Positions 1-38,018 of a stretch of DNA of 38,018 nt are shown here, piece after piece. The translations under genes were made by a program, and so were the position numbers. Source of the DNA: Cyanobacteria bacterium SW_9_44_58 (GTDB lineage: Bacteria > Cyanobacteriota > Cyanobacteriia > Cyanobacteriales > Rubidibacteraceae); NCBI GenBank assembly GCA_003021905.1, contig PXPI01000095.1:1-38018 (forward strand), written 5' to 3'. The first letter of the stretch is position 1. Every line of letters begins with the position of its first letter. The notes under the pieces are model-generated. The model did not search any database, was not told the origin of the DNA, and worked only from the letters and a program-made list of their open reading frames with translations.

Positions 1-48
1 AACTTTAACTTGGCGGTAATGACTTGTTTCATCGATGACTAATTTCAC
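1..48 (-). CDS. Possible 5' end of a gene leaving the left edge
   Basis: On the minus strand a frame opens at a GTG (positions 48-46) and stays open to the window edge, giving about 16 residues beginning MKLVIDETSHYRQ. The composition looks protein-like. However, no clear ribosome binding site precedes it and the frame is also open upstream of the GTG, so the start is uncertain. Too little is visible to assign a family. Confidence 0.25.
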   Translation of the reverse strand, partial: MKLVIDETSHYRQVKV

Positions 49-83
49 GATGCACTTTAATTTTAACAGCTTAGTGAAGATGT

Positions 84-260
84 GGCCATTCCTGAGGGGA
101 GTAGTGTCTGGACGCAGCGACGCAGGAGCGAAGCGACGACCGTAGCGACGCAACGAAGTGAGGAAGTGAGGAGAGTGAGGATTTCCCCAGACGTTTATAC
201 GCCCCGTCCCTCTACTAATCCTTCGGATGTAGTAGGGGAATCCTTGCCACGTATGTTGAA
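84..260. repeat. GCGACG-rich low-complexity stretch with hairpins, possible IS200/IS605 end remnant
   Basis: Positions 111-180 consist of imperfect repeats of GCGACG/GCGAAG/GTGAGG words. They are bracketed by the inverted pair GTCTGG (106-111) and CCAGAC (187-192). Further right there is a stem CTACTA / TAGTAG with an inner ATCC / GGAT pair, followed by GGGGAATCC. That layout resembles the hairpin ends of the TnpB elements elsewhere in this window (GGGGATTC after a C-rich arm). No TCAA end or transposase is visible, so the mobile-element reading is tentative. A reading frame spans this stretch, but its composition looks like repeat rather than protein. Confidence 0.4.
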
Positions 261-319
261 TTAGCAAAAGCAGGGAATTGATACAATTGAAGAAATTATC
301 TGTTGTTAACCTGATAAAA

Positions 320-904
320 ATGAGACAAAAAACTCAATTGCTCCATGCCATCGCGGGAAGAAATCGGGGCTTGTTAGCCAATGAAGCGGAAAAGGTATCT
401 CTCCTAAGCGCGATCGCGCAATTAGAATCAGAAAATCCCACCCCAAATCCCATTGAACGCAGTAATTTACTAGGGGGAAATTGGCGATTGCTATATACCA
501 CAAGCAAAGATTTACTGGGCTTTGATCGTTTTCCCATTTTACAACCGGGACAAATTTATCAATGTATTCGCCCGGAAGAAACCAAAGTTTATAACCTTGC
601 AGAAATTGTGGGGATTCCGTTTTTAGAAGGGATGGTTTCTGTGGTTGCCGAATTCACCCCCGCCTCTGAAAAGCGAGTCAATGTGAAGTTTCAACGCTCG
701 ATTGTCGGTTTGCAACGGATGTTGGGCTATCAAACTCCGAATGCCTATATTGAAGAAATTGAGCAGGGAAAAACCTTTCCACCGTTCGACTTTCCAATTA
801 ATAATTCTGATCCCAATGCCTGGTTAGAAATTACTTATCTGGATGAAGACTTACGCATTTCTCGGGGAAACCGAGGCAGTGTTTTTGTCTTAAGCAAATC
901 TTAG
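320..904 (+). CDS. PAP/fibrillin family protein
   Basis: A 194-residue protein of the plastid lipid-associated protein (PAP/fibrillin) family. In cyanobacteria and plastids these are lipocalin-like proteins linked to thylakoid lipids, plastoglobules and stress protection. The family pattern is visible: an N-terminal helix (KTQLLHAIAGRNRGL), the conserved core LLGGNWRLLYTTSKDLLGF, the middle segment VSVVAEFTP, and the C-terminal strand LEITYLDEDLRISRGNRGS before VFVL. The frame is also open from a TTG at 278, but the ATG at 320 fits the usual family start better. No Shine-Dalgarno is obvious before either. It stands alone, 62 bases before the nuclease gene on the same strand. The biochemical role of the cyanobacterial members is not settled. 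Confidence 0.85.
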   Translation: MRQKTQLLHAIAGRNRGLLANEAEKVSLLSAIAQLESENPTPNPIERSNLLGGNWRLLYTTSKDLLGFDRFPILQPGQIYQCIRPEETKVYNLAEIVGIPFLEGMVSVVAEFTPASEKRVNVKFQRSIVGLQRMLGYQTPNAYIEEIEQGKTFPPFDFPINNSDPNAWLEITYLDEDLRISRGNRGSVFVLSKS

Positions 905-966
905 CTTAGATGGCGTTAATTTCTTCGCCTTATCAAATAATCATTAAGCTTTAATTATTACAGAAC

Positions 967-1737
967 ATGACAGAACCAATTTGGCAATTATCGCAAAGTC
1001 ATCTCAATTTACTATCTATTTGTCCCCGAAAATTTCAATATATTTATCTTGAACAATTTAGCTCTCCTTGTACGGTGCAACAACAAAGCAATTTAAGTTT
1101 AGGCAATCGGTTTCACCGGTTCATGCAACAACGAGAGTTAGACTTACCCACTGAGCAAATTTTAGCAGAAGATGAACCCGTCAGAAATTCTTTTAATGCT
1201 ATTGCCCAAGCCGCTCCCGATATTGTTTATCCGCAACCTCAAACGCGACGATATTCAGAACATCGGCGTACGCTTCTTAAGGGACAGTTTTTGCTAACTG
1301 GAATTTACGATTTATTAATTCTCAGTAAAAATGATGCCAAAATTATTGACTGGAAAACTTATCCTCAACCTCCCAATAAGAAACAATTAACTAAAAATTG
1401 GCAAACCCGTTTATATTTATATTTATTAGCCGAAACTTCTGAGTATTCTCCAGAACAAATTCAACTAGTCTATTGGTTTGTTAACGTCCCGAAAAAAACG
1501 AGTTCTTTCAAGTTTCAATATAATCAAGAGCAACATCAGCAAACAGAAAACGATTTAAACCAATTGTTGAATCAACTGAGCGATTACTGGCAACGTTACC
1601 AACAAAAAGGAGAATCCTTTCTCCAAGTAGAAGAAAGCCAAGGCTATTGTGCGGATTGTCCGTTTACCATTCCTTGTGAACGTTATTTGAACAATGATGA
1701 TTTCCTCTTTTCCGAGATTGAGGAAGTGAAGATTTAA
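967..1737 (+). CDS. PD-(D/E)XK (Cas4/RecB-like) Fe-S nuclease family protein
   Basis: A 256-residue protein with the marks of a RecB/Cas4-type nuclease. The PD-(D/E)XK core is seen as GIYD (D115), then IIDWKT (D128, K130), then a QTRLYLYLLAE helix matching the QxxxY motif. Four cysteines, C19 near the N terminus (LSICPRKFQ) and C228, C231 and C237 near the C terminus, match the arrangement that holds a 4Fe-4S cluster in Cas4 and AddB. This part is seen in the sequence. That it cuts or resects DNA follows from the family only. No cas gene, CRISPR array or helicase lies nearby, so it appears to be an orphan chromosomal member. It converges on the DUF4359 gene with about 20 bases between them. 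Confidence 0.8.
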   Translation: MTEPIWQLSQSHLNLLSICPRKFQYIYLEQFSSPCTVQQQSNLSLGNRFHRFMQQRELDLPTEQILAEDEPVRNSFNAIAQAAPDIVYPQPQTRRYSEHRRTLLKGQFLLTGIYDLLILSKNDAKIIDWKTYPQPPNKKQLTKNWQTRLYLYLLAETSEYSPEQIQLVYWFVNVPKKTSSFKFQYNQEQHQQTENDLNQLLNQLSDYWQRYQQKGESFLQVEESQGYCADCPFTIPCERYLNNDDFLFSEIEEVKI

Positions 1738-1758
1738 GTTGAATGCGGAGAGCGAAAT

Positions 1759-2145
1759 TTATTGTTTCTTTTTTTCATAAATCCAGAAATTCTGGAATAT
1801 TCCCAAAGTTTTGAACTGATAACTGGGCAATCCTGTCATTAAAGACAACTCTGTTTTATAAATGCTAAATAAGATGTAATTATATCTTTCAGTCGATTCA
1901 GCAATCCATTGTTTCATGGGTTGTTTTCCCCTATCCACGAACTGATTGCATTGCTCTCGCAAAACTCCTCCGAAGTTTTTGGGCGCATCAGGACACACTT
2001 CCTGTTTGAGATAAGTACTCATTTTTTCGGCAGCATAGCTTTGGTAAGCGTCACGACGAGGGTTAGCGGCTGCCATGGCAGTTCCTACTGCAATAACAGC
2101 GATACCGCTAATGAACATAGTTAGGCGCCAGGGTTGGGATTTCAT
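1759..2145 (-). CDS. DUF4359 domain-containing protein
   Basis: A 128-residue protein matching the cyanobacterial DUF4359 pattern: a short N-terminal signal or anchor segment (about residues 9-26, FISGIAVIAVGTAMAAANP), a conserved YQSYAAEKMSTYLKQEVC block, a second Cys in LREQCNQFV, and a C-terminal LPSYQFKTLGIFQNFWIY strand. The two cysteines could form a disulfide outside the cytoplasm; this is inference. The start is the ATG at 2145. Function unknown; the family is confined mainly to cyanobacteria. The gene is convergent with the nuclease gene and divergent from tRNA-His. Confidence 0.75.
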   Translation of the reverse strand: MKSQPWRLTMFISGIAVIAVGTAMAAANPRRDAYQSYAAEKMSTYLKQEVCPDAPKNFGGVLREQCNQFVDRGKQPMKQWIAESTERYNYILFSIYKTELSLMTGLPSYQFKTLGIFQNFWIYEKKKQ

Positions 2146-2225
2146 AAATGCTCCGTTGGAAACAAGAATCGGGGTTGGCGTTGCTTGTTATTTGAATGTT
2201 ATGATAATTTAGGAACTAGAAGCGC

Positions 2226-2299
2226 GGCGAGCGTAGCCAAGTGGTTAAGGCAGCGGATTGTGGTTCCGCCATTCGTGGGTTCGAGTCCCATCGTTCGCC
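2226..2299 (+). tRNA. tRNA-His (GTG)
   Basis: A cloverleaf folds with acceptor GCGAGCG (2227-2233) against CGTTCGC (2292-2298), an anticodon stem GCGGA/TCCGC around loop TTGTGGT, and a T arm GTGGG-TTCGAGT-CCCAT. The anticodon is GTG. An extra 5' G at 2226 faces C73 at 2299, the hallmark of tRNA-His. CCA is not encoded. A run of six T directly after the gene could end transcription. Confidence 0.97.
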
Positions 2300-2414
2300 C
2301 TTTTTTCCATCCATATCAAATTTTCAGAAAGCGCGATCGCGCCTATATTATTGCTTATATTTAGACAATTTCAACCCCTTCACACTTAGGCACTCATCGA
2401 TTGCTTAGCCCAAA

Positions 2415-2439
2415 TTCCTCTCCCAACTTGAGAGAGGAA
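2415..2439 (-). terminator. Hairpin downstream of the S1 homologue gene
   Basis: Inverted arms TTCCTCTC (2415-2422) and GAGAGGAA (2432-2439) with a nine-base loop lie just after the stop of the minus-strand S1 gene. The following run is only ATTTGGG, so termination strength is doubtful. Confidence 0.45.
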
Positions 2440-2454
2440 CGGTTCAATCAGGGA

Positions 2455-3360
2455 TTAATTTTCGCGATAACTTCCGCCAGTACGGGATTCAGCTTTAGCC
2501 ATCACTTCGTCCTTATTATCTAAAATTTGACCGGGATAATGTTCTAATTCCTTGGTGGAGAGGGCAATGCGGCCTTGATGTTCATCGACATCGATAATCA
2601 TGACTTTGACTGTTTCTCCCACAGAAAATAGAGATTCTAGGGATTCCACCCGTTTTTGACTCACTTGTTTGATATGCAATAAACCAGTGACGCCAGTGCC
2701 GAGTTCCACAAAAGCTCCATAAGGTTTGAGGTTAACAATTGTTCCTTCAACAAGGGTACCGGCAATAATGTCACCCATGGCATCGGCTTTGGCTGCTTCC
2801 CGTTGGGACAATACTAGACGATTGTCTTCCGAGTTGACTTCAATCAGGAGTCCGGTTAAGTTTTGACCAATCAAGTCATCTAAATTATCCGAAGCCAAAA
2901 GATGCGAACGCGGAACAAAGGCTCGCAAGCCCATAATTTCTCCTTTCACGCCGCCGCGATTACTGCCGGTAACATGCATTTCCACCGGTTTTCGTTCGGT
3001 GTAGTGCTGTTCTAAAGTTTCCCAAATTTGTTGTCGTTGCAATTCCCGTCGGGAAAGAGTCACTTGCCCTTCCGCATTTTGTTCTCGAATGACTAAAAAT
3101 TCGAGTTCTTCATCGAAGGGAATAACGTCTTCAAACTTGGCAACTGATTCTAAAGCTGCTTCCCGCAACGGGAGAAGTCCAGGAGATTTTCCGCCAACAT
3201 CAATATAAGCGACGTCATTGTCGTAAGTAACAGCTTTGCCGCGCACCACCTGTCCTTTTTGGAGTTGGTAATCATAGTCGGCCAGGGCTTGTTCAAAATC
3301 TTGTTGGGAAAAAGGAATGTTAGCTTGAGATTCGGAAGAGGGGGTAAAGTTAGAGGTCAT
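2455..3360 (-). CDS. 30S ribosomal protein S1 homologue
   Basis: A 301-residue protein with three S1 (OB-fold) RNA-binding repeats at roughly residues 33-103, 120-185 and 200-275. The last carries the classic LVEGTIVNLKPYGAFVELG ... GLLHIKQVS pattern. E. coli S1 has six repeats, while cyanobacteria and chloroplasts use short three-repeat forms that help bind mRNA to the 30S subunit. Cyanobacteria often have two paralogues (about 300 and about 330 residues); this length fits the shorter one, but I cannot decide from one window. The tail past residue 275 is hydrophilic. The ATG start at 3360 gives a clean N terminus. It lies downstream of, and on the same strand as, the dienelactone hydrolase gene. 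Confidence 0.88.
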   Translation of the reverse strand: MTSNFTPSSESQANIPFSQQDFEQALADYDYQLQKGQVVRGKAVTYDNDVAYIDVGGKSPGLLPLREAALESVAKFEDVIPFDEELEFLVIREQNAEGQVTLSRRELQRQQIWETLEQHYTERKPVEMHVTGSNRGGVKGEIMGLRAFVPRSHLLASDNLDDLIGQNLTGLLIEVNSEDNRLVLSQREAAKADAMGDIIAGTLVEGTIVNLKPYGAFVELGTGVTGLLHIKQVSQKRVESLESLFSVGETVKVMIIDVDEHQGRIALSTKELEHYPGQILDNKDEVMAKAESRTGGSYREN

Positions 3361-3451
3361 TTTAAGTTAAACAATATTGTAAAGAATGGGACTAGGGGAA
3401 ACAATGGTCGATAGTTGCTCTTGTTCCCCTATTCAGTAACGTTAGCAGGAA

Positions 3452-4198
3452 TTATTGTTTCAGGGTTTCTTGAAACAATCCTTGCACGCGTTCCCAGGAA
3501 TCTTGAGCAGCAGCGGGCTGATAACTGGCGCGTTGGTCGCAGAAAAAGCCATGCTCGGCTCCATCATAGCGAAAGATGCGGTGAGGAATGTTGTGTTTTT
3601 TAAGTTCTGCTTCAATTTGATCCACTTGTTCTAAGGGGATAAGGGGATCTTCTTTGCCAAAAAAGGCATAGAGGGTGCCTTGAATATCTTTGGTCCGAGT
3701 AATGATGGGTTCGCCGCCGCCAGGAGTATTGGTGGCAATGCCAGCCCCATAAAAGGAAGCTGTGGCTTGAATGTCGGGGAGGGTAGCGGCTAAATAGGCG
3801 ACATGACCTCCGAAACAAAAGCCAATACAGCCAAACCGTTCTCCTTGACAGTTGGGAAGGGATTTTAAGCAATTAATGCTGGCTTGGATGTCATTGAGGA
3901 GTTCACTGGCTTTAGTTTGTTCTTTATATTTTCTGCCTTCTGCCAATTTTTGCTCAGAATATCCCACGGCAAACCCAGGGGCTTGTCGTTGATAAATGGC
4001 CGGGGCAACAGCAATGTATCCTTCGTTAGCAATGCGCCGTGTTACATCTTTAATATGGTCATTTACCCCAAACACTTCCTGAATGACAATTACGCCGGGA
4101 TAAGTTCCCTCAGTGCTGGGTTCGGCAAGATAAGCATCAACTTGGACATCTCCGGCATCAATTTTTATATCGTTGGTTTTGAGATCAGACACAGTCAT
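3452..4198 (-). CDS. Dienelactone hydrolase family protein
   Basis: A 248-residue alpha/beta hydrolase of the dienelactone hydrolase family. The catalytic triad is visible: nucleophile C128 in GCIGFCFGGH, D184 in GKEDPLIP, and H216 in DGAEHGFF. The conserved glutamate near the N terminus (E41 in VIQEVFG) that holds the cysteine in this family is also present. Length is typical (230-250). The family hydrolyses dienelactones and other small lactones or esters; the natural substrate in cyanobacteria is unknown. It sits between the S1 gene and devA, all on the minus strand, without an obvious functional link. Confidence 0.88.
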   Translation of the reverse strand: MTVSDLKTNDIKIDAGDVQVDAYLAEPSTEGTYPGVIVIQEVFGVNDHIKDVTRRIANEGYIAVAPAIYQRQAPGFAVGYSEQKLAEGRKYKEQTKASELLNDIQASINCLKSLPNCQGERFGCIGFCFGGHVAYLAATLPDIQATASFYGAGIATNTPGGGEPIITRTKDIQGTLYAFFGKEDPLIPLEQVDQIEAELKKHNIPHRIFRYDGAEHGFFCDQRASYQPAAAQDSWERVQGLFQETLKQ

Positions 4199-4242
4199 TG
4201 CTTGCTAGTTCTTTTTCACGGACTTCGCTTTTGAATTTTAAT

Positions 4243-4974
4243 TTAATTTGTGGGTTTGAAACGTCCATCTTCTAAATAAGTAATGTAATCGGCAATATCT
4301 TGGATTCTCGGGTCATGAGTAACAATTAAGACAGTGGTCCCCTTTTCTTTAGCTAACCGACGCAGCAATTCAGTGATTTGATGGCCGCTTTGGGAATCTA
4401 AGGCAGCAGTGGGTTCATCGGCCATAATCAGCGGCGGACTTCCGGCGAGGGCACGGGCAATGGCAACCCGTTGTTTTTGTCCCCCTGATAAATCTCTCGG
4501 CTTTTGGTTTCCGTATAATTCCAATCCCACTTGTTCCAATAACAGTTGGGCTTCATAGCGGGCTTGTTTTCCTTGGAGACCTTTAATATTGAGGATAATT
4601 TCGACGTTTTCTGCCGCCGTGAGTGCTGGAAATAAATTAAAGTTTTGAAAAATAAAGCCGATGTGTTGACGACGAAAGGCAGTCCGTTTTTTCCGGGAAA
4701 GTTTGGTAATTTCTTGGCCTAATAAATAAACGTTGCCTTCTGTGGGCGTGAGTAAGCCGGCGAGAATGGACAAAAAGGTGGTTTTGCCGGAACCGGAAGG
4801 CCCCATCAACAGGGCAATGCTTCCCCGATTGGTTTCCCAGTTCAACTCCTTGAGAATGGGGATTTCTTGTCGCCCTGACCGAAAGAACATGGTAATGTGT
4901 TCAGCGCAGATGGAGATTTGCGATGCAGACTGGGCATGAGGAAAATTGGATTGCGGGGAACTTTGAAATAACAC
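4243..4974 (-). CDS. devA: DevA-type ABC exporter ATPase
   Basis: A 243-residue ABC ATPase of the MacB/LolD-like group. Walker A is GPSGSGKT (58-65), the Q-loop region is FIFQNFNLF, the signature is LSGGQKQR, Walker B is LIMADEP followed by TAALDSQ, and the switch histidine is in VTHD. It follows the DevC-type permease gene by 17 bases, so the two form an operon. In filamentous cyanobacteria DevBCA exports glycolipids through an MFP adaptor and TolC; unicellular species have paralogues of unknown substrate. No DevB-like adaptor gene is adjacent, so the full exporter must recruit one from elsewhere. The likely start is a GTG at 4974. Confidence 0.88.
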   Translation of the reverse strand: MLFQSSPQSNFPHAQSASQISICAEHITMFFRSGRQEIPILKELNWETNRGSIALLMGPSGSGKTTFLSILAGLLTPTEGNVYLLGQEITKLSRKKRTAFRRQHIGFIFQNFNLFPALTAAENVEIILNIKGLQGKQARYEAQLLLEQVGLELYGNQKPRDLSGGQKQRVAIARALAGSPPLIMADEPTAALDSQSGHQITELLRRLAKEKGTTVLIVTHDPRIQDIADYITYLEDGRFKPTN

Positions 4975-4991
4975 AATAACGAAACTGGCGA

Positions 4992-6245
4992 CTACGCTTT
5001 GAACACAATAGCTGGATCAACTCGGTTCACTTTTTGAATCGCAAAAATTGCTGAACCTATACACATGATAATGGTTACCGCAAAGATCGCGATCGCGCTT
5101 TCGGCGCTAATGACTAACAATTGCCCCTGATTATTATTAATGACATAAGCCACTCCAAAACAGAGGATCATCGCTGGCAAATAACCGAGAACGGCCATCC
5201 ATAATGCCTGTTCAATAATTATCCGATAGATCATGCCTGCTGAAGCTCCCATTGCTTTGAGCGTACCAAATTCTTTCAGATGATCGGCCACAGAAGAATA
5301 CAAAATCTGACTGACCACAACAACGCCAACAATAACGCCAACCAAAGCCCCTAAGCCTAAAATAAAGCCGATGCCGGTGCGTTGTTGCCAATACGTTTTG
5401 GTTTTCTCGATTAATTCTTGCTGCGTATAAGCTGTGACTTGGGTTAAATTTTTCTCAAGTTTTTGTTTTAGGCTGGATAATTCCATCTCGGGTTCCGCTT
5501 TGACTAAGATAAAGGTAATGATATCCGAGGCAACTAAATCTCTGGGCTCACTAGACGGTTGCGCATTTGCCGGCTCTTCGATTTCCTCAAACTTATTGAT
5601 ACATTGCAGTTGTGATGATCCTTGGGGCAATTGACATTCAATTTGCGAGCGTCGTCCCGCATTTAAATAAGCATTGGCATTTTTAAGCGAGGTCATGATA
5701 AACGGATTGGAAATCATTGAGGAATTGCCTTCAGTCATTCCCACAACTTTCGCCGGTAAGGAATTCATTTGCACTTCCACCCCAGTTTCTGAAACATTCA
5801 AACTATCCTCATCGGTGGTATTAATCATGACTGTGTAGGGCTGGTGGAGTTCCTTGAGATTCCCTTCTACAATTTCGGGCGGGCGATACAGTTGACCGCT
5901 GGGATCAAACCCAAGCACTCTGATGCGTGCCATTTCTCCTTGGGGCGGATACCATTGCGCTCCAGAAAATAGGAGTCCTTCGGCACGGGCGACGCCAGAC
6001 ACATTTCGGGCTTTAATTAGTTCTGAGACCGGAATTGGCAAGGTAAGTTCCAATTGTACTAGGGACTGGGAAGTCACCCAAAGATCGGCTGAGGAATTGT
6101 TAATAAGTTTGACCGTTGACTGACTAAACCCCATAAAAATGCCAGTTTGCAGCGTTATTAAACTGACAGCAAATAAAATGCCGGCCTGGGCGACTAGAAA
6201 ACGAGGAATATCTTCTAGAAGGTTTTTACGAGCAAGAGAAACCAT
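4992..6245 (-). CDS. devC: DevC-type ABC exporter permease
   Basis: A permease of the FtsX/MacB type (DevC family), 417 residues from the ATG at 6245; a TTG at 6260 in frame is less likely. One membrane segment lies near the N terminus (LVAQAGILFAVSLITLQTGI). A large extracytoplasmic domain follows, then three membrane segments near the C terminus (IGFILGLGALVGVIVGVVVV; LWMAVLGYLPAMILCFGVAY; AIAIFAVTIIMCIGSAIFAI). The family signature DHLKEFGTLKAMGAS is present. It is somewhat longer than the usual roughly 385 residues because of a Pro/Ser-rich insertion (EEPANAQPSSEPRD) in the extracytoplasmic part. It is divergent from nusB with only 55 bases between the start codons. Confidence 0.88.
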   Translation of the reverse strand: MVSLARKNLLEDIPRFLVAQAGILFAVSLITLQTGIFMGFSQSTVKLINNSSADLWVTSQSLVQLELTLPIPVSELIKARNVSGVARAEGLLFSGAQWYPPQGEMARIRVLGFDPSGQLYRPPEIVEGNLKELHQPYTVMINTTDEDSLNVSETGVEVQMNSLPAKVVGMTEGNSSMISNPFIMTSLKNANAYLNAGRRSQIECQLPQGSSQLQCINKFEEIEEPANAQPSSEPRDLVASDIITFILVKAEPEMELSSLKQKLEKNLTQVTAYTQQELIEKTKTYWQQRTGIGFILGLGALVGVIVGVVVVSQILYSSVADHLKEFGTLKAMGASAGMIYRIIIEQALWMAVLGYLPAMILCFGVAYVINNNQGQLLVISAESAIAIFAVTIIMCIGSAIFAIQKVNRVDPAIVFKA

Positions 6246-6249
6246 AAGG

Positions 6250-6284
6250 ATAATGGACAATGGAGAATGAACAACGAATGATTA
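6250..6284. repeat. Degenerate heptamer repeats between devC and nusB
   Basis: Five imperfect heptamers follow one another: ATAATGG, ACAATGG, AGAATGA, ACAACGA, ATGATTA. Short tandem heptamer repeats of this kind (STRR) are common between cyanobacterial genes. Here they overlap the short divergent promoter region. Confidence 0.35.
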
Positions 6285-6300
6285 ACTTAACGAAGGAACA

Positions 6301-6945
6301 ATGAAACGTAAACAACCACGCCGGGTCGCCCGCGAACTCGCACTTTTAAGTCAAAATCAAATGGGTAAAGATCCCGAAAAAATTTCTGAGCAGGCGTTGC
6401 ATAACATTGTACTGGCTGCAGTTCGGACGCTCACCCATGAAGTTGAGGAAACCATTGAAAATGCGGCCCAGGAGTTAACGCGAGGGCGCGATCGGTTACT
6501 GAGCAGCGAAACCCGTGCTACCACTATCAATAGTGCCAGAACAATGATTTCCGAGGCGGTGGAACTCACCCAAACGGCCATGAATCGGCTGGGGTATGCA
6601 GTGGATTTACCGGAATTTATTTCCATTGCGAATCAAGAAGAAGTACGAGGGTATGCTGTACAGTTATTAACAACGATTGTTGAGCATCGCCAAAGAATTG
6701 ATGATCTGATTCGGTCTGCTTTGGTAGATTGGAATTTTGATCGCCTGGCGAAAATCGATCGCGCTTTATTGCGCATGGCGGTCGCAGAAATGGTTATCCT
6801 AGAAACGCCGGTCCAAATTGCGATTAATGAAGCGGTGGAGTTAGGAAAACGCTATTCTGATGAGGAAGGGTATCGGTTTATTAATGGCGTTCTACGCCGA
6901 GTTAGCAAACAATTGGAGCTGCCCTCGTCCTCAGTTCGCGCTTAA
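6301..6945 (+). CDS. nusB: Transcription antitermination factor NusB
   Basis: A 214-residue NusB. The N terminus KQPRRVARELALLSQNQ is the conserved RNA-binding helix, and the C-terminal half carries the family blocks LVDWNFDRLAKIDRALLRMAVAEM and INEAVELGKRYSDEEGYRFINGVL. NusB binds boxA RNA with NusE (S10) to stabilise antitermination on rRNA operons. It is longer than the roughly 140-residue E. coli protein because of an inserted helical segment (about residues 45-115), which is usual for cyanobacterial NusB. It lies 21 bases upstream of ftsY on the same strand, probably one transcription unit. Confidence 0.95.
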   Translation: MKRKQPRRVARELALLSQNQMGKDPEKISEQALHNIVLAAVRTLTHEVEETIENAAQELTRGRDRLLSSETRATTINSARTMISEAVELTQTAMNRLGYAVDLPEFISIANQEEVRGYAVQLLTTIVEHRQRIDDLIRSALVDWNFDRLAKIDRALLRMAVAEMVILETPVQIAINEAVELGKRYSDEEGYRFINGVLRRVSKQLELPSSSVRA

Positions 6946-6966
6946 TGATTAAAACTTGGAGGTGTC

Positions 6967-8304
6967 ATGGTTTTTAACTGGTTTCGTCGTCAATTTAATG
7001 AGGAACAAACAGAACAATCGTCTCCTTCGGTTAGCGAAGAAACAGAATCGCAACCGGAGGAAACGGCGACTGAGGAAGTAGCCGCAGAACAGACGAGTGA
7101 GGAAGCCGCCAGTGACGCCGCCAATGAGGACACCGCGCCTGCCCCAACTCCCTCCGCACCCCCAGCTTGGATGCAACAATCGGGGGGATTGGAAAAATTA
7201 AAAGACCGGAGCTTTAGTGAGGACGCGATCGAGGATACTCCCGAACCGGAACCGGTTTCTGAAGCGGCAGGCAGTGAGGAAACCGAAACCGTTGCCGAGG
7301 ATGAAGAATCCGCCTGGTCAGCCCAAGTTTTGGCCAATCAAGGGCGAAACTTAAACCAAATCTCGGAAGAAGAGATTAGTTGGCTCAAACAGTTGCGGAG
7401 AGGGCTGGGCAAAACCCGCCGCAACTTTTTCAATCAATTGAAAGCCGCAGTGGGGAAAGGGCCTCTCAACGACGATGCGGTCATGGAAATTGAAGCCTTG
7501 CTATTGCAGGCGGATGTCGGGTTGGAAGCCACTGACTACATCATCGAAACCTTACAGGCCAAAATGCGCGAAGAGGCGTTGCCGTTAGAGGACGCGATCG
7601 CGTATTTAAAACAAATTGTTCAAGAGATCTTAGAAAAGCCCTTCCAAGACAAAAATACGCCGGTGACCTTTGCCCCGGAAAAAGATAAACTCAATATTTG
7701 GCTGATTACCGGGGTCAATGGGGCCGGGAAAACCACGACCATCGGCAAGCTGGCCCATCTCGGCCAAAAATCGGACTACAATTGTCTCATTGCCGCTGCT
7801 GATACTTTTCGCGCGGCGGCAGTAGAACAAATTAAAGCCTGGGGCGATCGCGCCAATACAGAAGTAGTGGCCAATATTGGCAAAAATACCGACCCTGCGG
7901 CGGTGGTTTATGATTCCATCAGCAAAGCCGAAAGTCAAGGCACGGAACTGCTGTTAGTGGATACTGCCGGGCGCTTGCAAAACAAGAAAAACCTCATGGA
8001 AGAGTTGGGCAAAATCCGGAAAGTCATTGATAAAAAAGCCCCGGATGCCAACATTGAATCCTTGCTGGTGATTGATGCCAGTTTAGGGCAAAATGGGTTG
8101 AAACAAGCGGAAGCCTTTGCTGAAGTTGCCCGTTTAAGCGGTGTTGTTCTCACAAAACTGGATGGGAGTTCTAAGGGCGGCGTTGCCCTTGCCATTTCCA
8201 AGCAGCTCAATCTTCCCATTCGCTTTGTCGGGGCAGGGGAAGGCATTGAAGATTTACGTCCCTTTTCCAGTTATGAGTTTGCCGAAGCATTATTGAGCGA
8301 GTAA
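6967..8304 (+). CDS. ftsY: Signal recognition particle receptor FtsY
   Basis: The 445-residue SRP receptor GTPase. An acidic, Glu/Ala-rich A domain covers about residues 10-135 and probably aids membrane association. The N domain helices follow (LRRGLGKTRRNFFNQL), then the G domain with the P-loop GVNGAGKTTT starting at residue 249, the SRP-GTPase segment DTFRAAAVEQ, DTAGR at 332-336, and TKLDGSSKGG near 397. FtsY docks SRP-ribosome complexes for co-translational membrane insertion, including thylakoid proteins. It follows nusB and is 13 bases ahead of the Cys-cluster gene. Confidence 0.97.
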   Translation: MVFNWFRRQFNEEQTEQSSPSVSEETESQPEETATEEVAAEQTSEEAASDAANEDTAPAPTPSAPPAWMQQSGGLEKLKDRSFSEDAIEDTPEPEPVSEAAGSEETETVAEDEESAWSAQVLANQGRNLNQISEEEISWLKQLRRGLGKTRRNFFNQLKAAVGKGPLNDDAVMEIEALLLQADVGLEATDYIIETLQAKMREEALPLEDAIAYLKQIVQEILEKPFQDKNTPVTFAPEKDKLNIWLITGVNGAGKTTTIGKLAHLGQKSDYNCLIAAADTFRAAAVEQIKAWGDRANTEVVANIGKNTDPAAVVYDSISKAESQGTELLLVDTAGRLQNKKNLMEELGKIRKVIDKKAPDANIESLLVIDASLGQNGLKQAEAFAEVARLSGVVLTKLDGSSKGGVALAISKQLNLPIRFVGAGEGIEDLRPFSSYEFAEALLSE

Positions 8305-8317
8305 GACAAGGAAACCT

Positions 8318-8674
8318 ATGGCAACTTGGTCATGTATGAGCCGCTGCGGTGCCTGTTGTTATCTTAACCCCGCAGAGCGTCCCGAATTGGAAACTTATCT
8401 CTCTCCCAGCGAATTGGAACATTATTACAGTCTCGTTGGGGCAGATGGCTGGTGTATTCATTATCAAAAAGAAACCCGCACTTGCGGCATCTATGAACAG
8501 CGCCCATCATTTTGCCGCGTTACCCCAGACAATTTTGAATCCCGCTATGGGGTGCCACCTAGTGAATTTCATGAGTTTGCCATCGACTGTTGCTGCGATC
8601 ATATTGCCAGTCTTTATGGCGAGGAAAGCGGGGAAATGCTTCGCTATCTCGATCTTGTAGAGGGGGAAGACTGA
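8318..8674 (+). CDS. YkgJ-family cysteine cluster protein
   Basis: A 118-residue protein with the CxxCC-type cluster of the YkgJ/UPF0153 family. C6, C10, C13 and C14 form the N-terminal set (SCMSRCGACC); further cysteines lie in GWCIHY, RTCGIYEQRPSFCR and IDCCCDH. These cysteines probably bind zinc or an iron-sulfur cluster; the function is unknown. The conserved YEQRP-FCR motif is intact. It is close behind ftsY (13 bases) and ahead of the Mn exchanger genes, so all may be co-transcribed. Confidence 0.85.
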   Translation: MATWSCMSRCGACCYLNPAERPELETYLSPSELEHYYSLVGADGWCIHYQKETRTCGIYEQRPSFCRVTPDNFESRYGVPPSEFHEFAIDCCCDHIASLYGEESGEMLRYLDLVEGED

Positions 8675-8720
8675 TCAAGATACAATGTAGCAGGACATTT
8701 GAGGATCACCTTCTATAACA

Positions 8721-9068
8721 GTGATTAAACAGCGCGATCAGGTTTCCACGCCGCCGTCTGCCACCAACGCTCGTCTTTTTCAAAGAGGCTTTTCTGCGGT
8801 TTTTGTTTCCACATTTGTAACGATTTTTTTGGCTGAAATTGGGGATAAAACCCAGTTAGCGACCCTTTTAATTACGGCAGAATCGCGATCGCCGATTGTG
8901 GTGTTTTTAGGCGCTGCCTTGGCCCTTGTTGCCACGAGTTTAATTGGCGTGCTATTAGGCCAATGGTTGGCGAAACGTCTGTCGCCGCAGCGGCTAGAAG
9001 TGATCGTTGCCGGTCTATTAATCATTATCGCCGTTTTATTATTAGGAGATGTGGTAGAGGGGAGTTAG
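8721..9068 (+). CDS. UPF0016 half-size Mn exchanger, first subunit (Hmx1-like)
   Basis: A 115-residue membrane protein holding one copy of the UPF0016/GDT1 motif E-x-G-D-K-T (E39, G41, D42, in FLAEIGDKTQLATLL). Three hydrophobic segments follow the pattern of half a UPF0016 protein. Full-length family members such as Synechocystis Mnx and plant PAM71 carry two such motifs and export Mn2+ from the cytoplasm or load the thylakoid lumen. Here the two halves are separate genes, as in the Hmx1/Hmx2 pairs described in other cyanobacteria. The start is taken as the GTG at 8721. The partner gene begins 25 bases downstream. Confidence 0.85.
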   Translation: MIKQRDQVSTPPSATNARLFQRGFSAVFVSTFVTIFLAEIGDKTQLATLLITAESRSPIVVFLGAALALVATSLIGVLLGQWLAKRLSPQRLEVIVAGLLIIIAVLLLGDVVEGS

Positions 9069-9093
9069 GTAAGAGAAATTCCAACAATTACTT

Positions 9094-9378
9094 ATGGATT
9101 GGCAATTATTAGGATTAACCTTTATTACGGTGTTTGTTGCAGAAATCGGGGATAAAAGTCAACTGGCCGCGATCGCGCTAGGCGGCAATAGCAAGTTCCC
9201 CACAGCGGTCTTTCTCGGTTGCATTGCGGCGCTTTTAACCGCTAGTTTTTTAGGAGTGCTGCTAGGCGGAGGAGTGGCTCAAATTCTCCCTACTCGTTTG
9301 CTGAAAGCCATTGCTGCGATTGGATTCACTTTCCTTGCGCTCAAATTATTAATGTTAGAAGAAGCCGAAGAAGACTAA
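9094..9378 (+). CDS. UPF0016 half-size Mn exchanger, second subunit (Hmx2-like)
   Basis: A 94-residue protein with the second UPF0016 motif, E17-x-G19-D20-K-S in FVAEIGDKSQLAAIALGG. Three membrane segments are seen, with a short acidic tail (MLEEAEED). Together with the upstream gene it provides the two antiparallel motifs that form the cation site in the fused proteins; a heterodimer is therefore expected (inference from the family). The acidic tail is on this subunit only. Confidence 0.85.
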   Translation: MDWQLLGLTFITVFVAEIGDKSQLAAIALGGNSKFPTAVFLGCIAALLTASFLGVLLGGGVAQILPTRLLKAIAAIGFTFLALKLLMLEEAEED

Positions 9379-9505
9379 CTGAGTTAATCTGTTTTTGATG
9401 AGAAAGTATGTCCATTTTCCGTGGCTCCCAACTAACTTTTCCTTTCTTAGGATAACGAGTTTCGGAGCGCATGGATAATCAAAAAATATAAAGTATTATT
9501 TACCC

Positions 9506-10339
9506 ATGGAACTGAACTGGCAAACGGCAAAACAATACGAAGATATTCTTTACCAACAAGCAGAAGGGATTGCGAAAGTCACCATTAATCGGCCTCATAA
9601 ACGCAATGCCTTTCGCCCCAAAACTGTTGTGGAACTTTATGATGCCTTAGCTCATATCCGCGAAGATACCAGCATTGGCGTGGTTTTATTAACCGGTGCC
9701 GGTCCCCATACCGATGGCAAATATGCCTTCTGTTCCGGGGGAGACCAAAGTGTTCGGGGCAAAGCCGGTTACGTGGATGATGAGGGAACCCCTCGCCTCA
9801 ATGTCTTGGATTTACAACGGGCCATTCGGTCGCTGCCGAAAGTCGTTATTGCCTTGGTGGCTGGCTATGCCATTGGCGGGGGTCATGTGTTGCACTTGGT
9901 CTGCGACCTTACCATTGCTGCTGACAATGCCGTTTTTGGACAAACTGGACCCAAAGTAGGCAGTTTTGATGGCGGGTTTGGTGCCAGTTATTTGGCACGC
10001 ATTGTCGGGCAGAAAAAAGCGAGAGAAATTTGGTTTCTCTGTCGTCAATATACGGCACAACAGGCGTTGGACATGGGATTGGTAAATACCGTCGTTCCGG
10101 TGGAGCAATTAGAAGCAGAAGGCATCAATTGGGCCAATGAAATTTTAGATAAAAGTCCCACGGCGATTCGTTGCCTGAAAGCAGCCTTTAATGCCGACTG
10201 CGATGGGCAAATGGGATTGCAAGAACTTGCTGGCAATGCCACGTTGCTTTATTACATGACAGAAGAGGGAAGCGAGGGCAAACAAGCCTTTTTGGAAAAA
10301 CGGAAACCCAATTTTCGTCAATATCCTTGGCTGCCGTAG
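9506..10339 (+). CDS. menB: 1,4-Dihydroxy-2-naphthoyl-CoA synthase
   Basis: A 277-residue crotonase-fold enzyme that closes the naphthoate ring of o-succinylbenzoyl-CoA. In cyanobacteria this pathway makes phylloquinone or menaquinone for photosystem I. Clear MenB blocks are present: [13 protein letters not shown], the oxyanion-hole region [32 protein letters not shown] and [20 protein letters not shown]. The [12 protein letters not shown] stretch matches the type I (bicarbonate-dependent) MenB of E. coli. Length and ATG start are typical. The gene stands alone; its 3' flank holds copy 1 of a 45-bp dispersed repeat. Confidence 0.96.
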
Positions 10340-10380
10340 TAGGGGGGAGAACTGAGTTTTCAGCAACGTTTCTGACCAAC

Positions 10381-10425
10381 GGTCGTAGCAGGCGCCGGAA
10401 TCAAATTCGGGTGTAATCTGCGACC
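10381..10425. repeat. 45-bp dispersed palindromic element, copy 1
   Basis: The outer arms GGTCGTAG and CTGCGACC pair (one G-T wobble) around an inner stem CCGGAA / TTCGG-type. A second element of the same length and with the same arms is at 25441-25485. This copy has no T-run on either side, so it is not an ordinary terminator. It lies 41 bases after menB, in the 258-base gap before the HCP gene; the rest of that gap is AT-rich and probably holds the HCP promoter. Confidence 0.7.
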
Positions 10426-10597
10426 ATCTTGCCATCCTAGGAATTGGGATCCAAGATTTTTTCTGTTTTCCTTATCCTCCTTATGGCTGATATTTAGCAT
10501 TTTGTTTTACATTTTGTTGCATCTAGTAATAAAAATTTACATAATGGAAATAAGACATTTTCACGGACCTTTGTTAATTAAATTAAAGGATTGATCT

Positions 10598-11095
10598 ATG
10601 GTTACTACTAACATCAACACCAACCCCGCCGCTTCCACCTCAGTTGGGCCCGTTGACGCTACAATCGAACAATTCCGACAACTCAGCACCGATGATCAAC
10701 TCGCTGCGCTTTGGTACATCTATGTGCAAGTCGGCAAATCGATTACGCCCGCTGCCCCTGGTGCTGCGCGATTACAACTCGCGGAAGGGTTGCTGAATCA
10801 GGTTAAAGAAATGACTCACCAGGAACAACTTGAGTTTATGCGCAATCTGGTAGAACATGTTAATATCCCTGCTACTCGCGCTTATGGGGTTCTCAGCACC
10901 AATACAAAACTCGCTTTCTGGTATCGCTTAGCCCAATGGATGGAAGAAGGGATTGTTATCCCCATGCCTACTGGCTATCAAATGTCAAAAGCAGCAGCCC
11001 AATTGGTTGCAAAAGCCGAATCCCTAGAGTTTAATCAACAAATTACGGTTCTGCGTCGGATGGTCGTTGATATGGGAATTGATGCCCTCGCCTAG
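10598..11095 (+). CDS. Helical carotenoid protein (OCP N-terminal-domain homologue)
   Basis: A 165-residue all-helical protein equal to the N-terminal domain of the orange carotenoid protein, without the linker and C-terminal domain. Residues that line the carotenoid tunnel in OCP are kept: W39 and Y42 (OCP W41, Y44), W108 (OCP W110) in KLAFWYRL, and R153 (OCP R155) in ITVLRRMVVDMG. HCPs bind ketocarotenoids; depending on clade they quench phycobilisomes or singlet oxygen, or store carotenoid. The clade cannot be assigned here. The CTDH partner gene follows 126 bases downstream, behind a terminator-like hairpin. Confidence 0.93.
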   Translation: MVTTNINTNPAASTSVGPVDATIEQFRQLSTDDQLAALWYIYVQVGKSITPAAPGAARLQLAEGLLNQVKEMTHQEQLEFMRNLVEHVNIPATRAYGVLSTNTKLAFWYRLAQWMEEGIVIPMPTGYQMSKAAAQLVAKAESLEFNQQITVLRRMVVDMGIDALA

Positions 11096-11130
11096 TCTGT
11101 CGGTTTCCTTAACCGCGAACTCTGAACACC

Positions 11131-11173
11131 GGATGTCAGAGCAAATCATAAACTGGCATCCTTTTTATTTTTG
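11131..11173 (+). terminator. Intrinsic terminator between HCP and CTDH genes
   Basis: GGATGTCAG (11131-11139) pairs with CTGGCATCC (11153-11161) across a 13-base loop, with one mismatch. It is followed by TTTTTATTTTTG. It lies 36 bases after the HCP stop and about 60 bases before the CTDH start. Some read-through or a separate CTDH promoter is needed for CTDH expression. Confidence 0.75.
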
Positions 11174-11221
11174 AATCTAAAGCAAATCTCAAGCGCTTAA
11201 TTTATCGACATCAATTTGCCT

Positions 11222-11635
11222 ATGAAGCCTACTGCATCCCTTTCTTCTCAATCCATTGCTATTGAAGACATCGATCATCCTGCAGTTTATCATTACTTTG
11301 ACAGGCTCAATGCTCAGGATTTTCAGGGAACCGCCCATTTATTCAGCGAAAGCGGAGAACTGCATCCTCCCTTAGAAGAACCAGTCAGAGGCGTTGGCGC
11401 GATCGCGCAATATCTCAGCACTGAAGCGGTTGGGATGCAATTGTTTCCCCAAAAAGGCAACCGGCAACAGCGAGAAACAGGAGAAACTGAAATTAATGTC
11501 CAGGGATACGTCAAAACCTCGCTATTTCGGGTCAATGTTGCTTGGCAATTTTTAATCAACGGCGATAACCAGTTGCAAGCGGTTGCTATTAAGTTGCTTG
11601 CTTCCTGGGAAGAATTGGCTCAAATTCCCCGTTAA
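11222..11635 (+). CDS. OCP C-terminal-domain homologue (CTDH), NTF2-like
   Basis: A 137-residue NTF2-like protein equal to the C-terminal domain of OCP. From the ATG at 11222 (a TTG two codons earlier is less likely) the carotenoid keto-group ligands of OCP are kept: Y25 (OCP Y201) in YHYFDRLNA and W108 (OCP W288) in VNVAWQFLI. The block GELHPPLEEPVRG matches the OCP pattern. CTDHs bind ketocarotenoid as dimers and deliver it to apo-HCP. The protein has no cysteine at all, so it cannot form the disulfide-linked dimer described for the Anabaena CTDH. It is in tandem with HCP and convergent with the next gene, one base apart. Confidence 0.92.
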   Translation: MKPTASLSSQSIAIEDIDHPAVYHYFDRLNAQDFQGTAHLFSESGELHPPLEEPVRGVGAIAQYLSTEAVGMQLFPQKGNRQQRETGETEINVQGYVKTSLFRVNVAWQFLINGDNQLQAVAIKLLASWEELAQIPR

Positions 11636-11636
11636 A

Positions 11637-12071
11637 CTAAGCAACTGCTGGGGTTTCCCAAGAGGCTTCCAATTGCGAGCGGCCCAATAGCAGATCCTTT
11701 TGGGAACATTGCCAGTCGGGATGGGCTGTCATGAGCAGGCTATCGAGACTTTCTTCATCAAAGAGATGCCAAACCGGCGCCTGTTCCATATTGCTTTCAT
11801 AGGCATAGCAATTGGCGCTAATACAAATAATCTTACCAGGGCGATCGCTGTTTCCGATGAACATTTCTTCTCCCGGCTGCAGGGCACGGAAACGGCGAAT
11901 GATTTGTTTAAATTCCTCAAATGAGTCGGCTTTGACACCAGCAAGGGTTGTAATGCGAGCGCGATCGCCGTTAACCGCGATCCAGTAATTTCGCAAGGGA
12001 TCAACCCCTTCTAACCACTGAATTGAGTCATCTAATTGATAGCGGGGAATAACAGTAAATTTGGGATACAT
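11637..12071 (-). CDS. Conserved hypothetical protein next to CTDH
   Basis: A 144-residue soluble protein that I do not recognise. It has no signal peptide or membrane segment. Visible blocks are an N-terminal YPKFTVIPRYQLDDSIQWLE, a middle GDRARITTLAGVKADSFEE, and a FRALQPGEEMFIG segment. Three cysteines (two in IICISANCYAY, one in DWQCSQKD) are scattered rather than clustered. Base and codon use match the neighbours, which suggests a resident gene. It is convergent with CTDH (stop codons adjacent) and divergent from ndhB across 394 bases. A link to carotenoid proteins is suggested only by position. Confidence 0.7.
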   Translation of the reverse strand: MYPKFTVIPRYQLDDSIQWLEGVDPLRNYWIAVNGDRARITTLAGVKADSFEEFKQIIRRFRALQPGEEMFIGNSDRPGKIICISANCYAYESNMEQAPVWHLFDEESLDSLLMTAHPDWQCSQKDLLLGRSQLEASWETPAVA

Positions 12072-12465
12072 AAACTTACCTTCTAACGATAACTGCGCTT
12101 TGAAAACAGTCTCTTAAAATTGAATCGTGAGCAATCTTGCCTTAGTAGTACACAATACAAAAAACATTAGAAGTAAACCATAAAACTTTATAAAATTTAA
12201 TGATTAGCATCAAATTATTTAATTCGTAACCTTCTCCCTGAGACAAGTTATTATCCCTTAAAAACTAGATTTGTCTAGGCTTGAGAGTTTTTTGCCCCAG
12301 AATAGAAAAGGTTAACTTATATTAAGTTTCATCACAAAACGCCAATTTTTCACTAATTGCCGCTTCCTGTCAAGGAAACCGTAACCCTCCAACAAACAAC
12401 GAGTCAGTTGTTATCCTAAATCTTGGTACGCTGTATTAATCATTTGTTAAAATCAGTCGCCTTAT
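12072..12465. promoter_or_regulatory. 394-base divergent intergenic region upstream of ndhB
   Basis: No gene is seen here. The stretch is AT-rich and must hold the divergent promoters of the 144-residue unknown gene and ndhB. It contains one perfect short palindrome, CTAGA-tttg-TCTAG (12265-12278), a possible operator, though five-base arms can occur by chance. No riboswitch or RNA gene could be recognised. Confidence 0.4.
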
Positions 12466-14055
12466 ATGGAATTTGCAAGTAATTTTTCAGATCAACTCAA
12501 TGTCGGTTTAATTCTTCCGGAAGGGATCGTTGTAGCAACCCTGCTGGCGGTTTTAATCGGCGATTTAATTTTGGGCCGTCGTGCTGCCCGCGGGTTGCCC
12601 TACATTGCTATTGCCGGTTTACTGCTGTCCATTGTTTCCCTCTATTTTTACTGGGATGCAGAAAACCCCACCGCCCTATTAGGGAGTTTTAGCGGCGACG
12701 ACCTCAGCATTATCTTCCGCGGCGTCATTGCGCTTTCAACAGCGGTCACGATTTTAATGTCAATTCGGTATGTGGAACAAACTGGGGGCGCCCTCTCCGA
12801 ATTTATTGCCATTATGCTTACTGCCACTCTCGGCGGCATGTTCCTGGCTGGGGCAAATGAATTGGTGATGATTTTTGTTGCCCTAGAAACCCTCAGTATC
12901 TCCTCTTACCTAATGACGGGCTATATGAAGCGCGACTCCCGTTCCAACGAAGCAGCCCTGAAATATCTTCTCATCGGGGCAGCGAGTTCTGCGGTATTTT
13001 TGTATGGTTCCTCGCTGCTATACGGTTTATCCGGCGGCAAAACCATCTTACCCGAAATTGCCCAAGGATTAGCCCAAGTGGAAGGGGGAGAACTTGCCAG
13101 CGCGATCGCGCTTGTATTTATGATTGCTGGGATTGCCTTCAAAATCTCGGCGGTTCCTTTCCACCAGTGGACCCCTGACGTTTATGAAGGATCGCCTACC
13201 CCTGTCGTGGCGTTTCTGTCTGTCGGATCAAAAGCGGCAGGCTTTGCCCTTGCCATTCGCTTGCTTGTGGTGGCTTTCCCCTTGGAACAACCGCAATGGC
13301 GCTTAATTTTCACTGCCCTGGCGATTCTCAGTATGATTTTAGGGAATGCCGTGGCCCTTGCCCAAACCAGTATGAAACGCCTCTTAGCCTATTCCTCCAT
13401 TGGCCAAGCCGGGTTTGTCATGATTGGCATGGTCGCCGCTACCCAAGCAGGGTATGCCAGCATGATTTTCTATTTACTGGTCTATCTGTTTATGAACTTA
13501 GGGGCTTTCACCGGTCTCATTCTCTTCTCGTTGCGCACTGGAACCGACCAAATTACCGAATATGCAGGACTTTACCAAAAAGATCCGCTTCTAACGCTGG
13601 GCTTAAGCATCTGTTTATTGTCCTTGGGCGGCATTCCCCCTTTAGCAGGCTTTTTCGGAAAAATTTATCTATTCTGGGCCGGTTGGCAAGCTGGCTTGTA
13701 TGGTCTGGTCATTTTAGGACTGGTGGCAAGTGTCGTTTCCATTTACTACTACATCCGAGTGGTCAAAATGATGGTGGTCAAAGAACCCCAAGAAATGTCG
13801 GATACTGTCAGAAATTATCCGGCAGTGCGTTGGAACTTGCCCGGAATGCGTCCTTTGCAAGTGGGCTTAGTCTTTTCTCTAGTCGTCACTTCCTTAGCGG
13901 GGATTTTGTCTAATCCGCTATTTACCTTGGCCAATACCTCCATTGAAAATACGGAAGCTTTAAAAAGCGCTTCCACCTTCTTAGAAGAAACAACTGCCCA
14001 AAACAAGGAAGTTTCACTTGCTGACCCCATGGCACCTGCTATTGTGGAGAAATAA
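12466..14055 (+). CDS. ndhB: NAD(P)H-quinone oxidoreductase subunit 2
   Basis: A 529-residue polytopic subunit of the NDH-1 complex in the thylakoid membrane, needed for cyclic electron flow, respiration and CO2 uptake. It shows about 14 membrane segments and the proton-channel signature of the antiporter-like subunits: the glutamate in [17 protein letters not shown], the lysine-rich turn [18 protein letters not shown], and the central [28 protein letters not shown]. The C-terminal region [19 protein letters not shown] is typical of the cyanobacterial form. Length matches the family (515-530). The promoter probably lies in the long gap upstream. Confidence 0.97.
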
Positions 14056-14065
14056 CTCGCTAGTC

Positions 14066-14090
14066 TTGCATTAGGGGAATGCAGTTTTTA
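14066..14090 (+). terminator. Probable intrinsic terminator after ndhB
   Basis: TGCATT and AATGCA pair across the loop AGGGG and are followed by GTTTTT, 11 bases after the ndhB stop. The stem is short (six pairs), so efficiency is uncertain. Confidence 0.5.
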
Positions 14091-14181
14091 GAAATGTGTT
14101 CCCTTCTCAGCAGACAACTGCCGGTAAGACAAACTAAGTGAGCCTTTTAACACCACTTGTTTCACTCTTTCTCAAGCTGAT

Positions 14182-16383
14182 ATGGCCTATCCTCTCTATG
14201 TCGCCTTTGTCTGGCATCAGCACCAACCGCTTTATTCCTCATCCCAAGGAGAGTACCGCCTTCCTTGGGTGCGGCTGCATGGAACCAAAGACTATCTTGA
14301 CCTAATTTTACTCCTAGAGCGTTATCCGAAGCTGCATCAAACGGTTAATTTAGTTCCCTCTCTGATTCATCAATTAGAAGACTACGCTAATGGCAAGGCC
14401 TGCGATCCTTACCTGAATCTTACGCTAACGCCTACCCATCATTTCAATCGCGCCCAACGAGAATACATCATTAATCATTTTTTTGATGCCAACTATCGCA
14501 CCCTCATTGATCCGCATCCTCGCTATCGCCAACTTTATCAGCAACGAGTCAACCACGGTGCCGCCTGGTGTTTACATCATTGGACCAATCAAGATTACAG
14601 CGATTTATTGGCTTGGCATAACCTAGCTTGGATTGACCCGTTATTTTGGGGCGATTCCGAGATTGCCTATTGGTTGGAAAAAGGAAAAGGCTTTACCTTA
14701 CAAGATCGACAACGGATTTATGCCAAACAACAAGAGATTATCCGTCAAATTATTCCCCAACACAAACGGATGCAGGAAACAGGACAACTGGAATTAACCA
14801 CCAGTCCCTACACTCATGCCATTTTACCGTTACTGGCTGATACCGATGCGGCAAAGATTGCCGTTCCCGACATCAATCTCCCGCAACATTGCTTTCGCTG
14901 GGAAGAAGATATCCCCCGTCATCTTGAAAAGGCAAAAGCCGTTTACCAAGATTGCTTTGAAACGTTGCCCCAAGGGTTATGGCCCTCGGAACAAGCCATT
15001 AGTCCTCAAGTTTTGTCCCATATTGCCCAAGCAGGCTTCCAATGGTTCTGTTGCGATGAGGGGATTTTAGGCTGGACCCTGAATCATTTCTTCCACCGCA
15101 ATGAAAACGGCAGCCTCTATGCCCCTGAGTTGTTATATCAACCTTATCGTCTCCCTACTCCGGATGGAGATTTATCCGTGGTATTTCGCGATCACCGCTT
15201 ATCAGATTTAATTGGCTTTACCTACAGCAAACTTTCCCCTCAAACCGCAACCAACGACTTTATTAATCGTTTAAATGAAATTGCCAGCAATCTGGGTGAA
15301 CCGCTAGAACATCCTTGGTTAGTCACGATTGCCCTTGATGGTGAAAATTGTTGGGAACAGTACCAGCAAGATGGAAACCCCTTTTTAGAAACACTATATC
15401 AAGCCCTAAGCGATCACCGAGGAATCGAATTAGTTACTGTTTCTGAGTTTCTGGAAAAATTTCCGCCAACGGCAATCTTACCCAGTGAAAAATTGCATAC
15501 CGGATCTTGGGTAAATGGCAATCTCACGACTTGGATTGGGGATCCCATTAAAAATCGGGCTTGGGAGTTGCTTGCCAAGGCAAGACAGACATTAGCCAAT
15601 CATCCAGACGCGACTGAGGAAAATTGCCCAGAGGCATGGGAAGCCCTTTATGCCGCAGAAGGTTCCGATTGGTTTTGGTGGTTTGGGGAAGGACATTCTT
15701 CCAACCAGGATGCAATTTTTGATCAATTGTTTCGAGATCATTTATCAAAAATTTATCAGGCGTTAGGGTTACCGATTCCGGGGGAGTTAAAAACCCCCTT
15801 AGAATCGCATCAACGAAAAAAATCCCATCCTCCCTTAAGTTTTATTCACCCTTTTATTGATGGGATTGCCGATGAACAAGACTGGGATAAAGCCGGGCGA
15901 ATTGAAATTGCCTCTGGCGCAATGCATCATAATAGCGATATCCAACGGTTATGGTATGGGCTGGATCATCTAAATTTCTATTTTCGTTTTGATTTCAAAA
16001 AAGGGGGACAACCGGGGACAAATTTACCGCCGCACTTACATTTATTTTGGTTTTATCCAGGAGTAACGTTGTTGAATAGTCGGCTTCCTTTTAAGAATCT
16101 TCCCCAACATCCGCCTCTTACTTATTTATATCATCATCATCTGGGAATTAATCTCGTCGAAGAAACCGTTTGGTTGGAAGAAGCCACAGAAAATAATCGT
16201 TGGTTTGGTCGTCGAACTCGCGCTAAATTTTATTTTAATGATTGTTTAGAATTGTCAATGCCTTGGGAAGATTTGGGAATGTCTCCTGATATTGATCTCA
16301 ACATTATTATTGTGCTGGCTGATCATTCCCAATTTTGCAGTTATTTCCCTGATGGCGAATTTGTGGTTTTACAAATTCCTTAG
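14182..16383 (+). CDS. Glycoside hydrolase family 57 protein
   Basis: A 733-residue GH57 enzyme. The five GH57 regions can be followed: HQHQPLY near the N terminus, the GLWPSEQAI block with the catalytic nucleophile E270, and the ALDGENCWE block with the acid/base D386. The (beta/alpha)7 barrel is followed by a C-terminal region of about 180 residues with beta-strand character (residues about 550-733). GH57 members act on alpha-glucans (amylase, 4-alpha-glucanotransferase, branching enzyme); in cyanobacteria the substrate is probably glycogen, but the exact activity cannot be told from the sequence. It is followed by the broken Uma2 gene 11 bases downstream. Confidence 0.88.
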   Translation: MAYPLYVAFVWHQHQPLYSSSQGEYRLPWVRLHGTKDYLDLILLLERYPKLHQTVNLVPSLIHQLEDYANGKACDPYLNLTLTPTHHFNRAQREYIINHFFDANYRTLIDPHPRYRQLYQQRVNHGAAWCLHHWTNQDYSDLLAWHNLAWIDPLFWGDSEIAYWLEKGKGFTLQDRQRIYAKQQEIIRQIIPQHKRMQETGQLELTTSPYTHAILPLLADTDAAKIAVPDINLPQHCFRWEEDIPRHLEKAKAVYQDCFETLPQGLWPSEQAISPQVLSHIAQAGFQWFCCDEGILGWTLNHFFHRNENGSLYAPELLYQPYRLPTPDGDLSVVFRDHRLSDLIGFTYSKLSPQTATNDFINRLNEIASNLGEPLEHPWLVTIALDGENCWEQYQQDGNPFLETLYQALSDHRGIELVTVSEFLEKFPPTAILPSEKLHTGSWVNGNLTTWIGDPIKNRAWELLAKARQTLANHPDATEENCPEAWEALYAAEGSDWFWWFGEGHSSNQDAIFDQLFRDHLSKIYQALGLPIPGELKTPLESHQRKKSHPPLSFIHPFIDGIADEQDWDKAGRIEIASGAMHHNSDIQRLWYGLDHLNFYFRFDFKKGGQPGTNLPPHLHLFWFYPGVTLLNSRLPFKNLPQHPPLTYLYHHHLGINLVEETVWLEEATENNRWFGRRTRAKFYFNDCLELSMPWEDLGMSPDIDLNIIIVLADHSQFCSYFPDGEFVVLQIP

Positions 16384-16394
16384 GAGACAAAATC

Positions 16395-16978
16395 ATGAAT
16401 CCTTATACTTTAAATGTTCAACCGATTTGGCAACTGGATGATGAGCAATTTTTTCAATTATCCCAGGCTAATCCAGAGTTGAAATTGGAACGAACGCCAC
16501 AGGGAAATTTAATGATCATCTCGCCAACAGGTGGAGAAACTGGCAATTGCAATGCAGAATTGATTGCTGAATTTAGTCTTTGGAATCGACAGAAACAGCA
16601 AGGTAAAGTGTTTGATTCTTCTACAGGATTTAAGTTGCCCAATGGGGCAATTCGTTCTCCTGATTTGGCTTGGATAAAACAAGAACGATGGGATAATCTA
16701 TCAGAACAAGAACATCGCAAATTTCCTTGTCTCGCCCCTGATTTTGTTCTGGAATTGCGATAGAAACAGATGCTTTATCAAATCTCCAAGCGAAGTTGGA
16801 AGAGTATGTGGAAAATGGAGTGAGATTGGGTTGGTTAATTAATCCGGTTGAAAAACAAGTTGAAATTTATCGCCCCGGTCAAAATAAAGAGGTTTTAGAC
16901 AATCCGAAAACTGTTTCTGGAGAAGATGTATTGGAAGAATTTATTTTAGTTTTGAGTTTGGTTTGGGATGACAATTAA
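16395..16978 (+). pseudogene. Uma2 family endonuclease gene, frameshifted
   Basis: The first frame (16395-16763) encodes a typical Uma2/DUF820 start: residues up to DFVLELR, including the conserved NGAIRSPDLAWI segment that carries the PD of a PD-(D/E)XK fold. It then meets a TAG. The missing remainder is in the next frame: from 16763 on one reads ETDALSNLQAKLEEYVENG ... LGWLINPVEKQVEIYRPGQ, the standard Uma2 C-terminal half. One lost base near 16761-16763 explains the break (ELR-S-ETD would be restored). Uma2 genes are multicopy in cyanobacteria, with unclear function. Apart from a real mutation, a sequencing error at this base is possible. Its end overlaps the ABC ATPase start by 11 bases. 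Confidence 0.88.
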
Positions 16979-17738
16979 TTCTGAAATTATTTTAGAAGCG
17001 GATCAAGTTAGTTTAACGGATCAGTTCGGGTTTAGCAACATTTTAAAAGATATTTCTTTTCAGATTAAAAAGCGCGATCGAGCTTCGCTCGCTGCCAGAG
17101 GCGATCGCGTTGCGATTCTTGGAACTTCCGGATCAGGCAAAACCTCACTTTTACGCCTCCTCAATCGGTTAAGCGAACCGACAACAGGAAACTTATTTTT
17201 TGCCGGCACTTCCTATGACAGCATTTCTGTTATTTCTCTCCGTCAACAGGTCGTTTTAGTTCCCCAAGAACCAAAATTATTGGGAATGACAGTTCGGGAA
17301 ACGTTGGCTTATCCCTTAACCTTGCAAAAATTGTCTAAGACAGAAATTAATCATCGCATTGCCACTTACTCCGACCAATTGCAAATTCCGGAAAGTTGGT
17401 ATGATAAAAGCGAATTGCAACTCTCGTTAGGACAACGTCAATTAGTCACCATTGCCCGTGGGTTAATTATGGAACCGCAGGTGTTATTGTTAGATGAACC
17501 CACTTCGGCATTAGATATTGCAACAGCCACGAGGGTAATTAATGTCTTGAAAGAACAAGAAACCACCATTTTAATGGTTAATCATCAATTGGAATTAGCA
17601 GAACAGTTCTGCGATCGCGTTCTTTATTTGCAAGAAGGAACATTAATTCAAGATCGTTTCAATATTAATTTGGATTGGCAACAATTGAAACAAGACATCA
17701 TCGAAGCCGAACACAAAATTGAACAAGAATGGGGTTAA
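16968..17738 (+). CDS. ABC transporter ATP-binding protein (FetA/YbbL-like)
   Basis: A 256-residue stand-alone ABC ATPase. Walker A is GTSGSGKT (52-59), the Q-loop region is VLVPQEPKLLG, the signature is LSLGQRQ, Walker B is VLLLDEPTSALD, and the switch histidine is in MVNHQ. The short, simple layout resembles FetA/YbbL, which pairs with a UPF0014 permease; no permease is adjacent, so the partner and substrate are unknown. Residues 36-44 (RDRASLAAR) interrupt the strand before Walker A, where relatives read KKGDRVAILG directly. This segment is a 27-bp insertion between two HIP1-like words. The ATG at 16968 overlaps the Uma2 remnant. Confidence 0.82.
   Translation: MTINSEIILEADQVSLTDQFGFSNILKDISFQIKKRDRASLAARGDRVAILGTSGSGKTSLLRLLNRLSEPTTGNLFFAGTSYDSISVISLRQQVVLVPQEPKLLGMTVRETLAYPLTLQKLSKTEINHRIATYSDQLQIPESWYDKSELQLSLGQRQLVTIARGLIMEPQVLLLDEPTSALDIATATRVINVLKEQETTILMVNHQLELAEQFCDRVLYLQEGTLIQDRFNINLDWQQLKQDIIEAEHKIEQEWG
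17073..17099 (+). repeat. 27-bp HIP1-bounded in-frame insertion in the ABC ATPase gene
   Basis: GCGATCG occurs at 17074-17080 and again at 17101-17107, exactly 27 bases apart. Between them lies a small hairpin GAGC-ttc-GCTC. Deleting 27 bases restores the family-typical KKGDRVAILG reading, so this looks like a small repeat inserted into a HIP1 site with duplication of GCGATCG, keeping the frame. Confidence 0.65.
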
Positions 17739-17841
17739 ACGTAAGTTAATTTCAAAGACATTGCGGCTAAAGCCAAGACTTTCCAAGCTATAATGCCTCT
17801 GACCTAGCTAGTTAAAAACATTAATTTCAAATCACTGCGCT

Positions 17842-18765
17842 ATGAAAATTGCAATTACTGGCGGCACTGGCTTTGTGGGAACGCGCTTAGTGCAAAAATT
17901 AACCGATGCCGAACACAATATCCTTGTCTTCACTCGGGATAAAAAAAAGGGGGAAAAAGTCTTTCCCAAACAAGGGTTTCCCCAAGTGGAAATTATCGAG
18001 TATAATCCCTTAGAACCGGGGTCATGGCAAGAAACCATTGCCTCTTCGCAAGCGATTGTTAACCTTGCCGGGGCAGGGATTGCCGATCAACCTTGGACGC
18101 CGCAACGCAAACAGGAAATCCTCGATTCTCGCATTGAAACCACCAAACATATTGTAGAGGCGATTCAGCAAGCCCAAACCAAACCGCAAGTGTTAGTGAA
18201 TGCGTCGGCAGTGGGTTACTATGGCACCAGTGAAACAGCTAGCTTTGACGAAAGCAGCAGCGCTGGGGATGATTTCCTGGCCTCGGTTTGTCAAAAATGG
18301 GAAGCCGCAGCCAAGGAAGCGGAAAACACGGAAACCCGTTTGGTGATTTTGCGGTTTGGCATTGTTTTAGGAGAAGGGGGGGCATTAGGGAAAATGTTAA
18401 CCCCGTTTCGTTTCTTTGCCGGCGGTCCTATCGGAACCGGGAAACAGTGGTTCTCTTGGATTCATATTGACGATTTGGTTAACTTGATTCAACAAGCCAT
18501 TCATTCTGCTGAGTATCAAGGGGTTTATAATGCTACTGCCCCGAACCCAGTGCGAATGTCAGAATTGTGTAAGAATTTGGGAGAAGTGATGAATCGTCCC
18601 TCTTGGTTGCCGGTTCCCGAATTTGCGCTTAAATTGCTATTAGGAGAAGCCGCGCAAGCGGTTTTAGAGGGGCAGCAAGCGCTTCCAAAACGGACGCAGC
18701 AACAAGGCTTTACCTATCAGTATCCCACTGTTAAACCGGCCCTTGCTGATATTGTTCAGCAGTGA
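17842..18765 (+). CDS. TIGR01777 family NAD(P)-dependent epimerase-like protein
   Basis: A 307-residue extended short-chain dehydrogenase of the TIGR01777 (YfcH/SulA-like) family. The nucleotide-binding TGGTGFVG lies at residues 6-13, followed by the family motif VNLAGAGIADQPWTPQRKQEI, then SAVGYYG with the catalytic tyrosine region, and the C-terminal PEFALKLLLGEAAQAVLEGQQALP. The plant and cyanobacterial homologues are associated with chloroplast division or thylakoids; the substrate is unknown. It is followed by valS after 76 bases, a gap that holds a small inverted repeat GGTTGG/CCAACC (18776-18798). Confidence 0.9.
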   Translation: MKIAITGGTGFVGTRLVQKLTDAEHNILVFTRDKKKGEKVFPKQGFPQVEIIEYNPLEPGSWQETIASSQAIVNLAGAGIADQPWTPQRKQEILDSRIETTKHIVEAIQQAQTKPQVLVNASAVGYYGTSETASFDESSSAGDDFLASVCQKWEAAAKEAENTETRLVILRFGIVLGEGGALGKMLTPFRFFAGGPIGTGKQWFSWIHIDDLVNLIQQAIHSAEYQGVYNATAPNPVRMSELCKNLGEVMNRPSWLPVPEFALKLLLGEAAQAVLEGQQALPKRTQQQGFTYQYPTVKPALADIVQQ

Positions 18766-18841
18766 TGAAAATATAGGTTGGATTTTCTCTAACCAACCGA
18801 TGTGAGGAAGAAAAACAATAACAAGATAGGAGAAACCGACC

Positions 18842-21800
18842 ATGACTGAGACGACACTGCCTAGCCAATATGATCCTTCCAAAACGGAGGCGAAGTGGCA
18901 ACAATTTTGGGATGATCAAAAGGTCTTTGAAGCCCATCCGGAACAAGGAGGCAAACCCTTCTGCATTGTCATTCCGCCGCCCAATGTCACTGGCAATCTA
19001 CACATGGGACACGCCTTCAATACGGCGTTGATTGATGTCTTAGTGCGGTATCATCGGATGCGCGGCGATAATACTCTCTGCCTTCCGGGAACCGACCATG
19101 CTAGCATTGCCGTCCAAGCGATCATTGATAAACAATTGCAAGCAGAGGGATTAACCCGTTTTGATATTGGCCGGGAGAAATTCTTAGAACGGGCTTGGCA
19201 GTGGAAAGAAGAGTCGGGCGGCAGTATTGTCAATCAGTTGAAGCGGTTAGGCTTGTCGGCTGATTGGTCGCGGGAACGCTTTACGATGGACGACCGTTTG
19301 TCTGCTGCTGTCCGTACTGCGTTTGTGAAATTATATGAGCAAGGATTAATTTATCGCGGGAAGTACATGATGAATTGGTGTCCCGCTTCCCGTTCCGCCA
19401 TTTCCGATCTGGAAGTGGAAAATAAAGAAGTGAAGGGATCCTTATGGCAGTTCCGGTATCCTCTCGCTGATGGCAGCGGCGCGATCGAAGTAGCCACCAC
19501 ACGCCCCGAAACTATGTTAGGGGATACGGCAGTGGCTATCAATCCCAAGGATGAACGCTACCAAGACATGATTGGGAAAACCGTCAAACTGCCGTTAATG
19601 GAACGGGAGATTCCCATTATTGGAGATGAGTACGTGGATTCTTCCTTTGGTACCGGCTGCGTCAAAATTACCCCTGCCCATGATCCCAACGACTTTGCCA
19701 TGGGAGAACGCCACAGCTTGCCGTTTATTACGGTGATGAACGAAGATGGAACAATTAATGAAAATGGCGGGGAATTTGCGGGACAAGATCGGTTTGAAGC
19801 CCGTCAAAATGTGGTGAAGCGGTTAGAAGAACAAGGCTATTTAGTCAAAGTGAAAGATTATGTCTCCATGCTGCCCTACAGCGATCGCGGGAAAGTTCCC
19901 ATTGAACCTTTAATCTCCACGCAATGGTTTGTCAAAATTCAACCCCTAGCCCAAAAAGCTTTAGACTGTCTGGATCAAGACAATTCCCCCTATTTTGTTC
20001 CCCAACGCTGGCGGAAAGTCTATCGCGACTGGCTGGTGCAACTCAAAGACTGGTGCATCTCCCGGCAACTGTGGTGGGGACACCAAATTCCGGCTTGGTA
20101 TGTCATCAGTGAAACGGGTGGGCAAATTACCGATGAGACGCCCTATATTGTTGCCCATAGCGAAGAGGAAGCCCGAGAAAAAGCCATGCAGCAATATGGG
20201 GAAAACGCGGCATTGCAACAAGATGCCGATGCCCTAGATACTTGGTTTTCCTCTGGGTTGTGGCCTTTTTCTACTTTAGGATGGCCGGATAAGACGCAAG
20301 ATTTAGAAACCTATTACCCCAATACTACCCTAGTTACCGGCTTTGATATTATCTTCTTCTGGGTGGCAAGAATGACCATGATGGGGGGTCATTTTACCGG
20401 GAAAATGCCCTTCCGGGATGTGTATATCCATGGCTTGGTTCGGGATGAAAACGGGAAGAAAATGTCCAAGTCAGCGGGGAATGGCATTGATCCCCTACTG
20501 CTGATTCAAAAATATGGGTCCGATGCCTTGCGCTATACCCTAGTCCGAGAAGTAACAGGCGCCGGCCAAGATATTAGTTTACAGTACAACCGCGAAACCG
20601 ATGAATCGAGTTCGGTGGAAGCTTCCCGCAACTTTGCCAATAAACTGTGGAATGCCTCGCGGTTTGTGTTTATGAATTTAGACGGGAAACCCCCCCAACA
20701 GTTGGGCAATCCCGATTTAGGCAACTTAGCCCTCAGCGATCGCTGGATCCTTTCCCGCTTCAATCAAATTACCCAACAAACCCGCCATCAAATTGAAACT
20801 TACGGTTTAGGAGAAGCGGCCCAAGGGCTGTATGATTTTATCTGGGGAGACTTCTGCGATTGGTATATTGAAGCGGTTAAATCCCGTCTCAACGATCAAA
20901 ATAATCCCCAATCGCGGTTAGCGGCGCAACAAACCCTAGGCTATGTTCTCGAAGGCATCTTAAAACTTCTCCATCCCTTTATGCCTCATGTGACGGAAGA
21001 AATCTGGCATACCCTTACCCAGCTGCCGGATCAAAGCTTAGCCTTGCAACCCTATCCGGAAATGGATGAGTTGCTAGCGAAAAAAACACCGCAAACTGCT
21101 TCTTCTCAAGAAAATCAGACAATTTGGGGACAAATCCAAAAACAACTTAAGACAGTCTCCAGCAATCTAAATCAATCCAGTTTTACTTGGGCAGCGATTG
21201 CGGTTGTCAGCTTGTTTGCAGCGACGTTCCTCTTTGCTTTTGTCAGCACCTTAGAACAGTTTCCCTTATTGCCGAGTTTTTTAAAATTAGTCGGACTGGG
21301 TTATACGGGATGGTTTGCCTATCGTTATTTGCTAACCCAGCCCAAACGGGAAACATTGCAAACGATTTTGAATCAGAAAAAAGTGGCATTGCTTGGTTCC
21401 ACAGCAGCTTCTTCTGCCAAGACTCTGATTAATCCTCAACTAGAAGAAGAATTTGAGTTGATTTTTGGCACCATTCGCACCATTCGCAATTTACGGGCGG
21501 AAGCCGGAATTAAGCCTGGTACAAAAGTGAACGCCATTTTGCAAAGTGAAAATCAACAAGAACGCGAAATTCTCAGCAAAGGGGAAACCTATATCCGCGA
21601 GTTGGCAAAGGTAGAAGAATTAACCATTACTGCCAGTTTAGAGAATGATCAGCAGCAAGCGATCGCGGGGGTTGTGGGAACGGTACAAGTGTTGATTCCT
21701 TTGGCAGGCGTAGTAGATATTGATATGTTACGCAGCAAATTAGAGAAAAATCTGAGTAAAGTAGAAGGAGAAGTCCAATCCTTGCGAGGGCGTTTGAATA

Positions 21801-21916
21801 ATGAAAACTTTGTTAATAAAGCCCCAGAGGATGTGGTACAAGGGGCAAGAGATGCTTTAGCCGAAGCAGAAAAACAGCAGTCTATCTTACAACAGAGACT
21901 CGCTAGATTGGGATAA
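18842..21916 (+). CDS. valS: Valyl-tRNA synthetase with CAAD membrane domain
   Basis: A class I synthetase of 1024 residues that charges tRNA-Val; a GAC tRNA-Val is at 29643. HMGH is at 54-57 and KMSKS at 540-544; the editing domain lies between, and the anticodon-binding domain ends near residue 745. An extra stretch of about 110 residues (about 755-870) follows. It has two hydrophobic segments ([39 protein letters not shown]) typical of the CAAD domain that anchors some cyanobacterial synthetases to thylakoid membranes. Then the normal ending resumes, with [19 protein letters not shown] and the coiled-coil arm ([19 protein letters not shown]). The CAAD is thus an internal insert rather than a tail. 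Confidence 0.95.
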
Positions 21917-21984
21917 TCGAAGCCCATCTAGCATTTTCCAAACTACGTTAAGCTCATTGATCATCTAATTCTTCAAATTGTCCG

Positions 21985-22260
21985 ATGGTGCAACAACTTG
22001 ATTCTACTCCCGAAACCAGTACCGACGTTTCCACCCAGCTAAGAGATCCTTACATTATTAAGGCAGCGCAATATATTTATCAAAAATGTTACGAAATTTA
22101 TCCAAAAAAAGCTGAACAAACCCAAGGGGTTGCCATTGATCGCGAAACCTATCGCGGGCAACTTATTTTTCAAGACAATCCCATTTTGTTGCCTTGGGAA
22201 TCGTTTATCCCCTCTGAGCAACTTCATTCAGAAGCGTTAAGTGAGCCTTCCTCAACTTAA
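21985..22260 (+). CDS. Small conserved hypothetical protein
   Basis: A 91-residue soluble protein that I do not recognise. It has a Ser/Thr-rich N terminus, a helical core RDPYIIKAAQYIYQKCYEIYPKK, and a Pro/Trp motif NPILLPWESFIPSEQ. It has good coding character and an ATG start, 68 bases after valS. Its stop overlaps the stop of the convergent phosphohexomutase gene. Co-transcription with valS is possible. Confidence 0.65.
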   Translation: MVQQLDSTPETSTDVSTQLRDPYIIKAAQYIYQKCYEIYPKKAEQTQGVAIDRETYRGQLIFQDNPILLPWESFIPSEQLHSEALSEPSST

Positions 22261-23702
22261 AGCCCGCTTGCCCATTCTTTTGCCCAATTGAGAATGGCTT
22301 TTACTTGTTGCTCATTTGCCGACTCGCAATAGAGTCGGAGGAGGGGTTCAGTGCCGCTAAACCGCACTAATAACCAACTGTCATCTTCGAGGCGGAATTT
22401 ATAACCGTCAATGGTTTGACAATGTTTAACCCCTCTTTGAGCAATTTGCGCGGGAGGTTCCGTGTTGAGAACAGTTTGCACCCGTTCTTTGGCTTGCTCG
22501 TTAGCTAAGGGCAAATCCACGCGATCGTAGGCGGAATGGAATCCCACTTGGTTCTGCAATTCTCCATAAAGGGTTCCTAAGTCTTTTTCCGCGAAAACTG
22601 CTGCTTCGATCGCGTACAGTGCTGATAAAAGGGCATCCCGTTCGGGAATATGGGTGCCATAGCCAATGCCCCCGGATTCTTCTCCGCCCAATAGCACTTG
22701 GGTGTTTAACATGCGCTCAGCAATATATTTATACCCGATCGCGGTTTCATGAACCGGTTGTTGATATTGTTGGGCCACTAGCGGAATCAAATCGGAACCG
22801 CTAACCGTTTTTACGACTTCGCCGGTAAACCCATGATGATTCACCAAATGGGCAATTAAAATGGGAATCAGCACTTGGGAGCTTAAAAAATTGCCGTCGC
22901 CGTCAACTGCCGCCACGCGATCGCTGTCGCCGTCAAAGACTAATCCCACGCGCAAGGGATATTGGTTCTCTTGCTTTGCCTGTTTCATTTCTCGGAATAA
23001 ATCAGAAATATAACTGGGAAGCGGTTCCGGGGGATTCCCACCAAACAGGGGATCGCGATCGCGGTTGATTTCAATGACGCCCTCTCCCAGTAAGCGAGAT
23101 AAGCCGCCGGCAGCTGTTCCATGCATGACATCAGCAAAAATGCCTAGTTTCTCCTGCGCGATCGCGCTTTGAATCCGAGGAATATCCACTTTTGACCCTA
23201 AGGCAGCCAGGTAGCTATCCCAAGGATTGAACATTTCCAATTTCCCCGGCAAGGAAGGGGAAGGGGGTTGCGGCTGCCCTAGCCGTTCTTCGATTTCGGC
23301 GGTCAATTCGCGAGTTACTGAGCCTCCAAATGCGCCTTTAACCTTTAATCCTAAATACTCAGCCGGATTATGACTAGCAGTTAACACGAATGCCCCCAAT
23401 GCCGATTGGGTTTTTGCCGCCCAACTGATTGCCGGCGTTGGGGCATAAGTCTCAGCAAGATAAACATCAAAGCCGCTAGCTTGAACAGCTTCTGCTGCTG
23501 TTTGGGCAAACTCCTCAGCCAAAAAACGGCGATCGTAGCCAACGATAATTAAATTCTGTTCAGCGAGATGACTATAGTGTTTTGCCAATACTTGTGTGGC
23601 TAGCGTTGCCACTTGATGAACTCGGGCAAAGGTGAAATCAGCCGCAATCACGCCGCGCCAGCCATCGGTGCCAAATTGAATCGGAGTCGAAGGGAAAAGC
23701 AT
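22257..23702 (-). CDS. Phosphoglucomutase/phosphomannomutase family protein
   Basis: A 481-residue alpha-D-phosphohexomutase. The active-site serine is S110 in LTASHNPAEY, the metal-binding loop is FDGDSDR, the sugar-binding loop is GGEESGGIG, and the phosphate-binding loop RFSGTEPLLRLY is near the C terminus. All four functional loops are intact and in order. Family members interconvert hexose-1- and 6-phosphates; whether the substrate is glucose, mannose or glucosamine cannot be decided here. The gene is convergent with the 91-residue unknown. Confidence 0.9.
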   Translation of the reverse strand: MLFPSTPIQFGTDGWRGVIAADFTFARVHQVATLATQVLAKHYSHLAEQNLIIVGYDRRFLAEEFAQTAAEAVQASGFDVYLAETYAPTPAISWAAKTQSALGAFVLTASHNPAEYLGLKVKGAFGGSVTRELTAEIEERLGQPQPPSPSLPGKLEMFNPWDSYLAALGSKVDIPRIQSAIAQEKLGIFADVMHGTAAGGLSRLLGEGVIEINRDRDPLFGGNPPEPLPSYISDLFREMKQAKQENQYPLRVGLVFDGDSDRVAAVDGDGNFLSSQVLIPILIAHLVNHHGFTGEVVKTVSGSDLIPLVAQQYQQPVHETAIGYKYIAERMLNTQVLLGGEESGGIGYGTHIPERDALLSALYAIEAAVFAEKDLGTLYGELQNQVGFHSAYDRVDLPLANEQAKERVQTVLNTEPPAQIAQRGVKHCQTIDGYKFRLEDDSWLLVRFSGTEPLLRLYCESANEQQVKAILNWAKEWASGL

Positions 23703-23763
23703 AATTTAAGAGTGATGAATCCCGGAAACGGAAAAAGTGGTCATCACAGATATCCTACCATGA

Positions 23764-24093
23764 TTAAAGTTCCCTCTTCGAGGAAGATTCGGAGGAACTG
23801 TTTTCGTCTTGCAATTCCAAATTCATCAGCAGCGATTGCAACTTCATCCGTTCAATATAAGGCCAACCGCCCTGTTCTTCTATATCGCGGAGCAACTGAT
23901 ACAATTCATTCCGGGTATCGGGCAGGGCAGGATGAAATAATTTTTCCCGAATTTGCCAATGCAACTGTTCTAAAACACGCAACAGATATAACAAAGCAGA
24001 ACTGTCGCCTTGGCAATCCTGTGCTAGTTCCCAAATTGAGGCTTTCATACCCTCTACTTGCTCTGTTAATTCTTGATTTGTTTTCTCATCCAT
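23764..24093 (-). CDS. Conserved hypothetical protein
   Basis: A 109-residue hydrophilic, helical protein from the ATG at 24093 (a GTG directly upstream is also possible). It has no membrane segment, and I recognise no family. Visible blocks are SALLYLLRVLEQLHWQIREKLFHPALPDTRNELYQLLRDIEEQGGW, split by short acidic turns, and a Ser/Glu-rich tail. It lies 61 bases upstream of the phosphohexomutase gene on the same strand and may be transcribed with it. A longer frame on the opposite strand covers the same DNA but has poor codon character. Confidence 0.65.
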   Translation of the reverse strand: MDEKTNQELTEQVEGMKASIWELAQDCQGDSSALLYLLRVLEQLHWQIREKLFHPALPDTRNELYQLLRDIEEQGGWPYIERMKLQSLLMNLELQDENSSSESSSKREL

Positions 24094-24179
24094 CACGATT
24101 TTGAAGTTACAAAACTTAATACTATAACGGGATTCAGCACTTTCCTTGCTAGGAAAAGCAACTTGTCAGTGTACAATGC

Positions 24180-24207
24180 CTAATTGGATGTTCAATTAGT
24201 TTTTTTT
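24180..24207 (+). terminator. Orphan intrinsic-terminator-like hairpin
   Basis: CTAATTG (24180-24186) and CAATTAG (24193-24199) pair perfectly around GATGTT and are followed by eight T. The stem is AT-rich. No plus-strand gene lies upstream within 1.9 kb, so it could end a small RNA starting opposite the 23764-24093 gene, or be a chance structure. Confidence 0.45.
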
Positions 24208-24395
24208 GATGATCATAAGATTTTGGCGAAATCCCTCTTATCTGATCGACAACTAACACGAGACCCATGCGCCCTTGTGTTAATTCAAACTTATCATCAT
24301 CTTACCCAGATGAGGATTTAAGCAGCGATCAGAGGACCTTGATGAAACAAGGTGTCATCTCTGAGGGCAAAATCAAACAGATCAAACCTAGAGAT

Positions 24396-24423
24396 GTTGT
24401 GTTTGAAATGTTGTGTTTGAAAT
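24396..24423 (+). repeat. Tandem 14-bp duplication in the psbO upstream region
   Basis: GTTGTGTTTGAAAT occurs twice head to tail with no mismatch, 84-111 bases before the psbO start codon. It may be a duplicated regulator site or a recent slippage event. Confidence 0.75.
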
Positions 24424-24506
24424 TTTTACCTGGGATTTCAGCCAATGGGCGCAACTTTTAAATTGCTGTCGCGGAGAGTTTTTCATAAAAGGAATCAAAA
24501 CAAATT

Positions 24507-25346
24507 ATGAGATATCGTGCAATAATTTCTACTGTCCTGGCGCTGTGTTTAAGTGTTCTAACGGCTTGTGCCGAACAGCCAGCCGATGAATACGTTGATA
24601 AAAGCCAACTGACCTACGATCAAGTAGTGGGAACGGGATTAGCCAACAAATGTCCTCGTTTGGCATCAAGCAGACGAGGTACGATTGAAGTCAATCCCGA
24701 CACCCCTTATCAAATTAAAGATATGTGTCTGCAACCGACAGAGTTTTTTGTGAAAGAAGAACCTGCCAACAAACGTCGGGAAGCAGAATTTGTTTCTGGT
24801 AAATTGCTAACCCGTTCCGCTTCCAGTTTGGATCAAATTGTTGCCAACTTGAAATTTACCGAAGATGGGCAATTTTTCTTCCAAGAAGTTGATGGGATTG
24901 ACTTTCAGCCCATTACGGTAAAACTTCCTGGCGGAGAAGAGGTTCCTTTTCTATTTACGATTAAAGGACTAACCGCTCAAACCGAACCCGGTTTAGAAAA
25001 CATTAACACTTCCACTGACTTTGAAGGCAAGTTTAAAGTGCCTTCCTATCGAGGGGCATTATTCCTCGATACCAGAGGAAGAGGTCTTTCCAGCGGTTAT
25101 GACAACGCAGTGGGGCTTCGTGCCAAGGCCGATGATGACGAATTTCAACGGGAAAACCAAAAGCGTTATCAAAAAGGAGAAGGACATATCTCCTTACAAA
25201 TTGAAAAGGTTGATGGGGTAACTGGTGAGATTGCCGGCACTTTTGAAAGTGAACAACCCTCAGATACCGACTTAGGCGCCCGGGAACCTGAAGACGTCAA
25301 AGTTCGCGGTATTTTCTATGGACGTGTGGAAGAGGCAAAAAGCTAG
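24507..25346 (+). CDS. psbO: Photosystem II manganese-stabilising protein PsbO
   Basis: The 279-residue extrinsic subunit that stabilises the Mn4CaO5 cluster on the lumenal side of photosystem II. A signal peptide with a lipobox-like end (VLTAC, C21) precedes the mature part. The conserved disulfide pair is C49 (GLANKCPRL) and C74 (KDMCLQP). Family blocks LTYDQVVGTGLANKCP, VNPDTPYQIKDMC, GEEVPFLFTIKGL, FEGKFKVPSYRGALFLDTRGRG and DVKVRGIFYGRVE are all present. Length is typical. The gene is monocistronic, with a strong palindrome 13 bases downstream. Confidence 0.98.
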   Translation: MRYRAIISTVLALCLSVLTACAEQPADEYVDKSQLTYDQVVGTGLANKCPRLASSRRGTIEVNPDTPYQIKDMCLQPTEFFVKEEPANKRREAEFVSGKLLTRSASSLDQIVANLKFTEDGQFFFQEVDGIDFQPITVKLPGGEEVPFLFTIKGLTAQTEPGLENINTSTDFEGKFKVPSYRGALFLDTRGRGLSSGYDNAVGLRAKADDDEFQRENQKRYQKGEGHISLQIEKVDGVTGEIAGTFESEQPSDTDLGAREPEDVKVRGIFYGRVEEAKS

Positions 25347-25358
25347 TTTCATAAGTGA

Positions 25359-25376
25359 GGGGAAAAATTTTTCCCC
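25359..25376. terminator. Perfect palindrome after psbO
   Basis: GGGGAAAAA directly followed by TTTTTCCCC forms a perfect 18-base palindrome, 13 bases after the psbO stop. It could end transcription in both directions between the convergent psbO and hppD genes. Confidence 0.7.
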
Positions 25377-25440
25377 TTGTCTTTAAAGATTGCAGATGGG
25401 GAGAAAAGAAATTTCTCATCTGATTTCACTCCTTGAAAAC

Positions 25441-25485
25441 GGTCGCAGCAGACGCCTTCTGAAACAGAAAGCCGATTCTGCGACC
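25441..25485. repeat. 45-bp dispersed palindromic element, copy 2
   Basis: The outer arms GGTCGCAG (25441-25448) and CTGCGACC (25478-25485) pair perfectly. The inner stem TTCTG-aaa-CAGAA is also perfect. It has the same length and arms as copy 1 (10381-10425), but the middle differs. Here a TTTTATTT run follows, so this copy may also act as a terminator between psbO and hppD. Confidence 0.75.
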
Positions 25486-25507
25486 TTTTATTTATCTGCT
25501 AACCTTT

Positions 25508-26599
25508 CTATCTTTGTTGCTGTTCGCGCTCAATCGCTTCAAATAAAGCACGAAAATTGCCTTCACCGAAGCCTTGCGCTTGATGACGCCGTTCAATCAA
25601 TTCAAAAAAGAACGTTGGTTCATCAAAAATGGGTTGTGTAAAAATTTGTAACAACAAGGGAATCGCTAAGTCAGTGGTTGATGATTGAGTTGCTTCATTG
25701 GCTTCGCAATCCACTAAAACTTGCGCTTGTTGAATTTTTTCCCATTCCGGCTGTGAAAACGGAAGTTCTGGGAATCGTTGTTGCAGTTGGGTATAGTAAG
25801 TGTCTGGAACGCTTAAAAATGACACACCTAATGCCTTCAGGGCGAGTGTCGCTTCCGTGATGTTCGGTGTACTCAGGGCAATATGTTGGATTCCAGCACC
25901 GCGATTAAAATCAATAAATTCTTGGATTTGCGAATTATCGGAACTTGGCTCATTAATGGGAAATTGAACTTGGCCGCTGGGGGCAACTAAGACTTGTGAA
26001 TGCAGACCTGAGTAAGACGTTTCAATGGAAAACGCTTGTTTCCGTTGCCAACCAAATACTCGCTCATACCAACGAACTGTAGGAGATAAATCCCCTGCCC
26101 CGACATTGAGTACGAGGTGATCAATGTTAGTAAAATGTAAGCCCGCCGGCAAGGGGGAAGAAGACTTCTGTACCCAATGGGGAAGCCAGGGTAATAAAGG
26201 CGTTTGTCCCTGTCGTTCTACCAAAGTATGAACGAGCCCTGTAATTCCTGCAATTTGACACCATTTTAGACAGCCTTGTTCCGTTTCCATGGTTTGGAGA
26301 GGCTGCAACAGGGTGATGTCTTCCACTGGCATTTGTTGCAGTTGGTTTTCGAGATCGCAAACATGAAAGGTAACCGCTGCTACGCCTGGGGGATGCTGTT
26401 TCAGATAGGCGGCAACGGGATTGTCATTCCCTTGAGGGGAGTAAAGCAGGAACTCTGCTTCCCCGCTTTTAACAACTTCGATACAGCAATTGTGATAGTG
26501 AGTTGTCGGCGCAATTTGTTTAAATCCCATGTAAGAAGTAAACCAATTGCGCCAGCGGGAAGCATTTTCCACATAAAAGTGAATTTGATCAATTTTCAT
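25508..26599 (-). CDS. hppD: 4-Hydroxyphenylpyruvate dioxygenase
   Basis: A 363-residue enzyme from the ATG at 26599 (a TTG three codons earlier is unlikely). It makes homogentisate for tocopherol and, in some organisms, plastoquinone. Two vicinal-oxygen-chelate domains are present. The iron ligands lie in the C-terminal half: H161 (IDHLVLNV), H239 (IQHIALST) and E334 (TFFFELIERR). The C-terminal GFGEGNFRALFEAIE signature is complete. It is the short bacterial/cyanobacterial type. It is convergent with psbO and transcribed towards it, with the SDR gene upstream 54 bases away on the same strand. Confidence 0.95.
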   Translation of the reverse strand: MKIDQIHFYVENASRWRNWFTSYMGFKQIAPTTHYHNCCIEVVKSGEAEFLLYSPQGNDNPVAAYLKQHPPGVAAVTFHVCDLENQLQQMPVEDITLLQPLQTMETEQGCLKWCQIAGITGLVHTLVERQGQTPLLPWLPHWVQKSSSPLPAGLHFTNIDHLVLNVGAGDLSPTVRWYERVFGWQRKQAFSIETSYSGLHSQVLVAPSGQVQFPINEPSSDNSQIQEFIDFNRGAGIQHIALSTPNITEATLALKALGVSFLSVPDTYYTQLQQRFPELPFSQPEWEKIQQAQVLVDCEANEATQSSTTDLAIPLLLQIFTQPIFDEPTFFFELIERRHQAQGFGEGNFRALFEAIEREQQQR

Positions 26600-26652
26600 T
26601 GATGTCAAGCCTCAGTTCCTTGGCGCTTCCTCCCGATAGGATACAGTGTTTG

Positions 26653-27363
26653 TTAGAAAAATAAATGATTATCAGGTTGGATGTTTATTTCTGTGGGAAC
26701 TGCATTTGGTTCGGCTTGAAGGGCAAATAAAATTGCTTGGGCTGCTGTGTCTGCGCTTAGCATTTTTTCACGATCGACTTTTAAGCCCGCTTGATCCCAA
26801 AATGGCGTATTAACGCCCCCGAAGTAAAATAAGGTCACTTTGACCCCATAGCGTTTCAGTTCTTCTGCCAGACATTTGCTAAGCCCCACTGCGCCAAATT
26901 TAGAGGCACAATAAGCAGTCCCCATGGCCATGGGATGTTTTCCTAAAATGCCCACAAGATTGCAAATATGTCCCGATTTCTGCTTGCGCATTACTTCCGC
27001 AGCGGCTTGGGAGGTGTAAAAACTGCCTTTTAAGTTGAGATCAAGCATGTTATCCAAATCGGCAGGTTCAATTTTTTGATGGGGTTTCAGAATTCCTGCC
27101 CCTGCTGCATTAACTAAGACATCAATTTGACCGAACTGCGCGATCGTTTTTTCCATTAAGGTTTTGACTTGTTCGGGATTGGCAATATCGGTGGGAACGC
27201 TCAATACTTTTTCTGCGACTGAGAGTTGGGATACTAGGGCTGATAAACGCGCACTGTCCTTGGCGGCTAGCGCTAAATGGGCACCGGTTTCTGAGAGATA
27301 ATGGGTTAAGGTGGATCCAATCCCGCCAGTGGCACCAACGATGACAATAACTTTGCCTTCCAT
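26653..27363 (-). CDS. SDR family oxidoreductase lacking the usual catalytic serine
   Basis: A 236-residue classical short-chain dehydrogenase. The cofactor motif is GATGGIG (10-16), NAAG is at 85-88, the active-site asparagine is N110, and Y151-x3-K155 is present (YCASK). Counting 13 residues back from the tyrosine, where the catalytic serine normally stands (NISS-type motif), this protein has G138 in NLVGILG. So Tyr and Lys are kept but Ser is not; activity may be altered or lost. The substrate is unknown. It is upstream of hppD on the same strand, so the two may be co-transcribed. Confidence 0.85.
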   Translation of the reverse strand: MEGKVIVIVGATGGIGSTLTHYLSETGAHLALAAKDSARLSALVSQLSVAEKVLSVPTDIANPEQVKTLMEKTIAQFGQIDVLVNAAGAGILKPHQKIEPADLDNMLDLNLKGSFYTSQAAAEVMRKQKSGHICNLVGILGKHPMAMGTAYCASKFGAVGLSKCLAEELKRYGVKVTLFYFGGVNTPFWDQAGLKVDREKMLSADTAAQAILFALQAEPNAVPTEINIQPDNHLFF

Positions 27364-27466
27364 ATTTGTTACATATCTTTACATCTTGATCTATCTTAAC
27401 GATTCTTTACGAAAAAGCTCCGGGAAGAATCAATAACTCCCCTGGTTTACGGCAATTTTTACGAAT

Positions 27467-27510
27467 AAAAAATCCTCAATCGATCGCGCCCGTTGTGTTG
27501 CGGATTGAGG
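27467..27510 (-). terminator. Intrinsic terminator after the DUF2839 gene
   Basis: Read on the minus strand, CCTCAATC (27510-27503) pairs with GATTGAGG (27481-27474) and is followed by ATTTTTT. It lies just after the DUF2839 stop at 27524. Confidence 0.7.
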
Positions 27511-27523
27511 CGTTGGCTAAACA

Positions 27524-27739
27524 TTAATTGTTTAATTGCCACCAGCCAAAGGCAGGACCCACTAAGCGAATAGTAACCCAGTAAACCACCAAAAGACCAA
27601 TTCCGATCCAAGCCCCGCGCGTCGTCCATTTAACAAAGCGTTGCCCGTCTTTCTTGCTGATTCCAAGCCAGGGAATGAGTTTTTTCTCCTGACCATATTT
27701 CTCTCCCAAAGCTTCCCGACGACGTTTTGATTCACCCAT
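27524..27739 (-). CDS. DUF2839 domain-containing protein
   Basis: A 71-residue protein matching the cyanobacterial DUF2839 pattern: a basic N terminus GESKRRREALGEKYGQEKK, a central WTTRGAWIGIGLLVVYWVTIRLVGPA membrane segment, and a short C-terminal tail. The function is unknown; the family is almost restricted to cyanobacteria. The protein probably has its basic part in the cytoplasm. It is 60 bases downstream of the YajQ gene on the same strand and has a clear terminator after it. Confidence 0.82.
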   Translation of the reverse strand: MGESKRRREALGEKYGQEKKLIPWLGISKKDGQRFVKWTTRGAWIGIGLLVVYWVTIRLVGPAFGWWQLNN

Positions 27740-27798
27740 AATTCGCTACTCGTCTAATCCTGCCGTTTTGGATTAATTTTATCGCAGTTAGAGGAAGA

Positions 27799-28290
27799 CT
27801 AACGATAATTGGTAATTTGCAACGGAATGGCATAATTGGTTTGTTTGAGCAATTGGATTACTTGTTGCAGTTCATCTTTGGATTTACTGGAAACCCTGAC
27901 ACGATCGCCCTGAATGGAAGCTTGTACTTTTTTAAACTCGTCTTTAATTTGTTTGCTGATTTGTTTGGCTAAGTCTTGATCAATGCCTTGCTTTAAATTG
28001 ATGACTTGGCGCACGCGACCGCCACTAGCCGATTCTACTTTTCCGTAATCAAAGATTTTTTGAGACAGATTCCGCTTTGCCGCTTTATTGCGAAGAATGT
28101 CATGGATGGCATCTAAGGTAAATTCACTATCGGTATTAACGACAATTGAGTCTTCATTTAAATCAAGGGTGGTTTTTGAATCCTTGAGATCGTAACGGTT
28201 TTCAATTTCTCTTCGGACTTGATCAACGGCGTTGACCATTTCTTGATGATCAAACTCGCTAACAATATCAAACGTGTAGTTAGAGGCCAT
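27799..28290 (-). CDS. YajQ family nucleotide-binding protein
   Basis: A 163-residue UPF0234/YajQ protein from the ATG at 28290 (a TTG two codons earlier is unlikely). Family blocks are complete: [35 protein letters not shown] and [24 protein letters not shown]. Two ferredoxin-like halves are expected. YajQ proteins bind cyclic di-GMP or other nucleotides in some bacteria; the role in cyanobacteria is untested. It lies 36 bases downstream of the broken MAPEG gene and on the same strand. Confidence 0.92.
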
Positions 28291-28325
28291 AGACAAGATT
28301 GGTGGTGCTCAACAGTAACAGGAAA

Positions 28326-28936
28326 TTAAAGTGAGGAATTAATTTCTAGGATACTCAATCCATAAAGAATCATACTACTTAATGAGCCCAGCGCAAACAT
28401 CAGCGATCGCAGCGGGGGGAGATTGGCAATATAAAAAATCGGATAGAAAAAGCGCCCCGCTACATAAGCAAGGGCCGCCCAAACTGCGAACTGAGAATCG
28501 ACTTGCGTAACATAAGCCATGATAGCTGCCGGCGCATAAAAAATAAACGATTCAAAGGCATTTTGATGAGCCCAAGTTGCCCGTTTGGCGTATGGCGGCA
28601 ATTTCTCCAGCATAGTGCGGGGGGCTTGATAGTCGTATCCGACTTTTGACACTCCCCTGCCTAAAGGCGAGGGGATTCTCGCTTCAACGGGAGAAACTAG
28701 GCGACACGGAACCTAATCCTGACATCACCCCCGCTTCTTTACCCTCAGCGAGCCTTATTCGGGACTACCCGTCCCTACTTAACCTTTATCATATCACATT
28801 ATTTCCCTAAAGGGAGGGACTTTAGACCCGTGATTTTCGGTAAACGAGCCCAGCCCACTACCATAAAGGGCAAATAGATTAAAATTGCCCCGCTTGCCAG
28901 AGAATAAAGCAACACTGCCTGAATCGAAGTTTCCAT
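28326..28936 (-). pseudogene. MAPEG family membrane protein gene split by a mini-element
   Basis: The N-terminal 39 codons begin at the ATG at 28936 (METSIQAVLLYSLASGAIL ... WARLPKITGLK). The rest (VGYDYQAPRTMLEKLPPYAKRATWAHQNAFESF, then membrane segments, to the stop at 28326) resumes at about 28645. Removing a 176-bp insert (28646-28821) joins the two parts in one frame of about 145 codons, the normal size for MAPEG proteins (small four-helix membrane glutathione-transferase-like enzymes). The LEKLPPYAKRATWAHQNAFE block is the family signature. The insert shifts the frame (176 is not a multiple of three) and also offers a GTG start for the second half, so a truncated product is possible but would lack the first helix. 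Confidence 0.9.
28646..28821 (-). mobile_element. 176-bp TnpB-type (IS200/IS605) non-autonomous mini-element
   Basis: A mini-element with no coding capacity. Read on the minus strand, it starts AGTCCCTCCC with the stem CCCT/AGGG. It carries internal hairpins (GGGAC/GTCCC at 28761-28775, TTCTC/GAGAA at 28676-28695) and ends in a hairpin TCCCC-tGCC-TAAA-GGC-gaGGGGA (28653-28674) followed by GTGTCAA. The ends match those of the two tnpB elements in this window, which also finish in TCAA. The flanks show no target duplication, as expected for the single-strand HUH mechanism. It resembles the PATE class that carries TnpB-element ends and guide-RNA-like stems. Confidence 0.85.
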
Positions 28937-28939
28937 GCC

Positions 28940-29452
28940 TTAATCAAAGTAAAATAAGGTGACCAGTTTACGATCTTCTTCTGCTTCTTCGCAGGTTTTG
29001 AGCAGTGTATAGCTGTCATGAAAAGCAAAACAAATCAATTGCTGACAGCGAGAGATGATTTCTCGATTGCACAGAGAACTGGCTTCGGCAAGAGAAAGTT
29101 CCTCTTGTTCTGGATTTTCTACTAAGTGAATCACCTGCGAAAGTTGATCTTGCGATTCTTGCGGTTGTTGTTTTAGGCTTTGGGGCAAAATAACGGTTAA
29201 TAAATTGGGATCGCCGCGCATTGCCCCTTTAATGACCGCAGAATTGGTTCCTGTCGCACCAGACGTAACTAGACGATTCCCCCCTAAAACGAGGGCATAA
29301 CTCATCATTTCAATAAGTTGCTGATGCGTAATGGGAACATGGCGAGAGCCAAGAATAGCAATTCGTTTAGAACCAGTTTGTTGAATTGCTGCCAGTTCTT
29401 GGGTCAGAGTATCCAGTTGGATGGGTTCGGTAGTCGATGTCGATTGAGTCAA
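28940..29452 (-). CDS. DprA-like (SLOG fold) DNA recombination-mediator A family protein
   Basis: A 170-residue protein with a Rossmann-like SLOG core as in DprA/Smf but without the other DprA domains. The fold is marked by RIAILGSRHVPITH, then NRLVTSGATGTNSAVIKGAM, LLTVILPQSL, and the C-terminal LICFAFHDSYTLLKTCEEAEE. Cyanobacterial proteins of this type are annotated as DNA recombination-mediator protein A. Whether it loads RecA or instead binds a nucleotide ligand is unknown. It lies three bases upstream of the broken MAPEG gene, an operon-like spacing. Confidence 0.78.
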   Translation of the reverse strand: MTQSTSTTEPIQLDTLTQELAAIQQTGSKRIAILGSRHVPITHQQLIEMMSYALVLGGNRLVTSGATGTNSAVIKGAMRGDPNLLTVILPQSLKQQPQESQDQLSQVIHLVENPEQEELSLAEASSLCNREIISRCQQLICFAFHDSYTLLKTCEEAEEDRKLVTLFYFD

Positions 29453-29642
29453 AGACGCTTACACTTGCCTAGATTGACCAACAATTAGATTTAGAGTCAG
29501 TACTTTCGATGTTTGAAAAGCAATCAGCTCTAACCTTTGTTATTCTATCAGACATGATCGCGATCGCGTACCTTTTTCATTTCCTTTTTATCGTTTTTCT
29601 TGGCAGTTTGAGGCCAATCATGTTACTCTAAAGGAAGCGTTA

Positions 29643-29716
<74 letters not shown>

Positions 29717-29815
29717 TTTTTAAAGAAGGTAGGAAAGGTTCCCGATCTGCCTTGGCCGGTAAAATGTAGTTAAGCATAGACTTTTCCCACTTGCTGATCA
29801 ACACCGCCATTTTCC

Positions 29816-30841
29816 TTATTTTGAAGGAGACGGCGAATTTTCAACTTCAGAATTGGGAAACGGACGCTGACGAGGATAATGGGCAGGATGGGGGGCAAGT
29901 TCCGAGCCCGTGAACCAACCATTGGTACAGAATTTCGGAAGAATTTCTTTAATAAATGCCTCTGCCGCTTTAGAACGATAACGATTGGGATTAATAATCA
30001 AAGAGAGTCTCCGTTTTACGACTACCTCTTGAATACTAATGCGATGCAAGGTTCCCATTTGCAATTCTTTCTCAATGGCGGAAACCGAAGCGAACGCTAC
30101 TCCTAAACCGGATTGCACAGCATTTTTAATTGCTTCAATAGAATTTAATTCCATTTCAATATTGAGACGTTTGGGATTAATCCCGGATTGGGTTAAAACT
30201 TGATCAATAACTTTGCGAATGGTGGACTGAGAATCGAGAGTAATAAAATTTAGTTTATACAAATCTTCTTTGGGAATGGCTTCTTCCTTGGCCATGGGAT
30301 GGGAACCGCCTATAATCAAAGCTAATTCATCTTCCGCATACGGGAAAATTTCCAGCGTATCATGCAATTCTGGGGGAACTTCCCCGCCAATAATTGCCAG
30401 ATCTACTTGTCCGTTGGCAACACTCCAGGAAGTACGACGGGTAGAATGCACTTGCAACTGTACTGAGACATCCGAGTATTTTTGTCGAAATAACCCCAGC
30501 ATTCGAGGCAATAGATACGTTCCTGTGGTTTGAGATGCCCCAATTAGTAAGGTTCCTCCCTGTAGGTTTTCTAAATCTTCGATCGCGCGACAGGTTTCTT
30601 GACACAAAGACAGAATTTTCTCGCCATAGGTCAGCAAGAGTTGTCCGGCTTCGGTGAGTTGGGCGCGTCTTCCTCCTCGATCAAACAAGGGGACGTTCAT
30701 TTGCCGCTCTAAGTTCTGTACCTGAAGGCTAATTGCCGGTTGAGACACATAAAGGGTATCCGCCGCGCGCTTGAAGCTGCCTTCTGCCGCGATCGCTTTT
30801 AAGATTTGCAGTTGATCGAGAGAAAACGGTATGTCTGACAT
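29816..30841 (-). CDS. rbcR: LysR-type regulator RbcR
   Basis: A LysR-type regulator of about 341 residues from the ATG at 30841, which begins [22 protein letters not shown], the standard start; an upstream start at 30904 would add 21 unrelated residues. The winged helix-turn-helix covers about residues 5-65 ([20 protein letters not shown]). The effector domain carries [20 protein letters not shown] and [10 protein letters not shown]. This strongly matches RbcR/Ycf30, which activates RuBisCO and other carbon-fixation genes in cyanobacteria and red-algal plastids. It is divergent from the Z-ISO gene. Two LysR-like inverted repeats lie between them, as expected for autoregulation. A Pro/Ser-rich tail follows the usual end. 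Confidence 0.9.
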
Positions 30842-30938
30842 CTCTTTGCCAAAGATAGGAGAATACAAGGAATAATAAGGAATACGTTTCGACATGAGGC
30901 TCATTACCTCTTCTGAATTGACAGTAACACGAAATCCT

Positions 30939-31000
30939 AATGCTTAGAGACAAGCGTTACCGATTCCCAAATGGGCTAGGATCAATTCAAAAAAAGAATT
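30939..31000. promoter_or_regulatory. Candidate LysR-type operators between rbcR and Z-ISO
   Basis: Two inverted repeats stand in the 170-base divergent region: AATGCTT-agagac-AAGCGTT (30939-30958, one mismatch) and AATTC-aaaaaaa-GAATT (30984-31000, perfect). Spacing and AT-rich arms fit LysR-type sites; regulation by RbcR is inference. Confidence 0.45.
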
Positions 31001-31011
31001 AGAATAACGGC

Positions 31012-31731
31012 ATGAATGAACAACAGTGGTTTGCCACCAGCCATGGCATAATGTTAGCTCTCTTGGCGGGATTTGCAGTTGCCCATAGTGGATTGGCCGC
31101 TTTGCGTCCTTGGGGTGAGCAACTCCTAGGGGCACGCTTATACCGAGTGGGGTTTGCTCTGGTTAGTCTTCCCCTAGCTGTAATTTTAGTTGTTTATTTC
31201 TTTAATCATCGCTACGATGGCATCATTTTATGGCAGGTCCAAACGCAACCGGGGATTTTTGAGTTGGTTTGGCTGCTCTCGGCCATCTCATTTTTATTTC
31301 TCTATCCCGCGACGTTTAATTTATTAGAGATTGCCGCCATTGAAAAACCCCAACTCCACCTTTATGAAACAGGCATTATTCGCATTACTCGCCACCCGCA
31401 AATGGTGGGACAAGTCATTTGGTGTATTGCCCATACCCTTTGGATTGGCAGTTCCTTTAGCTTAGTAACCTCTTTGGGCTTGATTGCTCATCATTTATTT
31501 GGGGTTTGGCATGGCGATCGCCGCTTACAATCCCGTTATGGAGAGACTTTTATCCAAGCTAAAGAACGTACTTCTGTGATTCCGTTTCTAGCAATTATAC
31601 AAGGCCGTCAAACGCTAAAATGGCGGGAATTCCTCCGTCCTGCCTATCTGGGAGTAGCGATTTTTACTTATTTGTTGTGGCGCGCCCATCCTTGGTTAAT
31701 CCAAATGAGCGCACAGTTAAATTTATTTTAA
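31012..31731 (+). CDS. NnrU family protein, probable 15-cis-zeta-carotene isomerase (Z-ISO)
   Basis: A 239-residue membrane protein of the NnrU/Z-ISO family. Six or so hydrophobic segments are seen. Conserved histidines include those in AHSGLAALRPWGE, RITRHPQMVGQVIWCIAHTLWIG and GLIAHHLFGVWHGDRRLQ. Plant Z-ISO is a haem protein using such histidines to isomerise the 15-cis bond of zeta-carotene, and the Synechocystis homologue has the same role. The cyanobacterial form matches in length and motif order. The ATG at 31012 is chosen, and the divergent rbcR gene shares the upstream region. Confidence 0.8.
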   Translation: MNEQQWFATSHGIMLALLAGFAVAHSGLAALRPWGEQLLGARLYRVGFALVSLPLAVILVVYFFNHRYDGIILWQVQTQPGIFELVWLLSAISFLFLYPATFNLLEIAAIEKPQLHLYETGIIRITRHPQMVGQVIWCIAHTLWIGSSFSLVTSLGLIAHHLFGVWHGDRRLQSRYGETFIQAKERTSVIPFLAIIQGRQTLKWREFLRPAYLGVAIFTYLLWRAHPWLIQMSAQLNLF

Positions 31732-31790
31732 ATTGGAGAAAGCCGAGCATACCATTAATTAAGCACAACTCATTTGAGGAAGGAAGCATC

Positions 31791-32003
31791 ATGTCAGAAC
31801 AACAGCATCAACAACCTCAAGTTCCGGTAGAAGTTGTCCTCAGTGTCCTAACAGTTCCGGTTTTAGGGGGGCTTATCGGCGCGCGATCGCTGCAGCAAAG
31901 TTTAATTGATCTCGGAGAAGCGAGTGAAGAGTTATTTCGAGGGGATCGCTTACCAATTCTTCATTTTCAGCAACAAAAGGAGTTGACATCCTCATCCCAC
32001 TAA
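31791..32003 (+). CDS. Small cyanobacterial protein, 3' end replaced by a tnpB element
   Basis: A 70-residue protein beginning MSEQQHQQPQVPVEVVLSVL, with an N-terminal hydrophobic stretch (VEVVLSVLTVPVLGGLIGA) and a conserved-looking LGEASEELFRGDRLPIL block. A good ribosome binding site (GAGGAAGGAA) precedes the ATG. The tnpB element starts right after codon GAG (31980-31982), so the last residues LTSSSH and the stop come from the element's right end. Joining the outer flanks (31982 to 33418) keeps the frame open for about 23 more codons. Function unknown. It follows Z-ISO by 59 bases. Confidence 0.6.
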   Translation: MSEQQHQQPQVPVEVVLSVLTVPVLGGLIGARSLQQSLIDLGEASEELFRGDRLPILHFQQQKELTSSSH

Positions 32004-32210
32004 GCCTGACGGCTATAGTGGGAGATTCCTAACCTCGCGATTAGGCTTTCCTGTCTCTTCAGCTCTTGACTAGGCAATGCCCCCGTCAGATCGCCTCCAC
32101 AGGCAATTTGTTTAACGTCCAACCCCTGCCCGAGGTCAGACAATCCTTCAGGTCTGCGATCCTCGCTCCGCTTTCCGATGCGCGGGAAACCCGCGCTTGG
32201 CTCAGACCTC
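31983..32210 (-). ncRNA. Candidate TnpB guide (omega/re) RNA region
   Basis: TnpB elements produce a guide RNA from the 3' end of tnpB through the right end. On this strand the region holds a nested hairpin (AGGTCTG/CAGACCT at 32150-32209 around GCGCGGG-aaa-CCCGCGC at 32180-32196), a stem CCTAA/TTAGG (32028-32045) and the terminal right-end hairpin. CGAGGTC (32204-32210) could alternatively pair with GACCTCG (32131-32137). The guide would be the flank beyond 31983, that is, the interrupted small gene. Existence and extent are inferred. Confidence 0.55.
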
Positions 32211-33336
32211 GATTTCTTATTACTTCCGCAGACACCACATCTCTCGAACCAACATAACCGCATTCAGGACAATGATGAACTCTTACATCTAGAGTTTTCT
32301 TACCTGTATGCGCTCCACACTGAGAACACTCTTGAGATGTCCCATCTTTATCAACTTTGGCAAAATAAACATCTCGCTTGAAGCAGACCCACTGAAGGAT
32401 GTTGACAAACTGCCCAAAGCCAGCATCCGCAGTGTGCTTAGACAACATCCCTCGTTGCCAACTGCGGAAATTGATGTCCTCGACAAAGACCATTCCAACA
32501 CCATCACATAAGTGGTGCGCCAACTTGAAGTGCCAATCCTTGCGAGTGTCTGAGATGCGTTGATGGAGTCTTGCTATCTTGCGATTCAGTTTATGGCGAT
32601 TGTTTGACCCCTTTTGTTTGTTCTTTAGCCTGCGTTGGAGCAATTTCAGCTTCCGTTGCAGAGATCTTAAGAATCGGGGGCGCTTTACCTCTAACCCGTC
32701 GCTAGTAGCAACAAACTTATCAAAGCCCAAATCCAAGCCCCTAGGATGTCCGTGGGGGAAAGGTTGGGGCACCTCCACATCCAATTGGAGAGACAGCATG
32801 ACAAAGTAGCCGGAAGCCTTACGGACAACTCTGGCCTGTTTGACCTGAAACCCCTCTGGAATTTCTCTTGACTTTCTGAACCTTACCCAACCTAGTTGGG
32901 GTAGCTTGATTTGATTCCCTTTAACTAACTCTTTCCCTCTTAGTTGAGGGTAAACGTAAGACCTAAACCGATACCGATTCTTAAACCTGGGGAATCCTAA
33001 GCCTTTCACCTTCATCGCAGCAAATGCTCGATCAAGCGTTCTCAAGACTTGTTGTAGAACTTGGGCATTGACTGATTTCAGGCGTGAATCGGTTTTCTTG
33101 GCTTCGGTTAAAGCTTTGGCTTGTTTGTGGTAGTTAGGGTAAGGTTCATCAGCAGGGATGATATATTCCTGTTGAATGGAGCAAGCGTTAATGGGCGACT
33201 TGCGGGAGTTGTGCCAATCTTTTCTTTCCCTTAGAGCAAAATTCCAAACCGAACGGCAGACTGAGAGCGTATGCTCGATCATGTCAATCTGCTGTTGATT
33301 CGGCTCTAATTTGTACTCGTAGGTCAGGGTAAGCAT
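32086..33336 (-). CDS. tnpB: TnpB family RNA-guided nuclease
   Basis: A 416-residue TnpB from the ATG at 33336 (MLTLTYEYKLEPNQQ, the usual start); a TTG at 33351 is less likely. The RuvC triad is complete: D202 (GLDLGFD), E286 (VFVEDINF) and D366 (GSRDVVSAE, where relatives often have DRDVNAA). The zinc finger has four cysteines (C337, C340, C356, C359; CSQC...CPEC). The helical insert with KQKGSNNRHKLNRKIARLH is typical. TnpB cuts DNA under guidance of RNA from its own right end and keeps the element in place. It looks intact and so may be active. Confidence 0.93.
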   Translation of the reverse strand: MLTLTYEYKLEPNQQQIDMIEHTLSVCRSVWNFALRERKDWHNSRKSPINACSIQQEYIIPADEPYPNYHKQAKALTEAKKTDSRLKSVNAQVLQQVLRTLDRAFAAMKVKGLGFPRFKNRYRFRSYVYPQLRGKELVKGNQIKLPQLGWVRFRKSREIPEGFQVKQARVVRKASGYFVMLSLQLDVEVPQPFPHGHPRGLDLGFDKFVATSDGLEVKRPRFLRSLQRKLKLLQRRLKNKQKGSNNRHKLNRKIARLHQRISDTRKDWHFKLAHHLCDGVGMVFVEDINFRSWQRGMLSKHTADAGFGQFVNILQWVCFKRDVYFAKVDKDGTSQECSQCGAHTGKKTLDVRVHHCPECGYVGSRDVVSAEVIRNRGLSQARVSRASESGARIADLKDCLTSGRGWTLNKLPVEAI

Positions 33337-33417
33337 TGGTTGTTTGCGCAATTACTTAGGTTAATCATAACCTAAATACACAGTTTTGTCATTTGTGTAC
33401 GATTGTCCTAACGGACT

Positions 33418-33693
33418 TTGTTTGTTGTCACGATTCATCTACCCGCCCGCGCTCCTAACGTCGCTATAACGGAGCGGAGCGCTACGAGCATCCTCTCCTG
33501 ACATTAAGATAGAAATTCAAGAATAAAAACTGGAATTGTTATGCCCTTCTCGGGAAGGAAACCGATATAATTACGGACAGGCAAAACAACCTAGGGTAGG
33601 CAGTGTGATGGAAAATCATCAATTGCCAAATGCTTTTTTCATCTATTAGGTTGGTTGACATTCCCGCTAAATTATTATTTGAAGATTTAGATC
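33418..33693. promoter_or_regulatory. Intergenic region upstream of ppc
   Basis: No gene is seen here; the ungenic stretch begins at the tnpB start (33337). The first part continues the frame of the interrupted small gene to a TGA near 33500 and includes a GCGnAGCG-rich patch (33455-33490) like that at the window start. The part nearer ppc is AT-rich and holds a CCTTC/GAAGG hairpin (33545-33558). The ppc promoter should lie here but cannot be pinned down. Confidence 0.4.
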
Positions 33694-36600
33694 ATGAGTT
33701 CTCTGTTGCAAGCATCCAGCCAAGACACTAACAACTCCTCGCGCTCTGACATATTTCTTACTCGTCGCATTAAGTTAATCGAAGACTTATGGGAGTCAGT
33801 CTTACGAGCCGAATGTGGTCAAGAATTGGTGGATTTGTTGCAACGATTGCGATCAATGGGATCGCCGGAAGGACAAGCAACAGGATTGCCCAGTTCCTCA
33901 GTTCCCCAATTAATTGAGCAACTGCCGCTGAACGATGCCGTGAGAGCCGCCCGCGCTTTTGCCCTTTATTTTCAACTAATCAATATTGTTGAACAACATT
34001 ACGAACAGCGGGAACAACAACTCAATCGTCAGGGAAGTTATCAACAGCATCAAGCAACATTTCTCAATGACACCTCTAATTCCCATCAAAGTGGAGAAAG
34101 AACTGTCCAAAGCGTTCCCGGTTCAGAACTGCTAGAAAAAAGTTGGCAGGGCAATTCCACCTATCAAAAAGCAGGTACCTTTAACTGGCTTTTTCCCTAT
34201 CTCAAAAAATTGAATGTGCCTCCCCAACTGATTCAACGGTTGCTGGATCAACTGGATATTCGGTTAGTTTTCACCGCCCACCCTACCGAAATTGTTCGCC
34301 AAACCATTCGTAAAAAACAGCGTCGCATCTCCGGCATTTTGCAACACATCGATCAATGCGAGATGGCGGCGCAGAGTTTGGGCTTTTTGGAATCGCCGGA
34401 AGCAATGGAAGCGACAGAAAAACTAAAAGAAGAGATCCGCTTATGGTGGCGTACTGACGAGCTGCATCAATTTAAGCCGGAAGTTTTAGATGAAGTCGAT
34501 TATGCACTGCATTACTTTCAAGAAGTCTTATTCGATACGATTCCCCATCTCTCGGCAAGACTGAAACAAGCTCTCAACCACTCCTTTAGAGAAATCAAGC
34601 CTCCCAAAAACAATTTCTGCCGATTTGGTTCTTGGGTGGGCGCCGATCGCGATGGCAATCCTTCTGTGACACCAGAAGTGACTTGGGAAACGGCTTGTTA
34701 TCAACGGGGGATTGTCTTAGAGCGATATATCAATTCGGTGAAACAGCTAACCACGGTTTTAAGTTTATCCTTACATTGGAGCGATGTTTTACCGGAATTA
34801 TTGGAATCATTAGAGCAAGATCGCGCCGCGATGCCGGAGGTTTATGAACGCTTAGCCATCCGCTATCGACGGGAACCTTATCGACTAAAACTTGCTTATA
34901 TTGAGCAGCGATTAGAAAATACGCGCCGTCGCAATCAGCGTTTATCCTCGGAAGAAGACCCCTCCAGAGAACTCATTGAACCCCATCATCAAACCGTTTA
35001 CCGTTCTGGAGAAGCGTTTTTAGAAGAACTGAGATTAATTCAACGCAGCCTAACAGAAACGGGATTAACCTGTAGCGATTTAGATCATCTCATTTGTCAA
35101 GTGGAAATTTATGGCTTTAATTTAGTGGAATTGGATATGCGTCAAGAGTCCTCTCGCCACTCGGAGACGCTAAATGAAATTACCGATTATCTGCAAATTT
35201 TACCAAAATCCTATAATGATCTGCCAGAGGCCGATCGCGTGCAATGGCTCAGTGAAGAGTTGAAAACCCGTCGTCCCCTGATTCCGGGAGAACTTCATTT
35301 TTCCGAAAAGACGCGGGAAACGGTAGAAACGTTCCGTCTGTTAAGAAAACTCCAACAAGAATTTGGGCGCCACGTTTGCCAAACCTATATTATTAGCATG
35401 AGCCATGAAGTCAGCGACATTTTAGAAGTGTTGCTGTTGGCAAAAGAAGCAGGGCTTTATGATCCAGCTGCAGGAAGCTGCAATCTGCAAGTGGTGCCTT
35501 TATTTGAAACCGTTGATGACTTATTGCGGGCGCCTCAAGTCATGAAAGCCCTATTTGAATTGCCGTTATATCGGGCTTGTTTAGCAGGAGGCTATGGCCA
35601 AGAAAACGCCAACGGGGAGTACGATATCCAAGAAGTAATGCTGGGCTATTCCGATAGCAATAAAGATTCGGGATTTTTAAGCAGCAATTGGGAAATTCAT
35701 AAAGCTCAGAAAGCGCTGCAAAGTCTGGCTGAAGGCTATGGGGTTTCCCTGCGGATCTTTCATGGACGCGGCGGTTCTGTGGGACGAGGCGGCGGTCCCA
35801 CTTATGAAGCGATTCTAGCCCAGCCCAGTTCCACTATCAATGGACGGATTAAAATTACCGAACAGGGAGAAGTGGTGGCTTCGAAATACTCCCTTCCCGA
35901 GTTGGCGCTATATCATTTGGAAACTGCAACCACAGCTGTCATTCAAGCTAGTTTGTTGGGCAGCGGGTTTGACGATATTGGCCCCTGGAATGCCATTATG
36001 GAAGAGTTAGCCACGCGATCGCGCCAGCATTACCGAGCCTTAATTTACGAAGATCCCGATTTTCTCGATTTCTTCCTGTCAGTGACGCCCATTCAGGAAA
36101 TCAGTCAACTGCAGATTAGTTCTCGTCCCGCTCGCCGTCAAGGCGGCAAAAAAGATTTAAGTTCCCTGCGGGCAATTCCTTGGGTTTTTAGTTGGACGCA
36201 AACCCGCTTTTTACTGCCAGCCTGGTACGGCGTGGGAACCGCATTAAAGGACTTCTTATATAAAGAATCAGAACGAACCTATGAGCAGAATTTAAAGCTC
36301 CTGCGCTACTTCTATTGGAAATGGCCCTTTTTCCGGATGGTCATTTCGAAAGTGGAGATGACCTTAGCCAAAGTTGATCTGCAAATTGCCTATCACTATC
36401 TCAAAGAATTAGCCAATCCCGAAGACTACGAACGCTTTGAACGAATCTTTAAACAAATTGCCGATGAATATTATCTCACTAGGGACTTAGTTCGATTAAT
36501 TACCAATCATGAAAAACTCCTCGATGGCGACCCCGATTTACAACGTTCTGTCCAATTGCGGAATCGGACGATTGTTCCCCTGGGCTTTTTACAAGTCTCG

Positions 36601-36738
36601 CTTCTGAAACGGCTTCGGGAATATAGCAGCCAAAGTGAATCCGGTGTCATTCATTTCCGTTATAGCAAGGAAGAATTGCTGCGAGGCGCCTTATTAACGC
36701 TAAATGGGATTGCTGCGGGCATGCGAAATACGGGTTAG
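33694..36738 (+). CDS. ppc: Phosphoenolpyruvate carboxylase
   Basis: A 1014-residue PEP carboxylase that makes oxaloacetate from PEP and bicarbonate, feeding amino acid and C4-acid synthesis. Catalytic H196 is in [13 protein letters not shown]. The glycine-rich loop [13 protein letters not shown] starts at H690, and the C terminus ends MRNTG. The blocks [18 protein letters not shown] and [18 protein letters not shown] are also present. Length fits the cyanobacterial class (about 1000-1050). There is a hydrophilic insert near residues 115-155 (Ser/Gln-rich), a region that varies in length in cyanobacteria. It converges on a truncated membrane-protein gene; the ends overlap by four bases. Confidence 0.97.
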
Positions 36739-37045
36739 TCTGGTTTGAGGCGTTTTCCCTGATTTTGATGCCATTGCTTCCAACTCCCAGCACTGCGAAG
36801 GGCTAACCACAGCAGCATCATGGCAATTAATCCTCCCTCTGCTGGGGCATTAAAAGCATATAACACCAGTAAAACAGATAGAATATCTTCACTAAATGCT
36901 ACCCAAGGGGGAATCCTGTTTAAGCGAAAAAACCAACCCACCTGGACTAGTTGCAACAGAAAAGCTAAACTCCCGCCGCTAATGCCAATGAGCCATAATT
37001 GGGGAAGCTGATACTCAGCAACATTTCCTACGGTTACTGCTAATA
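36735..37045 (-). pseudogene. Membrane protein gene truncated by the second tnpB element
   Basis: The minus-strand frame reads LAVTVGNVAEYQLPQLWLIG ... LLQLVQVGWFFRLNRIPPW ... AFSEDILSVLLVLYAFNAPA ... LRSAGSWKQWHQ. It stays open back to the element boundary at 37046, where it runs into the right-end hairpin and a TAG. About 103 residues remain, with two or three membrane segments. The original start codon is missing, so the N terminus was removed or moved beyond the element. I do not recognise the family. An internal TTG at 36956 could start a shorter product. Confidence 0.6.
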
Positions 37046-38018
37046 TTGACGACTCCCCTTCCTTCTAGGAAGGGGATTCTTCCTTCATCCAGCGATGCCA
37101 CCAAAAGCAGTGCCTTTAGCCGGTCTTACTCGCTGTCCAGAAGCTGCTGCGACGCGCCCCGCCGCCTGTCTTGAGTGCGTCTTGCATTTCGAGGTTTCCT
37201 CGAAATTACGCACTCGCAAAATCCGTAACCCTTCATCTCGAATGTTTTTAGCTGCGTTAACGTCTCTATCGTGTTGAGTTCCACAGCTAAGGCATTCCCA
37301 ATTTCTGATTTCTAGAGGTAGTGAGTCCACTTGATGCAAGCAGTGATGACAGGTTTTAGAACTAGGAAAGAATCGGTCAACCTCGATATAGGTTTTCCCT
37401 TCCCATTCCGCTTTGTATTTGAGCATGGTTAAAAACTGTCCCCAACCGGCATCGCTAATCGATTTGGCCAATTTTGAGTTGCGAACCATGTTTTTTACTG
37501 TCAGATTTTCCACCACAATGACTTGGTTTTCATCAACTAAATTGCGGCTTAGTTTGTGGCAAAAATCTTCACGGCATCGTGTGATTTTTTCATGAACTTT
37601 AGCTACTTTTACCCGCGCTTTTCTACGGTTATTGGAACCCTTTTGCTTACGGCTAAGTTCTCTTTGTTTGTTGGCTAACTTCTGTTCATACTTTCGATGG
37701 TATTTGGGACTGCCATGCTTACTCCCATCGCTGGTAATGGCAAACTCGTTTAATCCTAGGTCAATTCCAATAGCTTTCCCATCAGCGCTTTGCTTTGGCT
37801 TTTCTTTGCCATCATCAAATAGACAACTGGCATAGTACTTCCCGGATGGCGTTTGAGACAACGTAACCGACTTGAACTGACCTTCCGGTTGTCTAGAGAC
37901 TCGACAATAGACTCTCCCGAACTTGGGCAGTTTTAAGTAGTCGCCTTCCATTTTGCAACCTTGAGGGAGTCTTAATGATTGACGGTTCTGTTTCTTTTTG
38001 AATCGGGGATACCTTGCC
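37046..38018 (-). mobile_element. Second tnpB IS200/IS605-type element (partial, leaves the window)
   Basis: The right end is a perfect hairpin CCCCTTCC-ttcta-GGAAGGGG (37055-37075) followed, on the minus strand, by GTCGTCAA, matching the TCAA ends of the other two elements. The left end is beyond the window. A candidate guide-RNA region (37046 to about 37220) holds a nested hairpin: GAGTGCGT/ACGCACTC (37173-37215) around TTTCGAGG-ttt-CCTCGAAA (37187-37205). Confidence 0.8.
37085..38018 (-). CDS. tnpB: TnpB family RNA-guided nuclease (partial, N terminus outside the window)
   Basis: At least 310 residues of TnpB are visible; the frame stays open from 37951 to the right edge (ARYPRFKKKQNRQSLRLPQG precedes the first in-window ATG), so the protein starts further right. 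RuvC residues are present in IGIDLGLNEF, VIVVENLTV and HDRDVNAAKN, and the zinc finger CHHC...CLSC is complete. It belongs to a different TnpB branch from the 32086-33336 gene: identity is limited to motifs. The C-terminal tail after KNIRDEGL is basic and Ala/Gly-rich and overlaps the presumed guide-RNA scaffold. Confidence 0.93.
   Translation of the reverse strand, partial: ARYPRFKKKQNRQSLRLPQGCKMEGDYLKLPKFGRVYCRVSRQPEGQFKSVTLSQTPSGKYYASCLFDDGKEKPKQSADGKAIGIDLGLNEFAITSDGSKHGSPKYHRKYEQKLANKQRELSRKQKGSNNRRKARVKVAKVHEKITRCREDFCHKLSRNLVDENQVIVVENLTVKNMVRNSKLAKSISDAGWGQFLTMLKYKAEWEGKTYIEVDRFFPSSKTCHHCLHQVDSLPLEIRNWECLSCGTQHDRDVNAAKNIRDEGLRILRVRNFEETSKCKTHSRQAAGRVAAASGQRVRPAKGTAFGGIAG

Follow-up and report, generated by a model that had tools for sequence, protein, structure and literature searches.

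A gene-less insertion in a cyanobacterial MAPEG gene that appears to carry a TnpB guide-RNA scaffold

What is the DNA that interrupts the MAPEG gene of Cyanobacteria bacterium SW_9_44_58, and does it carry anything besides its own ends? In the window analysed here, a stretch of 38,018 nucleotides at full length, an earlier note had described the two parts of one MAPEG gene on either side of a non-coding insert. Frames and Pfam bear this out: on the minus strand, an N-terminal frame falls within 28799-28936 and a C-terminal one within 28326-28652, the latter matching positions 27-128 of the 129 of Pfam MAPEG (88.3 bits). The interrupted gene is the sole MAPEG match in the genome (2.94 Mb, 136 contigs). 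Querying 40 genomes, this one included, with the MAPEG 3' part gave a match in 19. Among the five other members of the genus searched, four have a match, and the alignment with close relatives proposed in the note shows an unbroken gene in all four; the 85% complete genome G004 gave no match to the MAPEG 3' part. The note had also named two observations that would speak against an interruption, namely relatives with the same spacer and no continuous frame, and a homologue in which the inserted bases are a conserved part of the gene. We encountered neither.

The comparison with the four relatives (L051 to L054) fixes the boundaries. The extra DNA amounts to 194 bp (28646-28839, minus strand), with the left end at 28839 and the right end, TCAA, at 28646, and the same ends are common to the other copies of the element. 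The MAPEG 5' part thus occupies 28840-28936 and the 3' part 28326-28645, both on the minus strand, as indicated by the relatives and the joining of the flanks and, for the 3' part, also by Pfam. Read along the gene strand, the site is TTTAC|AAGTCGG; CGAAAATC opens the element and GTGTCAA closes it. Moving the cut by a single base in either direction destroys the site match, as read from the sequence. Removal of the 194 bp leaves 417 nt, a frame of 138 codons collinear with the relatives and equal in length to L051, L052 and L053; it reads ...WARLQVGYDYQ... across the join, where L053 has RLQIGYDYQ. The interruption reported in the earlier note is therefore real, but its boundary and its "exact reconstruction" are not: the insert had been given as 176 bp, with one end off by 18 bp. 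That cut is wrong yet preserves the frame, for the sole reason that 18 is divisible by 3; its product, ...WARLPKITGLKVGYDYQ..., carries six extra residues present in none of the relatives. The 18 bases left in the gene, TTAGACCCGTGATTTTCG, are the left end of the element and recur, exact or altered, in other copies; the 24-mer TTACCGAAAATCACGGGTCTAAAG has 13 matches in the genome at three mismatches or fewer, versus none for the reversed control. Precise excision would rebuild MAPEG, as had been claimed, if 194 bp were removed, and would not with 176 bp.

The empty sites also decide a more prosaic reading, that the insert is normal gene sequence or a self-splicing element. The uninterrupted relatives refute it, the dispersal of the copies speaks against it too, and no Rfam intron family matches at E ≤ 1; we found no point in its support and give it practically no chance. 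The same sites confirm the reported absence of a target duplication. The motif there is TTAC in L051 and L052 and TTTGC in L053 and L054.

The element was inserted 3' of TTTAC in sense orientation relative to the MAPEG gene. Upstream, 3 bp before MAPEG, lies a frame (28940-29452, minus strand) with a below-cut-off match to Pfam DNA_processg_A, and 29 bp after MAPEG lies a DUF520 frame (27799-28296, minus strand); the three genes probably form one operon. When the flanks are joined, dN/dS of MAPEG against three relatives is about 0.07-0.10, versus about 0.07-0.11 among the relatives themselves, and because the two ranges are alike the insertion is probably recent.

What kind of element, then, is it? 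A search of the genome for further copies, likewise proposed in the earlier note, returned 21 matches to the 176-bp query, self included, of which ten (the window copy among them) span 153-176 bases: the insert belongs to a dispersed repeat, with nine near-complete sister copies. The copy at L002 is 91% identical to the query insert. Eleven copies in this genome and one in G004 could be delimited at both ends, and all 12 are preceded by TTAC, end in TCAA and have differing flanks; this uniformity is partly by construction, because the search pattern favoured TTAC and required end-like sequence, and the MAPEG empty site is a proof independent of that pattern. In the window copy the tetranucleotide, presumably the TAM of TnpB, occupies 28840-28843 (minus strand). 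With flanks joined, 4 of the 12 copies fall within a stop-to-stop frame of at least 90 codons. The half element on C72 (L011) was left out of the alignments, and the internally deleted copy on C127 out of the RNA alignments.

Close to its ends the element has subterminal hairpins, TCCCTCCCTTTAGGGA on the left (28804-28819, minus strand) and another on the right (28653-28675, minus strand), the latter forming the 3' part of the RNA discussed below. Subterminal hairpins at both ends, in place of terminal inverted repeats, and insertion 3' of a short fixed motif without target duplication, as seen at the MAPEG empty sites, are features of the IS200/IS605 superfamily. IS608, for its part, has a TTAC target and a TCAA right end. 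A MITE identity was rejected, as the element has neither terminal inverted repeats nor a target duplication. No inverted repeat of at least 12 bp was found in 28500-28950. We also observed that the left-end hairpins of L009 and L010 (C84, C112) and of L185, L201 and L154 (G124) have been enlarged by additional palindromic DNA or overwritten by it; small repeats that target the near-terminal palindromes of PATEs are described for Haloquadratum (PMC3119063).

PATEs are the nearest precedent by anatomy, and the earlier note had called the insert PATE-like, with both ends and internal stems. Those of Haloquadratum are gene-less and present in many copies, with IS605-related subterminal palindromes and no target duplication, and some of them may be core deletions (PMC3119063). 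The present element is likewise gene-less and multicopy, with near-terminal palindromes and no target duplication. On the simplest reading, therefore, it would be a plain PATE, that is, a pair of dead IS605-type ends moved by TnpA, in which any internal structure is a relic of the tnpB 3' end, kept as the copies are young. The lack of genes, terminal inverted repeats and target duplication in PATEs (PMC3119063) fits this reading, as do the lack of inverted repeats around the insert and the existence of close copies such as L002. It has to be weighed, however, against the interior of the element.

The interior looks like a TnpB guide-RNA (omegaRNA) scaffold, apparently complete (28676-28780, minus strand; the model match, 28646-28780, includes the right-end hairpin). 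We built a covariance model, R1, from 12 element copies (ten from this genome, two from G004). The consensus of their interior alignment has 36 pairs, of which 17 are changed on both sides versus 8.3 with shuffled partners, and 96.5% of the cells are paired versus 86.4%; none of 500 shuffles scored as high, a count that, like those that follow, is not a probability, because the shuffles ignore relatedness. Sliding the partners by 1-3 columns lowers pairing to 40-58%. In the ten copies of this genome alone, 97.2% of the cells are paired (89.6% in shuffles), 13 of the 36 pairs are changed on both sides (5.3; 0/500) and further pair types number 27 (23.9; 21/500). When the set is made up of 20 copies from this genome and G006, pairing is 93.4% versus 85.4% and 14 pairs are changed on both sides versus 10.5 (3/500); further pair types, one of five covariation measures, do not exceed the shuffles in this set (355/500). 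Helices 3 and 4 each contain one pair that fails to form in 9 of the 20 copies. The folding of the single insert as DNA is unexceptional (z -1.66), and the element has no Rfam match at E ≤ 1 in a search of 28000-29400. A sub-threshold Rfam snoRNA match on the coding part of MAPEG was rejected as chance.

The homology of this scaffold with RNA at the 3' end of tnpB is evident in both directions. Of 291 genomes sampled from the order, 213 contain an R1 match at E ≤ 0.001, with up to 11 candidates scored per genome. We examined 30 of these loci (L112 to L141, the window copy and L113 included) for tnpB, using an HMM of the TnpBs of this genome. In 16 of the 30 a tnpB frame ends inside the R1 match. 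As for the rest, L117 has a weak tnpB match at a contig edge, and 13 have no tnpB match ending there; one of these, L132, has tnpB downstream, and L120 and L137 are not judgeable because their upstream sequence comprises only 16 and 9 nt. At the tnpB loci inspected, the scaffold follows directly on conserved 3' codons of tnpB, for instance those encoding KERG or KKRG. A second model, R2, built from 12 tnpB-linked RNAs only, has the window insert as its best match (98.6 bits, E 3e-19) and matches 20 of the 20 other mini-elements given (nine from this genome, one from G004 and ten from G006, three of these ten with short scaffold deletions), a reciprocal result that is not fully independent because the R2 members were picked among R1 matches. 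R2 scores only 22 bits on the internally deleted copy on C127 and matches none of the eight MAPEG loci from relatives.

These observations tell against a plain PATE. The scaffold pairs covary among copies that lack tnpB, and the scaffold is more conserved than the spacers next to it, whereas a relic serving TnpA alone would be expected to keep its ends and not its middle. Among the ten copies of this genome, identity is 0.95 in the left end, 0.87 in the left hairpin, 0.75 in the spacer, 0.91 in a -10-like motif, 0.64 between that motif and the scaffold, 0.89 in the scaffold, 0.90 in the right hairpin and 1.0 in the last 7 bases. We thus consider the plain PATE unlikely. The description PATE-like was right in pointing to a gene-less element of the IS200/IS605 superfamily, and understated an interior that resembles a TnpB guide-RNA scaffold.

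Two further parts of a putative guide-RNA unit can be recognized around the scaffold. The first is the position of the guide. In ISDra2, the reRNA is made up of 3'-terminal tnpB sequence, the right end and some 16 nt of flanking DNA (PMC8612924). By the same position, the presumed guide of the window copy is AAGTCGGATACGACTATCAA, the MAPEG codons adjoining the right end (28626-28645, minus strand). When the flanks are joined, the sequence following the scaffold is the one that follows the TAM at the empty site, AAGTCGG after TTTAC, and TTAC followed by AAGTCGG is found as well in the relatives L051 and L052. The second is an extended -10 promoter-like motif, TGATATGAT (28788-28796, minus strand; the -10 itself reads TATGAT), which ends 7 nt before the scaffold. 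TGATATAAT is exact in five of the ten copies of this genome, and in these copies 6-7 nt separate the end of the motif from the first scaffold base, the spacing at which a -10 would place the transcription start there. A consensus scan found no -35/-10 promoter pair. The mini-elements of G124 mostly have TGCTAAACT, a poorer -10.

Could proteins encoded in the same genome act on such an RNA? There are 33 TnpB-domain matches in the genome, several of them broken remnants. One, at C117:26367-27545, lies within an unbroken frame of 420 residues with all three Pfam domains; the protein is 70% identical to that of L118, and its locus has an R1-type scaffold (66.8 bits). Its compatibility with the element is uncertain because both its scaffold and its right end are distinctly unlike those of the window copy (86 identical of 144 aligned columns). 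Unbroken TnpBs with R1-type scaffolds also occur in G006 and G124 (72.7 and up to 91.8 bits; nine of the 19 loci given matched). The window itself contains two more TnpB frames (32089-33351 and 37088-38017, both on the minus strand), the second of which continues to the edge of the window; a divergent match resembling omegaRNA accompanies it at 37046-37169 (R1, 28.2 bits; R2, 39.1 bits). At the end of contig C71, a frame-broken TnpB of the same clade (L046) is cut 25 nt into an R1-type scaffold, which suggests that the assembly breaks at this repeat.

No complete TnpA was found in the assembly: all eight Y1 matches are partial, frame-split, stop-containing or at a contig start, and assembly gaps could hide a complete one. 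In two TnpA copies, L165 (C134) and L166 (C86), the frame seems to be broken in two at a similar position, perhaps by a shared old or a programmed frameshift. We recognized no TnpA frame by eye at the left-end-only matches L085, L090, L095, L104 and L108 (G002, G001), where an autonomous parent was sought. L104 and L108 (G002:C3:35735 and 4130) are left-end remnants on one 45.6-kb contig, with near-identical flanks and the same neighbouring repeat-rich frame, and look like a duplicated segment.

Guide RNAs can also be used by nuclease-dead TnpB to silence genes, as in TldR-like systems. A captured repressor RNA of this kind would fit the fact that the guide position holds the gene adjoining each copy, and the genome does contain broken TnpB remnants. 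At the MAPEG locus, however, the target is split, so that nothing intact is left to repress, and the C117 TnpB looks complete, as judged by its Pfam domains. We regard this explanation as very improbable.

Similar mini-elements occur in two other genera examined. In G006, and equally in G124, which belongs to another family, all 11 of the listed R1 matches lack a tnpB-like frame upstream (about 1.45-1.6 kb checked, 558 bp for L144). The layout of left end, -10 and scaffold is seen in all 11 listed matches of G006, which are preceded by TTAC (6/11), TGAC or TGAT (4/11) or TTAT (1/11). The five with TGAC, TGAT or TTAT (L142 to L145 and L205) may reflect a shifted target motif or a mutated flank. 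TTAC is visible in 7 of the 11 in G124, and the left end is disturbed in L154 and L157. A scan of the genome collection with a 20-base left-end pattern yielded one locus, L162, a short element in a Symplocastrum torsivum MAG. It has the same left end, a different interior and the right end GCGTCAA.

The tnpB-bearing elements of G124 indicate how a mini-element can be related to a protein-coding one. Two of them begin TTACCAAAAATT.TGGGT.TAA.G, with a left hairpin and TGTG(C/T)TAT(A/G)AT, and end GAATCCCCGACCGTTTA(C/T)GGCGGGGAGTTGTCAA. The mini-element L155 (202 bp) and the tnpB element L185 (1394 bp) have near-identical left ends and identical right ends, so that the mini-elements of G124 share their ends with a protein-coding member. 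With agreement in 101 of 137 columns of scaffold plus right end, L155 does not derive from L185 by recent deletion; the plain reading is an older deletion of tnpB that joined the left end to the scaffold. In the genome of the MAPEG insertion, by comparison, the tnpB loci L013 and L015 share only the right end of the element, and their left ends differ.

Did this happen once? In a tree of 44 scaffolds, the copies of this genome and of G006 form one group (94/95, 20 rows) with no tnpB row inside, and six G124 copies group with tnpB scaffolds (82/84); L116, L117, L120 and L125 were kept as "other", and the tnpB-linked L122, L129, L130, L134, L139 and L141 were left out. The label "mini" needs two changes on this tree (bootstrap range 2-4), which suggests, without proving, more than one origin (this genome plus G006 versus G124). 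A single origin is still compatible, because the well-supported branches force only one change; 19 of the 41 inner branches are weak. At the extreme, each mini-element could be a separate deletion from its own tnpB parent, in which case the covariation would predate the loss of tnpB and be uninformative on later function. The tree's hint of several origins leans that way, and such deletions are compatible with the other readings. Yet the copies of this genome and G006 form that single group devoid of tnpB, the copies of this genome share one left-end/-10/scaffold junction, and covariation is present among them. Separate deletion of each copy is thus, in our judgment, improbable.

We therefore favour, as likely, the reading of the insert as a non-autonomous IS200/IS605-superfamily element of 194 bp, of the tnpB-only kind, from which tnpB was deleted and in which the guide RNA was kept, with TnpA and TnpB acting in trans. 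The deletion would have removed nearly the whole tnpB frame, so that the left end, its hairpin and the -10 now immediately adjoin the complete omegaRNA scaffold, followed by the right end. TnpA moves IS200/IS605-type elements as single strands, without target duplication, and TnpB is proposed to cut the vacated site beside the same motif, whereupon repair restores the element (PMC8612924). By analogy, a Y1 TnpA supplied in trans, as supposed in the earlier note, most likely moves the mini-element, and transcription, whether driven by the element's -10 or by the MAPEG operon, most likely yields an omegaRNA, judging by the anatomy. The RNA of the MAPEG copy would have the guide AAGTCGGATACGACTAT... 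and would be directed at the MAPEG sequence that follows TTTAC once the gene is repaired. This RNA could be loaded by a TnpB of the same clade, for example that of C117, which could then cut the MAPEG site vacated by the element; recombination with an occupied copy would refill it. Precise excision would restore MAPEG; the RNA made from the element would counteract this repair.

By cutting vacated sites, TnpB is proposed to prevent the loss of the transposon that encodes it. Should gene-less copies retain a guide RNA that works, non-autonomous elements could make use of the nuclease in addition to the transposase, which would help explain the persistence of minimal elements. More tentatively, and with less confidence than we place in the reading of the single element, we propose that guide-RNA-only transposons, which would have shed both proteins and kept a promoter and a complete omegaRNA under selection, reprogramme a resident TnpB in trans against their own vacated sites, that a single TnpB may in this way enforce the retention of a whole family, and that this state may have arisen repeatedly in cyanobacteria. 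If their guide RNAs work, the ten near-complete copies of this genome would be natural, differently guided tests of TnpB action, and the MAPEG locus, with its exact empty site in relatives, is a clean example. Among the papers listed in a search of the open-licence literature, no title or opening of an abstract describes tnpB-less omegaRNA mini-elements, which is weak evidence of novelty.

Among known systems, the tnpB-only elements of the IS200/IS605 superfamily, presumably the kind labelled "IS1341-like", share with the mini-element the insertion at TTAC, the right end TCAA, the hairpins and an omegaRNA, which in their case overlaps the 3' end of tnpB; both ends are shared as well in G124. 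Unlike them, the mini-element has neither tnpB nor tnpA. Standalone, trans-acting omegaRNAs of IscB were reportedly described by Altae-Tran in 2021; they too are guide RNAs apart from the nuclease gene, but of IscB and not of TnpB. The reRNA or omegaRNA of TnpB has the same build, a scaffold from the tnpB 3' end plus the right end, with a guide derived from the flank, and a comparable length (PMC8612924, PMC10278001). The scaffold of the mini-element differs in being off any tnpB mRNA, with a -10 motif directly before it. The mRNA of tnpB can be trimmed by TnpB itself on the 5' side of the guide RNA (PMC10278001). Peel-and-paste transposition in IS608 and ISDra2 likewise inserts 3' of a short motif without duplication (PMC8612924), and these elements, unlike the mini-element, encode TnpA and TnpB. 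In Anabaena sp. 90, 147 short elements, 15 of them inside broken genes, are MITEs (PMC3542288); compared by their description, these are type II elements with terminal inverted repeats, which the mini-element lacks. The PATEs of Haloquadratum have the same outward anatomy; what PMC3119063 says of them in the portions drawn on here includes no mention of a guide RNA, and the deletion behind the mini-element would, by contrast, have spared a complete guide-RNA scaffold together with its -10.
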